From: Shinella pollutisoli
GTDB lineage: Bacteria; Pseudomonadota; Alphaproteobacteria; Rhizobiales; Rhizobiaceae
Reading direction: 5' to 3'
Length of the DNA: 64,000 nt
Assembly: GCF_024609765.1 (NCBI RefSeq)
Contig: NZ_JANFDG010000014.1
Coordinates: 62,001 to 126,000 of the forward strand
Numbering within the stretch: position 1 is the stretch's first letter; each line of letters starts with the position of its first letter. The translations under genes were made by a program, and so were the position numbers. The notes under the pieces are model-generated. The model worked only from the letters and a program-made list of their open reading frames with translations. It was not told the DNA's origin and made no database searches. Shown here in pieces: positions 1-64,000 of this stretch.

Positions 1-2
1 CG

Positions 3-2189
3 GACGTGCCGGCGGGCGAGGCCGCGTGGCTCGACGAGCCGCCGGCCGATGCGGAGCCCTTCCTCGCCGCGGAGCCGGCCTATGCCGAGGCCGCGCCGCA
101 GTTCCTCGCCGAATTGCCGCGCGAGGCGCCGGAGGAGCATGCCCGCGCCAGGGCGGAGGCCGAGGCGCAGTGGCAGGCCGACGCCGAGCCCGCTTTCGAG
201 CCGGAGCCCGCCTATGCCGTCGAGACCGTCGCCAGGGGCGGCGGCTACGACCACGACGAGCTGCTGGCCGAGGTCGAGCGCTTCCCCGTTCCCGAGGCCC
301 GTTCGCCGCTTTCGGGCGTGACGCCGGTCGCCGACGCCACGCTGCGCGCCGCCTCGATCTTCAGCCGCGCCACGCCGGTGGTACACCGCGAGCCGGTGCG
401 CCGCGAGCCGGAGGCGGAGCCCGTCGTCGCCGGGGCGCCCGAGCCGGCCGAGGCCGAGCCGGAGATCGATTTCGACAATTTCGAGCTCGATCTCGCCGAC
501 ATCGACCTGGACCTGGATCCGGCCGAGCTGATGGTGGATCCCTTCCCGCAGGCCGCCGAGGCCGAGGCGCCGGTGGAGGAGGAGAAGCCGGCGCCCGTCG
601 TCGCCGTTCCCGTCTCGACCTATACCGCCCCGCAGCCCGTGGCGGCCGAGACCGCCGACGGCGCGCTGCCCTTCGATCCGACGATGATCGCCGAGACCGA
701 CGAGGGCGTCACGCCCGTCACGGAACTCGACGTGCCGCAGCTTCCCGTTATCGAGAAGGAGAAGCCGCCGGTCCACCACGCCGACTACGACTTCGACATC
801 GACGCCGAGATGGCGCAGCTCTTCGCCGCGCCGGACGGCAAGCCCGCCGAGGATGCGGCCTCCGCGGCCCATCCGGCGGCGCACATCGCCGAGGTCGACG
901 ATTTCGAGCGCGCGCTGGAAGAGGATTTCCGCCGCTCCCTGAGCGAGCCCGAGCGCATGGCCATCCCGGTCGATCCGGGTCCGGCCGACGGCCTCTACGC
1001 CGGCGACGGCTATGACGAGGTGCCTCCGGCGGCCCGCCGCGGCCTGCTGATCGCCGCCTCGCTCGCCGGCCTCCTGCTTGTCGGCGGTGGCGGCGTCTAT
1101 GCCTGGATGTCCCTTGGCGGCGGCGTCGTCGGCTCCGGCGAGCCGCGCGTCATCCTCGCCGACAAGGAACCGGTGAAGATCGTGCCCGAGGAGAAGGGCG
1201 GCAAGACCGTTCCCAACCAGGACAAGGCCGTCTACGACCGCGTCGCCGGCAACACCGACGCCACGCCGCAGCAGGACCAGCTCGTCACCACGACGGAGGA
1301 GCCGGTGGACGTCGTCCAGCGGACGCTGACGCCGGAGACGCTGCCCTTCGACGGTCCGGCCGAGGACGACGGCCCCGTGGCGGAGGACGACGAGGGCCGC
1401 CTGCTTCCGGGCGTCGACGAGCCCGCGACGGCCGGGGCCGAGGACGGACGCACGCCGCTCGTCTCGCCGCGCAAGGTCAAGACGATGATCGTCAAGCCGG
1501 ACGGCACGCTCGTCGCCCGCGAGGTGGACGCGCCGGAAACCGAGGTCGCAGCGGCCGAAGCCGCCCCCATCGACGCCAAGGCGACCGCCACGACGGCAGG
1601 TGCCGCCGCGGAAGCGGTGGCGACGGTCGACGAGACCGCGCGGCTGGCGGCCGACGCCGACGCGTCGCTGCGTGCGGAACAGGAGGCCGCCGAGGCGGAA
1701 CCGCGCTCGGCGCTCGCCGAGGTCGCCGACATCGAGGTCGAGGACACCGCGCCGGTGCGCGTCGTCAAGACGACCACCGTCGGCAAGACAGACGGCAAGG
1801 CGCCGGTTCCGGAGACGCGGCCGGTCGACCAGCCCGTCACCGTCGTCGGCACGGTCACCGAGAACGGCAATCTCGCCGCCACGCCCGCGGCGGACGCCAC
1901 GCCGACGGCGACGTCCGGCGAGACGCAGGTCGCCGCCGTCAGCCCCGGCGGCTACGTGGTCCAGATCGCCTCGCTTCCCTCCGAGGCGGAAGCGCAGAAG
2001 AGCTACAACACGCTGTCGGCCAAGTTCGCGAGCGTCATCGGCGGTCGCGGCGTGGATATCCGCAAGGCGGAGATTCCGAACAAGGGCACCTATTACCGCG
2101 TGCGCATCCCGGCCGGCTCCCGCGAGGAGGCGAATTCGCTCTGCAACCGCTACAAGAGCGCGGGCGGAAGCTGCCTCGTCACCCGCTGA
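3..2189 (+). CDS. SPOR domain-containing membrane protein (5' end outside window)
   Basis: The frame is open from the first bases, so the gene almost certainly starts upstream; the GTG at 6 is just the first possible start codon inside the window. About 345 very acidic, Ala/Glu/Pro-rich residues come first, then one hydrophobic segment (around GLLIAASLAGLLLVGGG, residues ~345-370), then another acidic disordered stretch, and a C-terminal SPOR domain over roughly the last 75 residues (GGYVVQIASLPSEAEAQ onward). SPOR domains bind denuded peptidoglycan glycans at division sites. The topology implies a cytoplasmic N-terminal part and a periplasmic SPOR domain. nagZ follows about 100 bp downstream, which fits a cell-wall role. 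The acidic linker is too low in complexity to assign. Confidence 0.85.
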   Translation, partial: DVPAGEAAWLDEPPADAEPFLAAEPAYAEAAPQFLAELPREAPEEHARARAEAEAQWQADAEPAFEPEPAYAVETVARGGGYDHDELLAEVERFPVPEARSPLSGVTPVADATLRAASIFSRATPVVHREPVRREPEAEPVVAGAPEPAEAEPEIDFDNFELDLADIDLDLDPAELMVDPFPQAAEAEAPVEEEKPAPVVAVPVSTYTAPQPVAAETADGALPFDPTMIAETDEGVTPVTELDVPQLPVIEKEKPPVHHADYDFDIDAEMAQLFAAPDGKPAEDAASAAHPAAHIAEVDDFERALEEDFRRSLSEPERMAIPVDPGPADGLYAGDGYDEVPPAARRGLLIAASLAGLLLVGGGGVYAWMSLGGGVVGSGEPRVILADKEPVKIVPEEKGGKTVPNQDKAVYDRVAGNTDATPQQDQLVTTTEEPVDVVQRTLTPETLPFDGPAEDDGPVAEDDEGRLLPGVDEPATAGAEDGRTPLVSPRKVKTMIVKPDGTLVAREVDAPETEVAAAEAAPIDAKATATTAGAAAEAVATVDETARLAADADASLRAEQEAAEAEPRSALAEVADIEVEDTAPVRVVKTTTVGKTDGKAPVPETRPVDQPVTVVGTVTENGNLAATPAADATPTATSGETQVAAVSPGGYVVQIASLPSEAEAQKSYNTLSAKFASVIGGRGVDIRKAEIPNKGTYYRVRIPAGSREEANSLCNRYKSAGGSCLVTR

Positions 2190-2286
2190 GAAACGGGCTA
2201 TAGCATCACGGGGAGGCGCGGGCTGCGGTCCGCGCCTCTTTTCCATCTGCCGCCGTCCCCACCGTCCCCGAACCGCTGTGTTTTCC

Positions 2287-3306
2287 ATGACCCATTCGAA
2301 ATCCTTCATTTCCGGCTGCAAGGGCCTGCGGCTCACCGAAGACGAGAAGGCCTTCTTCCGCGCCGAGCGGCCCTGGGGCTTCATCCTTTTCGGCCGCAAC
2401 ATCGGCGAGCCGGCGCAGGTGGCGGAGCTGACCGCCGAGATGCGCGACTGCGTCGGCGGCGACGGCAACGTGCCGGTGCTAATCGACCAGGAGGGCGGGC
2501 GCGTGCAGCGCATCAAGCCGCCGCACACGCAGCAGTACCCGAATGCCGCGGCGCTCGGCGCCATCTGGCGCGCCGACGAGGCGAGGGGGCTCCGCGCCGC
2601 CTGGCTGATGTCGCGCCTCCATGCCTTCGATCTCCTGCGCCTCGGCATCAACGTCGACTGCCTGCCGGTGCTCGACGTCGCCGTGCCGGGCGTGCACGAC
2701 GTCATCGGCAACCGCGCCTACGGGCAGGACCCGGAGATCGTCTCGGCGATGGGCAAGGCGGCGGCGGAGGGTCTCAAGGCCGGCGGCCTGCTGCCGGTGA
2801 TGAAGCACATGCCCGGCCACGGCCGCACCATGGTCGATTCGCACCACGACCTGCCGGTCGTCCATGCCTCCCGTGACGAACTGGAGGCCTGCGACTTCGT
2901 GCCCTTCCGGCGCATGAGGGACGAGCTGATGGCGATGTCCGCCCATATCGTCTTCACGGCCATCGACGCCGACAACCCGGCGACGACCTCGGCAAAAGTG
3001 GTGCGGGAGATCATCCGCGGCCATATCGGCTTCGACGGCCTGCTGATGTCGGACGACGTGTCGATGAACGCGCTTGCGGGCGACATGGCGGAAAGAACGA
3101 AGGGCATAGTTGCCGCCGGCCTCGACATGGTGTTGCATTGCCATGGCATCATGGAGGAAATGAAGGCGGTGGCGGAGAACGTGCCCGTGCTTGCGGGCGA
3201 CAGCCTCCGACGGGCCGAGGCCGTGCGGGCCGGCTTCGGGGCGCCGGACGGCGCGGACGAACGGGCGCTGCGCGAGGAGTTCGATGCGATGATCGCGGTG
3301 GCATGA
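2287..3306 (+). CDS. nagZ: Beta-N-acetylhexosaminidase (glycoside hydrolase family 3)
   Basis: 339 residues from ATG 2287, the usual NagZ length. The signature KHMPGHGRTMVDSHHDLP carries the conserved Lys-His, Gly-His-Gly and the catalytic Asp-Ser-His loop of GH3 NagZ enzymes; VLIDQEGGRVQR lies near the N-terminus. NagZ is cytoplasmic and removes GlcNAc from anhydro-muropeptides in peptidoglycan recycling. The frame extends upstream into the SPOR gene, but that extension is Arg-rich shadow sequence, so the ATG at 2287 is chosen. It sits between a SPOR protein and scpA, the usual rhizobial order. Confidence 0.93.
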   Translation: MTHSKSFISGCKGLRLTEDEKAFFRAERPWGFILFGRNIGEPAQVAELTAEMRDCVGGDGNVPVLIDQEGGRVQRIKPPHTQQYPNAAALGAIWRADEARGLRAAWLMSRLHAFDLLRLGINVDCLPVLDVAVPGVHDVIGNRAYGQDPEIVSAMGKAAAEGLKAGGLLPVMKHMPGHGRTMVDSHHDLPVVHASRDELEACDFVPFRRMRDELMAMSAHIVFTAIDADNPATTSAKVVREIIRGHIGFDGLLMSDDVSMNALAGDMAERTKGIVAAGLDMVLHCHGIMEEMKAVAENVPVLAGDSLRRAEAVRAGFGAPDGADERALREEFDAMIAVA

Positions 3307-3313
3307 GAGAAGG

Positions 3314-4180
3314 ATGGACGTGACGGGACCGGGTCCGAAGCCGCAGAAGAGGCCGCGCGCCGCAGGGGCTCCGCTTGGGGCGCCGATGGACGGCCTGTGG
3401 CAGGAGGACGCCGGGGAGCGGGCGAGCCACGAGGAAAGCCTCGTCGTCGACCTCGCCGGCTTCGAAGGCCCGCTCGACCTTCTCCTGCATCTCGCCCGCA
3501 CGCAGAAGGTCGATCTCACCCGCATCTCCGTGCTGGCGCTCGCCGAGCAGTATCTGCAGTTCATCGACAGCGCTCGGCGCATCCGCATCGAGCTTGCCGC
3601 CGACTACCTCGTCATGGCGGCCTGGCTCGCCTATCTGAAGTCGCGCCTGCTCATCCCGAAACAGGCGAAGGACGACGGGCCGTCGGGCGAGGAGATGGCG
3701 GCGAGCCTCGCCTTCCGCCTGAAGCGGCTGGAGGCGATGCGCGACGCCGCCACGCGCCTCGTCAACCGCAACCGGCTCGGGCGCGACGTCTTCGTGCGCG
3801 GCATGCCCGAGCACATCCCGACCGAGCGCCATTCCGCCTTCGAGGCCTCGCTCTACGATCTGGTCAGCGCCTATGCGGCGCTGCGCCAGCGCCAGGCGAT
3901 CACCCAGGTGACGATCGAGAAGCGCACCGTCTGGTCGCTTGCCGACGCGCGCGAGATCCTCGCCCATCTGATCGGCGGCGGCTTCGACGACTGGACGGCG
4001 CTCGACCGCTTCCTGCTGCGCTATCTCACCGACCCGGCCGAGCGCACGACGGCGATCGCCAGCGCCTTCGCCGCGACGCTGGAGCTGGTGCGCGAGGGGC
4101 GGCTGGAACTCAGGCAGGACGGCGCCTTCCAGCCGATCTACCTGCGCCGCGGCCCGCGGCCGGAGGGCGACGGTGACTGA
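3314..4180 (+). CDS. scpA: Segregation and condensation protein A
   Basis: 288 residues. The N-terminal motif FEGPLDLLLHLARTQKVDL is the hallmark of the ScpA kleisin, and the family covers nearly the full length. ScpA bridges the SMC head domains and binds ScpB to form the bacterial condensin that organises replicated chromosomes. The start lies 8 nt after the nagZ stop, with a purine-rich GAGAGAAGG ribosome site. The 3' end overlaps scpB by 8 bp, so the two are translationally coupled. Confidence 0.95.
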   Translation: MDVTGPGPKPQKRPRAAGAPLGAPMDGLWQEDAGERASHEESLVVDLAGFEGPLDLLLHLARTQKVDLTRISVLALAEQYLQFIDSARRIRIELAADYLVMAAWLAYLKSRLLIPKQAKDDGPSGEEMAASLAFRLKRLEAMRDAATRLVNRNRLGRDVFVRGMPEHIPTERHSAFEASLYDLVSAYAALRQRQAITQVTIEKRTVWSLADAREILAHLIGGGFDDWTALDRFLLRYLTDPAERTTAIASAFAATLELVREGRLELRQDGAFQPIYLRRGPRPEGDGD

Positions 4181-4889
4181 GACGGTGGACGACAGCCTGC
4201 TGCCCGAGGCGACGGGCGAGACGGTGGCCGAGGCGCGCCGCATGCGCGAGGCGCTGCGCATCGCCGAAGCCCTCGTCTTCGCCTCCGCCGGGCCGGTGTC
4301 GGAGAGCTATATCGCCGACCGCCTGCCGCGCGGCGTCGAGGCGCATGCGGTGATGCGGCAGTTGCGGGCGCTCTATGCCGGGCGCGGCGTCAACCTCGTG
4401 CAGGTCCACGACCACTGGGCCTTCCGCACGGCGCCGGACCTCTCCTTCGTCATCCGCACCGACGAGATGGAGGTGCGCAAGCTCTCGCGCGCCCAGCTCG
4501 AGGTGCTGGCCATCATCGCCTATCACCAGCCCGTCACCCGCGCCGAGATCGAGGACATCCGCGGCGTGCAGACCTCCAAGGGCACGCTCGACGTGCTGAT
4601 GGAGGCGGGCTGGGTGCGTTTCCGCGGCCGCCGGCGCTCGCCGGGCCGGCCCGTGACCTTCGGCACGACGCGCGATTTCCTCGACCATTTCGGCCTGGAG
4701 GAGCTGCGCGACCTGCCGGGGCTGGAGGAGCTGAAGGGCGCCGGCCTGCTGTCCGGCCGCATCCCCCCCGGCTTCCAGGTGCCGCTGCCGCTCGGCGAGG
4801 ACGAGCTTGCCGAGGACGAGGACCCGATCACCCAGCTCGACCTGGAGGAGCTCGGACTCTTGACACCGGGCGGAAAAGAGGACGAATAG
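4173..4889 (+). CDS. scpB: Segregation and condensation protein B
   Basis: 238 residues from GTG 4173, overlapping the end of scpA. The winged-helix segment SRAQLEVLAIIAYHQPVTRA followed by EIEDIRGVQTSKGTLDVL (about residues 107-145) is diagnostic of ScpB. ScpB dimers bind the ScpA kleisin and stabilise the SMC-ScpAB condensin. The C-terminal ~50 residues are acidic and variable, as in other Rhizobiales. A repeat-containing gap follows before the next gene. Confidence 0.95.
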   Translation: MTETVDDSLLPEATGETVAEARRMREALRIAEALVFASAGPVSESYIADRLPRGVEAHAVMRQLRALYAGRGVNLVQVHDHWAFRTAPDLSFVIRTDEMEVRKLSRAQLEVLAIIAYHQPVTRAEIEDIRGVQTSKGTLDVLMEAGWVRFRGRRRSPGRPVTFGTTRDFLDHFGLEELRDLPGLEELKGAGLLSGRIPPGFQVPLPLGEDELAEDEDPITQLDLEELGLLTPGGKEDE

Positions 4890-4955
4890 GCGAAGGTTAT
4901 AGAGCCTTACCGCTTTTCCCCGAATCGCGAAAAAGCTCTATCGCATTGGTTCTAC

Positions 4956-4999
4956 GCAATTCCGGACGCGAAACAGCTACGCGCCTTCACCGGAATTGC
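4956..4999. repeat. Palindromic GCAATTCC element, copy A
   Basis: Perfect 10-bp terminal inverted repeats, GCAATTCCGG and CCGGAATTGC, flank a 24-bp core. The preceding AAGCTCTATCG plus TCTAC looks like part of the same unit. A shortened copy lies at 14608-14639. I recall this motif as a frequent intergenic element in Rhizobium/Agrobacterium genomes. It lies directly upstream of the ABC ATPase start and might affect that gene's 5' leader. Confidence 0.65.
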
Positions 5000-5014
5000 C
5001 CTGGGAAACTTCGC

Positions 5015-6127
5015 ATGGCTTCGGACCCCTCGGGCTCCAACGGTATCGGGACGAGACGGGCACCGGCCGCCACCTTCGCGGCGCGGCTGACCTTCGAGGA
5101 CGTCCATCACAGCTACCACAGCAGGGAAACGATCCGCGGCATCACGCTGACGGCCGAGCCGGGCGAGGTGCTGTGCCTGCTCGGCCCCTCCGGCTCCGGC
5201 AAGACGACGCTGCTCAGGATCGCCGCCGGCATCGAGGCGCAGACCGCGGGCCGGGTGCTGCTCGACGACCGCGAGATCGCCGGCCCCGCCGTCTTCCTGC
5301 CGCCGGAGCGGCGCGGCGTCGGGCTGATGTTCCAGGATTTCGCGCTCTTCCCGCATCTTTCGGTGCTCGACAACGTGCGCTTCGGCCTGACGGCGCTGCC
5401 GCGCGCGGAAGCCGAGGCCGAGGCGAACGTCGCGCTCGAACGGGTCGGCCTTGCCCATTACGCGCAGAAGTTCCCGCACCAGCTTTCCGGCGGCGAGCAG
5501 CAGCGGGTGGCGCTCGCCCGCGCGCTCGCGCCGCGCCCCTCGGTGCTCCTGATGGACGAGCCCTTCTCCGGCCTCGATTCGCGCCTCAAGGATTCGATCC
5601 GTGCCGACACGCTGACGATCCTGCGCCAGTCGCGCGCAAGCGCCATCGTCGTGACGCACGACGCCGAGGAGGCGATGCGCATGGGCGACCGGATCGCGCT
5701 GCTGCGCGACGGCCGGCTCGTGCAGGTCGGCACGGCGGAGGAACTCTATCTCAACCCGACGGATATCTTCACCGCCGCCTTCTTCTCCGAGATCAACGAG
5801 TTTCCCGGCCGCGTGCGCGGCGGCGTCGTGGAGACGCCGCTCGGCAATGTCGACGGCCGGCGCTTTGCCGACGGCGAGACGGTGCGCGTCGCGGTCCGCC
5901 TGTCGGGATTGAGGGTGCTGGAGGAGGGCGGAGCGATGCCCGCGCGCATATTGTCGCGTCGTTTCCTCGGTGTTGTCGAACTTTTGAACCTGGCGATACC
6001 CGGTACGGATCAACCGGTTAGGGCGCGCGTGCGGGCCGATCTGCTAGCTCATGGATTGCGCGACGTCACGCTTTCGGTTAACGAGCGCGACATACTGGTA
6101 TTTGAAAAAGACGACCGAACGTCTTAA
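5015..6127 (+). CDS. Lone ABC transporter ATP-binding protein (Fe/polyamine importer type)
   Basis: 370 residues from ATG 5015. The earlier in-frame start at 4946 would put the palindromic repeat inside the gene. Walker [10 protein letters not shown] is at about 57-65, signature LSGGEQQR at ~157, Walker B VLLMDEP at ~177 and the switch His in VVTHDAEEA. A C-terminal region of ~110 residues looks like the TOBE regulatory domain of CUT1/FbpC/PotA-type importers. No permease or binding protein lies nearby; the neighbours are scpB and tatA. The substrate cannot be told. It probably serves permeases encoded elsewhere. Confidence 0.85.
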   Translation: MASDPSGSNGIGTRRAPAATFAARLTFEDVHHSYHSRETIRGITLTAEPGEVLCLLGPSGSGKTTLLRIAAGIEAQTAGRVLLDDREIAGPAVFLPPERRGVGLMFQDFALFPHLSVLDNVRFGLTALPRAEAEAEANVALERVGLAHYAQKFPHQLSGGEQQRVALARALAPRPSVLLMDEPFSGLDSRLKDSIRADTLTILRQSRASAIVVTHDAEEAMRMGDRIALLRDGRLVQVGTAEELYLNPTDIFTAAFFSEINEFPGRVRGGVVETPLGNVDGRRFADGETVRVAVRLSGLRVLEEGGAMPARILSRRFLGVVELLNLAIPGTDQPVRARVRADLLAHGLRDVTLSVNERDILVFEKDDRTS

Positions 6128-6160
6128 ATCGGGGAAACAGTCCTCGTAAGGAGCAAGGTA

Positions 6161-6355
6161 ATGGGTTCTTTCAGCATCTGGCATTGGCTGATCGTTCTGG
6201 TGGTGGTGCTGCTGCTGTTCGGCCGCGGCAAGATCCCCGAGCTGATGGGCGATGTCGCCAAGGGCATCAAGAGTTTCAAGAAGGGCATGACCGACGACGA
6301 GGCCGCCGCCGACAAGGCGAAGACGGTCGATCACAAGGCCGACGAGGTCAAGTGA
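6161..6355 (+). CDS. tatA: Sec-independent translocase subunit TatA
   Basis: 64 residues. A single N-terminal hydrophobic helix ([20 protein letters not shown]), the FGRGK hinge and an amphipathic helix with [10 protein letters not shown] are the TatA signature. TatA oligomers form the pore through which folded twin-arginine substrates cross the inner membrane. A good ribosome site (AAGGAGCAAGG) precedes ATG 6161. It is the first gene of a compact tatABC operon. Confidence 0.96.
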
Positions 6356-6417
6356 CCGGCATCGGGCCGCGGACGGCCGTCCGCTGTCGTTTCTGCGGCC
6401 ATTGAGGACAGTACCCC

Positions 6418-7017
6418 ATGCTGGATGTCGGCTGGACCGAAATACTCGTCATCGCGATCGTGCTGATCGTGGTCGTGGGCCCGAAGGATCTACCGCAGAT
6501 GCTGCGCACCTTCGGCCGCATGGTCACGAAGATGCGCGGCATGGCCGGCGAGTTCCGCCAGCAGTTCGACGAGGCGCTGCGCGAGGCCGATCTCGACGAC
6601 GTCCGCAAGACGATCAGCGACGCGCAGAAGCTCAATCCGCTGAACACGATCCGCGACGCGGTCAATCCGCTGCGCCAGGCCGGCAACGAGATCAAGGCCG
6701 ACCTCGACAAGGCGACCCGCGAGGTCACGGCCGCCGGCGCCAAGCCGGTTGCCGCGTCTGAGGCGGCTCCGTCCGAGCCGCTCGCCGTGCCGTCCGAGGC
6801 GCCGAAGCCGGCCTCCGCCGAGCCGGTCGCCGCCGCACCGCTGAAGACTGGCGCCGTTTCGAAGACGGAGAAGCCGGCCGACAAGGCCGCCAGGGCCCCG
6901 CGCAAGACGGCGTCCGCGACGAAGGCCAAGGCTGAGAAGGCCGCCGACAAGCCCGCCAGGAAGGCCGCCCCGGCCAAGGCGAAGGCCGCATCCAGGACCA
7001 AGAAGGACGAGGCATGA
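6418..7017 (+). CDS. tatB: Sec-independent translocase subunit TatB
   Basis: 199 residues. The N-terminus MLDVGWTEILVIAIVLIVVV followed by GPKDLPQMLR is typical TatB (membrane helix, GPKDLP hinge, long amphipathic helix). Beyond ~residue 100 the protein is an Ala/Lys/Pro-rich tail, longer than in enterobacteria but common in Rhizobiales. TatB with TatC recognises twin-arginine signal peptides. Its stop overlaps the tatC start by 4 bp (ATGA). Confidence 0.95.
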   Translation: MLDVGWTEILVIAIVLIVVVGPKDLPQMLRTFGRMVTKMRGMAGEFRQQFDEALREADLDDVRKTISDAQKLNPLNTIRDAVNPLRQAGNEIKADLDKATREVTAAGAKPVAASEAAPSEPLAVPSEAPKPASAEPVAAAPLKTGAVSKTEKPADKAARAPRKTASATKAKAEKAADKPARKAAPAKAKAASRTKKDEA

Positions 7018-7838
7018 GCGGCGACATCGAAGACAAGCCCCAGCCGCTGATCGAGCATCTGATCGAGCTGCGCCGCCGGCTGATGTGGGCGATCGCCGCC
7101 TTTTTCGTCGCCTTCCTCGTCTGCTTCTATTTCGCCAAGCAGCTCTTCAACCTGCTCGTGCTGCCCTTCAAGTGGGCGGTGAGCTGGGCGGGCCTCGAGC
7201 ACCGCAACGTCGAGCTGATCTATACGGCGCCGCAGGAATTCTTCTTCACGCAGATCAAGGTCGCCATGTTCGGCGCGCTCGTCATCGCCTTCCCGGTGAT
7301 CGCCCAGCAGATCTACAAGTTCGTCGCCCCCGGTCTCTACAAGAACGAGCGCGCCGCCTTCCTGCCCTTCCTCATCGCCTCGCCGATCCTGTTTTTGATC
7401 GGCGCCGCACTCGTCTATTTCTTCTTCACGCCGATGGTGATGTGGTTCTTCCTCGCCATGGAGCAGGGGGGCGGCGAGGGGCAGGTGGCGATCCAGCTTT
7501 TGCCGAAGGTCTCCGAATATCTCGGCCTGATCATGTCGCTGATCTTCGCCTTCGGCCTCGTCTTCCAGCTTCCGGTCGTCTCCTCGCTGCTGGTGCGCGC
7601 CGGCTTCATCGATACGCAGGCCCTCGTCAACAAGCGCAAGTACGCGATCGTTATCGCCTTCGTGGTGGCCGCCGTGCTGACGCCGCCCGATCCGGTCTCC
7701 CAGATCGGCCTTGCGCTGCCGGCCATCCTTCTCTACGAGATTTCCATATTTACGGCCCGACTCATCGAACGGCAGCGGGCAGCCGCCGCGAAAGCACTGG
7801 ATGCGGAAAGCGGGGCGGGCGAGGCCGACAAGGCATAG
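7014..7838 (+). CDS. tatC: Sec-independent translocase subunit TatC
   Basis: 274 residues with six predicted membrane segments. The N-terminal QPLIEHLIELRRRLMWAIAA and the internal FVAPGLYKNERAAFLPF are conserved TatC blocks. TatC is the primary receptor for twin-arginine signal peptides and anchors TatB. It overlaps tatB by 4 bp, so tatABC is one transcription and translation unit; serS follows 68 bp later. Confidence 0.96.
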   Translation: MSGDIEDKPQPLIEHLIELRRRLMWAIAAFFVAFLVCFYFAKQLFNLLVLPFKWAVSWAGLEHRNVELIYTAPQEFFFTQIKVAMFGALVIAFPVIAQQIYKFVAPGLYKNERAAFLPFLIASPILFLIGAALVYFFFTPMVMWFFLAMEQGGGEGQVAIQLLPKVSEYLGLIMSLIFAFGLVFQLPVVSSLLVRAGFIDTQALVNKRKYAIVIAFVVAAVLTPPDPVSQIGLALPAILLYEISIFTARLIERQRAAAAKALDAESGAGEADKA

Positions 7839-7906
7839 TCCTTGGGCGTTGCCGCAGGCGCTGCCGGGCGTGACTGGCTCCCGACAACCCGACGCCTGGA
7901 ACGACA

Positions 7907-9190
7907 ATGCTTGACATCAAATGGATCCGCGACAACGCCGACGCCCTCGACGCCGCGCTGGAGAAGCGCGGCGCGGGCCCGCTCGCAGGAACGCTGATCG
8001 ACCTCGACGAGAGGCGCCGCGCCGTCATCCAGAAGGCGCAGGACATGCAGTCGCGCCGCAACGCCGCCTCCAGGGAGATCGGCGCGGCGATGGCGGCGAA
8101 GAATTTCGGGCTCGCCGAGAAGCTGAAGGCCGAGGTCGCCGAGATCAAGACCCTGCTCCCCGCGGCGGAAGAGGAGGAGCGCCAGGTCACCGCCGAGCTC
8201 AACGACGCGCTGTCGCGCATCCCCAACATCCCGCTCGACGACGTGCCGTTCGGCCGCGACGAGGCGGACAATGTCGAGGCGCGCAGGGTCGGCGAGAAGC
8301 CCGCCTGGAACCACAGGCCGCTGGAGCACTACGAGATCGGCGAGGCGCTCGGCTGGATGGATTTCGAGGCGGCGGCGAAGATCGCCGGCAGCCGCTTCAC
8401 GGTGCTGAAGGGCCAGCTCGCGCGGCTGGAGCGCGCGCTCGGCCAGTTCATGATCGACCTGCACACGGGCGAGCACGGCTACACGGAAGTACACGCGCCG
8501 CTGCTCGTGCGCGACGACGCAATGTACGGTACCGGACAGTTGCCGAAATTCTCCGAGGACCTGTTCCGCACCACCGACGGCCGCTGGCTGATCCCGACGG
8601 CGGAGGTCTCGCTCACCAACCTCGTGCGCGAAGAAATCCTCGACCAGGAGAAGCTGCCGCTGCGCTTCGTAGCACTCACGCCCTGCTTCCGCTCGGAGGC
8701 AGGCTCGGCGGGGCGCGACACGCGCGGCATGCTGCGCCAGCACCAGTTCATGAAGTGCGAGCTCGTCTCGATCACCGATGCGGAGAGCTCGATCGCCGAG
8801 CACGAGCGCATGACGGCCTGCGCCGAGGAGGTGCTGAAGCGCCTCGGCCTGCACTACCGTGTCGTGACGCTCTGCACCGGCGACATGGGTTTTGGCGCAC
8901 GAAAAACCTATGATATCGAGGTCTGGCTGCCGGGGCAGGACACCTATCGCGAGATCTCCTCCTGCTCGGTCTGCGGCGACTTCCAGGCGCGGCGCATGAA
9001 CGCGCGCTACCGCGGCAAGGACGACAAGGCGACGACCTTCGTGCACACGCTGAACGGCTCGGGCGTGGCCGTCGGCCGCGCGCTGATCGCCGTCATGGAG
9101 AACTACCTCAACGCCGACGGCACGGTCACCGTGCCCGACGCGCTCGCCCCCTACATGGGCGGCTTGAAGACGATCGGAAAGGCCGGCTGA
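7907..9190 (+). CDS. serS: Serine--tRNA ligase
   Basis: 427 residues, normal for bacterial SerRS. The N-terminal coiled-coil arm ([20 protein letters not shown] onward, to ~110) precedes a class II catalytic core. Motif 2 is visible around [19 protein letters not shown], and motif 3 near the C-terminus contains [14 protein letters not shown]. It charges tRNA-Ser with serine in the cytoplasm. The last base of its TGA is the first base of the surE ATG, so the genes are coupled; serS-surE-pcm is a conserved alphaproteobacterial order. Confidence 0.97.
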
Positions 9191-9960
9191 TGCGCATCCT
9201 CCTCACCAACGACGACGGCATCCATGCGGAGGGCCTGGCGATCCTCGAGCGGATCGCCCGCTCGCTGACGGACGACGTGTGGATCGTCGCGCCCGAGACC
9301 GACCAGAGCGGCCTTGCCCATTCGCTGACGCTCTCCGAGCCGCTTCGGCTGCGCAAGGTGGCCGACAAGCATTTCGCGCTGCGCGGCACGCCGACCGACT
9401 GCGTCATCATGGGCGTGCGCGAGGTGCTGGACGTCAAGCCGGACCTCGTGCTCTCCGGCGTCAATGCCGGCGCCAACATGGCCGACGACGTCACCTATTC
9501 CGGCACGATCGCCGGCGCCATCGAGGGCACGCTGCAGGGCATCAAGTCGATCGCGCTCAGCCAGGCCTTCAGCCATGCCGGCGGCCGCACCGTGCCGTGG
9601 GAGGTGGTGGAGAGCTTCGCGCCAAAGCTCATCGAGCAGCTCATCGACGTGGAGCTGCCGGACGGCACCTTCTTCAACCTCAACTTCCCGAACTGCTCGC
9701 CGTCGGAGCTGCAGGGCATCGAGGTGACCGGCCAGGGCAAGCTCGACTTCGGGCTGACCATCGACGAGCGCCAGGACGGCCGCGGCTTTCCCTATTACTG
9801 GCTGCGTTTCGGCGAGCGGCACGGCGACTTCCGCGCCGGCACGGACATCCACGCGCTGAAGAACAACCGCATTTCCGTGACGCCGCTGAAGCTCGATCTC
9901 ACGGACTATACCGTGCTCGACCGGGTGAAGCGCGTCCTGATCGGCGAGGGCGACGATTGA
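9190..9960 (+). CDS. surE: 5'/3'-nucleotidase SurE
   Basis: 256 residues. The N-terminal [16 protein letters not shown] holds the metal-binding Asp-Asp pair and the internal [20 protein letters not shown] is the SurE phosphatase signature. SurE is a divalent-metal phosphatase acting on nucleoside monophosphates (and, in some species, polyphosphate), linked to stationary-phase survival. It overlaps serS by 1 bp and pcm by 4 bp. The surE-pcm pairing is ancient and links nucleotide and protein-damage repair. Confidence 0.96.
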
Positions 9961-10610
9961 CCGGACGGGTGATCGAGAAGGAGGGCTTTGCCGCGCTGGC
10001 GCTGCGCCTGCGGGGCGAGGGCATCAGCGATCTCGAGCTCCTGACGGCCGTCGAGCAGACGCCGCGCACGCTGTTCGTGCCGCCGCAGTTTTCCGGCGAC
10101 GCCTATTCGAGCCGGCTCTTGCCGCTCGACTGCGGCGCCTTCATGGAGGGTATCGACCTTGCCGTGCGCCTCCTCTACATCCTGAACCTCAAGTCCGGCC
10201 AGCGCGTGCTGGAGGTCGGCACCGGCAGCGGCTTCACCGCCGCCGTCATGGGCCGTCTCACCGAGCGCGTGCTGACGATCGACCGCTATCGCACCCTCGT
10301 CTCCGGCGCCCAGCAGGCGATCGAGAAGGCGGGGCTTCGCAACGTCGTCGTCCGCCAGGTCGACGGCTCGAACGGGATGACGGGCGAGGGGACCTTCGAC
10401 CGCATCCTCGTCACCGCCGCCTTTCCCGCGCTGCCGCGCTTCTTCGCCGAACAGCTCGTCTCCGGCGGCATGCTCGTCGCCCCCGTCATGGTGAGCGAGA
10501 CGGAATGCCGGATGCTGAAGCTCGTCAAGACCGGCAGCCGCTTCGACCGTGAGGACCTGTTCACGGTCCCCTATCTGCCGATCGTCCCGCACGTCGCCCA
10601 GGCGATCTGA
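9957..10610 (+). CDS. pcm: Protein-L-isoaspartate O-methyltransferase
   Basis: 217 residues if started at TTG 9957, which overlaps the surE stop (TTGA); GTG 9969 is an alternative four codons later. SAM-binding motif [14 protein letters not shown] is at ~84-96, and [15 protein letters not shown] replaces the usual isoaspartate-site block in the way seen in Rhizobiales. The enzyme methylates damaged isoaspartyl residues to start their repair. The longer in-frame extension through surE is shadow sequence. Start choice is moderately certain; identity is firm. Confidence 0.9.
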
Positions 10611-10701
10611 GTCTCTCCGATTCCCTTTTCCGGCCGCATTCGCCCGCCCGCGGGGCGGGAGACGATTCCCGCCGCCTGATTTTCCGCGGGAATCCAGCGC
10701 G

Positions 10702-10716
10702 TTAACCTTTCGTTAA
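10702..10716. promoter_or_regulatory. Full CtrA-type site TTAA-N7-TTAA
   Basis: TTAACCTTTCGTTAA matches the alphaproteobacterial CtrA consensus TTAA-N7-TTAA exactly and is followed by CC. It lies 117 bp before the ATG of the hypothetical gene at 10833. CtrA is the master cell-cycle response regulator in this class. The match is exact but short; regulation is inferred. Confidence 0.55.
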
Positions 10717-10832
10717 CCGACGCAAGCCTCGCGCAAGCTTCGCGGCGTAGGCCCGGAGGCGAAGCAGGGTGTTTTCCACGCAGAGCGGCGGTTCTCAAGG
10801 GTTTCGGGCCGGCCGTTCCGATGGAGAGGGGA

Positions 10833-11432
10833 ATGTACGTCTCGAACAGGATCGCCAGCAGCTCCACCAGCGACAGCCTTGCCTACCTGGCGACGCGCGC
10901 CGCCGGGAAGGCCGTGGAGGAAGCGGCGGACGCCGACACCGCCGCGCATCTTGCCGGCGGCAGCTCCGATCCCTCCGCCCATGTCTCGCTTTCCGTCGAG
11001 GCGCTCCTGGTGCTGAGCGGCGTGCGCGAGGAGGAGACGGCGGCGCTGCCGGCGCTCTCGGAGGCCGAGCGCAACAACCGCGACACCGAGGCGCTGGAGC
11101 GGCGGGAATACGACGCCTTCCGCCACTATCTCGACCAGGGCGACGAGAAGAACTATTATCGCGCCTACATCGAATATTTCGACAGCATGCCGCCGCAGGA
11201 CCAGCGCAGCCCGCGCTATGCGGGAACGCGCGAGAACGCCGTGGCGGCGCTGCGCACCATCGCCTACAACGAGCGGGTGGCCGACATGGTCGCGCCGGAA
11301 GCCGCGGAAGCGGCGCGCCGCGCCACCCCGGTCTCCGCCGTCTTCCAGCCGAGCCGGCAGGATTACGAGAACGCCGCGCGCGTCGGCGCCCGGATATCGC
11401 GCGCCACCAGCATGTACTCGCTCGGCTTCTGA
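10833..11432 (+). CDS. Hypothetical protein, Rhizobiales-type
   Basis: 199 residues with no membrane segment, signal peptide or domain I recognise. It is rich in Ala, Glu and Arg; the centre (residues ~85-125) has many acidic and Tyr residues (YDAFRHYLDQGDEKNYYRAY). ATG 10833 is preferred over ATG 10821 because GGAG sits 6 nt before it, while the earlier start has no ribosome site. A full CtrA-type site lies upstream and a cell-wall NlpD-like gene follows, hinting at a cell-cycle or envelope context. Function unknown. Confidence 0.7.
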   Translation: MYVSNRIASSSTSDSLAYLATRAAGKAVEEAADADTAAHLAGGSSDPSAHVSLSVEALLVLSGVREEETAALPALSEAERNNRDTEALERREYDAFRHYLDQGDEKNYYRAYIEYFDSMPPQDQRSPRYAGTRENAVAALRTIAYNERVADMVAPEAAEAARRATPVSAVFQPSRQDYENAARVGARISRATSMYSLGF

Positions 11433-11495
11433 TCCCGCTCAGGCGGGGCTGCATGGTTATCAATTCGCCAAAAACCGCGCACGGATAGCCCGCCC

Positions 11496-11510
11496 TTAAC
11501 CGGGCGGTAA
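11496..11510. promoter_or_regulatory. Near-consensus CtrA-type site TTAA-N7-GTAA
   Basis: TTAACCGGGCGGTAA differs from TTAA-N7-TTAA at one position. It lies 54 bp before the ATG of the NlpD-like gene. It is the second such site within 800 bp. Weak by itself; the GC-rich spacer also forms an inverted repeat with the bases before it. Confidence 0.35.
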
Positions 11511-11563
11511 CTCTAACGCGCTTTAATCGATCCACATCAGTAGCGTACCGAGTGGGTTGGGTC

Positions 11564-13111
11564 ATGCGTAAGAGTGTATCGCCGGGTTTTGGTAGGACGG
11601 CTCTCCGCCTGTGTGCGGCGGCTCTGCTGGCTAGCGTGGCGACCGGGTGCAGTTCGGACGTGTCGCGCTTCGGCGGGCTCTTCTCCGGCTCCGACAACAT
11701 CACCACCAATTCGATCCCGCGCCGCTCGCTCCTCGGCGGCGATCCGGTTCCGCGCGGCGACGTCGGCAACGGCGGCGGCTACGCCACGGCCGGACGCGCG
11801 GTCGACCAGCCGTTCCCCGGCGAGGGCGCGGTCTCGCACGATCCGATCGACACGGCCGCCAATGGCGGCTCCGGCACGCGGCTCGCCACCACGCCGATGC
11901 GCGTGCAGCGGGGTGACCTCGGCGATCCGACGCAGTCGGGCGGGCTCGGCGAGCGCGAGACCGCCCTTGCGCAGCCGCTGCCCGAGCGCAGGGCGGGCGC
12001 CGAATCCGGCGCCGACCAGCTCGTCACCGGAACGGTCGGCAAGTCGAAGGGCGGCTGGTCCACCAACAACGCGCCGGTCGTCATGCTGCGCCAGGGCGAG
12101 AGCGTGAAGACGCTCGCCAACCGCTACGGCGTGCCGGAGAAGGAGATCCTCGCCGCCAACGGCCTGAAGCGCGCCTCCGACGCCGAGCCCGGCCAGAAGA
12201 TCGTCATCCCGACCTTCTCGACCACCGGCAGCGTCGCCAAGGCCTCGACCGACAGCACGATCACGGCCGACGGAAAGCTTCCCGTCCCCGAGCGCAAGTC
12301 CGAGGACAAGGTCGCCATCCTGCCCGGCTCCTCGAGCCGCGACAAGGCGAAGGCCGAGAACGGCGGCAGCGCCTCGAACGTCGCCGACGCCGGCGAGGGC
12401 AAGAAGAAGGCCGACGGTCCGCTCTACGAGGTGCAGCCGGGCGATTCGCTCGCCCGCATCGCCGGCAAGACCGGCGTGTCGGTCGACGCGCTCAAGAAGG
12501 CGAACGGGCTGGAGACCGCCTCCATCCGCATCGGCCAGAAGCTGACGATCCCCGCCGGCGGCGGCGTCGAGGGCACGGCCGACCGGACCGTGACCGCCTC
12601 CGTCCCCGCCCGCGCCACGCAGAAGGACGCCGACGAGAAGAAGCCCGAAAGCTACAAGGCGCCCGTCAGGACCGTCTCGGTCTCCGAGGCGACGGCGAAA
12701 TCCGACGTCACCGACGAGGCGCCCGAATCGACCGGCATCGGCAAGTACCGCTGGCCCGTGCGCGGCGCGGTCATCGCCGGCTACGGCGCCAATGTCGAGG
12801 GCAACCGCAACGACGGCATCGACATCTCCGTGCCCGAGGGCACGCCGATCAAGGCGGCTGAGAACGGCGTCGTCATCTATTCGGGCAGCAGCCTGAAGGA
12901 GCTCGGCAACGCGGTGCTCGTGCGCCACGACGACGGCACCGTCACCGTCTACGGCCATGCCGGCGAGCTCAACGTCCAGCGTGGCCAGAAGGTGCAGCGC
13001 GGCCAGACCGTCGCCACCTCCGGCATGAGCGGCAACGCGACGCGGCCGAAGGTCCACTTCGAGGTGCGCAAGAACGCCACCCCGGTCAACCCGATGACCT
13101 TCCTGGAATAG
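11564..13111 (+). CDS. LysM/M23 lipoprotein, NlpD-like amidase activator
   Basis: 515 residues from ATG 11564 (GTG 11552 is a possible earlier start). A signal sequence ends in a lipobox-like ASVATGC. Two LysM peptidoglycan-binding domains lie at about 171-218 and 286-330, and a C-terminal M23/LytM domain at ~394-505. In this domain the first zinc ligand is missing: NDGIDISVPEG has Asn where active endopeptidases have His, although YGHAGEL and VHFEVR keep the later His. That pattern matches the non-catalytic NlpD/EnvC class, which activates amidases at division. Loss of zinc binding is predicted, not shown. Confidence 0.88.
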   Translation: MRKSVSPGFGRTALRLCAAALLASVATGCSSDVSRFGGLFSGSDNITTNSIPRRSLLGGDPVPRGDVGNGGGYATAGRAVDQPFPGEGAVSHDPIDTAANGGSGTRLATTPMRVQRGDLGDPTQSGGLGERETALAQPLPERRAGAESGADQLVTGTVGKSKGGWSTNNAPVVMLRQGESVKTLANRYGVPEKEILAANGLKRASDAEPGQKIVIPTFSTTGSVAKASTDSTITADGKLPVPERKSEDKVAILPGSSSRDKAKAENGGSASNVADAGEGKKKADGPLYEVQPGDSLARIAGKTGVSVDALKKANGLETASIRIGQKLTIPAGGGVEGTADRTVTASVPARATQKDADEKKPESYKAPVRTVSVSEATAKSDVTDEAPESTGIGKYRWPVRGAVIAGYGANVEGNRNDGIDISVPEGTPIKAAENGVVIYSGSSLKELGNAVLVRHDDGTVTVYGHAGELNVQRGQKVQRGQTVATSGMSGNATRPKVHFEVRKNATPVNPMTFLE

Positions 13112-13138
13112 GCGGGCGACAACGCCATCCTTTTGACG

Positions 13139-13163
13139 GGCCCCGGCAAACCGGGGCCTTTGT
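13139..13163. terminator. Rho-independent terminator between convergent genes
   Basis: The stem GGCCCCGG / CCGGGGCC with loop CAAA is followed on the + strand by TTTGTCATTT; on the other side TTTTGACG gives a short U tract for the minus strand. It separates the NlpD-like gene from the convergent DUF815 gene and probably works in both directions. Confidence 0.7.
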
Positions 13164-14047
13164 CATTTCACCAGCGGCTTGCCGAGCCGGCCGGCGAGGT
13201 CCTGGATGAACTGCCAGGCGACGCGGCCGGAGCGCGAGCCGCGGGTCGTCGCCCATTCCAGCGCCTCGGCGTGAAGCTGTTCCTCCGGCATGCCCAGCCC
13301 GAAATGGCGCGCATAGCCGTCGATCATCTCCAGATAGTCCTTCTGGCTGCACTTGTAGAAGCCGAGCCAGAGGCCGAAGCGGTCGGACAGCGAGACCTTC
13401 TCCTCGACCGCCTCCGACGGGTTGATCGCGGTCGACTGCTCGTTCTCCATCATGTCGCGCGGCAGGAGGTGGCGGCGGTTGGAGGTGGCGTAGAGCAGCA
13501 CGTTGTCCGGCCGGCCCTCGACGCCGCCGTCGAGCGCCGCCTTCAGCGACTTGTAGGACGTGTCGTCGTGGTCGAAGGAGAGGTCGTCGCAGAAGACGAT
13601 GACCGGGAAGGGCGCTTCCTTGAGGATCTCCATCAACACCGGCAGCGTGGCGATGTCCTCGCGGTGCACCTCGACCAGCTTCAGGTCGCTTCCCGTCTCG
13701 CGCGCGGCGAGCTGGTGCACGGATTTCACCAGCGACGATTTGCCCATGCCGCGCGCGCCCCACAGAAGCACGTTGTTGGCCGGCAGTCCGCGCGCGAAGC
13801 GCACCGTGTTGTCGACGAGGATGTCGCGCACGTGGTCGACGCCGCGGATGAGGCCGATGTCGATGCGGTTCGGCCGGCGGACCGGCTGGAGGTGCTGGCG
13901 GGCGGGCGCCCAGACGAAGCAGTCCGCCGCATCCCAGTCGTTGACGGCGGGGGCGGGGCCGGCGATGCGCTCGACGGCGGCATTCAGGCGGGCGATTTCG
14001 GCGAGCAACAGCTTGACGTGGTCTTCCTGCACGGTTCTTCTCCTCAT
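13163..14047 (-). CDS. DUF815 family AAA ATPase
   Basis: 294 residues from ATG 14047, chosen because GGAAG lies just upstream; a longer in-frame extension to 14134 is Arg-rich and unlikely. The P-loop WGARGMGKSSLVKS is at ~93-106, and VIVFCDDLSFDHDDTSYKSL holds the Walker B acidic residues. LLYATSNRRHLLPRDM is sensor-like. DUF815 proteins are conserved, predicted AAA+ ATPases of unknown job, usually next to yajC/secDF in Rhizobiales, as here in divergent orientation. No experimental role can be assigned. Confidence 0.9.
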   Translation of the reverse strand: MRRRTVQEDHVKLLLAEIARLNAAVERIAGPAPAVNDWDAADCFVWAPARQHLQPVRRPNRIDIGLIRGVDHVRDILVDNTVRFARGLPANNVLLWGARGMGKSSLVKSVHQLAARETGSDLKLVEVHREDIATLPVLMEILKEAPFPVIVFCDDLSFDHDDTSYKSLKAALDGGVEGRPDNVLLYATSNRRHLLPRDMMENEQSTAINPSEAVEEKVSLSDRFGLWLGFYKCSQKDYLEMIDGYARHFGLGMPEEQLHAEALEWATTRGSRSGRVAWQFIQDLAGRLGKPLVK

Positions 14048-14214
14048 GCGCTTCCGCCGGGTAGCATGGGCGGCACGGAGCGAAAAGGGTAAAGCGCCCG
14101 AAAAACCGGGATGCCGCCGTCGCGCGTGTTGCATTCGGCCCCTGCTTGCCTATATTCCGGCAACCGAATGGACCCCTCGGGGACCGAAAGATCCAAGACG
14201 TCAAGGAGTAGACG

Positions 14215-14550
14215 ATGTTCATAACCGAGGCTTTCGCGCAGACGGCCGCACCCGGCGGGGCAGCGGGCGGCGCCGACATTCTGATGTCGATCCTGCCGTT
14301 CCTGCTGATCTTCGTGGTGATGTATTTCCTCATCATCCGCCCGCAGCGCGCCGCCATGAAGCGCCGCGAAGAGCTTCTGAAGAACATCCGCCGCGGCGAT
14401 CAGGTCGTCGTCTCCGGCATCGTCGGCAAGGTGACGAAGGTCGTCGACGACAGCGAGCTGGAAGTGGAGATCGCCGAGGGCACCCGCGTGCGCGTGGTGC
14501 GCGGCGGCGTTAGCGAGGTCCGCGTCAAGGGCGAGCCCGTCAAGGAGTGA
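14215..14550 (+). CDS. yajC: Preprotein translocase subunit YajC
   Basis: 111 residues with one N-terminal membrane helix (LPFLLIFVVMYFLIIRPQRA) followed by a cytoplasmic domain with GDQVVVSGIVGKV. YajC is an accessory inner-membrane protein that associates with SecDF at the Sec holotranslocon. The ribosome site AAGGAGTAG precedes the ATG. It is directly upstream of secDF, the standard arrangement. Confidence 0.95.
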   Translation: MFITEAFAQTAAPGGAAGGADILMSILPFLLIFVVMYFLIIRPQRAAMKRREELLKNIRRGDQVVVSGIVGKVTKVVDDSELEVEIAEGTRVRVVRGGVSEVRVKGEPVKE

Positions 14551-14607
14551 CGCTCCGCCTGCCGCCCGGCCGGGGTTCCGGCCTGGCGGCGCGACTGGTT
14601 TTTCAGG

Positions 14608-14639
14608 GCAATTCCAGCAGAACTGTGTAGCGGAATTGC
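14608..14639. repeat. Palindromic GCAATTCC element, copy B (shortened)
   Basis: GCAATTCC and GGAATTGC terminal arms, 32 bp in total. Its reverse complement aligns with the 44-bp element at 4956-4999 if a 12-bp internal deletion is allowed. The adjacent GAGCTCTAGA also resembles the flank of that copy. It lies between yajC and secDF, 25 bp before the secDF start. Confidence 0.6.
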
Positions 14640-14663
14640 GCAGGAGCTCTAGACGAGACCGCG

Positions 14664-17159
14664 ATGCAACGATCCGCCCGCTGGAAAACCGTCCTGATCT
14701 GGCTCGTCCTTGCGGCGAGCCTTCTTGCGGTCCTGCCGAGCCTGCTGCCGGCCTCCGTCGCCGCCGGCCTGCCGGCCTGGATCGGCGCGCACCGGCTCGT
14801 GCCGGGCCTCGATCTCACCGGCGGATCGCGCCTCACGCTCGACGTCTCGCGCAGCGAGGTGGAGGCCGAGCGCCTGCGCGCCGCCGTCGAGACCGTCGCG
14901 GCGGCGCTGCGGGCCGCCCGCATCCCCTATGCCGACCTCAGCGGCTCGGGCACCGCCGTCGAGGTCGCCGTCACGGCGGCCGACGGCATGGCGGCCGCCC
15001 GCGAGGCGCTCTCCGCGACCGGCCTCGGCGCCGTCACGGAGGCGGAGGGCGCGCGCCTGCGCATCGTGCTGCCGGACGCCGCCACCGACCTCGCCGTCGT
15101 CGAGGCCGCCGCGCTTTCCGTCGATGCGGTGCGCCGGCGGCTCGCGAGCCTCGCCATCGCGAACCTCCGCGTCGAGCGCGACGACAGCGGCCGCATCTCG
15201 GTCTCCATGCCCGGCCTCAGCGATCCGCAGCGCGTCAAGGACCTTCTCGCCCAGCCCGGCCGGCTCTCCGCCCGCCTCGTCGACACCAGCGTCCCGGTCA
15301 ACACGGCGATCGAGGACGGCGCACCCGAGGGCAGCGAGATCCTCTATACGGCCGGCGAGCCCCCCGTCGGCTATCTCCTGCGCCGCGAGGCGCTCTTCAC
15401 CGTGGCGGACGTCGCCGCGGCGGAACCCGCCGCCAACGACGAGCCGCGCGTCGACTTCCGCCTGACGCCGGAGGCGACCGCGCGCCTTGCCGCCTTCACC
15501 CGCGGCAACACCGGCCGGGCGATCGCCATCGTCCTCGACGACCAGATCATCTCGATCACCGACATCCAGCGCGTCGTCAGCGACGGCGCGGGATCCATCG
15601 CCGGCGATTTCGACGCCGAGGGAGCGGGCAACCTCGCCCGCCTCGTGGCGAGCGGGCCGCTCCCCGCGCCGCTGACGATCATCGAGGAGCGTTCGATCGA
15701 GCCGGTGCTCGGCACGGCCTCGAAGGGCGCGGTGATCGGCGCGGTCGTGGCCGCCGTCGTCGCCGTCGTCGCCTTCATCACGCTGTTCTATGGCCTGCTC
15801 GGGATCATCGTGGCGCTGTCGCTCGTCTTCAACGTCGTCGTCACCTTCGCGGTGCTGGCGCTCGTCGGCGCGCCGGTGTCGCTGTCGATGATCGCCGGCG
15901 TCGTGCTGACGGTCGGCGTGGCGGTGGATGCGAGCGTGCTGGTCTTCGAGCGCATCCGCGAGGAGGTGAAGGAGGGCCGCACGCTCGGCGAGGCGGTCGA
16001 CGTCGGCTTCGCCCGCGCGCGCGCCACCGTCTTCGACGCCTCGGCGACGATGCTGATCGCCGTCGCCGTGCTGCTCCTCCTGTCGGCCGCGCCCGTGCGC
16101 GCCTTCGCGCTCGCCGTCGGCATCGGCCTCGTCGCGACGCTGTTCTCGACCTTCGGGCCGACGCAGGCGATGGTGCGCCGCTGGCTCGGCGAGAGCACGG
16201 CGCGCCACATGCCGAAGGGCGTGCACACCGCCGTCTTCGACCGGCTGAACCTGCGCTTCATGGCCGCCCGCAACGTCGTCTTCCTGCTGACCGCCGTCTT
16301 CTCGCTGGCGATCGCCGGCCTGCTCGTCTCGGGCAAGCTGAAGCTCGGCATCGATTTCACCGGCGGCGCGGCGCTGGAAGTGCAGGCGAAGAGCGGCCGG
16401 GCGGATCGCGCGGGCATCGAGGCGCAGCTGACCGAGGCCGGCCTCGACGTGCTCGATGTCGCCCGCCACGGCAACGCCTCGCGCGCGCTGGTGCGCCTCG
16501 CCGCCCAGGACCAGGGCGAGAATGCCGAGCAGACGGCGGTGCTCGTCGCCCGCGGCGAGCTGGAGGCGGAATACGACCTGCGGCGGGTCGAGGTGGTCGG
16601 CCCGGCGATCTCCGGCGAGCTGATCCATTCGGCGACGCTCGGGCTCCTGTTCGGCCTCGTGGCGCTCGTCGCCTATATCTGGATACGCTTCGAGTGGCAT
16701 TTCGCCATCGGCGCGGTCATCGCGCTCGCGCACGACGTCTTCTTCACGCTGGGCTTCCTCGCCGTGGCGAAGATCGAATTCAACATCGCCGCGGTCGCGG
16801 CCCTGCTCACCATCGCCGGCTACTCGCTGAACGACACGATGGTGGTCTACGACCGTATCCGCGAGAACCTCCGGCAGTTCCGCCGGATGCCGCTGCCGAT
16901 CCTGATCGACGACGCGATCAACCGCACGCTGTCGCGCACGGTGCTGACCTCGGCGACGACGCTGATCGCGCTCGCGGCACTCGCCGCATTCGGCGGCGAG
17001 GCGATCCGCACCTTCGCGCTGACGCTGCTCTTCGGGGTGGCGATCGGCACGATCTCCTCTATCTACATTGCCGGACCGATCCTCATCCTGTTCCGGCTCA
17101 GGCCGGAGCGCTACCGCCCGGGCAAGGGCAAGACGGAGGCATCCGAGGCGCATGGCTAA
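14664..17159 (+). CDS. secDF: Fused protein translocase SecDF
   Basis: 831 residues combining SecD and SecF in one chain. The SecD half has the first transmembrane helix, the DLTGGSRLTLDV motif, the large periplasmic P1 region and a helix block with VGVAVDASVLVFERIREEVK. The SecF half starts near residue 525 (VFDRLNLRFMAARN) and carries LGIDFTGG and YSLNDTMVVYDRIRENLR. SecDF uses the proton-motive force to pull secreted proteins across the inner membrane. The fusion is typical of Rhizobiales. The stop overlaps the next gene by 8 bp. Confidence 0.96.
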   Translation: MQRSARWKTVLIWLVLAASLLAVLPSLLPASVAAGLPAWIGAHRLVPGLDLTGGSRLTLDVSRSEVEAERLRAAVETVAAALRAARIPYADLSGSGTAVEVAVTAADGMAAAREALSATGLGAVTEAEGARLRIVLPDAATDLAVVEAAALSVDAVRRRLASLAIANLRVERDDSGRISVSMPGLSDPQRVKDLLAQPGRLSARLVDTSVPVNTAIEDGAPEGSEILYTAGEPPVGYLLRREALFTVADVAAAEPAANDEPRVDFRLTPEATARLAAFTRGNTGRAIAIVLDDQIISITDIQRVVSDGAGSIAGDFDAEGAGNLARLVASGPLPAPLTIIEERSIEPVLGTASKGAVIGAVVAAVVAVVAFITLFYGLLGIIVALSLVFNVVVTFAVLALVGAPVSLSMIAGVVLTVGVAVDASVLVFERIREEVKEGRTLGEAVDVGFARARATVFDASATMLIAVAVLLLLSAAPVRAFALAVGIGLVATLFSTFGPTQAMVRRWLGESTARHMPKGVHTAVFDRLNLRFMAARNVVFLLTAVFSLAIAGLLVSGKLKLGIDFTGGAALEVQAKSGRADRAGIEAQLTEAGLDVLDVARHGNASRALVRLAAQDQGENAEQTAVLVARGELEAEYDLRRVEVVGPAISGELIHSATLGLLFGLVALVAYIWIRFEWHFAIGAVIALAHDVFFTLGFLAVAKIEFNIAAVAALLTIAGYSLNDTMVVYDRIRENLRQFRRMPLPILIDDAINRTLSRTVLTSATTLIALAALAAFGGEAIRTFALTLLFGVAIGTISSIYIAGPILILFRLRPERYRPGKGKTEASEAHG

Positions 17160-17538
17160 CGGCATAGAAATGCGCGAGGCGCACTTTCCGGGGCGCGCGC
17201 CGATCGACGCCTACGGCAACGGCGGCTTCCGATTCGCCGACATGTCGCATCGCGGCTCCATCCTCTGCCTGCCCTCCGGCATCCACGGATGGGACAAGCA
17301 GGAGGGCACGCCGCTCTCGCTTTCCGATCTTTCGCGCGTGCTCGCCGAGGCCGAGGAGATCGAGGTGCTGCTGGTCGGGACGGGAACGGAGATCCGCCCG
17401 CTGTCCGCCGAGATCCGCACGGCGCTGCGCGCACGGCGGGTGAGCTCGGACCCGATGAGCACGGGCGCTGCCGTGCGCACATTCAACGTCATGCTCGCCG
17501 AGAACAGGGCGGTCGCCGCCGCCCTCATCGCCGTGTGA
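17152..17538 (+). CDS. Mth938-like domain protein (NDUFAF3 family)
   Basis: 128 residues from ATG 17152, overlapping the secDF stop. The order of segments (PIDAYGNGGFRFADMSHRGS, LLVGTGTE, STGAAVRTFNVMLAENRAVA) is the DUF498/Mth938 fold. The mitochondrial member is NDUFAF3, a complex I assembly factor, and its alphaproteobacterial homologues are known to sit beside secDF. The next gene belongs to the family of another assembly factor, NDUFAF6. A respiratory-complex role is inferred from homology and context. Confidence 0.88.
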   Translation: MANGIEMREAHFPGRAPIDAYGNGGFRFADMSHRGSILCLPSGIHGWDKQEGTPLSLSDLSRVLAEAEEIEVLLVGTGTEIRPLSAEIRTALRARRVSSDPMSTGAAVRTFNVMLAENRAVAAALIAV

Positions 17539-17559
17539 GAGGGAAGGCGGGCCGGCACG

Positions 17560-18414
17560 GTGAGCGACGACACGGATGCCCACGAGACGCACTGCCTGGC
17601 GGTGCTGCGCGAGACCGATCGCGACCGCTATCTCGCCTGTCTGCTCTCGCCGGCGGACAGGCGCGGGAGCCTCGCCGCGCTCTACGCCTTCCACGCCGAG
17701 ATCGCCCGGGTCCGCGACCTCGTGCACGAGGCGCTGCCCGGCGAAATCCGCCTGCAATGGTGGCGCGAGGTGCTGGAAGGCGGGCGCCGCAGCGAGGCGA
17801 TGGCCCATCCGCTCGCCGCCGCCCTTCTCGCCTGCGTCGAGACGCACCGGCTGCCCGTCGCCGTGCTGACGGACATGATCGAGGCGCGCATCTTCGATCT
17901 CTACGACGACCCGATGGAAAGCCGCACCGCGCTGGAAGGCTATGCCGGCGAGACGGCCTCCGCGCTGATCCAGCTTGCAAGCCTCGTGCTCGATCCCGGC
18001 CATGCGCCGCAATCGGCGGCGGCCGCGGGCCATGCCGGCGTGGCGCAGACCGTGGCCGGCGTGCTGATGCTGCTGCCGATCCACCGCCGGCGCGGCCAGG
18101 TCTACCTGCCCGCCGACCTGCTCTCGGCGACGGGGCTGTCTTCCGAGGCGCTGCTTGCCGGCAGCGACCGCGCGGCGGCCGCCCGCGCCGTCGAGGCCTT
18201 CGCCGGGCTCGGCCGCGAGCACCTCGCCAGGGCGCGCGCGGCGGGCGGCGTCTCGCCCGACAACCTGCCGGCCTTCCTGCCGGTCTCGCTCGTCGAGCCG
18301 GTGCTGAAGCGTGCCGAGAAGGCCGGTGCGGACGCACTCGACCGGCCCCTGCTGCCGCCGCAGTGGCGCCGGCAATGGTGGATGTGGCGGGCGCTCCGGC
18401 GCGGCCGCTTCTGA
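17560..18414 (+). CDS. Squalene/phytoene synthase-fold protein (NDUFAF6-like)
   Basis: 284 residues from GTG 17560. The family is recognisable from LACLLSPADRRGSLAALYAF and EIRLQWWREVLEGG. The Asp-rich DxxxD substrate-magnesium motifs of true prenyl synthases are not intact: the first is ARVRDLVHEAL and the second region is YAGETASALIQLASL. That degeneration is typical of the NDUFAF6 branch, which assists complex I assembly, rather than of an isoprenoid enzyme. It follows the NDUFAF3-like gene by 21 bp in the secDF operon. Enzymatic squalene or phytoene synthesis is unlikely but not excluded. Confidence 0.82.
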   Translation: MSDDTDAHETHCLAVLRETDRDRYLACLLSPADRRGSLAALYAFHAEIARVRDLVHEALPGEIRLQWWREVLEGGRRSEAMAHPLAAALLACVETHRLPVAVLTDMIEARIFDLYDDPMESRTALEGYAGETASALIQLASLVLDPGHAPQSAAAAGHAGVAQTVAGVLMLLPIHRRRGQVYLPADLLSATGLSSEALLAGSDRAAAARAVEAFAGLGREHLARARAAGGVSPDNLPAFLPVSLVEPVLKRAEKAGADALDRPLLPPQWRRQWWMWRALRRGRF

Positions 18415-18485
18415 CGCCACGCAAAACTGGCGCAAGCCTAGTGGGCTAGAGCCGTTCGGACGTCGCCCGTGGAGAGATTCGCGCA

Positions 18486-18935
18486 ATGCTCTGGACCATC
18501 ACCGCCCTCTGCCTGCTGCTCGCCGGCCTGATCTTCCGCCAGAGCTTCCGCCGTGACGAGAAGGCGGACGCCGCCGAGGACACCGGGCTTGCCATCCTGG
18601 AGTTCGGCCGCGCCTTTCCCGACGAGGCCATCCGCCAGGTGATCGCCACGGCGGACGGGCGCACGGTCTTCCTCAGGCTGCACGACGGCAAGGCGGGCTG
18701 CATGCACGCGCACGGCCATCATTTCGCCTGCCACCTGATCGAGCCCGGCACGGTGCGCGTGGAAAGCCGCGGCAACGCGCGGCTCGCCATCGCCTTCGCC
18801 AACGACGCCTTCGAGGGCGGCACCTTCACCTTCCGCAGCGAGGGCGATGCCGCGGAGGTCTCGCTCTGGCTGCTCGGCAGCTTCCTGCCGAGGAGCGCGG
18901 GCGGCGAGCCGCGGGCGAACGGCGGGGCGTCCTAG
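18486..18935 (+). CDS. Small membrane-anchored hypothetical protein
   Basis: 149 residues. An N-terminal hydrophobic segment (MLWTITALCLLLAGLIF) could be an uncleaved anchor; the rest is a soluble domain with a Cys/His-rich stretch (GCMHAHGHHFACHLIEP) that could bind metal or simply be structural. No known family recognised. It lies between the NDUFAF6-like gene and the convergent trmFO, with a 7-bp gap to trmFO. Confidence 0.7.
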   Translation: MLWTITALCLLLAGLIFRQSFRRDEKADAAEDTGLAILEFGRAFPDEAIRQVIATADGRTVFLRLHDGKAGCMHAHGHHFACHLIEPGTVRVESRGNARLAIAFANDAFEGGTFTFRSEGDAAEVSLWLLGSFLPRSAGGEPRANGGAS

Positions 18936-18941
18936 CAGACC

Positions 18942-20351
18942 TCAGAGGCCGAGCCAGCGGGCGCAGTCGGCAAGCGCGCGCGCGGCCGTCGCCTGCTTCT
19001 TGGCGAGCGCCTTGTCCTTGCCGCGGAAGCGCTTCAGGCCTTCGGGCCGGACGAGCGCGCCCGGCTCCAGCGGCGGGAACAGGCCGAAATTGACGTTCAT
19101 CGGCTGGAAGGAGCGCTTGCCCGGCTCGTCGTCGGAAACGATGTGGCCGCCGGTGATGTGGCCGAGCAGCGCGCCGAAGGCGGTGGTCTCCGGCGGCAGC
19201 GACGGCGTCTCTCCGCGCCGCTCGGCGGCGGCGAAGCGGCCGGCGAGCAGGCCGATGCTGGCGCTTTCGACATAGCCCTCGCAGCCGGTGATCTGGCCGG
19301 CGAAGCGCAGGCCCGGCCGGCCCTTCAGCGTCAGCGACCGGTCGAGCAGCACCGGCGAATTGATGTAGGTGTTGCGGTGCAGGCCGCCGAGCCGGGCGAA
19401 TTCGGCGTTCTCCAGGCCCGGGATGAGGCGGAAGATCTCCGCCTGCGCGCCGTATTTCAGCTTCGTCTGGAAGCCGACCATGTTGTAGAGCGTGCCGAGC
19501 GCATTGTCCTGGCGGAGCTGCACGACGGCATAGGGCTTGACCGACGGGTTGTGCGCGTTGGTGAGGCCCATCGGCTTCATCGGCCCGTGGCGCAGCGTCT
19601 CGCGGCCGCGCTCGGCCATCACCTCGATCGGCAGGCAGCCGTCGAAATAGGGCGTGCCTTCCCATTCCTTGAAGCCGGTCGTGTCGCCGGCGACGAGCGC
19701 GTCGATGAAGGCGTTGTACGCGGCCTCGTCCATCGGGCAGTTGATGTAGTCCTTGCCCGTGCCGCCCGGCCCGACCTTGTCGTAGCGCGACTGGTACCAG
19801 CAGATATCCATGTCGATGCTGTGGGTGTGGACGATGGGCGCGATCGCGTCGAAGAAGGCGAGCTGGTCGGCGCCCGTGCGCGCCTGGATGGCGGCGGCGA
19901 GCGACGGGGCGGTCAGCGGGCCGGTGGCGACGATCGCCTGGTCCCAGTCGTCCGGCGGCAGGCCGGTCACTTCCTCGCGCACGACCGCGATCAGCGGATG
20001 GGCCGCGATCGCCGCGGTGACGGCGGCGGAAAAGCCCTCGCGGTCGACGGCGAGCGCACCGCCGGCCGGCACCTGGTTGGCATCCGCCGCCCGCATGATC
20101 AGCGAGCCGGCGAGCCGCATCTCCGCATGCAGCACGCCGACGGCGTTGCTGGTCGCGTCGTCGGAGCGGAAGGAGTTGGAGCAGACGAGCTCGGCAAGGC
20201 CGTCCGTCTTGTGGGCATCCGTGCCGCGCACGCCGCGCATCTCGTGCAGGACGACGGGCAGGCCGCTTTCGGCGATCTGCCAGGCGGCTTCCGAGCCCGC
20301 GAGCCCGCCGCCGACGACATGGATGGGAGAGGGGAAGGAGGTCTTCGTCAT
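18942..20351 (-). CDS. trmFO: Methylenetetrahydrofolate--tRNA-(uracil-5-)-methyltransferase TrmFO
   Basis: 469 residues. The FAD-binding dinucleotide fold [14 protein letters not shown] is at the N-terminus, and [20 protein letters not shown] and [18 protein letters not shown] are diagnostic of TrmFO/Gid. The enzyme uses methylene-THF and FADH2 to make m5U54 in the T-loop of tRNAs. The start ATG at 20351 is the only good one. Convergent with the small hypothetical gene; upstream lies a DUF1127 terminator. Confidence 0.96.
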
Positions 20352-20399
20352 GGCCGGTTCGTTAGCACGGCGCCTTGCGGCTTTCCATCGCCGCGAATC

Positions 20400-20425
20400 A
20401 AAAACGGCACCGGATGGTGCCGTTT
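20400..20425 (-). terminator. Terminator of the first DUF1127 gene
   Basis: On the minus strand AAACGGCACC / GGTGCCGTTT forms a perfect 10-bp stem with a 4-nt loop and continues into TTGAT. It lies 56 nt after the stop of the DUF1127 gene at 20481-20624 and before the trmFO start, so it probably insulates trmFO. Confidence 0.8.
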
Positions 20426-20480
20426 GAAGCGTTCCTCGCGCATTGCCGTTTCCGGCCGCAGCGTCGGAAATCCGGTCTGC

Positions 20481-20624
20481 TTAGCGGAAGGAACGGGCAG
20501 CGATGTCGCGGATGTCGTAGCGGGTCAGGCCGATGTCCGAGAGCGTGTGGTTCGACAGGTTGCCGAGTTCGTTCAGGGTGCGGCGGTAGCTGATCCAGTT
20601 CTTGGCGATGCGGATGGGGTTCAT
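20481..20624 (-). CDS. DUF1127 mini-protein A
   Basis: 47 residues, Arg-rich, starting MNPIRIAKNWISYRRTLNEL and ending RYDIRDIAARSFR. The pattern W-x(2)-YR-x(2)-NEL-x(2)-L-x(5)-L-x-DIG is the DUF1127 (YjiS-like) family. In Rhodobacter a DUF1127 protein (CcaF1) is an RNA-binding partner of small RNAs, and in Agrobacterium such proteins affect phosphate and stress responses. It has its own downstream terminator. A ribosome site (GAGGAGAG) lies 6-13 nt before the ATG. Confidence 0.88.
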   Translation of the reverse strand: MNPIRIAKNWISYRRTLNELGNLSNHTLSDIGLTRYDIRDIAARSFR

Positions 20625-20897
20625 GACATACTCTCCTCGATGATCTCGTCCGTGGCGTCCTCGCCCCGGCTGTTGATATCTGTCTACACGAAACCCTCTT
20701 CATGTTGCAGTGCAAAGAAGATGCATCTGCCATGCATTTGTGCATGACCGCGATCAAGGAACGGGCAGATGCCCGCGACAGCGCACGAAAGGACAAAAAA
20801 GCGCCTTTTGCCAGGAACTTGGCCGCGGAGCGGCGCGATGCCCGCCAGGGCCGCGGCGGCGGCCATGCGATGCAACATAAATCGGTCCCGGCCGCGC
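20625..20897. other. Intergenic stretch with TGCA-rich segment
   Basis: No convincing gene. Positions 20700-20755 are dense in TGCA, including TTGCAGTGCAA at 20704-20714, which matches the core but not the flank of the PhaR-like motif seen elsewhere in the window. This is the likely promoter region of DUF1127 gene A on the minus strand, but no clear -35/-10 pair stands out. Confidence 0.4.
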
Positions 20898-20934
20898 AAA
20901 AAGAAACGCCTCCCGGGAGACCCGGAAGGCGTTT
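20898..20934 (-). terminator. Terminator of the second DUF1127 gene
   Basis: On the minus strand AAACGCCT / AGGCGTTT encloses a GC-rich loop and runs directly into TTTCTTTTTG. It lies 27 nt after the stop of DUF1127 gene B, so genes A and B are probably separate transcripts. Confidence 0.82.
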
Positions 20935-20961
20935 GGGAAAGACCCGGAAGGGCCGTTCGGC

Positions 20962-21111
20962 TTACTTGACGGCGTTGCGGGCGACGTAGGGAATGTCGCT
21001 GCGGCCGATGCCGAGGTCGTTGAGTTCGCGGTCCGACATGCGGCCGAGTTCGTTGACGGTCTGGCGGTACTTGCGCCAGTTGTTGAAAGAGCGAGCCAGG
21101 TTCATGTTCAT
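20962..21111 (-). CDS. DUF1127 mini-protein B
   Basis: 49 residues, starting MNMNLARSFNNWRKYRQTVN and containing ELGRMSDRELNDLGIGRSDI, a clean DUF1127 match. It is Arg-rich and probably RNA-binding or membrane-associated. A strong ribosome site (GGAAAGGGG) precedes the ATG at 21111. Upstream on the same strand is the tandem hairpin small-RNA array (21329-21758), reminiscent of the Rhodobacter DUF1127-CcsR locus with the order reversed. A CTTGACA box at 21240-21246 on the minus strand could be its own -35. Confidence 0.88.
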   Translation of the reverse strand: MNMNLARSFNNWRKYRQTVNELGRMSDRELNDLGIGRSDIPYVARNAVK

Positions 21112-21328
21112 ACCCCTTTCCTGCTGTGGCGGTCGGCGGCCGCTGCGCGGCGCCGCCCCTCGATTTCATGGTGACAATATATGCTGCGCTGCGAAAAATT
21201 ACAGCGATATTGCCGTATGGCGACTATGCGTTTTGTGCATGTCAAGCGGAAATTTCGGCAAAATCCTGGCGAATTTGCGGGCAGGTCGCCATAAAGCCGT
21301 CGTGCTGGCGGCGAAGGCGTTGCCGGAC

Positions 21329-21453
21329 GAAAAAGCGACGCCCGCCGGGGGAGGAGGTCCGGCGTGCGTCGCTGGTCTCGATCGGCGGTCCGGGAGGAGA
21401 AGCGATCGCCGACCTGGTCGGGGACGTGGGGAGGAGGAGATCGTCGCCCGACC
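21329..21453 (-). ncRNA. Cuckoo/CcsR-type small RNA candidate 2
   Basis: Three successive minus-strand hairpins expose an anti-Shine-Dalgarno loop. At 21416-21453 arms GGTCGGG+GACG pair with CGTC+CCCGACC around loop ATCTCCTCCTCCCCA. At 21380-21414 arms GGTCGGCG / CGCCGATC enclose a loop with TTCTCCTCCC. At 21335-21372 a 14-bp stem with one mismatch (starting GCGACGC) has loop ACCTCCTCCC and is followed by TTTTT, making it the terminator. A minus-strand CTATAT at 21464-21469, preceded by a run of C, could be the -10 box, placing the start just before the first hairpin. The architecture equals the alphaproteobacterial 'cuckoo' RNA family; the annotation rests on structure only. Confidence 0.75.
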
Positions 21454-21634
21454 GATGCGCTCCATATAGGGGGATGAGCGGCGGGGCGGTAGGGGACGGG
21501 CGGCATGGCAAGCATGCGGATATTGCATATGTCGTCCCGCCGACTCCGCAGGGATGCCCAAGGAATAGGCTTGCCCTGACGGATAGGGCGGCGGAAGCGG
21601 GGAAACCGGCGGCGCTTTCCGAATCCGCCATGCG

Positions 21635-21758
21635 GAAAACAATGACGCCCGCCGGGGGAGGAGATCCGGCGGGCGTCACTAAAGATGATTGGCAACCGGG
21701 AGGAGGAGTGTTGCCAATCGTATCGGAACGGCGTTGGGAGGAGGAGTACGCCGCTCCG
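21635..21758 (-). ncRNA. Cuckoo/CcsR-type small RNA candidate 1
   Basis: Three minus-strand hairpins. At 21724-21758, 11-bp arms CGGAGCGGCGT / ACGCCGTTCCG (one G-U pair) have loop ACTCCTCCTCCCA. At 21687-21719, perfect 10-bp arms GATTGGCAAC / GTTGCCAATC have loop ACTCCTCCTCCCG. At 21643-21678, a perfect 13-bp stem (TGACGCCCGCCGG) has loop ATCTCCTCCC and is followed by TTGTTTTCC as terminator. It shares its terminator-stem design with candidate 2, suggesting duplication. Loops of CUCCUCCC can pair with GGAGG ribosome sites or sponge other RNAs. No protein-coding potential fits. Confidence 0.75.
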
Positions 21759-21904
21759 AATTCCGTCGATCTCCTTGCGGCGACCGGGTCTTGCGGCATC
21801 ATGCCGGGCGTTCGACCAATTCCGCCTTGTCGTTCGTCCTGTCGCTGAACCGATACGCTGCGCCGGGACGTTCGAGCCGGATCAATCCCGATCCGATGCT
21901 TGCA

Positions 21905-21933
21905 ATATAGGCCGGAAGGCCGCTTTTGTGCAG
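21905..21933 (-). promoter_or_regulatory. Promoter candidate reading into the small-RNA array
   Basis: On the minus strand CTGCAC and CTATAT are separated by exactly 17 nt. CTATAT is the favoured rhizobial -10 form; the -35 is weak. The PhaR-like site at 21926-21937 covers the -35 box. Confidence 0.4.
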
Positions 21934-21937
21934 TGCA
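21926..21937 (-). promoter_or_regulatory. PhaR-like operator upstream of the small RNAs
   Basis: The minus strand reads TGCACTGCACAA, a full match to TGCRNYGCASMA, the consensus I recall for Bradyrhizobium PhaR. It overlaps the -35 of the promoter candidate. Two other full matches in this window lie at the phasin and sthA promoters. Confidence 0.5.
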
Positions 21938-22154
21938 ATAAAAGCATGGAAGGTATGCGTCCCATGCATGCGCCGCTCGTCGCGTCCAGCCTGCTGCATT
22001 GCGTCAAAAATGACATGGATTTCTTTATTTCCCGTTAAGCTCCGCGTCGTTGGCGATTTTCGCCGGCTGGCGAATTTCCGCCGGCCCTGTATCGTCTCAA
22101 TCCGGCAGGCGCGGATTCGTTCGCGCGACGGCGGCAAGGAACGGAGCGGCGCGG

Positions 22155-23255
22155 ATGTACAGGGGACGGCTGGAGCGGGACCTGAGGCACTGGACGGCGG
22201 CGGGGCTTCTCGACGCGCCGACGGCCGCGCGCCTCCTGAAGGAATACGATTCGCGCGAAAGCGCCTTCAGCGTCGGGCGCGTGCTGATGATCATCGCGGC
22301 ACTTCTCGTCTCCGCCGCGATCCTCCTGCTCGTCGCGTCGAACTGGGAGGCGATCCCGCGCCTTGCCCGGCTCGTCGGCATCGTCGGGCTGATCTGGGGC
22401 GCCTATCTCGCCGGCGGCCTGCTCCTGGCGCGCGGGGCGGGGCGGCTGGCGGCGGCCTTCCTGGTGATCGGCACGCTCGCCTTCGGCGGCGCCATCGCGC
22501 TCGTCGGGCAGATGTACCATCTTTCGGGCGACGCCACGCAGGCCATGCTGGTGTGGTTCGCCGGCGCCGTGGCGGCGGCCCTGCTCTTCCGCTCCGGCGC
22601 CGTGACGACGATCGCCGCCTTCCTCGCCTTCGCCGTCGCCGGCAACGAATGGACCCAGTCCGGCACCGACGAGGCCCTGCTCGTCTGGCTGATGCCGGCG
22701 ATGGCGCTCGTCGTCGTCCTGCTCGTGCGCTATACGGGGGCCGAGCGCACCCGCCATCTCGCCTACCTGCTGCTCGTCGCCTGGCTCGGCCTCCTCTACG
22801 GCGAATACGAGCGTCCGGCGACGGCCGTCGCGATCGCCGCCGCCGGGGCCGCCGGCTACCTGCTCGCCGCCCTGCCGCAGTCGCCGCTCCGGGCGCTCGC
22901 GCGGAGCGCGGGTGCGGCGCCCGCCTTCTATTCCTATCTCGTCCTGCTGCTCGGCCTCCTCCTGCTGCACGCCGAATACGACGATGCCGGCGGCCGGCTT
23001 TTGCTCGGCGTCGTCACGCTCGCCGCGGCGATCGGCGGCATCGCGCTCTCCGGCCGCGAGAACGGCGCGGTGCGCTACCTCGGCTATCTCGCCTTCGCCG
23101 CCGAGACGCTCTATCTCGCCTCCGAGACGATCGGCTCGATCCTCGGCACCTCCGGCTTCTTCCTCGTCTCCGGCCTCGTCGTCGCGCTGATCGCCTGGGC
23201 CGTGATCGCGCTGGAGCGACGGTTTTCCGCACGCAACGCCGGGGAGGGAGCATGA
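22155..23255 (+). CDS. DUF2157 multi-pass membrane protein
   Basis: 366 residues from ATG 22155; earlier in-frame starts lack family similarity. The soluble N-terminus (LERDLRHWTAAGLLDAPTAA) is the DUF2157 signature, followed by about ten hydrophobic helices, including the conserved GGAIALVGQMYHLSGD. The function is unknown; in many bacteria it pairs with a GDYXXLXY protein, as here, often with a DUF4401 protein between them that is absent in this window. The stop overlaps the next start (ATGA). Confidence 0.88.
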   Translation: MYRGRLERDLRHWTAAGLLDAPTAARLLKEYDSRESAFSVGRVLMIIAALLVSAAILLLVASNWEAIPRLARLVGIVGLIWGAYLAGGLLLARGAGRLAAAFLVIGTLAFGGAIALVGQMYHLSGDATQAMLVWFAGAVAAALLFRSGAVTTIAAFLAFAVAGNEWTQSGTDEALLVWLMPAMALVVVLLVRYTGAERTRHLAYLLLVAWLGLLYGEYERPATAVAIAAAGAAGYLLAALPQSPLRALARSAGAAPAFYSYLVLLLGLLLLHAEYDDAGGRLLLGVVTLAAAIGGIALSGRENGAVRYLGYLAFAAETLYLASETIGSILGTSGFFLVSGLVVALIAWAVIALERRFSARNAGEGA

Positions 23256-23845
23256 CCATGGCCAGGACCTTGCTGCGCATCCCGCCGCTTCTCGCCGCCA
23301 TCCTCGTCGCCGTGCTGCAGACGGCGGTGATCGGCTACATGGTGGAAAGCCGCGCCTCGATCCTGCGCAGCGGCGCCGACATCCGCCTGAAGACGATGCC
23401 GGTCGACCCGCGCGACCTCCTGCGCGGCGACTACGTCACGCTTTCCTATCCGATCTCCGCGATCCCGGGCGCGATCGTCGCCGGCGCGGCGCCGGGGCAG
23501 GGCGAGCGCGTGCGCATGGCGGTGCGGCTGAAGCCGGGGCCGGACGGCCTCTGGACGGCGAGCGAGGCGAGCTTCGGCACGCTGCAGCCGCAGGAGGGCA
23601 GCGTCGTCCTGCGGACGCTGCCGTTCCAGTACTACCCGGGCTTCGAGGGCGCGCTGCCGGAGACGATCTTCGTCTCCTACGGCATCGAGCGCTACTACGT
23701 GCCGGAAGGCGAGGGCAGGGTGCTGGAGGAGGCGCGCAACCAGCAGGAGCTGGAGGTCGAGGCCCGCGTCTCGCCCGCCGGCACGCCGCAGATCGCCCGC
23801 ATCCTGCTGCGCGGCGAGCCGGTCTACGACGAACCTCTCTATTGA
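23252..23845 (+). CDS. GDYXXLXY domain protein
   Basis: 197 residues. An N-terminal membrane helix (PLLAAILVAVLQTAVIGYMV) is followed by a periplasmic domain with DLLRGDYVTLSY, the motif that names the family. The upstream DUF2157 protein overlaps it by 4 bp, so the two are made together and probably form a complex. The molecular role is not known. Downstream comes tRNA-Leu. Confidence 0.88.
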   Translation: MTMARTLLRIPPLLAAILVAVLQTAVIGYMVESRASILRSGADIRLKTMPVDPRDLLRGDYVTLSYPISAIPGAIVAGAAPGQGERVRMAVRLKPGPDGLWTASEASFGTLQPQEGSVVLRTLPFQYYPGFEGALPETIFVSYGIERYYVPEGEGRVLEEARNQQELEVEARVSPAGTPQIARILLRGEPVYDEPLY

Positions 23846-23972
23846 GGCGCAAGAGGGCGGCAAAGCCCGCATTTTCCCTTTGATCCGCGCCGAACGGATG
23901 ATATAGAGACGCCGCGCTCGGACGGCGCCGGAGGATCGCGGCCATGCCGCCCCGGCAGGCGGTTCCTGAGAC

Positions 23973-24057
<85 letters not shown>

Positions 24058-24241
24058 GAGCCACGACAGCGGGGGACAGGAGGGTTCCGCGCGGCGTGGA
24101 ATATGTTGAGAGCGCCATTTTGCTTGCCAAAAGGCCACCGAATTCAGTAAAGCCACTGCCGGCAAAGGACCCCGGCGGGGTGCTCGCCATAGAACCGGCC
24201 GGCCGGTTGAGCACCGCCAACTCGAAATTGAAGGTTTGAAC

Positions 24242-25726
24242 ATGCAGGTTATCGAAACGCTCGCTGAAGGGCTGAAGCGCGAAATCAAGGTCGTCATCCC
24301 GGCCAAGGACATGGAAGCTCAGATGAACGAGCGCCTCGAAGAGGCCAAGGGCCGTGTCCGCATCAACGGCTTCCGCCCGGGCAAGGTGCCCTTCGCGCAT
24401 CTGAAGAAGATGTACGGCAAGTCCATCATGGCCGAGCTCGTCAACGAGATCATCCGCGACCGGCCGTCGGCGATCCTCACCGAGCGCGGCGAGAAGTCGG
24501 CGACCCAGCCCGAGATCGCGATGACCGAGGACCAGGCGGAAGCGGAGAAGATCCTCTCCGCCGAGGCCGATTTCGAGTTCACCCTGTCCTACGAGGTCAT
24601 CCCGGCGATCGAGCTGAAGGACGCCTCCGGCATCGCCGTCACCCGCGAGGTCGTCGAGATCGACGACAAGGAAGTCGACGAGCAGATCCTCAGGATCGCC
24701 GAGAGCGCCCGTTCCTACGAGGCCAAGAAGGGCAAGGCCGCCGAGGGCGACCGCGTCACCATGGACTACCTCGGCAAGGTCGACGGCGAGCCCTTCGACG
24801 GCGGCAAGGACGAGGACGCCCAGCTCGTCATCGGCTCCAACCGCTTCATCCCCGGTTTCGAGGAGCAGCTGGTCGGCCTCAAGGCCGGCGACGAGAAGGT
24901 CATCACCGTGACCTTCCCGGCCGACTATCCGGCGACGAACCTCGCCGGCAAGGAAGCGACCTTCGACATCACCGTCAAGGAAGTCGCCGCCCCCGCCGAC
25001 GTCGAGATCAACGACGAGCTCGCCGGGAAGCTCGGCCTCGAATCGGCCGACAAGCTGCGCGAGATCGTCCGCGGCCAGATCGAGAGCCAGTACGGCTCCG
25101 TCACCCGCCAGAAGGTCAAGCGGCAGATCCTCGACCAGCTCGACGAGCTCTACAAGTTCGACACGCCCGAGCGCCTGGTCGACGCCGAGTTCGAGAACAT
25201 CTGGCGCCAGATCAACACCGACCTGCAGCAGTCCGGCAAGACCTTCGCCGACGAGGACACGACGGAAGAGGAAGCCCGCGAGGAATACCGCAAGCTCGCC
25301 GAGCGCCGCGTCCGCCTCGGCCTCGTGCTCTCCGAGATCGGCGAGAAGGCCGGCGTCCAGGTGAGCGACGAGGAGATGCAGCGCTCGCTGTTCGAGCAGT
25401 TGCGCCAGTTCCCGGGCCAGGAAAAGCAGATCCTCGAATATTTCCAGAAGACCCCGGGTGCGGCCGCCTCGCTGCGCGCGCCGATCTTCGAGGAAAAGGT
25501 CGTCGATCACCTGCTGAGCGAGATCAAGGTGACGGACAAGACCGTCTCGAAGGAAGAGCTGCTGGCCGACGACGACGCCGAGGGCGCCGTCAAGACCGAA
25601 GCCAAGAAGGCCGCCCCGAAGAAGAAGGCCGCCGCCAAGGCCGAGGCCGCCGAAGGCGAGGAAGCCGCCGCTCCGAAGAAGAAGGCCGCCTCCAAGAAGA
25701 AGGCCGCCGAGGGCGACGCCGAGTAA
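24242..25726 (+). CDS. tig: Trigger factor
   Basis: 494 residues from ATG 24242 (GAAGG ribosome site just upstream). The ribosome-binding motif [16 protein letters not shown] is at ~42-57, the FKBP-type prolyl isomerase domain ([20 protein letters not shown]) at ~165-250, and the long helical chaperone region follows. It binds nascent chains at the ribosome exit tunnel. The last ~50 residues are an unusual Lys/Ala/Glu repeat tail (AAPKKKAA units), longer than in E. coli. A strong terminator follows. Confidence 0.97.
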
Positions 25727-25749
25727 TCGACGCATCGGGTTGAGAAATG

Positions 25750-25791
25750 AAAAAACCGCTCGCAGCGCAGGCTGCGGGCGGTTTTGCTTTT
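25750..25791 (+). terminator. Terminator of tig
   Basis: AAACCGCTCGCAGC pairs along its whole length (one T-G pair) with GCTGCGGGCGGTTT around a GCAG loop, and TTTTGCTTTT follows. On the reverse strand a run of A before the stem gives a U tract, so it may also serve the convergent sthA gene. Confidence 0.88.
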
Positions 25792-25806
25792 GAGGGCTGT
25801 GTGGCT

Positions 25807-25838
25807 ACCCCCCTCTGGTCTGCCGGCCAGAGGGGGGT
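25807..25838. repeat. Single palindrome resembling a rhizobial intergenic repeat arm
   Basis: ACCCCCCTCTGG and CCAGAGGGGGGT are perfect 12-bp arms around TCTGCCGG. The same CCCCTCTG...TGCCGG...CAGAGGGG words bound the larger element at 34905-35056, so this looks like a solo or collapsed copy. It lies between convergent tig and sthA. Confidence 0.6.
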
Positions 25839-25856
25839 GAACGGCACCCAACGGCC

Positions 25857-27263
25857 TCACCCCTTCTGCGACATGTCTCCCATGCGGTTCCAGGCGTCGA
25901 GGCCGGCGATCTTGTAGGCTTCGGCAAGCGTCGGGTAGTTGAAGGTGTTCTCGACGAAATATTCGACCGTACCCTTGAGGTTCAGCACCGCCTGGCCGAT
26001 ATGGACCAGCTCGGTCGCCCCTTCGCCGACGATGTGCACGCCGAGCAGGCGCCGCGTCTTCAGCGAGAAGATCATCTTCAGAAGCCCCGAATCGAGGCCC
26101 ATGATGTGGCCGCGCGAGGTCTCGCGGAAGCGGGCGATGCCGCATTCGTAGGGGATGCCGCGCTCCTTGACCTCCTCCTCCGTCAGCCCGCAGGTGGAAA
26201 TCTCCGGCACGGCGTAGATGCCGTAGGGGAAATATTTCGGCGGCTCCTTGGCGATGGCGCCGACGGCGACGCGGGCGGCGATGCGGCCCTGTTCCATCGA
26301 GGTCGAGGCAAGCGCGGGAAAGCCGACGACGTCGCCGGCTGCATAGATATGCGGCACCTCGGTCTGGAAGGTTTCCGGATTGACGCTTAGGCGGCCGCGC
26401 GCATCGGCCGAGAGACCGGCGGCGGCAAGATTGAGGCTGTCGGTCGCCCCGACCCGGCCGGCGGCATAGAGCACCATGTCGCAGACGACGTGGCGGCCGT
26501 TGTCGAGCGTGATCGAACACTTGCCGTTGTCGAGCTTCTCCACCGTCTCGGCGACCTGGCCGAGGATCAGCTTCACGTTGCGGTCGCGCAGCTGGTAGAT
26601 GAAGTCCTCGACGATCTCCTTGTCGATGAAGTCGAGGATCGTCGGCTTCGGATCGATGACCGTCACCTGCGTGTCGAGCGCGCTGAAGATGGTGGCGTAC
26701 TCGATGCCGATGACGCCGCCGCCGATGACGGCGACCGAGCGCGGCAGCTCCTGCATCTCCAGGAGCTCGTCGCTGTCGAGCACGTTGACGCCGTCGAAGG
26801 GGATGTTCGCCGGGCGGAACGGCTTCGTGCCGACGGCGAGCAGGATGCTCCTGCCGTTGACGTGGATCGTCTCGCCGTCGTCCTTGACGATCTCCATCGT
26901 CTCGGGCGTGACGAAGCTCGCCTTGCCGCGCATGTGCTGCACGCGGTTGCGGGCGAACTGATGCTCCAGCACCTCCACCTCGTGGTCGAGCGTGATGATG
27001 AGTCGCCGGCGCAGGTCCTCGGCGCTGATCTCCTGCTTGACCCGATAGGCGCGGCCGTAGAAGCCGCGCTCGCGCCAGCCGGAAAGATTGAGCGCCGTCT
27101 CGCGCAGCGTCTTGGAGGGGATGGTGCCGGTATGGACCGACACGCCGCCGACGCGCTTGCCCTGCTCGATCACCAGCACCTTGCGGCCGAGCTTGGCCGC
27201 CTGGATGGCACCCCGGCGGCCCGCCGGGCCGCTGCCCACGACAATGAGATCGTATTCCTGCAT
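25857..27263 (-). CDS. sthA: Soluble (Si-specific) NAD(P)+ transhydrogenase
   Basis: 468 residues from ATG 27263. N-terminal FAD fold YDLIVVGSGPAGRRGAIQAA, NAD-binding fold VAVIGGGVIGIEYA in the middle and a dimerisation domain at the end give the dihydrolipoamide dehydrogenase family. The redox-active CxxxxC is absent: the segment reads GGVSVHTGTIPSKTLRE, and that loss identifies the SthA branch. It moves hydride between NADPH and NAD. A promoter with a PhaR-like site lies upstream, which would fit control of NADPH balance during PHB turnover (inference). Confidence 0.92.
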   Translation of the reverse strand: MQEYDLIVVGSGPAGRRGAIQAAKLGRKVLVIEQGKRVGGVSVHTGTIPSKTLRETALNLSGWRERGFYGRAYRVKQEISAEDLRRRLIITLDHEVEVLEHQFARNRVQHMRGKASFVTPETMEIVKDDGETIHVNGRSILLAVGTKPFRPANIPFDGVNVLDSDELLEMQELPRSVAVIGGGVIGIEYATIFSALDTQVTVIDPKPTILDFIDKEIVEDFIYQLRDRNVKLILGQVAETVEKLDNGKCSITLDNGRHVVCDMVLYAAGRVGATDSLNLAAAGLSADARGRLSVNPETFQTEVPHIYAAGDVVGFPALASTSMEQGRIAARVAVGAIAKEPPKYFPYGIYAVPEISTCGLTEEEVKERGIPYECGIARFRETSRGHIMGLDSGLLKMIFSLKTRRLLGVHIVGEGATELVHIGQAVLNLKGTVEYFVENTFNYPTLAEAYKIAGLDAWNRMGDMSQKG

Positions 27264-27298
27264 GTAAGATTGCCCCAGTCTTCCGCCGGATGGATTAT

Positions 27299-27310
27299 TG
27301 CAATGCAGCA
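27299..27310 (+). promoter_or_regulatory. PhaR-like operator at the sthA transcription start
   Basis: TGCAATGCAGCA matches TGCRNYGCASMA in full. It lies immediately downstream of the predicted sthA -10 box, covering the expected start point, a typical repressor position. Confidence 0.5.
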
Positions 27311-27339
27311 ATCATTCCCGCCCGGACATTCCACGTCAA
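27311..27339 (-). promoter_or_regulatory. Predicted sthA promoter
   Basis: On the minus strand TTGACG and AATGAT are separated by 17 nt. The expected start falls in the PhaR-like motif, leaving a leader of about 40 nt before the sthA ATG. The -10 is imperfect. Confidence 0.5.
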
Positions 27340-27388
27340 CCGCTTGTCGCACGAAACCGTTTCGGCGGGATGAAGGAAAGCGCCCTTT

Positions 27389-28189
27389 TTACATCAGCCT
27401 GAGGCCCTTGAGGCTGGCATGACCGTCCTTGCCGATGATGATGTGGTCGTGGACGGTGATGCCGAGCGGGCGCGCCGTCTCGACGATCGTCTTCGTCATG
27501 TCGATGTCGGCGCGCGACGGCGTCGGGTCGCCGGAGGGATGATTGTGGACGAGGATGATCGCGGTCGCGGAAAGCTCCAGCGCGCGCCGCACCACCTCGC
27601 GCGGATAGACCGGCGTGTGGTCCACCGTTCCCTGGCCCTGCACCTCGTCGGCGATCAGCGCGTTGCGCTTGTCGAGGAAGAGGATGCGGAACTGCTCGCG
27701 CTGCTCGTGCGCCATCGCCGCGTGGCAATACTGGATGACGGCGGACCAGGAGGCGAGCACCTGCTTGTTGCGGATCTCGCTCTTCAGCGCGCGCTGGGCG
27801 ACGGCGGAAATCAGCTTGAGATCGAGCGCCACGGCCTCGCCGATGCCCTTGACCTCCTGCAAGAGCGCCGGCGGCGCGCCGAACACGCCGGAGAGCGTGC
27901 CGAACCGGTCGATGAGGGCCTTGGCCACCGGCTTGGTGTCGCGGCGCGGGATCAGGCGGAAGAGCAGGAGCTCCAGGATCTCGTAGTCGGCGAGCGCCCC
28001 TTCGCCGCTGTCGCGGAAGCGGGCGCGCAGCCGCTCGCGGTGGCCGTGATAGTGCTTGTCCTTGTCTCTGTCCGGGGCGGGCTCGGCCGCGCGCGGGCGC
28101 GCCGGCTGCTCGAAGAAATGGCCGCGCTCGTCGCCGCCCTCGAAAAGATCGTCGCTGCCATCCTGAGGTCGTCGGCGCGATCCGGTCAT
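27389..28189 (-). CDS. radC: RadC family JAB-domain protein
   Basis: 266 residues. An N-terminal helix-hairpin-helix region ([38 protein letters not shown]) is followed by the MPN/JAB domain with [16 protein letters not shown], which keeps the HxHx7Sx2D metal motif. Despite the name, a role in recombination repair is not established. It lies 7 bp after map on the same strand. Confidence 0.94.
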
Positions 28190-28196
28190 GGCGGCC

Positions 28197-29024
28197 TTAG
28201 GCGGCTAGGCCCGGCCGGTCGAGCCCGGCCGGCGACAGGGTGAAGATCTCGCAGCCGTCCGCCGTCACGCCGACGGTGTGCTCATACTGCGCCGAGAGCG
28301 AACGGTCGCGCGTCACCGCCGTCCAGCCGTCGGAGAGCACCTTCACATGCGGCCGGCCGAGATTGATCATCGGCTCGATGGTGAAGATCATGCCTTCCTT
28401 CATCTCCGGCCCCTCGTTGGCGCGGCCGTAATGGAGGATGTTCGGCGCGTCGTGGAAGAGGCGGCCGACGCCGTGGCCGCAGAAGTCGCGCACGACCGAG
28501 CAGCGTTCCGCCTCCGCATAGGTCTGGATCGCCTCGCCGATGGCGCCCGTGCGCGCGCCGGGGCGCACGGCGGCGATGCCACGCATCAGGCATTCGTGCG
28601 TCACCTCCAGGAGCCGCTCGGCGGCGCGCTTGATCTCGCCCACCGGATACATGCGGCTCGCGTCGCCGTGCCAGCCGTCGAGGATGTAGGTGACGTCGAT
28701 ATTGACGATGTCGCCCTCGCGCAGCGGCTTCTCGTTGGGGATGCCGTGGCAGACGACATGGTTGATCGAGGTGCAGGTGAAGCGCGTGTAGCCGCGGTAG
28801 TTGAGCGTGGCGGGAAGTGCCCCGTGGTCCATGCCGAACTCGAAGACGAAGCGGTCGATGACGTCGGTGGCGACACCGGGCTTCACCAGCGGATAGAGCT
28901 CGTCCAGGCAGCGCGCGGTGAGCTGGCAGGCCTTGCGCATGCCGGCGAAGGAGTCTGCGTCATAGAGCCGGATCACGCCGGTGTTGCGCAGCGGCGCGGC
29001 GGTTGCGTCGATATAGGTCACCAT
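28197..29024 (-). CDS. map: Methionine aminopeptidase, type I
   Basis: 275 residues. The pita-bread fold is seen in [40 protein letters not shown] (two Asp ligands), [14 protein letters not shown] (His ligand) and [10 protein letters not shown] (Glu ligand). It removes the initiator Met from nascent proteins. The segment before residue 25 is longer than in E. coli. Upstream is sfsA, downstream radC; the three may form one operon. Confidence 0.97.
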
Positions 29025-29054
29025 GGTCGAACTTTCGCTAGTCTTTCCGCACGT

Positions 29055-29774
29055 TCATAGATCAGCCGGGCCGGGTTCGTCCATGGCGATCAGCGCCACG
29101 GGCCGAATTTGCGCGGGCGTGACGGCGCATTTGACCGCATAGGCCTCGACGCCCCGCGCCCGGGCACGCAGGAAGCCTGCGGCATAGACGGGATCGAGGT
29201 CGTCGCAGATGCGGAAGGCCTCGCAGTCCTCGCGCTGCACGAGATAGAGCATGACGGCGCGGAAACCCGCCTCCGCCATGTCGCCGAGCTCCTCCAAGTG
29301 CTTGGCGCCCCGCGCCGTCACCGTATCGGGAAACTCGGCGATGCCTTCCCGGCGGCGGAAATGGACGTTCTTCACCTCGACATAGGCGGGTGGGCGCTCG
29401 CCGCCCGTGAGCAGGATGTCGATGCGCGAGTTGCGGCCGTATTTGCGCTCGCGCTCCAGCACCGGGTAGCAGGCAAGGTCGGCGACGAGGCCGGCACGGA
29501 TCGCCTCCTCGGCGAGCCGGTTCGGCAGGCCGGTGTTGACGCCGACCGTTGTGCCGTCCGCCTCGACCAGCTCCAGCCGGTGGCGATGCTTTCGCATCGG
29601 CCCGTCATGCTCCGACATCCAGATGCGCGAGCCCGGCGCGGTCAGCCCGCGCATCGAGCCGGTGTTCGGGCAGGAGCCGGTGATCGCCCGCCCGTCGTCG
29701 AGAACGGCGTCGAACAGGAAGCGCTTGTAGCGCTGCACGAGCGTGCCGGAGACGAGCGGCGGATCGAACTGCAT
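29055..29774 (-). CDS. sfsA: DNA/RNA nuclease SfsA
   Basis: 239 residues. [15 protein letters not shown] at the start and [20 protein letters not shown] in the middle (the nuclease-like E-x-K core) are the SfsA family blocks; the C-terminus has [19 protein letters not shown]. SfsA was first seen as a sugar-fermentation stimulation protein and has reported nuclease activity. It is 30 bp upstream of map and 12 bp downstream of phaC on the same strand. Confidence 0.95.
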
Positions 29775-29786
29775 ATGAGCCGGTTT

Positions 29787-31643
29787 CTAGACCCGCACGC
29801 GGACGTAGGAGCCCGGCGCTTCCTCGATGGAGTTCATCGGCCCGCCGGTCTTGCGCGCCGGCACCTTGCGGCCGTCCTGCTTGAGGATCCAGTCGTGCCA
29901 GTGCGGCCACCAGGAGCCGGGCGTCTCCTTCGCCTTCGCCACCCAATCCTCGTATTCGCCCTTGACCGGGCCGCCGGTCCAGTACTGGTACTTCTTCTTG
30001 TCGGGCGGGTTGACGACGCCGGCGATATGGCCGGAGCCGGAGAGCACGTAGGTCACCTTGCCGCCGAAGAACCGGCTGCCGACGAAGACCGATTTCGCCG
30101 GCGCGATATGGTCCTCTTTGGTCGCCAGATTGTAGATCGGGATCTTCACGTCCTTCAGGGAGAGCGTCTTGCCAGCAAGCTGCATCTTACCTTGCGTAAG
30201 GGTATTGTTCAGATAGCAATTGCGCAGATAAAACGAGTGGTTGGCGGCGGGCATTCGCGTGGAATCTGAGTTCCAGTAGAGCAGGTCGAAGGGCATCGGC
30301 TCCTGGCCCTTCAGGTAGTTGTTGACGAAATAGGGCCAGATCAGCTCGGAGGCGCGCAGCATGTTGAAGGCGGTCGCCATCTTCGAGCCGTCGAGATAGC
30401 CGGTCGCCTTCATGCCGCGCTCGATAAGGTCGATCTGCTCCTCGTCGGCGAAGACCTTGAGGTCGCCGGCATGGGTGAAGTCGACCTGGGTGGTGAAGAG
30501 CGTCGCGCTGCGGATGCGCCTGTCGCCCTCCTGGGCATGCAGCGCCAGCGTGGCGGCGAGCAGCGTGCCGCCGACGCAATAGCCGATGGCGTTCACCTCC
30601 TCTTCGCCCGTCGCCTGCTTGATCGTGTCGAGCGCGAAGCCGATGCCCTCGCGAGCGTAGGCTTCCCAGTCCTTGTCCGCGTGGCGCTCGTCCGGGTTCA
30701 CCCAGGAGATGACGAAGACGGTATGGCCCTGGTCGACCGCCCATTTGATGAAGGATTTCTGCGGGTTGAGGTCGAGGACGTAGAACTTGTTGATCCACGG
30801 CGGGCAGATGAGGAGCGGGCGCTTCAGCACCTCGTCGGTCGAGGCGTCGTACTGGATGACCTGGCAGATGTCGCTCTGGGCGAGCACCTTGCCGGGGCTG
30901 AGCGCGATGTTCTCGCCGATCGCGAACTTGCTGGTGTCGGTCTGGCGCAGCTTCAGGTCGCCGCGGCCGGCGGCGATGTCCTCGGCCAGCATCTTCATGC
31001 CGCGCACGAGGTTCTCGCCGTTCGAGGCGACCGTCTCGCGGTAGAGCTGCGGATTGGTCGTGAGGAAGTTCGAGGGCGAGATGGCGCTCGCGATCTGCCT
31101 GACGTAGAAGGCCGCCTTGTGGCGGGTGTGCTCGTCGAGCCCCCGCGTCTCCGCGACGAGTTTTTCCGCCCAGTCGGAGGTGACGAAATAGGCGCGCCGG
31201 AGGAAATCGAAGAAGGGATTCTTCACCCAGTCCTCGTCGGCGAAGCGCTTGTCCTTCGCGTAAGGGTCCTCGCTTTCGTCCGCCGGCTGGCCGCCGAGGC
31301 GGTTCAGCGCCTTCTGCCAGATGTCGAAATAGCCGCCGAGCAGCAGCGTCTGCGCCTCGAGCGCCCGGCGCGGATCGGACAGCCAGTATTCGGAGACTTT
31401 CGACAGCGTCTTGACCATGTCGACCATCGGCTCGGCGACCGTGTCGACCTTCTCGCCGCTCTCGCGCGGCGCGAGCCAGGCGGAGGCGGCCTTGCCGAGC
31501 TGCTCGACGGTGCGGGCGAAATTGACCGTCAGCGCCTCCGGGTCCTTGACGATGTAGGGCTCGATCGCGGCAGGGTCGAAGCCCTGGAATCCGGGCTTGG
31601 CTCCGTCGGCATCGCGCTCCTTCGCCTTGTTTCGCCCAGACAC
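29787..31643 (-). CDS. phaC: Class I poly(3-hydroxyalkanoate) synthase
   Basis: 618 residues from GTG 31643, which has a strong GGAGGAAAC ribosome site. The lipase-like box GYCVGGT holds the catalytic Cys near residue 356; YWNSDSTRMP and SGSGHIAGVVNPPD supply the Asp and His of the triad. It polymerises hydroxybutyryl-CoA on PHB granules. phaA/phaB are not in this window, but a phasin gene lies at 51593. No PhaR-like site was found in its upstream region. Confidence 0.96.
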   Translation of the reverse strand: MSGRNKAKERDADGAKPGFQGFDPAAIEPYIVKDPEALTVNFARTVEQLGKAASAWLAPRESGEKVDTVAEPMVDMVKTLSKVSEYWLSDPRRALEAQTLLLGGYFDIWQKALNRLGGQPADESEDPYAKDKRFADEDWVKNPFFDFLRRAYFVTSDWAEKLVAETRGLDEHTRHKAAFYVRQIASAISPSNFLTTNPQLYRETVASNGENLVRGMKMLAEDIAAGRGDLKLRQTDTSKFAIGENIALSPGKVLAQSDICQVIQYDASTDEVLKRPLLICPPWINKFYVLDLNPQKSFIKWAVDQGHTVFVISWVNPDERHADKDWEAYAREGIGFALDTIKQATGEEEVNAIGYCVGGTLLAATLALHAQEGDRRIRSATLFTTQVDFTHAGDLKVFADEEQIDLIERGMKATGYLDGSKMATAFNMLRASELIWPYFVNNYLKGQEPMPFDLLYWNSDSTRMPAANHSFYLRNCYLNNTLTQGKMQLAGKTLSLKDVKIPIYNLATKEDHIAPAKSVFVGSRFFGGKVTYVLSGSGHIAGVVNPPDKKKYQYWTGGPVKGEYEDWVAKAKETPGSWWPHWHDWILKQDGRKVPARKTGGPMNSIEEAPGSYVRVRV

Positions 31644-31675
31644 CGTTTCCTCCGGATTTTATTGTTACTTTTGTA

Positions 31676-31705
31676 TTTTTACATTCTGCCCGAAAAAGAT
31701 TACAA
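31676..31705 (-). promoter_or_regulatory. Possible phaC promoter
   Basis: On the minus strand TTGTAA and TAAAAA are 18 nt apart in an AT-rich stretch upstream of the phaC GTG. The score is moderate only. Confidence 0.35.
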
Positions 31706-31762
31706 GCGCCAGACAGCCCCGACCAAATGCCTATGGCGGGGCGCAACGGTTGAGGGTGCCCC

Positions 31763-32113
31763 ATGGCGTTCCATTCCAGGCGTTGCGGCGCCGTGCTGAT
31801 CGCGGCGGCGCTGCCGCTCCTTCTGTCCGCATGCAACTCGACGTCGCCGGACACGCCCGCCGCGACGGCGACGGCCGGCGTCGTCGACCGCTCCGACGTC
31901 TATCCGGAGATCACCGGGCGGAAGAACGCGGCGACCACGCAGATGAGCGACGAGGAGGCGGCCGCCCATGCCGCGCGCCTGTCGGCGCTCGCCGGAAGCC
32001 GGCGCTCCGGTGCCATTTCCGAGGCCGAATACCGCCGGCGGCTCGCCGAGCTCGACGCGCTCGGCGCCAACCATGGCCGCGATACGCTCGCCGAGATATC
32101 CGGCGCGAATTAG
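31763..32113 (+). CDS. Small lipoprotein with C-terminal SHOCT-like helix
   Basis: 116 residues. The signal peptide ends in the lipobox LLLSAC, so Cys24 is predicted to be lipidated. The mature part is Thr/Ala-rich and ends with a helical segment RRSGAISEAEYRRRLAELDA that resembles short SHOCT-type oligomerisation motifs. Divergent from phaC. The function is unknown. Confidence 0.75.
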   Translation: MAFHSRRCGAVLIAAALPLLLSACNSTSPDTPAATATAGVVDRSDVYPEITGRKNAATTQMSDEEAAAHAARLSALAGSRRSGAISEAEYRRRLAELDALGANHGRDTLAEISGAN

Positions 32114-32289
32114 CGCTTGCGTTTCGGGCCGTTTGGCAGCAAAGCGGTGGGCGGTCGGAAGCGGCCGCCGGCGCGGCGAAGCGCCTTCATTTCGAACGCA
32201 TTCGCCGCTATCCGGATTTGCGAATCGCGCGGGGTTTCGCGCCCTTCGGCAGGGCCGCCGGAGGGGCTTCGCGCCAACGGGGTTGAGAG

Positions 32290-33507
<1,218 letters not shown>

Positions 33508-33563
33508 CCATCCCGCCCTCCGCATCCCGGGCGGAGGGCCCTTCCAGAACGTTAGGACATGAC

Positions 33564-34886
33564 ATGGCTGATGCCCTGAAGATCGGCATGGCGGGCTTGG
33601 GCACCGTCGGTGCCTCGCTCGCGAAGATTCTCGTCGAACGCAGGGACATGCTGGCGACGACGTGCGGCCGGCCGATCGAGATTACGGCGGTCTCCGCGCG
33701 TACGAAGGGCCGCGACCGCGGCGTCGACCTCTCGTCGGCCGCCTGGTTCGACGATCCGGTGGCGCTCGCCCGCGAGGCGGACATCGAGGTCTTCGTCGAG
33801 CTGATGGGCGGGGCGGGCGATCCGGCGCACGCGGCCGTCAGGGCGGCGCTCGCGCGCGGCATCCATGTCGTGACCGCCAACAAGGCGCTGCTTGCCGCGC
33901 ATGGCGTGGAGCTCGCCGCGCTCGCCGAGGAGAACGGCTGCCTGCTCAACTACGAGGCGGCGGTCGCCGGCGGCATCCCGGTCATCAAGGCGCTGCGCGA
34001 GTCGCTGACCGGCAACACGATCTCGCGCGTCTACGGCATCATGAACGGCACCTGCAACTACATCCTGACCAAGATGGAGAAGGAGGGGCTCACCTTCGAG
34101 GCCTGCCTGAAGGAGGCGCAGCGCCTCGGCTATGCCGAGGCCGACCCCGCCTTCGACATCGAGGGCAACGACACCGCGCACAAGCTGTCGATCCTGACGA
34201 CGCTCGCCTTCGGCACGAAGATTGCCGCCGACGACATCTATCTCGAAGGCATCGCCAACATCTCGATCGACGACATCCGCGCCGCCGCCGACCTCGGCTA
34301 CCGCATCAAGCTGCTCGGCGTCGCCCAGAAGACCGAGACAGGCGTCGAGCAGCGCGTGCACCCGACCATGGTGCCGCTCGATTCCGTCATCGCCCAGGTC
34401 GACGGCGTCACCAACGCGGTGGCGATCGAATCCGACATCCTCGGCGAACTCCTGATGGTCGGCCCGGGTGCGGGCGGCAACGCCACGGCCTCGGCCGTCC
34501 TCGGCGACATCGCCGACATCGCCAAGAGCCGCCCCGGCGCCCAGACCGTGCCCGTGCTCGGCCGGCCGGCGGCGGCACTCCAGCCCTACAGGCGCGCGCA
34601 GATCCGCAAGCACCAGGGCGGCTATTTCATCCGGCTCTCGGTGGAGGACCGCACCGGCGTCTTCGCCAGCATCGCCAGGCACATGGCGGAGAACGGCATC
34701 TCGCTTGAATCGATCGTCCAGCGCGCCCAGGCGACGGCCGAATCGACCGACCCGAAGACGATCATCCTCGTCACCCATGCGACGATGGAGGATTCGGTGC
34801 GCAAGTCTGTCGCCGCGATCAAGGGCGAGGGCTATCTCGTCGGCGAGCCGCAGGTGATCCGCATCGAGCGGCCGAAGACGGCTTGA
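33564..34886 (+). CDS. hom: Homoserine dehydrogenase
   Basis: 440 residues from ATG 33564. The N-terminal NAD(P) fold has GMAGLGTVGASLAK; the catalytic segment includes YGIMNGTCNYILTKM and GYAEADPAFDIEGNDTAHK. A C-terminal ACT domain (VEDRTGVFASIARHMAENGI) suggests feedback control by threonine. It reduces aspartate semialdehyde to homoserine for Thr and Met synthesis. glpX, which I recall between hom and recJ in several rhizobia, is absent; a palindromic repeat occupies the gap. Confidence 0.96.
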   Translation: MADALKIGMAGLGTVGASLAKILVERRDMLATTCGRPIEITAVSARTKGRDRGVDLSSAAWFDDPVALAREADIEVFVELMGGAGDPAHAAVRAALARGIHVVTANKALLAAHGVELAALAEENGCLLNYEAAVAGGIPVIKALRESLTGNTISRVYGIMNGTCNYILTKMEKEGLTFEACLKEAQRLGYAEADPAFDIEGNDTAHKLSILTTLAFGTKIAADDIYLEGIANISIDDIRAAADLGYRIKLLGVAQKTETGVEQRVHPTMVPLDSVIAQVDGVTNAVAIESDILGELLMVGPGAGGNATASAVLGDIADIAKSRPGAQTVPVLGRPAAALQPYRRAQIRKHQGGYFIRLSVEDRTGVFASIARHMAENGISLESIVQRAQATAESTDPKTIILVTHATMEDSVRKSVAAIKGEGYLVGEPQVIRIERPKTA

Positions 34887-34904
34887 TCGGTCGCTGCCTA
34901 CTCC

Positions 34905-35056
34905 CCTCTGCCCTGCCGGGCATCTCCCCCTCAAGGAGGGAGATTGGATGGAGTACCGTTTCGCCCATCGCTGAAGGTGTAGTTTGAGCAAGGTTTCGGG
35001 TCTTGCCGATCTCCCCCCTTGAGGGGGAGATGGCCGGCAGGCCAGAGGGGGTATAA
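34905..35056. repeat. Rhizobial intergenic mosaic-type palindromic element
   Basis: About 150 bp with outer inverted arms (CCCCTCTGCCCTGCCGGGC on the left against GGCCGGCAGGCCAGAGGGGG on the right) and two inner palindromes built on ATCTCCCCCT...AGGGGGAGAT. This layout resembles the RIME elements described in Rhizobiaceae. It fills the hom-recJ gap and ends about 30 bp before the recJ start. Confidence 0.7.
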
Positions 35057-35084
35057 TAAAGGCACGGCAGGAGTAGCGACACGC

Positions 35085-36887
35085 ATGCTGGAAAACACCG
35101 ACCCCGTCAGCAGGGCCTTCCTCAACGTCGAGCGTTCGGCGACGGGCCAGCGCTGGGTCGCGCGCCTCGACCAGGCGGGCGAGAACCGCGCGCTGGCGAT
35201 GAGCCAGACGCACGGGCTTCCCGACCTGATCGCCCGCGTGCTCGCCGGCCGCGGCGTCGCTTTCGACGACGCCCCCGCGTTCCTCGACCCGACGCTGCGC
35301 CGGCTGATGCCGGAACCCTACGGCCTGATGGACTGCGAGGCGGCGGCCGAGCGGCTGGCGCGGGCCGTCGAGCGGCGGGAGCGGGTGGCGATCTTCGGCG
35401 ACTACGACGTCGACGGCGCGGCCTCCTCGGCGCTCCTCCATCGCTTCCTCGCCCATTTCGACGTGCCGTCGGAAATCTACATTCCCGACCGCATCTTCGA
35501 GGGCTACGGGCCGAACCCCGCGGCGATCGGCCAGCTCGTCGACCGCGGCGCCGAGCTGATCGTCACGGTCGACTGCGGCTCGACCAGCCACGAGTCGCTT
35601 GCCGTCGCGCGCGAGCGCGGCATCGATGTCGTGGTGATCGACCATCACCAGGTCGGCGTGGACCTGCCGCCGGCGCTCGCGGTCGTCAATCCGAACCGCG
35701 AGGACGACCTGTCGGGGCAGGGGCATCTCTCGGCCGCGGGCGTCGTCTTCCTCGTGCTCGTCGCCGTGCAGCGGCTCCTGCGCAGGCGGGGCGATACGCG
35801 CGCCGACGCCTTCGACCTCCTCTCCATGCTCGACCTCGTGGCGCTCTCCACCGTCTGCGACGTCGTTCCGCTGAAGGGGCTGAACCGCGCCTATGTGGTC
35901 AAGGGCCTCGTCGCCGCGCGCCATCTCGGCAATGCCGGGCTGACGGCGCTGCTCCGGCAGGCCGGCATCGGCGGGCCGGTGACGCCCTACCATCTCGGCT
36001 TCCTCGTCGGCCCGCGCATCAATGCCGGCGGGCGCATCGGCGACGCCGCGCTCGGCAGCCGCCTGCTGACGCTCGCCGAGCCCGGCGAGGCCGAGGCGAT
36101 CGCCCGCCAGCTCGACGAGCTGAACCGCGAGCGCCAGGCGATGGAGACGGCGATGCTCGCCGAGGCGGAGGCCGAGGCGCAGGCCGAATACGGCACGGGC
36201 GAGGGCGCCTCCGTCATCCTCACCGCGCGCGAGGGCTGGCATCCGGGCGTCGTCGGGCTGCTCGCCTCGCGCCTCAAGGACCGCTTCCGCCGCCCGGCCT
36301 TCGCCATCGCCTTCGACCCTTCCGGCAAGGGCACGGGCTCGGGCCGCTCGATTGCCGGCTTCGACCTCGGCCGCATGGTGCGCGCCGCCGTCGAGGAGGG
36401 CATCCTCGTCAAGGGCGGGGGACACGCGATGGCGGCGGGGCTGACGGTGGAGCGTACCAATCTCGGCCGGCTGCGCGCCTTCTTCGAGGAGCGCGCCGCG
36501 CGCACCGTGCGCGACCTCGTGGCGGTGGAGACGATGAAGATCGACGGGGCGCTCTCCGCCAGCGGCGCGACGCTGGCGCTCGCCGATCAGCTGGAGCAGG
36601 CCGGCCCCTATGGCTCCGGCCATCCGCAGCCCGTCTTCGCGCTGCCCGCCCATCGCCTGCGCGACGTGCGGCCGGTCGGCACCAATCACCTGCGCGTGGC
36701 GCTGGAGGGCCCGGACGGCGGCCGGCTCGACGCCATGGCCTTCCGCGCCGCCGAGGCCGATCTCGGCCTCTTCCTCACCAGGGAGCGCGGTCAGGCCGTC
36801 CATCTCGCCGGCACGCTGTCGGCCGACAGCTGGCAGGGAAACCGGCGCATCCAGTTCCGCATCCTCGACGCGGCCAAGGCCTTCTGA
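35085..36887 (+). CDS. recJ: Single-stranded-DNA-specific exonuclease RecJ
   Basis: 600 residues from ATG 35085 (AGGAG upstream). DHH-family motifs are intact: IFGDYDVDGAASSA near 103, IVTVDCGST near 163, VVIDHHQ near 184, then the DHHA1 domain with VKGGGHAMAAGLTV. A C-terminal OB-type domain follows. RecJ degrades ssDNA 5' to 3' in recombination and mismatch repair. The in-frame extension upstream lies within the repeat and was not used. Confidence 0.96.
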   Translation: MLENTDPVSRAFLNVERSATGQRWVARLDQAGENRALAMSQTHGLPDLIARVLAGRGVAFDDAPAFLDPTLRRLMPEPYGLMDCEAAAERLARAVERRERVAIFGDYDVDGAASSALLHRFLAHFDVPSEIYIPDRIFEGYGPNPAAIGQLVDRGAELIVTVDCGSTSHESLAVARERGIDVVVIDHHQVGVDLPPALAVVNPNREDDLSGQGHLSAAGVVFLVLVAVQRLLRRRGDTRADAFDLLSMLDLVALSTVCDVVPLKGLNRAYVVKGLVAARHLGNAGLTALLRQAGIGGPVTPYHLGFLVGPRINAGGRIGDAALGSRLLTLAEPGEAEAIARQLDELNRERQAMETAMLAEAEAEAQAEYGTGEGASVILTAREGWHPGVVGLLASRLKDRFRRPAFAIAFDPSGKGTGSGRSIAGFDLGRMVRAAVEEGILVKGGGHAMAAGLTVERTNLGRLRAFFEERAARTVRDLVAVETMKIDGALSASGATLALADQLEQAGPYGSGHPQPVFALPAHRLRDVRPVGTNHLRVALEGPDGGRLDAMAFRAAEADLGLFLTRERGQAVHLAGTLSADSWQGNRRIQFRILDAAKAF

Positions 36888-37026
36888 GAGACAGCACGAT
36901 AATAGAAGTTGGCGCACTCCTCGAACCCATAGGGTTCGCAAGGCCGAACGGCCGTCGCCGGTCGTCCGGCGCCCCCTCCGGAGCGGAGCGGCCGCAGGCC
37001 GCGGCAGCGTGAGGAGAAAGAAGAGA

Positions 37027-37101
37027 TGGCACGCCCTAGGGGAGTCGAACCCCTCTTTCCAGAATGAAAATCTGGCGTCCTAACCGATAGACGAAGGGCG
37101 C
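37027..37101 (-). tRNA. tRNA-Glu (anticodon TTC)
   Basis: 75 nt including encoded CCA. Acceptor GCGCCCT pairs with AGGGCGT (one G-U), the anticodon stem CCAGA/TCTGG encloses TTTTCAT with anticodon TTC, and the T-arm has GGTTCGACTCC. It reads GAA/GAG glutamate codons. Confidence 0.96.
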
Positions 37102-37238
37102 GTGCGGTGGGCGTCTTATAAGAAAGCGCTCCGGCTTCCGCAAGCGGGAAAAGGCCTTCGCGACAAAAAAATCAATCCGCCCCCGCAGCCGGCTCCGCTT
37201 GGAAAAGCGACAGGATTCCAGAGGCTTGGCAATCGGGC

Positions 37239-38579
37239 CTATTTCCGACGCCGGCAGCGCCAGTTCCAGTCCCGCTCCGGGCCGATGTCGATATGGACGG
37301 ACTCCGTGTGGCAGTAGGTGCCGACGCCGCCGCGGCCCGGCATGCTGCGCAGATATTCGGCGAGCTCCCACTTGCCGACGCCGGCGATCTGGATGTCGGC
37401 CGCCTCGCAGCGTGTGTGCAGCGATTGCCTGGCGCGGTTGCGCTTCATGCCGCGCAGGCCCGAGGTGACGATCACCGGCTTGCCGTAGTGCTGCTCGACC
37501 GTCTTGAGCACGCTCAGGAGCTCCGGCTTGAAGCATCCGGTGCGCACCTTCTCCGTCTGCAGCCAGAGCCCGTTGGGCGCGAGCCGGGCGAGGCCGGCGA
37601 GCGAGGCGACTTCCTTGAAGCGCGGCTCGTCGTCGTCGAAGGCCTCCTCCGCCTCGCTGTGGCTGTCGTCGGCCGCCGGCAGGTCGGCGACGGAAACGCC
37701 GGGGAGGCTGGCGCCCCCGAGGGAGGCGGTGCGCAGGGCGCCGGCGCTGTCGCGGTTGATCACCCGGCGCGGCTGCGCGGCTTCGGCATTGGCGTCGATC
37801 TGCGCGCCTGCCTGGCGCTTGGCGCCGAACAGCGAGGAGAGCGTCAGCTTCCTGCGGCCGGCCGTCCCGGTCGTCGCCGTGAGGGGTGTCACGTCCGCTT
37901 CCTCCCGGCGGTCGGTGGCCGAGGACAGGGCCTCCTGGGCGGGATTGGCGGCGGTATCCTCGTCGACCAGCGCCGTGCGTGCGGTCTTCTCGGCGGGAAT
38001 CGCCGCCGGATCGGCGGAAGACTGGTCGTCGCCGGCAAGCGGCAGGCTCTGCCGCTGCGCCGCGGGGTCCAGCGCCGGCATGTCCTCGACGGGGAGGCGG
38101 CCGCCCTGCGTGGCGTCCTCGCTCGCCGCCGAACCCGCATAGATGCTGTTGACGGCGGCGTTGCGGGCGGAGGTCTGCGTCGTGTAGGCGGGAACGGCCG
38201 ACCCGGCCGTCGCCTGCCCGCCGGTGGAGTAGATGCTCGCCTGGCCGGCATTGAGCGTCGTCGGCTGCATGACGAGGCCCGCCATGTCCGCGCCGTCCGC
38301 CCCGGCCTGCGTCTCCGTCATGCCGGCGGTGTCCGCAGCCGCGCCGGTCGCCGCATGGGCGTCGGGCGTCTGTGCGGTCTCCGTTGCCGCGTCGGAGAGG
38401 CTTGCGGTCGCGCTGCCTTCGTCGTCGGCGCCCGCCTGCGCGGGGGCCGCCACGTTCTCCGCGCGCATGTCGGTCGTCATCGCGGAGACGCAGCCCGTAA
38501 GGGCGGCGAGCGAGACGGCGAGGAGCAGGCCGCGACTGTACGGCTTCAGACCCTGCCTCGGTCCCGGCTTGTCCTGCAA
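37239..38579 (-). CDS. Lipoprotein with C-terminal M15/DUF882-type peptidase domain
   Basis: 446 residues if started at TTG 38579, which follows a GGGGGACAGG ribosome site and places the lipobox LAALTGC about 30 residues in. A GTG at 38693 would add 38 residues and put the signal too far inside. After the lipid-anchored Cys come ~290 residues of Ala/Thr/Gln-rich low-complexity sequence. The C-terminal ~120 residues carry SLHTRCEAADIQIAG and SVHIDIG, the H-x6-D...H zinc triad of YcbK/M15 DD-peptidase-like enzymes. Probably a periplasmic peptidoglycan-trimming enzyme; activity unproven. Confidence 0.82.
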   Translation of the reverse strand: MQDKPGPRQGLKPYSRGLLLAVSLAALTGCVSAMTTDMRAENVAAPAQAGADDEGSATASLSDAATETAQTPDAHAATGAAADTAGMTETQAGADGADMAGLVMQPTTLNAGQASIYSTGGQATAGSAVPAYTTQTSARNAAVNSIYAGSAASEDATQGGRLPVEDMPALDPAAQRQSLPLAGDDQSSADPAAIPAEKTARTALVDEDTAANPAQEALSSATDRREEADVTPLTATTGTAGRRKLTLSSLFGAKRQAGAQIDANAEAAQPRRVINRDSAGALRTASLGGASLPGVSVADLPAADDSHSEAEEAFDDDEPRFKEVASLAGLARLAPNGLWLQTEKVRTGCFKPELLSVLKTVEQHYGKPVIVTSGLRGMKRNRARQSLHTRCEAADIQIAGVGKWELAEYLRSMPGRGGVGTYCHTESVHIDIGPERDWNWRCRRRK

Positions 38580-38905
38580 AGGCCTGTCCCCCGCTTTCGA
38601 CGTTTGCGCCCGTCGGTCTTGCCGCCGGTCGGGCCTGTTCGAGCGATCGCAACCACATCGAGAAAGGCCCGGAGGCCCGATCTGCGGTTGCACGATGTTA
38701 ACCTTTCGGGCCGGCCTGTAAAGACGGGCCGGGCATCACGGAGCCGTGCCGACGCGAAACGGGGAGGCGAGATGGCCTCGCGATCGGCCGAACGCGCCCC
38801 TCACGCGGACGATCGGCCGGAACGACGAGACTTTTCCGGCCGAATGCGGCGAAAGGATGTTGCAGGAGATAGCCCGCGGGCTTTGCCCGGAGCTTGCGTC
38901 CCGCC

Positions 38906-39346
38906 TCACCAGCTGCCGGTATTGCCCATGGACGCCCAGGGCTCGGCCGGCGCCAGGCTCTCGCCCTTCTGCAGGATCTCGATGGAAATGCCGTCCGGCG
39001 AGCGCACGAAGGCCATGTGGCCGTCGCGCGGCGGGCGGTTGATGGTGACGCCGTTGTCCATCAGCCTCCGGCAGGTGGCGTAGATGTCGTCGACCTCGTA
39101 GGCGAGGTGGCCGAAATTGCGCCCGCCGGTATAGTCCTCCGTGTCCCAGTTGTAGGTGAGCTCCAGGCAGGGCGCCTTGTTTTCCCGCGCGGCCGCCTCG
39201 TCCTCGGGTGCGGCCAGGAAGACGAGGGTGAAGCGGCCCTTCTCGTTGTCGATGCGGCGCACTTCGACGAGGCCGAACAGCGTGCCGTAGAAATGCAGCG
39301 CCTGTTCGAGGTCCTTCACGCGGACCATGGTGTGGAGATAACGCAT
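38906..39346 (-). CDS. gloA: Lactoylglutathione lyase (glyoxalase I)
   Basis: 146 residues from ATG 39346 (GAGG 8 nt upstream). It is a VOC-fold protein with two beta-alpha-beta-beta-beta repeats; the four metal ligands are visible in LHTMVRV (His), LELTYNW (Glu), FGHLAYEV (His) and ISIEILQ (Glu). It converts the glutathione-methylglyoxal hemithioacetal to S-lactoylglutathione. The in-frame extension to 39478 is not supported. Downstream gene is the M15 lipoprotein. Confidence 0.92.
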
Positions 39347-39529
39347 TGGAATATCCTCTGAATGGGGAATCGCCCGGAAGATTAGGCCTTTGTCCGCCGG
39401 TAGCAACCCTGGGGCGCCGGCAAAACTTTCAAAGGGGCTTGCGCATTCGCGTCGCGACAATGTTATCCTGCGCGACAAGAATCAGTTAACCGTAACTCAT
39501 GTGACGCGTAAACGAGGGGCTGGCAGATC

Positions 39530-40108
39530 ATGGCGGAAAGGGTGTCTTCGAAGGAAATCACGACGAGTGATGACCAGAGCAGCGACGCCGTCGATCTGAT
39601 CGAGATCACGGGCGTCATCAAGTGGTTCGACGTCGCCAAGGGCTTCGGCTTCATCGTCCCGGACAACGGCATGCAGGACGTCCTGCTGCACGTCACCTGT
39701 TTGCGGCGCGACGGCTACCAGACCGTCCTCGAGGGCACGCGCGTGGTCGCTCTGATACAGCGGCGCGAGCGCGGCTATCAGGCCTTCCGCATCCTCTCCA
39801 TGGACCAGTCGACGGCCGTGCATCCCTCGCAGATGCCGCCGGTCAAGACCCACGTGCAGGTGACGCCGACGAGCGGGCTGGAGCGCGTGCTGGTGAAATG
39901 GTTCAACCGCACCAAGGGCTTCGGCTTCCTCACGCGCGGCGAGGGGACCGAGGACATCTTCATCCACATGGAGACGCTTCGTCGCTTCGGACTTACGGAG
40001 CTCAGGCCCGGGCAGGTGGTCCTCGTGCGCTTCGGCGACGGCGAGAAGGGCCTGATGGCGGCGGAAATCCATCCCGACGTGCCGGTGCCCGGCAACCGGG
40101 CGCATTGA
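39530..40108 (+). CDS. Double cold-shock-domain protein
   Basis: 192 residues with two complete CSD domains: the first with VIKWFDVAKGFGFIVPDN and DVLLHV (~28-95), the second with VLVKWFNRTKGFGFLTRGE and DIFIHM (~118-185). Both keep RNP1 (KGFGF) and RNP2-like strands for single-strand nucleic acid binding. Ordinary Csp proteins have one domain; the tandem form is common in Alphaproteobacteria. An RNA-chaperone or transcription role is inferred. It overlaps the next start by 1 bp. Confidence 0.9.
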   Translation: MAERVSSKEITTSDDQSSDAVDLIEITGVIKWFDVAKGFGFIVPDNGMQDVLLHVTCLRRDGYQTVLEGTRVVALIQRRERGYQAFRILSMDQSTAVHPSQMPPVKTHVQVTPTSGLERVLVKWFNRTKGFGFLTRGEGTEDIFIHMETLRRFGLTELRPGQVVLVRFGDGEKGLMAAEIHPDVPVPGNRAH

Positions 40109-40605
40109 TGCGGGCCCTTGCCCGGACGGCGGGGATCGCGCGGCTGGCTCTTGCCTTCGCCGCGCTTTTTTTCGTGCTTTCGACGGCCGCGTCCGCCGCG
40201 GAGAATTTCGAGACGCAGCCGCTCACCATCGTCACCCGCGACGGCAAGGCGCACGCTTTCGTGGTCGAGCTGGCGGTGACGCCGCGCCAGCGCGAGCAGG
40301 GGCTGATGAACCGGCACGAGATGGCGCAGGACCACGGCATGCTGTTCGCCTTCGGCGAGACGCGCCAGGTCCTGATGTGGATGAAGAACACCTATCTGCC
40401 GCTAGACATGCTGTTCATCGGCGGCGACGGCCGGATCCGCACGATCCGCGAGAATGCCGAGCCCCTCTCGGAGGCGATCATCGATTCGAAGGTGCCGGTC
40501 GACTTCGTGCTGGAGCTCAACGGCGGCACGGTGAAGCGCCTCGGCATCCGCACCGGCAACCGCGTCGAGAGCCCGCTGATCGAATCGCTGCGCAAGGCGC
40601 AGTGA
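40108..40605 (+). CDS. DUF192 secreted protein
   Basis: 165 residues. A Sec signal peptide (LALAFAALFFVLSTAASA, cleavage after ASA near residue 33) precedes the DUF192 domain with TPRQREQGLMNRHEMAQD and MWMKNTYLPLDMLFI. The family is widespread, periplasmic here, and of unknown function. It is translationally coupled to the double cold-shock gene, a conserved alphaproteobacterial pair. Confidence 0.92.
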   Translation: MRALARTAGIARLALAFAALFFVLSTAASAAENFETQPLTIVTRDGKAHAFVVELAVTPRQREQGLMNRHEMAQDHGMLFAFGETRQVLMWMKNTYLPLDMLFIGGDGRIRTIRENAEPLSEAIIDSKVPVDFVLELNGGTVKRLGIRTGNRVESPLIESLRKAQ

Positions 40606-40686
40606 CGCGCCGCTTTCGCCCGTCCGCCCGCCATTTGCTGTTGCGGCGGCGTGCGGATGCGTGTATCCCGGCAGCGCCGGAAGGGA

Positions 40687-40763
<77 letters not shown>

Positions 40764-40886
40764 GTCCGGCGCCATGTCCTTGTGCAAAGCGGATGCCGGT
40801 CATTTCCCCTTTACGGAATCCGGGTTATGCATGGGGTGGGCGGCCGGCGGGCCGGCGCCCGGGTGCAAGAAGTGTGGAGCCGTTCG

Positions 40887-41192
40887 ATGTCCGCGAAAAT
40901 CTATCGTCCCGCCAAGACCGCCATGCAGTCCGGCAAGGCCAAGACCAATCTCTGGGTGCTCGAGTTCGATGCCGAGAAGCCGCGCACGATCGATCCGATC
41001 ATGGGCTATACCAGCTCGGGCGACATGTTCCAGCAGGTCAAGCTGACCTTCGAGACGCGCGAGCAGGCGATCGCCTATGCCGAGCGCGAGGGCATCGAAT
41101 ACCGCCTCATCGAGCCCAAGGAGCCGACGCGCAAGCGCGTCGCCTATCCCGACAATTTCCGTTTCAACCGCATGCAGCCCTGGACCCATTGA
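40887..41192 (+). CDS. NADH dehydrogenase accessory subunit, NDUFS4-like
   Basis: 101 residues from ATG 40887; longer in-frame starts run back into the tRNA-Pro gene. The blocks KIYRPAKTAMQSGKAKTNLW, YTSSGDMFQQVKLTFETREQ and YPDNFRFNRMQPWTH define the ETC complex I NDUFS4 (18-kDa) family. It is a supernumerary subunit at the peripheral arm, present in Alphaproteobacteria and mitochondria. It is encoded between two tRNA genes, far from any nuo operon in this window. Confidence 0.92.
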   Translation: MSAKIYRPAKTAMQSGKAKTNLWVLEFDAEKPRTIDPIMGYTSSGDMFQQVKLTFETREQAIAYAEREGIEYRLIEPKEPTRKRVAYPDNFRFNRMQPWTH

Positions 41193-41207
41193 GATCCGGC
41201 CGGCGCC

Positions 41208-41284
41208 GGCCCCTTAGCTCAACTGGATAGAGCAACTGCCTTCTAAGCAGTAGGTCGCAGGTTCGAGTCCTGCAGGGGTCGCCA
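41208..41284 (+). tRNA. tRNA-Arg (anticodon TCT)
   Basis: 77 nt. Acceptor GGCCCCT pairs with AGGGGTC (one G-U), anticodon stem ACTGC/GCAGT encloses CTTCTAA with anticodon TCT, reading AGA. CCA is encoded. A terminator follows 27 nt later. Confidence 0.95.
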
Positions 41285-41310
41285 AAGTCCCATACGGTCC
41301 ATCGCATGCG

Positions 41311-41343
41311 AAAAAGGGCGGCCCCGGGGCCGCCCTTTTCGTC
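41311..41343. terminator. Bidirectional terminator, tRNA-Arg / BA14K gene
   Basis: AAAAAGGGCGGCCCC and GGGGCCGCCCTTTT form a strong stem with T runs on both strands. It serves tRNA-Arg on the + strand and the BA14K gene on the minus strand. Confidence 0.88.
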
Positions 41344-41360
41344 TTTCCATGCCCGCCGGT

Positions 41361-41780
41361 TCAGCGCCCGTAGGGCGAGATGCACTGCTGGCGCGGACCG
41401 TTGTAGGGCTGGAACGTGTTGTCGTAGGCGCGGTACGAGCGATAGCGGTTCGCACACCAGTTGACGTGGGCGTTGCCGCCGGCCGCCGGCTGGTTGGCGA
41501 TCGCGCCGCCGACGATCGTGCCGATGCCGAAGGCCGCGAGCGGATACCACCAGCCGTCCGAATGGCGGCGATAGCCCGGGCGATGGTGGCGGTAGCCGCG
41601 ATGGCCGCGCCAGTGGTGGCGTTCCTTGATGATGCGCCGGCCGTACTGGACCTGCTCGACGTCGGAGACCTTCGGAACCGGCACCTTCGGGAAGGTCACG
41701 GCGCCGGCGGGGACCATGGAGGTGACGCTGACGGCGATCGAGAGCGCGCCGACGGCGAGGCAACGTTTCAGCTTCAACAT
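41361..41780 (-). CDS. BA14K family secreted protein
   Basis: 139 residues from ATG 41780 (AAGGAAAGGG ribosome site). The signal peptide (CLAVGALSIAVSVTSMVPAGA) precedes a His/Arg/Tyr/Gly-rich region and one more hydrophobic stretch. The C-terminal NAHVNWCANRYRSYRAYDNT and CISPYGR are the BA14K signature, first known from a Brucella immunoreactive protein. The family is exclusive to Rhizobiales and relatives. The function is not firmly known; lectin-like activity was reported for Brucella. Confidence 0.9.
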   Translation of the reverse strand: MLKLKRCLAVGALSIAVSVTSMVPAGAVTFPKVPVPKVSDVEQVQYGRRIIKERHHWRGHRGYRHHRPGYRRHSDGWWYPLAAFGIGTIVGGAIANQPAAGGNAHVNWCANRYRSYRAYDNTFQPYNGPRQQCISPYGR

Positions 41781-41851
41781 GACGAAACCCTTTCCTTTTT
41801 GCATTCTGCCGCAGAACGCGCGAGGCCGCCGAGGGTTCCGCGAACGGGGCC

Positions 41852-41888
41852 GGAAAAGGAAAGAGGCGGGCCTGTCCTGGCCCGCCTC
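41852..41888 (-). terminator. Terminator of the aap operon
   Basis: On the minus strand GAGGCGGGCC / GGCCCGCCTC is a perfect 10-bp stem with a 6-nt loop followed by TTTCCTTTTCC. It lies 25 bp after the aapP stop. Confidence 0.85.
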
Positions 41889-41913
41889 CGGCATGTCGGA
41901 CATGCGGCCGCGC

Positions 41914-42696
41914 TCAGTGCAGGATCTGGCTGAGGAAGAGCTTGGTGCGCTCGTGCTGCGGATTGTCGAAGAATTCGGCCGGCGAATTCTGCTCGACGAT
42001 CTGGCCCTGGTCCATGAAGATGACGCGGTTGGCGACCTGGCGGGCGAAGCCCATCTCGTGCGTCACGCACAGCATGGTCATGCCTTCCTCGGCGAGCGAC
42101 ACCATGGTGTCGAGCACCTCCTTGACCATTTCCGGGTCGAGCGCGGAGGTCGGCTCGTCGAACAGCATGATCTTCGGCTTCATGCACAGCGAGCGGGCGA
42201 TCGCCACGCGCTGCTGCTGGCCGCCGGACAGCTGGCCGGGATATTTGTGCGCCTGCTCGGGGATCTTGACGCGCTTCAGGTAGTGCATCGCCACTTCCTC
42301 GGCGTCCTTCTTCGGCATCTTGCGCACCCAGATCGGCGCCAGCGTGCAGTTCTCGAGGATCGTCAGGTGCGGGAAGAGGTTGAAGTGCTGGAACACCATG
42401 CCGACCTCGCGGCGCACCTCGTCGATCTTCTTGAGGTCGTTGGTGAGCTCGATGCCGTCGACGACGATCTGGCCCTTCTGGTGCTCTTCCAGGCGGTTGA
42501 TGCAGCGGATCATCGTCGACTTGCCGGAGCCCGACGGGCCGGCGATGACGATGCGCTCGCCCTTCATCACTTTCAGGTTGATGTCGCGCAGCACGTGGAA
42601 CTCGCCGTACCACTTGTTCATGTTGATGATTTCGACGGCGACGTCGGTGGCCGATACGGTCATCGCGCTTTTCTGGGCGCTCGACGGGTTTGCCAT
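41914..42696 (-). CDS. aapP: General L-amino acid ABC transporter, ATP-binding protein
   Basis: 260 residues from ATG 42696 (GGGGA ribosome site). Walker [10 protein letters not shown], signature LSGGQQQR, Walker [13 protein letters not shown] and His switch CVTHEMGF are all intact, of the polar amino-acid (PAAT/HisP) subfamily. It energises the AapQM permease. It is the last gene of aapJQMP and is followed by a strong terminator. Confidence 0.97.
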
Positions 42697-42713
42697 GGTC
42701 TTTTCCCCTTTTG

Positions 42714-43868
42714 TTATCTCGTCTGGCTCTTGTCGAGCCGGCGCTCCACGAACGCCGAATAGCGCGACATGCTGAAGCAGAAGATCCAGAATACGAAGCC
42801 CGCGAAAATAAGCCCCGTCAAGGGCGTCACGGGGGTGATCCAGCCCGAATCGCCGAAACTCGCCTTCACGATGCCGAGCAGATCGTACATCGAGATGATC
42901 GTCACCAGCGAGGTGTCCTTGAACATGCCGATGAAGGTGTTGACGATGCCGGGGATGACGAGCTTCAGCGCCTGCGGCAGGATGATGAAGGTCATCTTGT
43001 GGAAATAGTTGAGGCCGAGCGCGTCGGCCGCCTCGTACTGCCCCTTCGGGATCGCCTGAAGGCCGCCGCGGATGACTTCCGCCATGTAGGCGGAGGCGAA
43101 GATCGACACGCCGATCAGCGCGCGCAGGAACTTGTCGATGTTGTTGCCGGGCGTGAGGAAGAGCGGCAGGAGCACGCTCGCCATGAACAGCACGGTGATC
43201 AGCGGCACGCCGCGGATCAGCTCTATGAAGACGATGCAGGCCGTCTTGACGATCGGCATCTCCGACCGCCGCCCGAGCGCCAGGAGGATGCCGACGGGCA
43301 GCGACACGGCGATGCCGACGAAGGAGATGATCAGCGTGACCATCAGCCCGCCCCACAGCGAGGTCTCGACGTGGCGCAGGCCGAACCATCCGCCGAGCAG
43401 CAGCACGTAGGAGACGATCGGCAGGGCGACGAGCAGGAGGAGCGCGTTCAGCCCCTTGCGCGGCACCTTCGGGATCAGCAGCGGCACGAGCAGCGCCACG
43501 AACAGGACGACGACCGTCAGCGGCCGCCAGAGCTCGTCGCGCGGATAGGAGCCGAACATGAACTGGACGAAGCGGTCGCCCACATAGGCCCAGCACGCGC
43601 CGCTCCAGCCGGCGGGCAGCTGCCCGCCCTGCTCGACGGTGAGGCAGGCGGTGCGGTCGGCGCCCGTCCAGACGGCGGAGACGAACAGCCAGTTGATGGC
43701 CGCCGGCAGGAAGTAGGCGAGGGCGGCGGCGGCGAGGATGGTGAGCGCGCCGTCGCTCCAGGAGGCGAAGAGGTTGCGGCGCATCCAGCCGATCACCGAG
43801 GAATCGGAGACCGGCGGGGCTTCCGGCGCGAGGAAGCGGTCGCGGACGTAGATCGTGGTTTCAGCCAT
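42714..43868 (-). CDS. aapM: General L-amino acid ABC transporter, permease AapM
   Basis: 384 residues with about eight hydrophobic helices. The C-terminal half carries the EAA-type loop ([20 protein letters not shown]) that contacts the ATPase. An extended N-terminal half of ~170 residues before the conserved permease core is typical of AapM/BztC. It forms the membrane channel with AapQ. It begins 2 bp after the aapQ stop. Confidence 0.95.
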
Positions 43869-43869
43869 C

Positions 43870-45078
43870 TTACCGCTCCACCAGGGCCATCTTGGCGTTG
43901 AACCAGTTCATGAACAGCGAGGTCACGAGGCTGATCGAGACATAGATCAGCATCCAGATCGCGATGATCTCGACCGACCGGCCGGACTGGTTGAGGATGG
44001 TGCCGCCGACCGCCACGAGATCGGCGTAGCCGACCGCCACGGCGAGCGAGGAGTTCTTGATGAGGTTGAGGTACTGCGAGGTGAGCGGCGGGATGATGAT
44101 GCGCAGCGCCTGCGGCAGCACCACGAGCCGGGTCGCCTGGCGCGGGCGCAGGCCGAGCGCGTAGGAGGCCTCCGTCTGCCCGCCGGGCACGCCGCGGATG
44201 CCGGCGCGCACGATCTCGGCGATGAAGGAGGCCGTGTAGAGCGACAGCGCCAGGTAGAGCGCCAGGAATTCCGGCCCGACGACCATGCCGCCGCGCATGT
44301 TGAAGGAGCCCGGCACCGGATAGTCGAAGGAGAGCGGCCTGCCGGAGGCGAGGAACACGGCGAGCGGCGGCAGCAGGATCAGCGCCAGGTTGATGCGCGC
44401 CACGGGCGGGCGCTTGCCGGTCGCGCGCTGCCGGGCGTTGGCCCAGAGCGTGAAGGCGATCGCCGCGACGACGCCGAGGGCGAAGGCCGCGACGACGAGC
44501 CCGAAGCCCTCGCCGAACACCGGCGCCGGCATGTAGATGCCGCGGTTGGAGATGAAGAACACCGCGTCCGGGTCCTCCTCCAGGTGCTGGAAGATCGAGC
44601 GGATCGACGGCAGCAGCGCCAGCACGCCGAGATACCAGAAGAAGATGACGAGGAGCGGCGGGATGTTGCGGAAGATCTCCACGTAGACCGTGCACAGCCG
44701 CGCGATCAGCCAGTTGTGCGAAAGCCGCCCGGTGCCGATCAGGAGCCCGACGATCGTCGCCGTGACGATGCCGGCGGCGGCCACGACCAGCGTGTTGATG
44801 AGGCCGACCTGCAGGGCGCGCATGTAGGTCGAGTCGCTCGTATAGGCGATGAGGCTCTGGGCGATGTCGAAGCCGGCGCGGCTGTTGAGGAAGCCGAAGC
44901 CCGCCGTCATGTTGGCGCGCGCGAGGTTCTGCGCGGCATTGTGCCAGGCGTACCAGATCACCCAGACGATGACGACGAGCGTCAGGACCTGGAAGACGCC
45001 GCGCCGGACGGCCGGATTGTAGAGAAGAGATACCTTCGGCGGGTCGCCGGACCCTGTTCGGGTGTCCGCAAGTGCCAT
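43870..45078 (-). CDS. aapQ: General L-amino acid ABC transporter, permease AapQ
   Basis: 402 residues from ATG 45078, preferred because GGGG sits ~7 nt before it; ATG 45090 has no ribosome site. The EAA loop [20 protein letters not shown] is present and the N-terminal half is long, as in AapQ/BztB. It heterodimerises with AapM. aapJQMP imports a broad range of L-amino acids and affects solute efflux in rhizobia. Confidence 0.95.
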
Positions 45079-45183
45079 ACGATTCCCCATGTGTTCGTTG
45101 CGTCCGCCCTGTTTTCCGGGCGTTTGGCGGTGGGGGAGGGCGTGGCCGCCCTCCCGGGTTCAAGTGTCAGGCCGGAAGGCCGC

Positions 45184-46212
45184 TCAGCGGACCGGCGGGG
45201 CGTATTGCAGGCCGCCCTTCGTCCACAGGCCGTTGAGGCCGCGGTCGATCTTCAGCGGCGAGCCCTGGCCGACGTTGCGCTCGAAGATCTCGCCGTAGTT
45301 GCCCACGGCCTTGATGATCTGCACCGCCCAGTCCTTCGGCAGGCCGAGGTCCGCGCCGATCGTCGAATCGGCTTCCTCGCCGAGGAAGCGCTTGATGTCG
45401 GGGTTGGCCGAGCCCTTCATCTCCTCGACGTTCGCCTGGGTGATGCCGAACTCCTCGGCGGCCACCGTGGCGTAGTGCGCCCAGCTGACGATGTCGAGCC
45501 AGCGCGAGTCGTTCTGGCGCACGGCCGGGCCGAGCGGCTCCTTGGAGATGATCTCCGGCAGGACCATGTGGTCGTCCGGATTGGCCATCTTCAGGCGGAT
45601 CGAGTAGAGGCCCGACGCGTCGGTGGTGTAGGCGTCGCAGCGGCCGGCATTGTAGGCGGCGTCCGCCTCGTCCTGCGCTTCGAAGACGACGGGCTTGAAG
45701 TCCATGTTGTTGGAGCGGAAGTAGTCGGCGAGGTTCAGCTCGGTCGTCGTGCCGGACTGCACGCAGACGGAGGCGCCGGACAGTTCCAGCGCGGACTTCA
45801 CGCCGAGTTCCTTCTTCACCATGAAGCCCTGGCCGTCGTAGTAGTTCACGGCGCGGAAGTCGAAGCCGAGCTGCGAATCGCGGCTGATGCTCCAGGTGGT
45901 GTTGCGTGCCAGGAGGTCGATCTCGCCCGACTGCAGGGCCGGGAAGCGGTCCTTCGCCGAGAGCGGCGTGAACTTCACCTTCGTCGCATCGCCGAAGACG
46001 GCTGCGGCCACGGCCTTGCAGAGGTCGACGTCGAGGCCGGCCCAGTTGCCGGCCGAATCCTGCGCGCCGAAGCCGGCGAGGTTCGAGCCGTTCACGCCGC
46101 ACTGGACAAAGCCCTTGGCCTTGACGTCCGAAAGGGTATCCGCGTTAGCCGCCGTTGCGCCAAGCCCCAGAACCGCAGCACCAACGAGCGCTGTCACGAT
46201 TTTCTTTGCCAT
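45184..46212 (-). CDS. aapJ: General L-amino acid ABC transporter, substrate-binding protein
   Basis: 342 residues from ATG 46212. A Sec signal peptide (KIVTALVGAAVLGLGATAANA) precedes a mature domain beginning DTLSDVKAKGFVQCGVNGSN. GLDVDLCKAVAAAVFGDA is the family-3 solute-binding signature. Long in-frame upstream sequence is not part of the gene. It captures amino acids in the periplasm for AapQMP. A 105-bp gap to aapQ may let aapJ be made in excess. Confidence 0.97.
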   Translation of the reverse strand: MAKKIVTALVGAAVLGLGATAANADTLSDVKAKGFVQCGVNGSNLAGFGAQDSAGNWAGLDVDLCKAVAAAVFGDATKVKFTPLSAKDRFPALQSGEIDLLARNTTWSISRDSQLGFDFRAVNYYDGQGFMVKKELGVKSALELSGASVCVQSGTTTELNLADYFRSNNMDFKPVVFEAQDEADAAYNAGRCDAYTTDASGLYSIRLKMANPDDHMVLPEIISKEPLGPAVRQNDSRWLDIVSWAHYATVAAEEFGITQANVEEMKGSANPDIKRFLGEEADSTIGADLGLPKDWAVQIIKAVGNYGEIFERNVGQGSPLKIDRGLNGLWTKGGLQYAPPVR

Positions 46213-46312
46213 GTTTTTACAACCTTTTTCCGTTGTCTTTGTTTTGTCCGCGGGAACGCGGCCTTGCGGTCGCGTTGCGGAACTCGCAACCCTCCCGGTG
46301 CGAGATTGCCTA

Positions 46313-46342
46313 ACATCATGCTGAAATCGACGCAGGGTCAAG
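46313..46342 (-). promoter_or_regulatory. Possible aapJ promoter
   Basis: On the minus strand CTTGACC with TGATGT 17 nt further on, about 100 nt before the aapJ ATG. The -10 is poor; the CTTGAC box fits rhizobial -35 usage. The remaining metC-aapJ intergenic region holds GC-rich inverted repeats but no other clear site. Confidence 0.35.
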
Positions 46343-46543
46343 TGACCGGACCCATTTTCCGCCCATCGAAGGGAATTTGGCCGTTTCTGGCGTAAATTTG
46401 GGCAGAAAATCGGCCTTGCGGATATCCGAAACGCTTTGGATATGGGCAATCGGCGTCCGGCGCGGCAGTTTTGGCTTGACCTCGCGCAGGCGTGGGACGA
46501 AGACTCCGCCACATCCTTCCCTCGATCTTCCTTCGGACCCATC

Positions 46544-47734
46544 ATGAAAGACAGAGACGAAATCCTCGCCGGCGCCGGCGTGAACACCCGCCTTGCCCAT
46601 GCCGGAAACGACCCGGCCGACTATCACGGTTTCGTCAATCCGCCGGTCGTCCACGCCTCGACGGTGCTCTTCCCCGACGCGGCGACGATGGAAGGCCGGG
46701 CGCAGAAATACACCTACGGCACGCGCGGGACGCCGACCACGGACGCGCTCGCAGCGGCGATCGACGAACTGGAGGGCTCCGCCGGCACGATCCTCGTGCC
46801 CTCGGGGCTCGCCGCCGTCACCGTTCCCTTCCTCGCCTTCCTGTCCTCCGGCGACCATGCGCTGATCGTCGATTCGGTCTACCACCCGACCCGGCATTTC
46901 TGCGACACGATGCTGAAGCGCCTCGGCGTCACCGTCGAATACTACGATCCGGCGATCGGCGCGGGCATCGAGGCGCTGATCCGGCCGAACACGCGGCTGG
47001 TCCACACGGAGGCGCCGGGCTCCAACACCTTCGAGATGCAGGACATCCCGGTGATCGCCGCCGCCGCCCACCGGCACGGCGCCGTCGTCGCCATGGACAA
47101 CACCTGGGCGACGCCGCTCTATTTCCGCCCGCTCGACTTCGGCGTCGACATCTCCATCCACGCGGCGACGAAATATCCGGCCGGCCATTCCGACATCCTG
47201 TTCGGTACGGTCTCGGCCAATGCCGCCCACTGGCCGCAGCTGCACGACACGCAGATCACGCTCGGCACCTGTGCCGCGCCCGACGACGCCTACCAGGTGC
47301 TGCGCGGCCTGCGCACGATGGGCGTGCGGCTGGAACGCCACCAGGAAAGCGCGCTCACGATCGCCCGCTGGCTGGAGGGCGTCGACGGCGTTTCGCGCGT
47401 GCTCCATCCGGCGCTCCCGTCCTTCCCCGGCCACGACCTCTGGAAGCGCGACTTCAAGGGCGCGAGCGGCATCTTCTCCGTCGTGCTCGACGGCGGCGCG
47501 CCGGAGCGCCACCGGGCGAAGGCGCATGCCTTCCTCGATGCGCTCCGGATCTTCGGCCTCGGCTATTCCTGGGGCGGCTACGAATGCCTCGCCGTGCACG
47601 TCAACCTCGCCGACCGCCGAGTGGCGAAGGGGCCGACGGAAGGGCCGGTGATCCGCCTGCAGATCGGGCTGGAGGACGTGAAGGACATCCGCGCCGACAT
47701 CGAGCGCGGGCTCGCGGCGGCAGGGGCCGTCTGA
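46544..47734 (+). CDS. metC: Cystathionine beta-lyase
   Basis: 396 residues from ATG 46544. It is a Cys/Met-metabolism PLP enzyme with YTYGTRGTPTTDALAAAIDE, TWATPLYFRPLDFGVDISIH and the PLP-lysine in AATKYPAGHSD (about residue 210). Members starting VNTRLAHAGNDP are cystathionine beta-lyases making homocysteine for methionine synthesis. Divergent from aapJ. Some homologues act also on cystine, so substrate range is uncertain. Confidence 0.92.
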   Translation: MKDRDEILAGAGVNTRLAHAGNDPADYHGFVNPPVVHASTVLFPDAATMEGRAQKYTYGTRGTPTTDALAAAIDELEGSAGTILVPSGLAAVTVPFLAFLSSGDHALIVDSVYHPTRHFCDTMLKRLGVTVEYYDPAIGAGIEALIRPNTRLVHTEAPGSNTFEMQDIPVIAAAAHRHGAVVAMDNTWATPLYFRPLDFGVDISIHAATKYPAGHSDILFGTVSANAAHWPQLHDTQITLGTCAAPDDAYQVLRGLRTMGVRLERHQESALTIARWLEGVDGVSRVLHPALPSFPGHDLWKRDFKGASGIFSVVLDGGAPERHRAKAHAFLDALRIFGLGYSWGGYECLAVHVNLADRRVAKGPTEGPVIRLQIGLEDVKDIRADIERGLAAAGAV

Positions 47735-47735
47735 G

Positions 47736-48887
47736 TCAGTCCGGCGTGCGGTAGCCGTAGAGCCAATCGAGGTCGGCGGCGAGGCGCTCCGGTCCGCGCG
47801 CCGACAATACGAGGTCGCGGGCAAGCGCCACCGGCCCGCGCGCGTGATAGGCGAAGCGGTTGAACGCGCCGCGCCCGCGCACCCGCGCGACGCGGGCGCG
47901 CCGGGTCTCCTCGAAGGAACGCAGGGCCGCGGACAGGTCCGGCGCGCCGGCAAGGCGCCCGGCCAAGAGAGCCGCGTCCTCGATCGCCATCGCCGCGCCC
48001 TGGGCGGCGAAGGGCGTCATCGCATGGGCGGCGTCGCCGATCAGCACGAGCCTGCGACCGTCCGTCCACGGCCCGTCGGGGCAGCCGTGGAGCGGCCACA
48101 TCATCGGGTCGCGCGCGCTGGCGATGAGCCGCCGGAGATCGGCGTGCCAGCCGGCGAAGGCGTCCTGCAGCCGCGCCTGCGCCTGCGCGTCGCCGCGCAG
48201 CGCCCAGCCCTCCTCGGGCGGCGTGTCGGACTGGTGGATCGCCACGATGTTGAAGGCGCCACCTTCGGCGAGCGGATAGGCGACGAGATGGGCGCGGGGC
48301 CCGAGGAAGGCCGTGACGCTGCGCGGATCCAGGGCGGCCGGCGCCTCCGCCTGCGGCACCAGGAAGCGCCAGGCGACATTGCCGGAATAGCGCGCGGGCA
48401 GGGCACCCGGTACGGCACGGCGCAGGCGCGACCAGACGCCGTCGGCGCCGATCGTCACATCCGATTCCGGCACGTCCGCCGGCGTCCCGACCCGCACGCC
48501 GGTCGAAAGCCGGCAGAGCGGCTCGCCGCGCACGGCCTGAAGCAGGATCCCGTGCAGCGCGGCCCGGTGCAGCACGCCGTAGGGCGAGCCCCAGCGGCGT
48601 CGCGCGGCCTCGCCCGCGGGCACCGCGGCGAGGGGGGCGAGCGAGGCCCCGGAGGCGAGCGCGATGCGGTCGGGCTCGCACCAGCGGGCGGCAAGCGCGT
48701 CGAGAAGGCCGAGCCCGGCGAGGATGCGCGTGGCGTTGGGGGAGAGCTGCAGGCCGGCGCCGACCTCTTCGAGCGAGGCGGCCTGTTCGAGGACGTGGCA
48801 GGCGATGCCCCTGCGGGCGAGCGCGAGGGCGGCCGTCAGCCCGGCGATGCCGGCGCCGACGATCGTCGCGGTCTTCACCGACGGCAT
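47736..48887 (-). CDS. FAD-dependent monooxygenase, salicylate-hydroxylase type
   Basis: 383 residues from ATG 48887 (ATG 48911 would add eight). The N-terminal TATIVGAGIAGLTAALALAR is the FAD-binding GxGxxG, VTIGADGVWSRLR is the DG motif and LIGDAAHAMTPFAAQGAAMA is the GD motif, so it is a group A flavin hydroxylase. The aromatic substrate cannot be told; no catabolic genes surround it. In rhizobia this gene usually sits alone, and a role in ubiquinone-like hydroxylation has not been shown. Confidence 0.88.
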   Translation of the reverse strand: MPSVKTATIVGAGIAGLTAALALARRGIACHVLEQAASLEEVGAGLQLSPNATRILAGLGLLDALAARWCEPDRIALASGASLAPLAAVPAGEAARRRWGSPYGVLHRAALHGILLQAVRGEPLCRLSTGVRVGTPADVPESDVTIGADGVWSRLRRAVPGALPARYSGNVAWRFLVPQAEAPAALDPRSVTAFLGPRAHLVAYPLAEGGAFNIVAIHQSDTPPEEGWALRGDAQAQARLQDAFAGWHADLRRLIASARDPMMWPLHGCPDGPWTDGRRLVLIGDAAHAMTPFAAQGAAMAIEDAALLAGRLAGAPDLSAALRSFEETRRARVARVRGRGAFNRFAYHARGPVALARDLVLSARGPERLAADLDWLYGYRTPD

Positions 48888-48927
48888 GACGGCAGTCCCC
48901 GCGGACGGCATGGCGGCAACCCGCCGG

Positions 48928-49176
48928 TCAGGCGGCGGCCGGGTTGGTGAAGGTGCAGCCGACCGGCTCCGTCTGGGTCGCCTTGAGGGCGGGATTGAAG
49001 CGGTAGAGCGTCGAGCAGTAGGGGCAGACCTTCTCGTTGTCGTCGCCCATGTCGAGGAAGACGTGCGGATGGTCGAACGGCACCGAGGCGCCGACGCACA
49101 TGAATTCCTTCACGCCGATCTCGATCGACCGATGGCCGCCGTCGTTCTGGAAATGGGGAATGCTGTGGCCAGCCAT
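48928..49176 (-). CDS. Zinc-finger domain protein, NDUFS6-like
   Basis: 82 residues from ATG 49176 (GGAG upstream). The C-terminal half holds a zf-CHCC motif: CVGASVPFDHPHVFLDMG followed by CPYCSTLYRFNP, i.e. one Cys, a His and a CxxC pair. This is the NDUFS6 (13-kDa) complex I accessory fold. It probably binds zinc at the peripheral arm. Its neighbours are unrelated to respiration. Confidence 0.88.
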   Translation of the reverse strand: MAGHSIPHFQNDGGHRSIEIGVKEFMCVGASVPFDHPHVFLDMGDDNEKVCPYCSTLYRFNPALKATQTEPVGCTFTNPAAA

Positions 49177-49342
49177 GTCATGCTCCGTCGGATGCTTTTT
49201 CGTGCGGCGGACCATAGTCGCCTTGCGGGCAAATGTGTAGATGCAAAACCGCCGCCCGGCGCGAGATTTCGGCGCCTGCGGCGTTTTCTCCGCGGCGAAA
49301 GCGCATTATGAGCGGAGCCATGAGAATGAAGGAAGGTCCGCG

Positions 49343-50128
49343 ATGAACCTCGATGCCCCGCCCTTTTCCCGTTTCGTCCACGACGGGCTCGAACTCGCCT
49401 ATTTCGACGAGGGCGATCCCGCGGGCCCGCCGGTGCTGCTGATCCACGGCTTCGCCTCGACGGCGAGCGTCAACTGGGTGTTCCCGGGCTGGCTGAAGAC
49501 GCTGGGCGAGGCGGGCTTCCGGGTGATTGCCATCGACAACCGCGGGCACGGCGCAAGCGACAAGCCGCACGATCCGGCCGCCTACCGCGTGCCCCTGATG
49601 GCGGGCGATGCCGTAGCACTCCTCGATCATCTCGGCATCCCCGAGGCGCACGTCTTCGGCTATTCGATGGGCGCACGCATCGCCGCCTTCACGGCGCTGC
49701 TCCACCCGCACCGCGTCCGCTCTGTCGTCTTTGGCGGGCTCGGCATCGGCATGGTCACGGGGGTGGGCGACTGGGACCCGATCGCCGACGCGCTGCTCGC
49801 GCCCTCGCTCGAAGCGGTCACGCACGAGCGCGGCCGCATGTTCCGCGCCTTCGCCGACCAGACGAAATCCGACCGCCTGGCGCTCGCCGCCTGCATCCGC
49901 ACCTCGCGCGATCTTTTGACGGCCGAGGACGTGGCGCGCATCGACGTGCCGGCGCTGATCGGCGTCGGCACGAAGGACGACATCGCAGGCGCGCCGCAGC
50001 CGCTCGCCGAACTGATGCCGCACGCGCGCGCGCTCGACATCCCGGGCCGCGACCACATGCTCGCCGTCGGCGACAAGGTGTTCAAGCGCGCGGTCCTGGA
50101 TTTCTATGCCGAAATCGGCGGCGACTGA
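49343..50128 (+). CDS. Alpha/beta-hydrolase
   Basis: 261 residues from ATG 49343. The oxyanion motif LLIHGFAST is at ~33-41, the nucleophile elbow GYSMG has Ser108, and GRDHMLAV near the C-terminus provides the His; an Asp lies in VGTKDDIAG. RGHGASDKPHDPAAY is typical of epoxide-hydrolase/esterase-like members. Substrate unknown. It precedes cysE on the same strand. Confidence 0.9.
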   Translation: MNLDAPPFSRFVHDGLELAYFDEGDPAGPPVLLIHGFASTASVNWVFPGWLKTLGEAGFRVIAIDNRGHGASDKPHDPAAYRVPLMAGDAVALLDHLGIPEAHVFGYSMGARIAAFTALLHPHRVRSVVFGGLGIGMVTGVGDWDPIADALLAPSLEAVTHERGRMFRAFADQTKSDRLALAACIRTSRDLLTAEDVARIDVPALIGVGTKDDIAGAPQPLAELMPHARALDIPGRDHMLAVGDKVFKRAVLDFYAEIGGD

Positions 50129-50219
50129 CGCGGCGTCGACGAGATCGGCGCGCATGCCATTCCGCTTGCGCGCCGATTGCTTTATATAACGAGTGCGAAG
50201 GACGATAAGGAGTGCGGCG

Positions 50220-51053
50220 ATGGTCGCGATGAACGAACGCCGGGCCGGCGAGAAACTGAAGGCGATGGACCCGATCTGGGACAGCCTGCGCGAGGAGGCA
50301 CGCCTTGCCGCCGAGAGCGAGCCGCTGCTCGCGGCCTTCCTCTATTCGACGGTGATCAACCACCGCACGCTGGAGGAAAGCGTCATCCATCGCGTCTGCG
50401 AGCGCCTCGACCACCCGGACCTTCAGGCGAACCTCCTGCGCCAGATCTTCGAGGAGATGCTCGAGGACTGGCCGGACTGGGGCACCGTGCTGCGCGTCGA
50501 CATCCAAGCCGTCTACGACCGCGACCCCGCCTGCCTGCGTTTCCTCGACGCCGTGCTCTACTTCAAGGGCTTCCACGCGATCCAGACCCACCGCCTGGCG
50601 CACTGGCTGCACGAGAGCGGCCGGCGCGACCTCGCGCTCTACCTGCAGAGTCGCTCCTCCAGCGTCTTCCAGACCGACATCAACCCGGCGGCGCGCATCG
50701 GCAAGGGCATCTTCCTCGACCACGCCACCGGCCTCGTCGTCGGCGAGACGGCGGCGATCGGCGACAACGTCTCGATCCTCCACAACGTCACGCTCGGCGG
50801 TACCGGCAAGGAGGGCGGCGACCGCCATCCGAAGATCGGCGACGGCGTGATGATCGGCGCGGGCGCAAAGATCCTCGGCAACATCCATATCGGCCATTGC
50901 TCGCGCATCGCCGCCGGCTCGGTCGTGCTCAAGGCCGTGCCGCCGAAATCCACCGTCGCCGGCGTGCCGGCGCGCGTGGTGGGCGAGGCGGGCTGCTCGG
51001 AGCCGTCGCGGGCGATGGACCAGCTCCTCGCCGCCTTCGACTACGATCTGTGA
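50220..51053 (+). CDS. cysE: Serine O-acetyltransferase
   Basis: 277 residues from ATG 50220 (AAGGAG ribosome site). The N-terminal helical domain (DPIWDSLREEARLAAESEPL) is followed by a left-handed beta-helix of hexapeptide repeats; catalytic Asp and His lie in FLDHATGLVVGETA and the loop NVTLGGTGKEGGDRHPKI. It acetylates serine to O-acetylserine, the first step of cysteine synthesis, and usually binds CysK through its C-terminus, which here ends YDL. Confidence 0.97.
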   Translation: MVAMNERRAGEKLKAMDPIWDSLREEARLAAESEPLLAAFLYSTVINHRTLEESVIHRVCERLDHPDLQANLLRQIFEEMLEDWPDWGTVLRVDIQAVYDRDPACLRFLDAVLYFKGFHAIQTHRLAHWLHESGRRDLALYLQSRSSSVFQTDINPAARIGKGIFLDHATGLVVGETAAIGDNVSILHNVTLGGTGKEGGDRHPKIGDGVMIGAGAKILGNIHIGHCSRIAAGSVVLKAVPPKSTVAGVPARVVGEAGCSEPSRAMDQLLAAFDYDL

Positions 51054-51162
51054 CGGGAAAAGTCGAAGGCCGGTCGCCGTCGAGGGTTTACAGGACCGGA
51101 GGCAGGTGCGAGAAGCGCGCCAAGCCACCCTTTGCCAAATCAACCTTCGACGGAGACCGATC

Positions 51163-51366
51163 GTGAAGCCCGAAGAAATCAGGAAGCTCGAGGCCTATTT
51201 CAAGCGCAATCTCAACAAGGAGATCGTCGTCAAGGCCCGTCCGCGCAAGGACGAATCCGCCGAAGTCTATCTCGGCGACGAGTTCCTGGGCGTGATCTTC
51301 CGCGACGACGAGGACGGCGAGCTGTCCTACAATTTCTCGATGGCGATCCTCGACATCGACCTCTGA
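51163..51366 (+). CDS. DUF3126 small protein
   Basis: 67 residues from GTG 51163. Sequence blocks MKPEEIRKLEAYFKRNLNKE and AEVYLGDEFLGVIFRDDEDG match DUF3126, a small alphaproteobacterial family regularly found downstream of cysE. It is acidic at the C-terminus and probably a two-stranded cytosolic fold. Role unknown. A strong terminator follows. Confidence 0.9.
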   Translation: MKPEEIRKLEAYFKRNLNKEIVVKARPRKDESAEVYLGDEFLGVIFRDDEDGELSYNFSMAILDIDL

Positions 51367-51397
51367 GATGCCGCGCCGCCGGCGCGACAGACCACCG

Positions 51398-51428
51398 ACC
51401 CGGCGCCCGCCCGCGCCGGGTTTTTCTT
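51398..51428 (+). terminator. Terminator of cysE-DUF3126
   Basis: CCCGGCGC / GCGCCGGG stem with a 6-nt loop, followed by TTTTTCTTT. Confidence 0.92.
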
Positions 51429-51527
51429 TGCCCGATGCGACATCCTGTCCGCTCCCGCCTGATATCCGTCAGGCCGTCCGGGCAAGGCCTTGCTTTGCCT
51501 CGGCATTATTGCGTCGCAGCATGATTA

Positions 51528-51556
51528 TTGACTTTTTTGTGCATTGCACATACAGT
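51528..51556 (+). promoter_or_regulatory. Phasin gene promoter
   Basis: TTGACT and TACAGT are separated by exactly 17 nt. The spacer is filled by a T run and the palindrome TGTGCATTGCACA. The start would leave a leader of ~30 nt with AAGGAG before the ATG at 51593. Confidence 0.7.
51537..51548 (-). promoter_or_regulatory. PhaR-like operator in the phasin promoter
   Basis: The minus strand reads TGCAATGCACAA, a full match to TGCRNYGCASMA. It sits between the -35 and -10 boxes, where bound repressor would block RNA polymerase. In PHB-making bacteria PhaR represses phasin genes until granules titrate it away. Confidence 0.65.
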
Positions 51557-51592
51557 CGCGCCATATCCGGACCTTATCCAAAGGAGACGCAG

Positions 51593-51952
51593 ATGTTCAA
51601 TTTCGAGGAAGCCAACAAGAAGAGCAAGGAAACGGTCGACACGCTGGTCAAGAGCTACGCGAATGTCGCCAAGGGCATCCAGGCGATCGCCGCGGAGACC
51701 GCCGACTACTCCAAGAAGTCCTTCGAGGATGGCCTCGCCCATTTCGAGAAGCTCTCCACCGTCAAGAGCGTCGAGGCCGCGCTGGAGCTCCAGTCCTCCT
51801 ACGTGAAGTCCTCCTACGAGAACTTCGTCGCCGAGGCGACCCGGATCGGCGAGCTCTATGCCGACCTCGCCAAGGGCGCCTACAAGCCCTACGAGGCGCC
51901 GGTCGCCGCCGCCGCCAAGGCTCCGGCCTCGGCCGCGAAGGCTGCCGCCTGA
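51593..51952 (+). CDS. phaP: Phasin family protein
   Basis: 119 residues. It is an almost fully helical amphipathic protein with FNFEEANKKSKETVDTLVKS at the start, FEKLSTVKSVEAALELQSSY in the middle and an Ala/Lys/Pro-rich tail, the Phasin_2 pattern. Phasins coat PHB granules and control their number and size. AAGGAGACGCAG precedes the ATG. It is flanked by a classic promoter with a PhaR-like site and by a strong terminator, so it is monocistronic. Confidence 0.93.
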   Translation: MFNFEEANKKSKETVDTLVKSYANVAKGIQAIAAETADYSKKSFEDGLAHFEKLSTVKSVEAALELQSSYVKSSYENFVAEATRIGELYADLAKGAYKPYEAPVAAAAKAPASAAKAAA

Positions 51953-51984
51953 GTTTCATAGCCGCGTAAGCTATCCCGCGTACA

Positions 51985-52024
51985 GGAAGGCCGGCCTGCA
52001 GGCATCTGCAGGCCGGCCTTTCCG
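51985..52024 (+). terminator. Terminator of the phasin gene
   Basis: A perfect 15-bp stem, AAGGCCGGCCTGCAG / CTGCAGGCCGGCCTT with loop GCAT, followed only by TTTCC. Very stable; weak U tract. Confidence 0.75.
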
Positions 52025-52115
52025 CGTCTTCGGGCCTGCGGGCGTTGCGCGAGGCTGGCGCGCGGCCGTCCGGCGGGAAATTTGCCTATTCCTTTCGGAG
52101 CGGGCGCGATTATGA

Positions 52116-52143
52116 TTGCAGAGCGGTGCCGTGGTCTTACAAT
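52116..52143 (+). promoter_or_regulatory. Predicted clpS-clpA promoter
   Basis: TTGCAG and TACAAT with a 16-nt spacer, about 95 nt before the clpS ATG. Reasonable sigma-70-type match. Confidence 0.5.
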
Positions 52144-52241
52144 CGCGCTTCGACACACTAGATAACGGACCATACGGCAGCCAGCGCGCAACGGCTCGCG
52201 AAAAGGACGCGACCGTCGGTCAGGCAGGAGAATGAAGACGA

Positions 52242-52592
52242 ATGAAGGCGATTGGGGTCCGGATGCAGGGCAACGAGGGAAGCGGCGACACTCCCGGTCG
52301 CGGCACATCCGTCATTACCCGCACGAAACCGAAGACGAAGAAGCCGAGTCTCTACCGCGTCCTGCTCCTGAACGACGACTACACGCCGATGGAATTCGTG
52401 ATCCACATCCTGGAGCGCTTCTTCCAGAAGGACCGGGAAGCGGCCACGCGGATCATGTTGCATGTGCACAATCACGGCGTAGGCGAGTGCGGCGTTTTCA
52501 CCTACGAGGTTGCCGAAACCAAAGTGACACAGGTGATGGATTTCTCCCGCCAGCACCAGCACCCGCTGCAATGTGTCATGGAAAAGAAATGA
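52242..52592 (+). CDS. clpS: ATP-dependent Clp protease adaptor ClpS
   Basis: 116 residues from ATG 52242; ATG 52263 would give 109. The core [20 protein letters not shown] has the NDD...M pocket that binds N-degron residues, followed by [20 protein letters not shown]. It delivers N-end-rule substrates to ClpA. clpA begins 9 bp later. Confidence 0.96.
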
Positions 52593-52601
52593 GGAACGAA
52601 C

Positions 52602-55097
52602 GTGCCGACATTTTCTGCCAGCCTTGAAAAGGCCCTCCACCAGGCACTGACCTACGCCAACGAGCGCCACCACGAATATGCGACGCTCGAGCACCTCCTG
52701 CTCGCGCTGATCGACGACGCCGACGCGGCCGCCGTCATGGGCGCCTGCAACGTCAACTTGGACGTCCTGCGCAAGACCGTCGCCGACTACGTCGACAACG
52801 ACCTCGCCAATCTCGTCACCGGCTACGAGGAGGATTCGAAACCAACCTCCGGCTTCCAGCGCGTCATCCAGCGCGCGGTGATCCACGTCCAGTCCTCCGG
52901 CCGCGAGGAGGTGACCGGCGCCAACGTGCTCGTCGCGATCTTCGCCGAGCGCGAGAGCCATGCCGCGTATTTCCTGCAGGAGCAGGAGATGACGCGCTAC
53001 GACGCGGTAAACTTCATCTCCCACGGCATCGGCAAGCGGCCCGGCGCCTCCGAGCCGCGACCGGTGCGCGGCGCCGAGGAGAACGAGAGCGAGCAGAAGC
53101 CGCAGCGCGGTGCTGCCGGCGGCGAGGAGGAGGCGGCCAAGAAGCAGGACGCGCTCTCCGCCTATTGCGTCAACCTCAACGAGAAGGCGAAGAACGGCCG
53201 GATCGACCCGCTGATCGGCCGCCATGCCGAGGTCAACCGCACGATCCAGGTGCTCTGCCGCCGCTCGAAGAACAACCCGCTCTATGTGGGCGATCCCGGC
53301 GTCGGCAAGACCGCCATCGCCGAGGGGCTCGCCAAGCGCATCGTCGAGGGCAAGGTGCCCGAGGCGCTCGCCGACGCCACCATCTTCTCGCTCGACATGG
53401 GCACGCTGCTCGCCGGCACTCGCTATCGCGGCGACTTCGAGGAGCGCTTGAAGCAGGTCGTCAAGGAGCTGGAGGACTATCCGGGCGCCGTCCTCTTCAT
53501 CGACGAGATCCACACGGTGATCGGCGCCGGCGCCACCTCCGGCGGCGCGATGGATGCCTCCAACCTCCTGAAGCCGGCGCTCTCCTCCGGGGCGATCCGC
53601 TGCATCGGCTCGACCACCTACAAGGAATACCGCCAGTTCTTCGAGAAGGACCGGGCGCTGGTGCGCCGCTTCCAGAAGATCGACGTCAACGAGCCGACCA
53701 TCGACGACACGATCGAGATCATGAAGGGGCTGAAGCCCTACTTCGAGGAGTATCACAAGCTGAAATACTCCAACGAGGCGATCAAGACGGCGGTGGAGCT
53801 TTCGGCCCGCTACATCAACGACCGCAAGCTGCCGGACAAGGCGATCGACGTGATCGACGAGACGGGGGCCGCGCAGATGCTGCTGCCGGCCGGCAAGCGG
53901 CGCAAGCTGATCACCGAGAAGGAGATCGAGGCGACCATCGCCACGATGGCCCGTATCCCGCCGAAGACCGTGTCCAAGGACGACGAGCAGGTGCTCGCCA
54001 ACCTGGAGCGCGAGTTGCGCTCGGTCGTCTACGGCCAGGACCTCGCCATCGAAGCCTTGGCCTCGTCGATCAAGCTCGCCCGCGCGGGCCTTCGCGAGCC
54101 GAACAAGCCGATCGGCTGCTACCTGTTCTCGGGTCCCACCGGCGTCGGCAAGACCGAGGTCGCCAAGCAGCTCGCCGCCTCGCTCGGCGTGGAACTGCTG
54201 CGCTTCGACATGTCGGAATACATGGAGCGGCACACCGTCTCGCGGCTTCTCGGCGCACCTCCCGGCTATGTCGGCTTCGACCAGGGCGGGCTGCTCACCG
54301 ACGGCGTCGACCAGCATCCGCATTGCGTGCTGCTGCTCGACGAGATCGAGAAGGCGCATCCGGACCTCTACAACATCCTGCTGCAGGTCATGGATCACGG
54401 CTCGCTCACCGACCACAACGGCAAGAAGATCGACTTCCGCAACGTCATCCTGATCATGACGACCAACGCGGGCGCCTCCGACATGGCCAAGGCCGCCATC
54501 GGCTTCGGCTCGTCGAAGCGCGAGGGCGAGGACATGGAGGCGATCAACCGCCTGTTCACGCCGGAGTTCCGCAACCGCCTCGACGCGATCATCCCCTTCG
54601 GCTCGCTGCCGACGCCGGTGATCCACCAGGTCGTGCAGAAGTTCGTCATGCAGCTGGAAACGCAGCTTGCCGAGCGCAACGTTACCTTCGACCTCAAGCC
54701 GGACGCCATCGCCTGGCTGGCCGAGAAGGGCTACGACGAGAAGATGGGGGCGCGCCCGCTCGCCCGCGTCATCCAGGAGCACATCAAGAAGCGGCTCGCC
54801 GACGAGATCCTGTTCGGCAAGCTCAAGAAGGGCGGCGTCGTGCGCGTCTCCGTCGAGACGAAGGAGGACGGCTCGAAGGGCCTTCTCCTCGACGCCGTGC
54901 CGGAGACCGCGCCGATCAAGCCGAAGGCCGAGATCGCCGCGCGGCAGGCAAAGCCCCGCAAGGCGCGCGAGACGGTCTCAGCCGATGCCGCGCCGGCACG
55001 GGCGAAGGGCCGCAAGGCCGCCGAGCCGGAGGCGGATACCGGGGCCGAGGCGCCGCGCAAGTCCGGCATCGTGCCCAAGGTGCCGCGCAAGAAATGA
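52602..55097 (+). CDS. clpA: ATP-dependent Clp protease ATP-binding subunit ClpA
   Basis: 831 residues from GTG 52602. The Clp N-domain (SASLEKALHQALTYANERHH) is followed by two AAA+ modules: Walker A GDPGVGKTA near 228 and GPTGVGKTE near 511, Walker B LFIDEI and LLLDEIEKAHPD. The C-terminal ~70 residues are an Ala/Lys/Glu-rich tail longer than in E. coli. ClpA unfolds proteins for ClpP degradation with ClpS as adaptor. Confidence 0.97.
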   Translation: MPTFSASLEKALHQALTYANERHHEYATLEHLLLALIDDADAAAVMGACNVNLDVLRKTVADYVDNDLANLVTGYEEDSKPTSGFQRVIQRAVIHVQSSGREEVTGANVLVAIFAERESHAAYFLQEQEMTRYDAVNFISHGIGKRPGASEPRPVRGAEENESEQKPQRGAAGGEEEAAKKQDALSAYCVNLNEKAKNGRIDPLIGRHAEVNRTIQVLCRRSKNNPLYVGDPGVGKTAIAEGLAKRIVEGKVPEALADATIFSLDMGTLLAGTRYRGDFEERLKQVVKELEDYPGAVLFIDEIHTVIGAGATSGGAMDASNLLKPALSSGAIRCIGSTTYKEYRQFFEKDRALVRRFQKIDVNEPTIDDTIEIMKGLKPYFEEYHKLKYSNEAIKTAVELSARYINDRKLPDKAIDVIDETGAAQMLLPAGKRRKLITEKEIEATIATMARIPPKTVSKDDEQVLANLERELRSVVYGQDLAIEALASSIKLARAGLREPNKPIGCYLFSGPTGVGKTEVAKQLAASLGVELLRFDMSEYMERHTVSRLLGAPPGYVGFDQGGLLTDGVDQHPHCVLLLDEIEKAHPDLYNILLQVMDHGSLTDHNGKKIDFRNVILIMTTNAGASDMAKAAIGFGSSKREGEDMEAINRLFTPEFRNRLDAIIPFGSLPTPVIHQVVQKFVMQLETQLAERNVTFDLKPDAIAWLAEKGYDEKMGARPLARVIQEHIKKRLADEILFGKLKKGGVVRVSVETKEDGSKGLLLDAVPETAPIKPKAEIAARQAKPRKARETVSADAAPARAKGRKAAEPEADTGAEAPRKSGIVPKVPRKK

Positions 55098-55119
55098 CGG
55101 CTTTGCCGTCGCCGTGAGC

Positions 55120-55153
55120 CACCGGGCGGGTTTTTCCCGCCCGGCTTTGTTTG
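55120..55153 (+). terminator. Terminator of clpSA
   Basis: CCGGGCGGG / CCCGCCCGG with a TTTTT loop, followed by CTTTGTTTG. Confidence 0.88.
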
Positions 55154-55159
55154 TGAAAG

Positions 55160-55279
55160 CCCCCTCATCCGCCTGCCGGCACCTTCTCCCCGCGGGGGAG
55201 AAGGGTGAAAAAACGAGACGGTGGCGGATATTCCCTTCTCCCCGCGGGGAGAAGGTGGCCCGAGGGCCGGATGAGGGGG
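55160..55279. repeat. Rhizobial intergenic mosaic-type palindromic element
   Basis: 120 bp with perfect 12-bp outer arms (CCCCCTCATCCG / CGGATGAGGGGG) and two inner palindromes around TTCTCCCC-GCGG-GGAGAA. The same design occurs at 60593-60733 and, more diverged, at 34905-35056. It overlaps the first plausible ATG of azlC. Confidence 0.75.
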
Positions 55280-56029
55280 ATTTCGTTGACCGTGCACACA
55301 GCGCCTGAGCACCTGTCCCGGACAGACTGCTTCCTCCTCGGCATGCGCGGCATCTTCAGCCTGCCGTCCTTCATCCTCATGCTGTCCTTCGTCGGCTTCG
55401 CCGCTTTCACGGCGGAGGCGGGGATCCCGGTCGGGCAGGTGATCTTCATGACCGGCATGGTCTGGGCGCTGCCGGCCAAGGTGATCCTCGTCGGCTCGAT
55501 GCTCTCGGGCACGCATCTCGCCGCCGCCTTCCTCGCCGTCACGCTCTCCTCCGTGCGGATGATGCCGATGGTGGCGTCGCTGGTGCCCGAGATGCGCACG
55601 CGCCGCACGCCGACCTGGCTCCTGCTCCTGCTGTCGCATTTCATCGCCATCACCGCCTGGGTCTTCGCGATGGAGCGCATCCACGCCGTGCCGCGGGCGG
55701 GCAGGGTCGCCTTCTTCGCCGGCTTCGGCATCACGCTGACGACGGTGAACACGGCGCTGGTCGGCCTCGCCTACGGCGCGGTCACGACCTTCCCGCCGCT
55801 CGTCTCCGGCTGCCTGTTCTTCCTGACGCCGGTCTATTTCCTCACCTCGATCTGGGTGTCGGCGCGCCACCGGGTCGTGCACTTCGCGCTCGGCGCCGGC
55901 CTCGTGCTCGGCGGCGTCTTCGCGGCCGTCGCGCCGGAATACGACATCCTGCTCGCCGGCCTTCTCGGCGGCACGCTCGCCTGGTGGGGCGAGCGCACGG
56001 CGCGGGCGAAGGGGGAGCGGCAGGGATGA
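55271..56029 (+). CDS. azlC: AzlC family branched-chain amino acid exporter, large subunit
   Basis: 252 residues from ATG 55271; TTG 55286 and GTG 55292 just downstream are real alternatives because ATG 55271 lies in the repeat arm. The hydrophobic profile and the blocks FILMLSFVGFAAFTAEAGIP, SVRMMPMVASLVPEMR and VFAAVAPEYDILLAGLLGG fit AzlC. With AzlD it exports branched-chain amino acids or analogues. It overlaps azlD by 4 bp. Confidence 0.88.
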   Translation: MRGISLTVHTAPEHLSRTDCFLLGMRGIFSLPSFILMLSFVGFAAFTAEAGIPVGQVIFMTGMVWALPAKVILVGSMLSGTHLAAAFLAVTLSSVRMMPMVASLVPEMRTRRTPTWLLLLLSHFIAITAWVFAMERIHAVPRAGRVAFFAGFGITLTTVNTALVGLAYGAVTTFPPLVSGCLFFLTPVYFLTSIWVSARHRVVHFALGAGLVLGGVFAAVAPEYDILLAGLLGGTLAWWGERTARAKGERQG

Positions 56030-56367
56030 GCTTCGACGGTCTGTGGCCCTATATCTACATCGCCGTCGCGGGCTGGCTCGCCACCGACATCTGGCGCTGG
56101 CTCGGCGTCGTCGCCGGCAACCGGGTGGACGAGAATTCCGCGCTGATCAACTGGGTGAGGGCGGTCGCCACCGCCCTCGTCGCGGCGGTGATCGCCAAGA
56201 TGATCCTCTTTCCGACCGGCGCGCTCGAAAGCTCGCCGGTCGCGCTCCGGCTCGCCGCCGTGCTCTTCGGCGCGGCCTGCTTCTTCCTCGCCGGCCGGCG
56301 CCAGATCGCCGGCATCGCCGGCGCGATCGCCTTCCTCGCCGCCGGCCTCGCGCTCACCGGGCCCTGA
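56026..56367 (+). CDS. azlD: AzlD family protein, small exporter subunit
   Basis: 113 residues with three to four hydrophobic segments; LWPYIYIAVAGWLATDIWRW at the start and a helix ending ILFPTGALE are typical. It is the AzlD partner, translationally coupled to azlC (ATGA). Its stop abuts that of the convergent DUF3828 gene. Confidence 0.85.
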   Translation: MSFDGLWPYIYIAVAGWLATDIWRWLGVVAGNRVDENSALINWVRAVATALVAAVIAKMILFPTGALESSPVALRLAAVLFGAACFFLAGRRQIAGIAGAIAFLAAGLALTGP

Positions 56368-56823
56368 TCAGCGTGCGGTGAGGCCGAGGCTCTGGCGCAG
56401 GTCGAAGCCGTTTTCGACCGGATAGCGCACGTTGGCGATCCTCCAGGCCCCGCCGTCCTTGACGAAGTCGATCTCGACCGGCTTCGTCTCGCCGAAATTC
56501 GTAACCTCGGCGCGCACCACCGCGTCCGCGTCGCTCTCGGAGACGAGGCTGACCGTCGCCGAGACGGTGTCGAAATCCTGCGCGTCGATGAAGAAGTCGA
56601 AGCCCGGGTGATCCTTGCCGGAGAGTTTCTCGGCGACATCGGCGGTGTAGGGCAGGTCCTGCGGGCCGTTGCCGTTGCCGTCATAGGCGGCGTAGATCGC
56701 CGCGACGATCTCCTCCGGCCGTTCGGCGGCGAAGGACGGCGCGGGCAGGACGGCGAGGAGGGCCGCACCGGCGACGAGGGCCGCACCGGCGACGAGGGTG
56801 CGGCGGGTGAGGGCGAGGGTCAT
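56368..56823 (-). CDS. Secreted DUF3828-like protein
   Basis: 151 residues. The N-terminus (RRTLVAGAALVAGAALLAVL) carries an Arg pair and a hydrophobic stretch and looks like a signal that could be Tat- or Sec-type; mature start after SFAA. The C-terminal domain (ETKPVEIDFVKDGGAWRIAN) is the NTF2-like DUF3828 pattern. Last gene of a tightly packed minus-strand operon; ATGA overlap with the HIT gene. Function unknown. Confidence 0.8.
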   Translation of the reverse strand: MTLALTRRTLVAGAALVAGAALLAVLPAPSFAAERPEEIVAAIYAAYDGNGNGPQDLPYTADVAEKLSGKDHPGFDFFIDAQDFDTVSATVSLVSESDADAVVRAEVTNFGETKPVEIDFVKDGGAWRIANVRYPVENGFDLRQSLGLTAR

Positions 56824-57242
56824 TGCGCCAGTGCCTTCCTGAGCTTCTCCGCATTGGCGGCGAGCACCGCCTGATCCTCCATCGTGCCGGAATGCGGCTT
56901 CAGGGCCACGCCCTCCATGCGCGGGATGACGTGGAAATGCAGGTGGTAGACGGTCTGGCCGGCCGCCGGCTCGTTGAACTGGACGACGGTGACGCCGTCG
57001 GCCGAAAAAGCCGCCTTCGCCGCGATCGCCACCTTCTGCACGACCGGGATCAGCCGGGAGAGCGTTTCCGGGTCGGCGTCGAGGATGTTGCGCGAGCCCT
57101 GCTTCGGGATGACCAGCGCATGGCCCGCCGCCTGCGGCATCACGTCCATGAAGGCGAGGCTGTGCTCGTCCTCGTAGACCTTGTGCGAGGGAATTTCGCC
57201 GCGAAGGATTTTTGCGAAGATGTTGTTGTCGTCGTAGCTCAT
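56820..57242 (-). CDS. HIT family nucleotide-binding hydrolase
   Basis: 140 residues from ATG 57242. NIFAKILRGEIPSHKVYEDE at the start and the His triad HLHFHVIP near residue 100 identify a HIT/HINT-type protein. It probably hydrolyses AMP-linked substrates such as adenylated phosphoramidates. Part of the RidA-GDPD-GNAT-HIT-DUF3828 operon. Confidence 0.93.
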   Translation of the reverse strand: MSYDDNNIFAKILRGEIPSHKVYEDEHSLAFMDVMPQAAGHALVIPKQGSRNILDADPETLSRLIPVVQKVAIAAKAAFSADGVTVVQFNEPAAGQTVYHLHFHVIPRMEGVALKPHSGTMEDQAVLAANAEKLRKALAQ

Positions 57243-57258
57243 GCGCGTCTCCGATCGT

Positions 57259-58449
57259 TCAGTCCGTGTCGTTTTCCGGTCCGCGGCGGAAGGGGCCGTG
57301 GTCGGCGAGATAGTCGCCCATCGCCTCCACCTCGCGCCGCTCGTGCTCCAGGTAGTCGGCGACCGCCCGGCGCAGGCCGGCATGGGCGATGTAGTGGGCG
57401 GAATGGGTCGTCACCGGCAGGTAGCCGCGCGCCAGCTTGTGCTCCCCTTGCGCGCCCGCCTCGACGCGCTTCAGGCCGCGGGCGATGGCGAAGTCGATCG
57501 CCTGATGGTAGCAGACCTCGAAATGCAGGAAAGGGTGATCCTCGATGCAGCCCCAGTGGCGGCCGTAGAGCGCGTCGCCGCCGACGAAGTTGATCGCCCC
57601 GGCGACGTAACGGCCGCCGCGCTTGGCCATCACCAGCAGGATGTCGTCGGCCATGCGCTCGCCGATCAGGCTGTAGAAGCGGCGGTTGAGATAGGGCCGG
57701 CCCCACTTGCGGCTGCCGGTGTCCATGTAGAAGGCGAAGAACTGGTCCCAGATCTCCTCGGTCAGGTCGGACCCCGTCAGCCAGTCGATGGTGATGCCGT
57801 TCTCCAGCGCCGCGCGCCGCTCCTTCTTCAGTGCCTTGCGCTTGCGCGAGGCGAGCGTTTCGAGGAAGTCCGCGTAGGCGCCGTAGCCGGCATTGAGGAA
57901 ATGGAACTGCTGGTCGGTGCGGTGCAGGTAGCCCGCCGCCTCGAACGCCGCCATCTCCGCCTCCGGCACGAAGGTCGCGTGCGCGGACGAGATGCCGTGC
58001 CGGCGCGTCAGCTCCTTCAACCCTTCCGCGAGCGCCGCCCGGATGTCGGGCGCCGGCCGGCCGGAACGGTGCATCAGCCGCGGCCCGGTCGCCGGCGTGA
58101 AGGGTACTGAGGCCTGCAGCTTCGGATAGTAGCGCCCGCCGGCGCGCTCGAAGGCGTCGGCCCAGCCCTGGTCGAAGACGTATTCGCCGCGGCTGTGGCT
58201 CTTGAGATAGGCGGGGAGCGCGCCGAGAAGCGTGCCGTCCTCATCCTGCAGCAGGAGATGCTGGCCGAGCCACCCGGCATCGGCGACGGCGCAGCCCGAA
58301 TCCTCCAGCGCGGAAAGAAAGGCGTGGCTTACGAAAGGATTGTAGGGTGCTGCCGGATCGCCGCGCGAAGCGCCGGCAAGCCGCGCCCATTCCTCCGCCG
58401 GGACGGCGGAAAGGCTGGTCTCGATGCGGATCGCGAGCGGCCCTGCCAT
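57259..58449 (-). CDS. FemAB-like GNAT N-acetyltransferase (DUF482)
   Basis: 396 residues. The family is recognisable from HGISSAHATFVPEAEMAAFE, KRKALKKERRAALENGITID and YGRHWGCIEDHPFLHFEVCY. These proteins have a double GNAT (FemAB) fold and are annotated as peptidogalycan-biosynthesis or aminoacyl-transfer-like enzymes without direct proof. Spacing of 1 bp to the upstream GDPD gene supports coupling. Confidence 0.88.
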   Translation of the reverse strand: MAGPLAIRIETSLSAVPAEEWARLAGASRGDPAAPYNPFVSHAFLSALEDSGCAVADAGWLGQHLLLQDEDGTLLGALPAYLKSHSRGEYVFDQGWADAFERAGGRYYPKLQASVPFTPATGPRLMHRSGRPAPDIRAALAEGLKELTRRHGISSAHATFVPEAEMAAFEAAGYLHRTDQQFHFLNAGYGAYADFLETLASRKRKALKKERRAALENGITIDWLTGSDLTEEIWDQFFAFYMDTGSRKWGRPYLNRRFYSLIGERMADDILLVMAKRGGRYVAGAINFVGGDALYGRHWGCIEDHPFLHFEVCYHQAIDFAIARGLKRVEAGAQGEHKLARGYLPVTTHSAHYIAHAGLRRAVADYLEHERREVEAMGDYLADHGPFRRGPENDTD

Positions 58450-58450
58450 G

Positions 58451-59176
58451 TCAGGCCGTGAGCGCCTCGCGCGGATCGAATCCCTCGAAGGTCATCTGGT
58501 CCGCATGAAGCGCCGTGATGGTGCGGGCCTCGTCGTCCTGCACGGTCCAGGTGATGACCGGCCGGCCGAGGGCGCGTTGCCTGTCGACGAAGGCGTTCGG
58601 CAGGTGCTCGTAGTTGTAGGAGATGAAATCGAGGCCGAGGCGCATGGCCTCTTCGTGCGATGCGAGTTCCTCCGGCGTCGTGCCCTCGGCGGTCAGGCCG
58701 ACGGGGCAGGGCGGGTCGAGCGCCTTCAGGTCCGCGAGCAGCCAGCGGTCGAAGCTCATCAGCGCGACAGGGCCCTCGTAGCCTTCCAGCACGTCGAGCA
58801 CCGCCATGGCGAAACCCTCGTCGTCGCCCGTGCGTCCCTTGAGCTCGATGATCAGCGGCACCCGGCCGTCGACGAGGGCTAGCAACTGCCGGAGCGTCGG
58901 CACGCGGTCGGCCGTGCCGCCGACCGACAGCAGCCCGAGTTCGGCCGCCGTGCGCTTGCGCACGTCGCCGTCGATGCCGCAGACCCGCTTCAGCGTGCCG
59001 TCATGGAAGACGACCGGAACCGCGTCCGCGGCATATTGCAGGTCGCATTCGATGGAAAAGCCGGCCTCGGCCGCGCGCGCGAAGGCGGTAAGCGTGTTCT
59101 CCCAGACGGTGCGGTTGCGGTCGTGGAAGCCGCGGTGGGCGATCGGCCTTTCCGTCAGCCAGCCGAGCCCGCCCAT
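58451..59176 (-). CDS. Glycerophosphodiester phosphodiesterase
   Basis: 241 residues from ATG 59176. The catalytic IAHRGFHDRNRTVWENT supplies the HRG, ENT and nearby IECDLQ metal/catalytic residues; FHDGTLKRVCG and LIIELKG follow. It splits glycerophosphodiesters to glycerol-3-phosphate and an alcohol. No signal peptide, so cytosolic. ATGA overlap with the RidA-like gene. Confidence 0.93.
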   Translation of the reverse strand: MGGLGWLTERPIAHRGFHDRNRTVWENTLTAFARAAEAGFSIECDLQYAADAVPVVFHDGTLKRVCGIDGDVRKRTAAELGLLSVGGTADRVPTLRQLLALVDGRVPLIIELKGRTGDDEGFAMAVLDVLEGYEGPVALMSFDRWLLADLKALDPPCPVGLTAEGTTPEELASHEEAMRLGLDFISYNYEHLPNAFVDRQRALGRPVITWTVQDDEARTITALHADQMTFEGFDPREALTA

Positions 59177-59640
59177 CAGGCGATTTCCATGATGGCGTCG
59201 ATCTCGACGGCGGCGTTCAGCGGCAGCGCCGCCATGCCGACCGCCGCCCGCGCGTGCCGGCCGGCGTCGCCCAGCGCGCCGACGAGCAGGTTCGACGCGC
59301 CGTTGATGACGAGGTGCTGCTCGACGAAGTCGGGGGCGGAGGCGACGAAGCCGTTGATCTTGATGACGCGCCTGATGCGCGAAAGGTCGCCGAGCGCGGC
59401 CTTGGCCTGGGCGAGCAGGTTGACGGCGCAAAGCTCCGCCGCCTTCTGGCCGGCGGCGACGTCGACGTCCCTGCCGAGATGTCCGGTGACGGCGAGCTTG
59501 CCTTCGAGCATCGGCAGCTGGCCGGCAATGTGCAGGATCGAGCCGCTGACGACATAGGGCACGTAGTTCGCGGCCGGCGCTGCGGCCACGGGAATGTCGT
59601 AGCCCAGTTCCTTGACGCGGTTTTCGATTTCAGCGGACAT
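59176..59640 (-). CDS. RidA family protein
   Basis: 154 residues from ATG 59640 (GAGG ~8 nt upstream); ATG 59661 is possible. YVPYVVSGSILHIAGQLPML and the C-terminal ARAAVGMAALPLNAAVEIDA give the YjgF/YER057c/UK114 fold. The Arg of the AR(A)AVGMAALP motif that binds the carboxylate of imine substrates is present. It probably deaminates reactive enamine/imine intermediates. First gene of a five-gene operon. Confidence 0.93.
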   Translation of the reverse strand: MSAEIENRVKELGYDIPVAAAPAANYVPYVVSGSILHIAGQLPMLEGKLAVTGHLGRDVDVAAGQKAAELCAVNLLAQAKAALGDLSRIRRVIKINGFVASAPDFVEQHLVINGASNLLVGALGDAGRHARAAVGMAALPLNAAVEIDAIMEIA

Positions 59641-59748
59641 TCCGGTTTCCTCTTGCGACATGACAATGTGATGCGGGCGGCGATATTGCCTCGCTTTTGC
59701 CGGAAGAGTTCTTATAACATCCCGACCGAGTCCAACAGGAGGAAACGG

Positions 59749-60576
59749 ATGTTTCGTTCAGCCTTTGCCGCGGTCGTCCTGGCCGGGGCATGCACCGTCG
59801 TCATCGGCGCGCCCGCCCGGGCCACGCCGGCGCCCGGGCTCGCGCCGCACCGCGCCGTCTACGATCTCCAGCTGAAGGATGCCTCCGAGCGCTCCGGCAT
59901 CGCCGGCATGTACGGCCGCATGGTCTACGAGTTCAACGGCAGCCCCTGCGAGGGCTATACCGTCAGCTTCCGCTTCGTCACCCAGGTCGACACCGGCGAG
60001 GAGACCCGCCTCACCGACCAGCAGACGACCACCTACGAGGACCTGAAGAGCGGCAGCTTCCGCTTCCTCACCCGCTCCTTCACCGACGAGAAGCTGGACA
60101 AGGAGGTGCGCGGTTCCGCCCACGAGAACAAGGGCGGCGTCAGCGTCGATCTCTCCGCTCCGGAAAAGCGCCAGGTGGAGCTTGCCGAGAGCCGCTTTCC
60201 GACCGAGCACATGATCGAGGTGATCGAGCGCGCCCGCAAGGGCGACCGCTTCTTCGAGTCGCGCATCTTCGACGGCTCGGATTCAGGCGACAAGACGCTG
60301 ATCACCACGACGGTCGTCGGCAGGAAGGAGATGCCGGAGGCGGGCGATCCCGACGCCGACCGGGCCGGCAGCTTCTCCGCCCAGGCCTTCTGGCCGGTCT
60401 CGATCGCCTATTACGACGACGTGAGCAGCGGCGGCGACGCGCTGCCCGTCTACCGCATGTCCTTCAAGCTCTACGAGAACGGGATCACCCGCGACCTCAC
60501 CATGGACTACGGCGAGTTCGTCATCTCCGGCAAGCTCGCCAAGCTGGAGATGTTCAAGCAGGAAGAGTGCCGGTAG
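59749..60576 (+). CDS. eipB: Cell envelope integrity protein EipB (DUF1849)
   Basis: 275 residues from ATG 59749 with an excellent AGGAGGAAACGG ribosome site. A Sec signal peptide (AFAAVVLAGACTVVIGAPARA) precedes a periplasmic domain starting LAPHRAVYDLQLKDASERSG. Two Cys, one in SPCEGY and one near the C-terminus (QEECR), match the conserved disulfide of Brucella EipB. EipB is a beta-spiral protein needed for envelope integrity in Brucella. Confidence 0.92.
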   Translation: MFRSAFAAVVLAGACTVVIGAPARATPAPGLAPHRAVYDLQLKDASERSGIAGMYGRMVYEFNGSPCEGYTVSFRFVTQVDTGEETRLTDQQTTTYEDLKSGSFRFLTRSFTDEKLDKEVRGSAHENKGGVSVDLSAPEKRQVELAESRFPTEHMIEVIERARKGDRFFESRIFDGSDSGDKTLITTTVVGRKEMPEAGDPDADRAGSFSAQAFWPVSIAYYDDVSSGGDALPVYRMSFKLYENGITRDLTMDYGEFVISGKLAKLEMFKQEECR

Positions 60577-60592
60577 GGCATTCCTCGCGGCT

Positions 60593-60733
60593 TACCCCTC
60601 GCCCTAACCCTCTCCCCGCGGGCGGGGAGAGGGGACCTGCCCCACGAGACAATGGCGGTTCGGGAAAACCATGCGGCTTGTTTCCTTCTCTCCGCTTGCG
60701 AGGAGAAGGTGGCCGGCAGGCCGGACGGGGGCA
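60593..60733. repeat. Rhizobial intergenic mosaic-type palindromic element
   Basis: About 140 bp. The left half has CCCTCTCCCCGC / GCGGGGAGAGGGG, the right half CTTCTCTCCGC / GCGAGGAGAAGG followed by GGCCGGCAGGCCGGACGGGG. It resembles the element at 55160-55279 in layout and words. It separates eipB from the rpsB leader. Confidence 0.7.
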
Positions 60734-60808
60734 CATTTTTACCCCGCTGCCCTTGATTTGCCGGAAAACTGCGGTTAAGGGGCAGCCATTCCACACGTAA
60801 GGCATGGG

Positions 60809-60850
60809 ACGGTCCGGGAGACATCCGGACGGTTCCGCCGGTGGCGGACC
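60809..60850 (+). promoter_or_regulatory. Structured leader of rpsB
   Basis: Two adjacent hairpins, GTCCGG / CCGGAC (60812-60830) and TCCGCC / GGCGGA (60834-60848), lie about 60 nt before the rpsB ribosome site. Such leaders upstream of rpsB can mediate S2 feedback control. This one is predicted from base pairing only. Confidence 0.4.
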
Positions 60851-60906
60851 CGGTGAGGGTCGGCTGATCGCCTTGCGGAGGTTCAACCGGAAAAGGAGAA
60901 AAAGGC

Positions 60907-61671
60907 ATGTCCTTGCCTGATTTCAGCATGCGCCAGCTTCTGGAAGCCGGCGTTCACTTCGGCCACCAGACCCACCGCTGGAACCCGAAGATGAAGCCGT
61001 ACATCTTCGGCGACCGCAACAACGTCCACATCATCGACCTCGCCCAGACGGTCCCGATGCTGAGCCGCGCCCTTCAGGTCGTCAGCGACACCGTCGCCGG
61101 CGGCGGCCGCGTCCTCTTCGTCGGCACCAAGCGCCAGGCGTCCGAGATCATCGCCGACGCCGCCAAGCGCTCGGCCCAGTATTACGTCAACGCCCGCTGG
61201 CTCGGCGGCATGCTGACGAACTGGAAGACGATCTCCAACTCGATCCAGCGCCTGCGCAAGCTCGACGAGATCCTCTCCTCGGAATCCTCGGGCTACTCCA
61301 AGAAGGAGCGCCTGAACCTCGAGCGCGAGCGCGAGAAGCTGGAAAAGGCCCTCGGCGGCATCCGTGACATGGGCGGCACGCCGGACCTGATGTTCATCAT
61401 CGACACCAACAAGGAATCGATCGCGATCGAGGAAGCCAAGCGTCTCGGCATCCCGGTCGTCGCCATCATCGACTCCAACTGCGATCCGGACCCGATCGAC
61501 TTCCCGATCCCCGGCAACGACGACGCCTCGCGCGCCATCGCGCTCTATTGCGACCTGATCGCTCGCGCCGCCATCGACGGCATCGCGCGCCAGCAGGGCG
61601 CTTCCGGCCGCGACATCGGCGCGTCCGCCGAGGCTCCGGTCGAGCCGGCGCTGGACGAAACCGAAGCCTGA
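60907..61671 (+). CDS. rpsB: 30S ribosomal protein S2
   Basis: 254 residues. [40 protein letters not shown] and [20 protein letters not shown] are the conserved S2 blocks. The ribosome site AAAGGAGAAAAAGG is strong. S2 binds the 30S head-platform hinge late in assembly. It heads the universal rpsB-tsf-pyrH-frr cluster. Confidence 0.98.
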
Positions 61672-61921
61672 TCGGCCGAAGTCTGATCGGACAGGGCGGC
61701 GGCGGTTCCCGCCGCTTCCCGTTGAAAAATCAGGACAAGGCCGTTCTCCGCCGAAAGGTCGAGCGGCCTTGTTCGTTTCCGGCGCCGCGATGGCCGCCGG
61801 GAGCGCGAAGGATGATCCGTTCATCATACCGTTACATCCAGGGGCCATCCCTGCCGAAAACCGGGACCAGCGGAGCGCAGCGCCCGCCGGCTTCCCCCAG
61901 AACCCGCAAAGAGGCGATACG

Positions 61922-62845
61922 ATGACTGTTACTGCAGCAATGGTGAAGGAACTGCGCGAGAAGACCGGCGCAGGCATGATGGATTGCAAGAAGGCGCTCG
62001 CCGAGACCAACGGCGACATGGAAGCGGCCGTCGACTGGCTGCGCGCCAAGGGCATCGCCAAGGCCGACAAGAAGTCCGGCCGCACCGCCGCCGAGGGCCT
62101 GATCGGCATCGCGGCCGCCGGCACCAGGGCCGTCGTCGTCGAGATCAACTCCGAGACCGACTTCGTCGCCCGCAACGACGCCTTCCAGGACCTCGTGCGC
62201 GGCGTGGCCTCCGTGGCGCTCGGCACCGACGGCTCCGTCGAGGCGATCTCCGCCGCCACCTATCCGGCGACCGGCAAGTCTGTGCAGGAGACCATCACCG
62301 ACGCCATCGCTACAATCGGCGAGAACATGAACCTGCGCCGTGCCGCGCTGCTGTCGGTCGATGACGGCGTCGTCGCCACCTACATCCACAACGGCGTCGC
62401 CGACGGCCTTGGCAAGCTCGGCGTGCTCGTCGCGCTGAAGTCGACCGGCGACAAGGAAGCCCTTGCCGTGATCGGCCGCCAGGTGGCCATGCATGTCGCC
62501 GCGACGAACCCGCTCGCCATCCGCGCCGAGGAAGTCGACGCGGCTGTCGCCGAGCGCGAGCGCAACGTCTTCATCGAGCAGTCGCGCGCCTCCGGCAAGC
62601 CGGACAACATCATCGAGAAGATGGTGGAAGGCCGCATGCGCAAGTTCTTCGAGGAAGTCGCCCTTCTCTCGCAGGCCTTCGTCATGAACCCCGACCTCAC
62701 GGTCGGCGCGGCCGTCAAGGAAGCCGAAAAGACCGTCGGCGCGCCGATCGAGGTCACCGGCATGGCCCGCCTGCTGCTGGGTGAAGGCGTCGAGAAGGAA
62801 GCGACCGACTTCGCCGCGGAAGTGGCCGCCGCCGCCAAGGGCTGA
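61922..62845 (+). CDS. tsf: Elongation factor Ts
   Basis: 307 residues from ATG 61922; earlier in-frame codons lie in the leader. [20 protein letters not shown] and [18 protein letters not shown] form the UBA-like N-domain, and [14 protein letters not shown] the EF-Tu contact motif. It recycles EF-Tu-GDP. A 250-bp gap separates it from rpsB. Confidence 0.98.
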
Positions 62846-62876
62846 TTTTCTTCAACCCTGTCGGGGAAAAGAACGG

Positions 62877-62904
62877 GGGCGCCGCGTGACAACGCGGCGC
62901 CCTT
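62877..62904 (+). terminator. Stem-loop between tsf and pyrH
   Basis: GGGCGCCGCGT / ACGCGGCGCCC with loop GACA is a perfect 11-bp stem, but only TT follows, so it may be a partial terminator or a processing site between rpsB-tsf and pyrH-frr. Confidence 0.55.
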
Positions 62905-62953
62905 CGTGTATCGGGCATGCCGGGCTGCGGGGGCCGAAACTTCAGGAGCGACG

Positions 62954-63676
62954 ATGACTGCCAAGCCACTCTACAAACGTGTTCTCTTGAAAGCCTCCGG
63001 CGAGGCGCTGATGGGATCGCAGGGTTTTGGCATCGACGTCGCGGTCGCCGACCGCATCGCCTCCGACATCGCCGAGGCGCGCGCGCTCGGCGTGGAGGTG
63101 GGAGTCGTCGTCGGCGGCGGCAACATCTTCCGCGGCGTGGCCGTCGCCTCCAAGGGCGGCGACCGGGTGACCGGCGACCACATGGGCATGCTCGCCACCG
63201 TCATCAACGCGCTCGCGCTCGCCACCTCGCTGCGCAAGCTCGACATCGACACGGTCGTGCTCTCGGCCATCGCCATGCCGGAGATCTGCGAGAGCTTCTC
63301 GCAGCGCGCCACGCTCCATCACCTCTCGCTCGGCCGCGTCGTGATCTTCGCCGGCGGCACCGGCAATCCCTTCTTCACCACCGATTCCGCCGCCGCGCTG
63401 CGCGCGGCCGAAATGGGCGCGGAGGCGCTCTTCAAGGGCACGCAGGTCGACGGCATCTATTCCGCCGACCCGAAGAAGGACCCGGCCGCGACCCGCTTCG
63501 ACCGGCTCACCCACAGCGAGGTGCTGGAGAAGGGCCTTGCGGTGATGGACGTCGCGGCGGTGGCGCTGGCGCGGGAGAACGCGATCCCGATCGTCGTGTT
63601 CTCGATCCACGAGAAGGGCGGTTTTGCCGAAATATTGACCGGTGGCGGACGCGGTACCATCGTAACCGACAACTGA
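62954..63676 (+). CDS. pyrH: Uridylate kinase
   Basis: 240 residues from ATG 62954. [35 protein letters not shown] and [20 protein letters not shown] are the PyrH signatures of the amino-acid-kinase fold. It phosphorylates UMP to UDP for nucleic-acid and envelope precursors. Followed by frr 58 bp later. Confidence 0.97.
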
Positions 63677-63734
63677 TTCTGAGTCGGCGCGCACGGTCCG
63701 CGCGCAGCCGCTTTCTGAAAATGGGAGTATTCCG

Positions 63735-64000
63735 ATGAGTGAAGGTGTTGACATGACGGAACTGAAGCGCCGCATGGAGGGCGCCGTTTCCGCGTTCAAG
63801 AACGATATCGCCTCGCTGCGCACGGGGCGCGCGTCCGCCAACGTGCTCGATCCGGTCCTCGTCGAGGCCTACGGCTCGCGCGTGCCGCTGAACCAGGTCG
63901 CCAACATCTCCGTGCCCGAGCCGCGCATGCTCTCCGTCTCGGTCTGGGACAAGGGCATGGTCGGCGCGGTCGAGCGCGGCATCCGCGAATCGAACCTCGG
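63735..64000 (+). CDS. frr: Ribosome recycling factor (3' end outside window)
   Basis: The first 88 codons are present. [40 protein letters not shown] and [20 protein letters not shown] are the Frr N-terminal helix and hinge region. Frr with EF-G splits post-termination ribosomes. The rest of the ~186-residue protein lies beyond the window. Confidence 0.96.

Follow-up and report, generated by a model that had tools for sequence, protein, structure and literature searches.

The 64-kb window (the whole stretch of DNA analysed here) carries on its minus strand a compact locus in which two small RNA (sRNA) genes come first, two genes for small DUF1127 proteins follow, and trmFO comes last (Table 1). 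Between 21333 and 21764, the minus strand folds into six stem-loops, grouped three and three as set 1 and set 2. Each of them presents the 8-mer CTCCTCCC, at 21736-21743, 21698-21705, 21656-21663, 21429-21436, 21392-21399 and 21349-21356, and no further copy occurs on either strand of the whole window. The nine-base CCUCCUCCC is complete in four of the six loops, loops 3 and 5 hold TCTCCTCCC, and the 8-mer is common to all six. Across the 5.22 Mb genome, CTCCTCCC was counted 240 times (118 + 122 on the two strands). With a chance expectation of about 0.009 sites per 395 nt of one strand, the probability of five further copies is ~5e-13.

Table 1. Features of the sRNA-DUF1127-trmFO locus (positions in the window)
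Feature	Position	Strand	Evidence or remark
LsrB-type box TGCATGGGACGCAT of set 1	21955..21968	-	exact in 19/21 Shinella loci; at least 7/8 bases in 21/21
Fourth TGCA-N6-GCAT, opposite orientation	21934..21947	+	between the first box and the set 1 -10
Set 1 promoter TGCACA - 17 nt - TATATT	21904..21932	-	promoter scan, 9/12 bases
Set 1 structured 5' leader (predicted)	21765..21897	-	start site predicted from the position of the -10
Set 1 sRNA, alpha-r14 body	21640..21764	-	RF02344, 122 bits; fold z -10.0; covariation, 20 distinct Shinella rows
Set 1 hairpins	about 21723-21759, 21687-21719, 21640-21681	-	CTCCTCCC in each
LsrB-type box TGCAATATCCGCAT of set 2	21514..21527	-	exact in 7/17 and at least 7/8 bases in 16/17 Shinella carrying set 2
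Set 2 -10 element CTATATG	21463..21469	-	distance to box as in set 1
Set 2 sRNA, alpha-r14 body	21333..21456	-	RF02344, 65.7 bits; fold z -4.6; covariation, 17 rows
Set 2 hairpins	about 21416-21453, 21375-21414, 21334-21373	-	folding
LsrB-type box TGCACAAAACGCAT of first DUF1127 gene	21226..21239	-	21 Shinella loci: at least 7/8 bases in 21/21, exact in 12
DUF1127 -10 element TATATT	21176..21181	-	58 nt after box start; 20/21 Shinella with at least 5/6 bases at 58-59 nt
DUF1127 small protein 1, 49 aa	20962..21111	-	PF06568, 64.1 bits
Terminator-like hairpin after DUF1127 gene 1	20904-20934		terminator scan
DUF1127 small protein 2, 47 aa, between DUF1127 gene 1 and trmFO	20481..20624	-	PF06568, 54.4 bits
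trmFO, conserved flanking gene	18942..20351	-	NF003739, 669 bits; TIGR00137, 528 bits

Two copies of the alpha-r14 sRNA family

Set 1 folds at -67.4 kcal/mol into three uninterrupted stems (12, 10 and 16 bp) that leave the motif single-stranded, and set 2 folds at -64.3 kcal/mol; in neither case did any of 200 shuffles fold equally well. In set 2, a bulge interrupts hairpin 1. The middle hairpin of this genome's copy is irregular, and its minimum-energy fold pairs part of the motif, while the same loop is open in the consensus fold of 17 Shinella sequences. In both sets the last hairpin is G+C-rich and is followed by a U-rich tract, TTGTTTT in set 1 and TTTTT in set 2, and the third hairpin of set 1 together with its tract is likely a terminator. 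Neither closing hairpin is listed by a terminator scan confined to loops of 3-8; their loops measure 10.

With RF02344 (ar14; cmscan, Rfam 15), both sets score above the gathering threshold of 58.8 bits. Each has three hairpins with an unpaired motif, apart from the middle loop of set 2 in this genome, and each consists of adjacent hairpins sharing one anti-Shine-Dalgarno loop, the property that, with a number of 2-4 hairpins, defines cuckoo RNAs (PMC3927594, PMC10746234). Sets 1 and 2 are two members of the already known rhizobial sRNA family alpha-r14 (NfeR1/'cuckoo' type).

A preliminary description, made from the DNA letters, had read the locus as two tandem sRNAs with anti-Shine-Dalgarno loops and had proposed a covariance-model scan as a check. 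It was right on both the RNAs and their kinship with the cuckoo/CcsR group: for alpha-r14, PMC10746234 refers to the paper on cuckoo RNAs, and PMC3927594 compares three- and four-hairpin Sinorhizobium meliloti RNAs with the two-hairpin RS0680a of Rhodobacter. Its two times three minus-strand hairpins, all with the loop motif, lie within a few bases of ours, and the U-rich tracts that it placed after the third hairpins are present in both sets. It gave stems of 8-14 bp, several of them perfect; the set 1 stems are indeed unbroken, but stems reach 16 bp and two hairpins of set 2 are bulged or irregular. Its suggestion that three hairpins might be a variant of a two-hairpin form does not hold, since alpha-r14/NfeR1 RNAs normally have three (PMC10746234, PMC7143759) and members with two, three and four hairpins were already described in 2011 (PMC3927594), which rules out a novel variant.

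The family is common among relatives. When this genome and 60 related ones were searched with RF02344, 45 of the 61 gave a match at E <= 0.001 and 37 a match over the cut-off, and none was found in 14 control genomes. All 20 same-genus relatives searched carry it, 16 of them with a second copy downstream of the first (in one, G001, the two are about 1.1 kb apart). A third copy in this genome lies on contig C1:50263-50405 (minus strand) and scores 108.6 bits with the three-hairpin model; a fourth CTCCTCCC just upstream makes it a four-loop member. A fourth RF02344 match is weak, at 43.5 bits and under the cut-off. Elsewhere in the window, 60792-60905 on the plus strand matches the rpsB sRNA family RF01815 with 42.9 bits (gathering score 40).

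A tandem pair of this kind is already known from S. meliloti (PMC2873474, PMC2573895). SmelC397 (1667491-1667614, minus strand, 124 nt) and SmelC398 (1667766-1667982, minus strand, 217 nt) are reported in PMC2873474, and smrC14, identical with sm7, and sm7' are placed within one 922-bp intergenic region in PMC2573895; SmelC397 is NfeR1 (PMC7143759). In three trmFO loci of Sinorhizobium/Ensifer, two sets likewise precede trmFO in this order. Given the single intergenic region of the S. meliloti pair and this shared order, set 2 is probably the positional counterpart of NfeR1/SmelC397 and set 1, with its leader, that of SmelC398, which makes this the probable nfeR1 locus of Shinella. The likeness to S. 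meliloti NfeR1 (SmelC397, SmrC14; RF02344) extends to the three hairpins, the CUCCUCCC loops, the body of ~124 nt, a CTATAT -10 element, an LsrB-type box and the second copy in the same intergenic region, whereas the -35 element reported for NfeR1, CTTAGAC, differs from that of both Shinella sets. SmelC398/sm7' is likewise the upstream partner on the same strand with the longer transcript, although set 1, at about 262 nt as inferred from its promoter, would be longer than the 217 nt of SmelC398. Northern blots in S. meliloti reliably detected just one of six copies (PMC7143759), and so one of the two Shinella sRNAs may be nearly silent.

Other named RNAs resemble the two sets less closely. SmelA075, SmelA099 and other cuckoo RNAs with 2-4 hairpins share the loop and the hairpin modules but differ in locus and hairpin number. 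AbcR1/AbcR2 (alpha-r15) are also tandem sRNAs with anti-Shine-Dalgarno motifs, a link to LsrB and transporter targets, but they bind Hfq, form the separate family RF02345 and are located elsewhere in this genome.

Predicted promoters, LsrB-type boxes and a probable set 1 leader

In S. meliloti, a TGCA-N6-GCAT box ahead of the core promoter is reported to mediate the activation of NfeR1 by LsrB (PMC10746234). This pattern occurs exactly three times on the minus strand of the window, with first bases at 21968, 21527 and 21239, that is, once ahead of each sRNA and once ahead of the first DUF1127 gene; both sRNAs, like NfeR1, have a predicted LsrB box upstream of the core promoter. A fourth match, in opposite orientation, lies in the same region (Table 1), and the window's fifth is at 44810, away from the locus. 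Genome-wide, 168 matches were counted against 76 for a reversed control. For four boxes within 743 nt we obtained P ~1e-8, or ~1e-4 when all such windows are counted, for a region that was picked after inspection. Depending on which of three search widths was used, at least 7/8 box bases were found in 22%, 7% and 17% of random windows, and exact boxes in 10%, 3% and 7%. Of the 16 Shinella loci with at least 7/8 bases in the set 2 box, 14 keep its spacing of -90/-91 to the first loop.

In the window, a TATAT -10 element lies 58-59 nt downstream of the start of each of the three boxes, as TATATT, TATATG and TATATT. A -10 with at least 5/6 bases of TATATT stands 58-59 nt past the box in 19/21 (set 1), 8/17 (set 2) and 20/21 (DUF1127) Shinella loci, compared with 1.2% of random places; these box and -10 counts come from related genomes and are not independent. 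The set 2 -10 CTATATG is not listed by the promoter scan.

NtrC is reported to repress NfeR1 via TGC-N11-GCA, a site that is not evident once the promoters of plant and mammal pathogens are included (PMC10746234). Unlike NfeR1, the two Shinella sRNAs have no such pattern near their promoters; the sole match between 20900 and 22500 is distant, at 22380.

On contig C14:35721-36049 (minus strand) of the same genome, two tandem ar15 (AbcR) sRNAs lie beside a LysR-type gene, and the lsrB gene of S. meliloti likewise adjoins an AbcR pair (PMC7143759). Since no NCBIfam name over the cut-off was obtained for this LysR gene among the 25 families listed, its label 'LsrB' rests on synteny.

Considering that the -10 element of set 1 lies ~140 nt ahead of its first hairpin, we infer a leader of about 130-140 nt. 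The leaders of 19 Shinella genomes, including this one (128-141 nt), share a consensus fold of -27.3 kcal/mol, compared with a mean of -5.2 (sd 2.3) for column-shuffled alignments. In two Shinella genomes (G002, G005) the box is at -113 rather than between -214 and -227, and the leader is largely missing. Loci L016 and L017, from two Shinella species, retain box, -10 and hairpins with most of the leader gone and represent natural leader-less forms. No DUF1127 signal was found in the set 1 leader (best E 1.8 in 117 translated frames, from 39 leaders times three, with stops as X), and a decayed DUF1127 gene as its origin has no support.

Candidate targets and probable mode of action

The pattern GGGAGGAG-N3-9-ATG, a Shine-Dalgarno sequence complementary to the loops, has 34 matches in the genome; its reversed form has 5. 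The loci of 30 of these 34 sites were taken, and 27 of the 30 open reading frames (ORFs; at least 49 aa) were scanned. As a control we used another strong Shine-Dalgarno sequence, GAAGGAGA-N3-9-ATG (86 in the genome, 9 reversed), for which 30 of the 86 loci were taken in contig order and 22 of 30 ORFs scanned. Parts of ABC transporters, namely seven solute-binding proteins and two BPD_transp_2 permeases, make up 9/27 of the ORFs behind GGGAGGAG and 0/22 of those behind GAAGGAGA. With 20 control ORFs, Fisher's test gave P 0.003 for ABC-transporter parts and 0.014 for the binding proteins alone; it gave P 0.008 for Pfam-matched ORFs only (9/24 vs 0/14) and 0.014 for contigs C1-C12 only (4/12 vs 0/20). 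The test has one control motif, and transporter genes might have purine-rich Shine-Dalgarno sequences for unrelated reasons. The enrichment at these candidate sites matches the predicted targets of NfeR1 (PMC10746234, PMC7143759). A Dus-family gene was found at the end of contig C56; the start of ntrB, a studied NfeR1 target, lies beyond that contig end.

NfeR1 is reported to silence ABC-transporter and ntrBC mRNAs independently of Hfq. We regard the two Shinella RNAs, with high confidence, as trans-acting base-pairing repressors of the alpha-r14 (NfeR1) family that are under LsrB-type control and silence many mRNAs via their ribosome-binding sites; their expression, their activation by LsrB and the silencing mechanism would follow what has been worked out in S. 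meliloti. Each sRNA would be transcribed from its own sigma-70-type promoter, whose -10 element lies 58-59 nt downstream of the start of an LsrB-type box, and would terminate at its third hairpin. The hairpins would expose their CUCCUCCC loops for pairing with GGGAGGAG-like Shine-Dalgarno sequences, and this pairing would block ribosome binding and lower the translation and stability of many mRNAs, presumably above all those for nutrient uptake by ABC transporters.

The same loops could instead make the hairpins mainly sponges or mimics of the 16S rRNA 3' end, which would bind purine-rich RNAs or sequester factors rather than repress defined mRNAs. They hold CCUCC, the anti-Shine-Dalgarno core (PMC10783764), repeated six times, and an RNA sponge has been reported from Caulobacter (PMC12559287). 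We nevertheless consider this unlikely, as NfeR1 is reported to silence targets, the redundant function of its three motifs having been confirmed genetically (PMC7143759), and the enrichment of transporter genes behind the complementary Shine-Dalgarno sequence fits defined targets.

Gene order at trmFO and conservation of the hairpins

The neighbourhood was surveyed in the best 80 of 589 confirmed trmFO loci, some of them short, using exact copies of CTCCTCCC. Loop clusters were detected within 2.6 kb upstream of trmFO in 44 of these 80, and every one of the 44 also has a DUF1127 gene on the same strand: 19 loci have the sRNAs first and two DUF1127 genes downstream, 22 have DUF1127 upstream only, and 3 have it on both sides. 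Among the 36 loci without a cluster, 23 have DUF1127 and 13 have neither. Within the same best 80 of 589, 24 of the 44 loop-cluster loci have an exact box no more than 260 nt ahead of their first element, compared with 3% of random windows, and such a box lies at most 200 nt upstream of 12 of the 38 downstream DUF1127 domains in sRNA-first loci; both limits were our choice.

The form with DUF1127 upstream resembles the CIN1 locus named in PMC10253847, where anti-Shine-Dalgarno RNAs, CcsR1-4 of Rhodobacter sphaeroides, likewise stand beside a DUF1127 gene, ccaF1. There a precursor is reported to be cut by RNase E into the ccaF1 mRNA and CcsR1-4 (PMC10253847). The Shinella sRNAs might similarly be maturation pieces of a DUF1127 operon transcript, and DUF1127 is upstream of the hairpins in 25 of the 44 loop-cluster loci (best 80 of 589). 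For this window, we judge such an origin quite improbable. CIN1 is a single operon with DUF1127 first, whereas here the order is reversed, both sRNAs lying upstream of the DUF1127 genes; each sRNA and the DUF1127 gene have a box and a -10 of their own and apparently separate promoters; and the set 1 leader is free of DUF1127 signal.

Rhodobacter CcaF1 binds RNA and participates in the maturation of the CcsR RNAs (PMC10253847), while DUF1127 proteins of Agrobacterium are reported to work by protein contacts (PMC12501420). In Brucella, VtlR is a positive regulator of AbcR2 and of three DUF1127 genes (PMC12595884), with which the box before the DUF1127 gene of the window is in keeping. Beyond the two repressor sRNAs themselves, we tentatively suggest, as possible rather than probable, that the trmFO locus is a miniature regulon, in which an activator of the LsrB/VtlR type would act through three boxes, each at the same distance from its -10 element. 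It would drive the two anti-Shine-Dalgarno sRNAs together with a DUF1127 protein that may itself act on these RNAs. The form found in Rhizobiaceae would have derived from an operon in which cleavage released the sRNAs from the 3' end of a DUF1127 mRNA; later the sRNAs would have acquired promoters of their own and come to lie upstream of the protein genes. The set 1 leader, which two Shinella species largely lack, would form an independent and dispensable regulatory domain. Considering that the set 1 leader holds no DUF1127 signal, the step from operon to autonomous gene has left no sequence trace here.

A literature search covering titles, the starts of abstracts and passages found no published description of the locus in Shinella or of the three-box arrangement, though the gene orders may already be in print. 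Three known strands, NfeR1, the control of DUF1127 genes by VtlR/LsrB and the CIN1 pairing of sRNAs with DUF1127, meet at one conserved place beside trmFO. The locus therefore makes testable whether DUF1127 proteins act on neighbouring anti-Shine-Dalgarno RNAs outside Rhodobacter and whether LsrB is their shared switch.

Variable stems around constant loops, as in RF02344 members, were found across relatives. The set 1 alignment comprises 21 Shinella genomes including this one (20 distinct rows), and 96.8% of its cells are paired; two-sided changes affect 25 cells in 7 pairs, compared with shuffled means of 8.4 and 4.2, and sliding the structure by 1-3 columns left 1-5 such cells. For set 2 (17 rows including this genome), 97.0% of cells are paired, and the two-sided changes extend to 12 cells in 7 pairs, compared with 3.0 and 2.6 in shuffles. 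No two-sided changes occurred in helix 2 of set 1 or in helix 1 of set 2, and the measure of further pair types is not clearly above shuffles, 391/500 and 51/500 of which reach the value of sets 1 and 2, respectively. By contrast with the stems, the 8-mer is intact in 21/21, 21/21 and 21/21 rows for loops 1-3 of set 1 and in 16/17, 17/17 and 16/17 rows for those of set 2. The preliminary description had proposed selection on the loops and named, as what would speak against it, loops that vary while stems do not covary; the opposite was found among Shinella, and selection on the loops is supported.

A broader set of 75 loci, from which one duplicate was removed and in which other duplicates between collections may remain, gave the same picture: the stem was better than 95% of random positions at 295 of 352 clustered loops and at 4 of 28 isolated CTCCTCCC sites, and 242 of the 352 clustered loops have distinct stems. 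Although CTCCTCCC has 240 sites in the genome, a functionless repeat element or chance G+C-rich hairpins is a scarcely credible explanation in the face of the clustering, the RF02344 match, the covariation, the loop clusters at 44/80 trmFO loci (best 80 of 589) and these stem counts.

The longest array noted belongs to an Aurantimonas sp. (locus L079, 5098-5786), where eleven CTCCTCCC loops lie behind a DUF1127 gene as five pairs with a 137-nt period followed by one unpaired loop motif, an arrangement that looks like five consecutive two-hairpin units.
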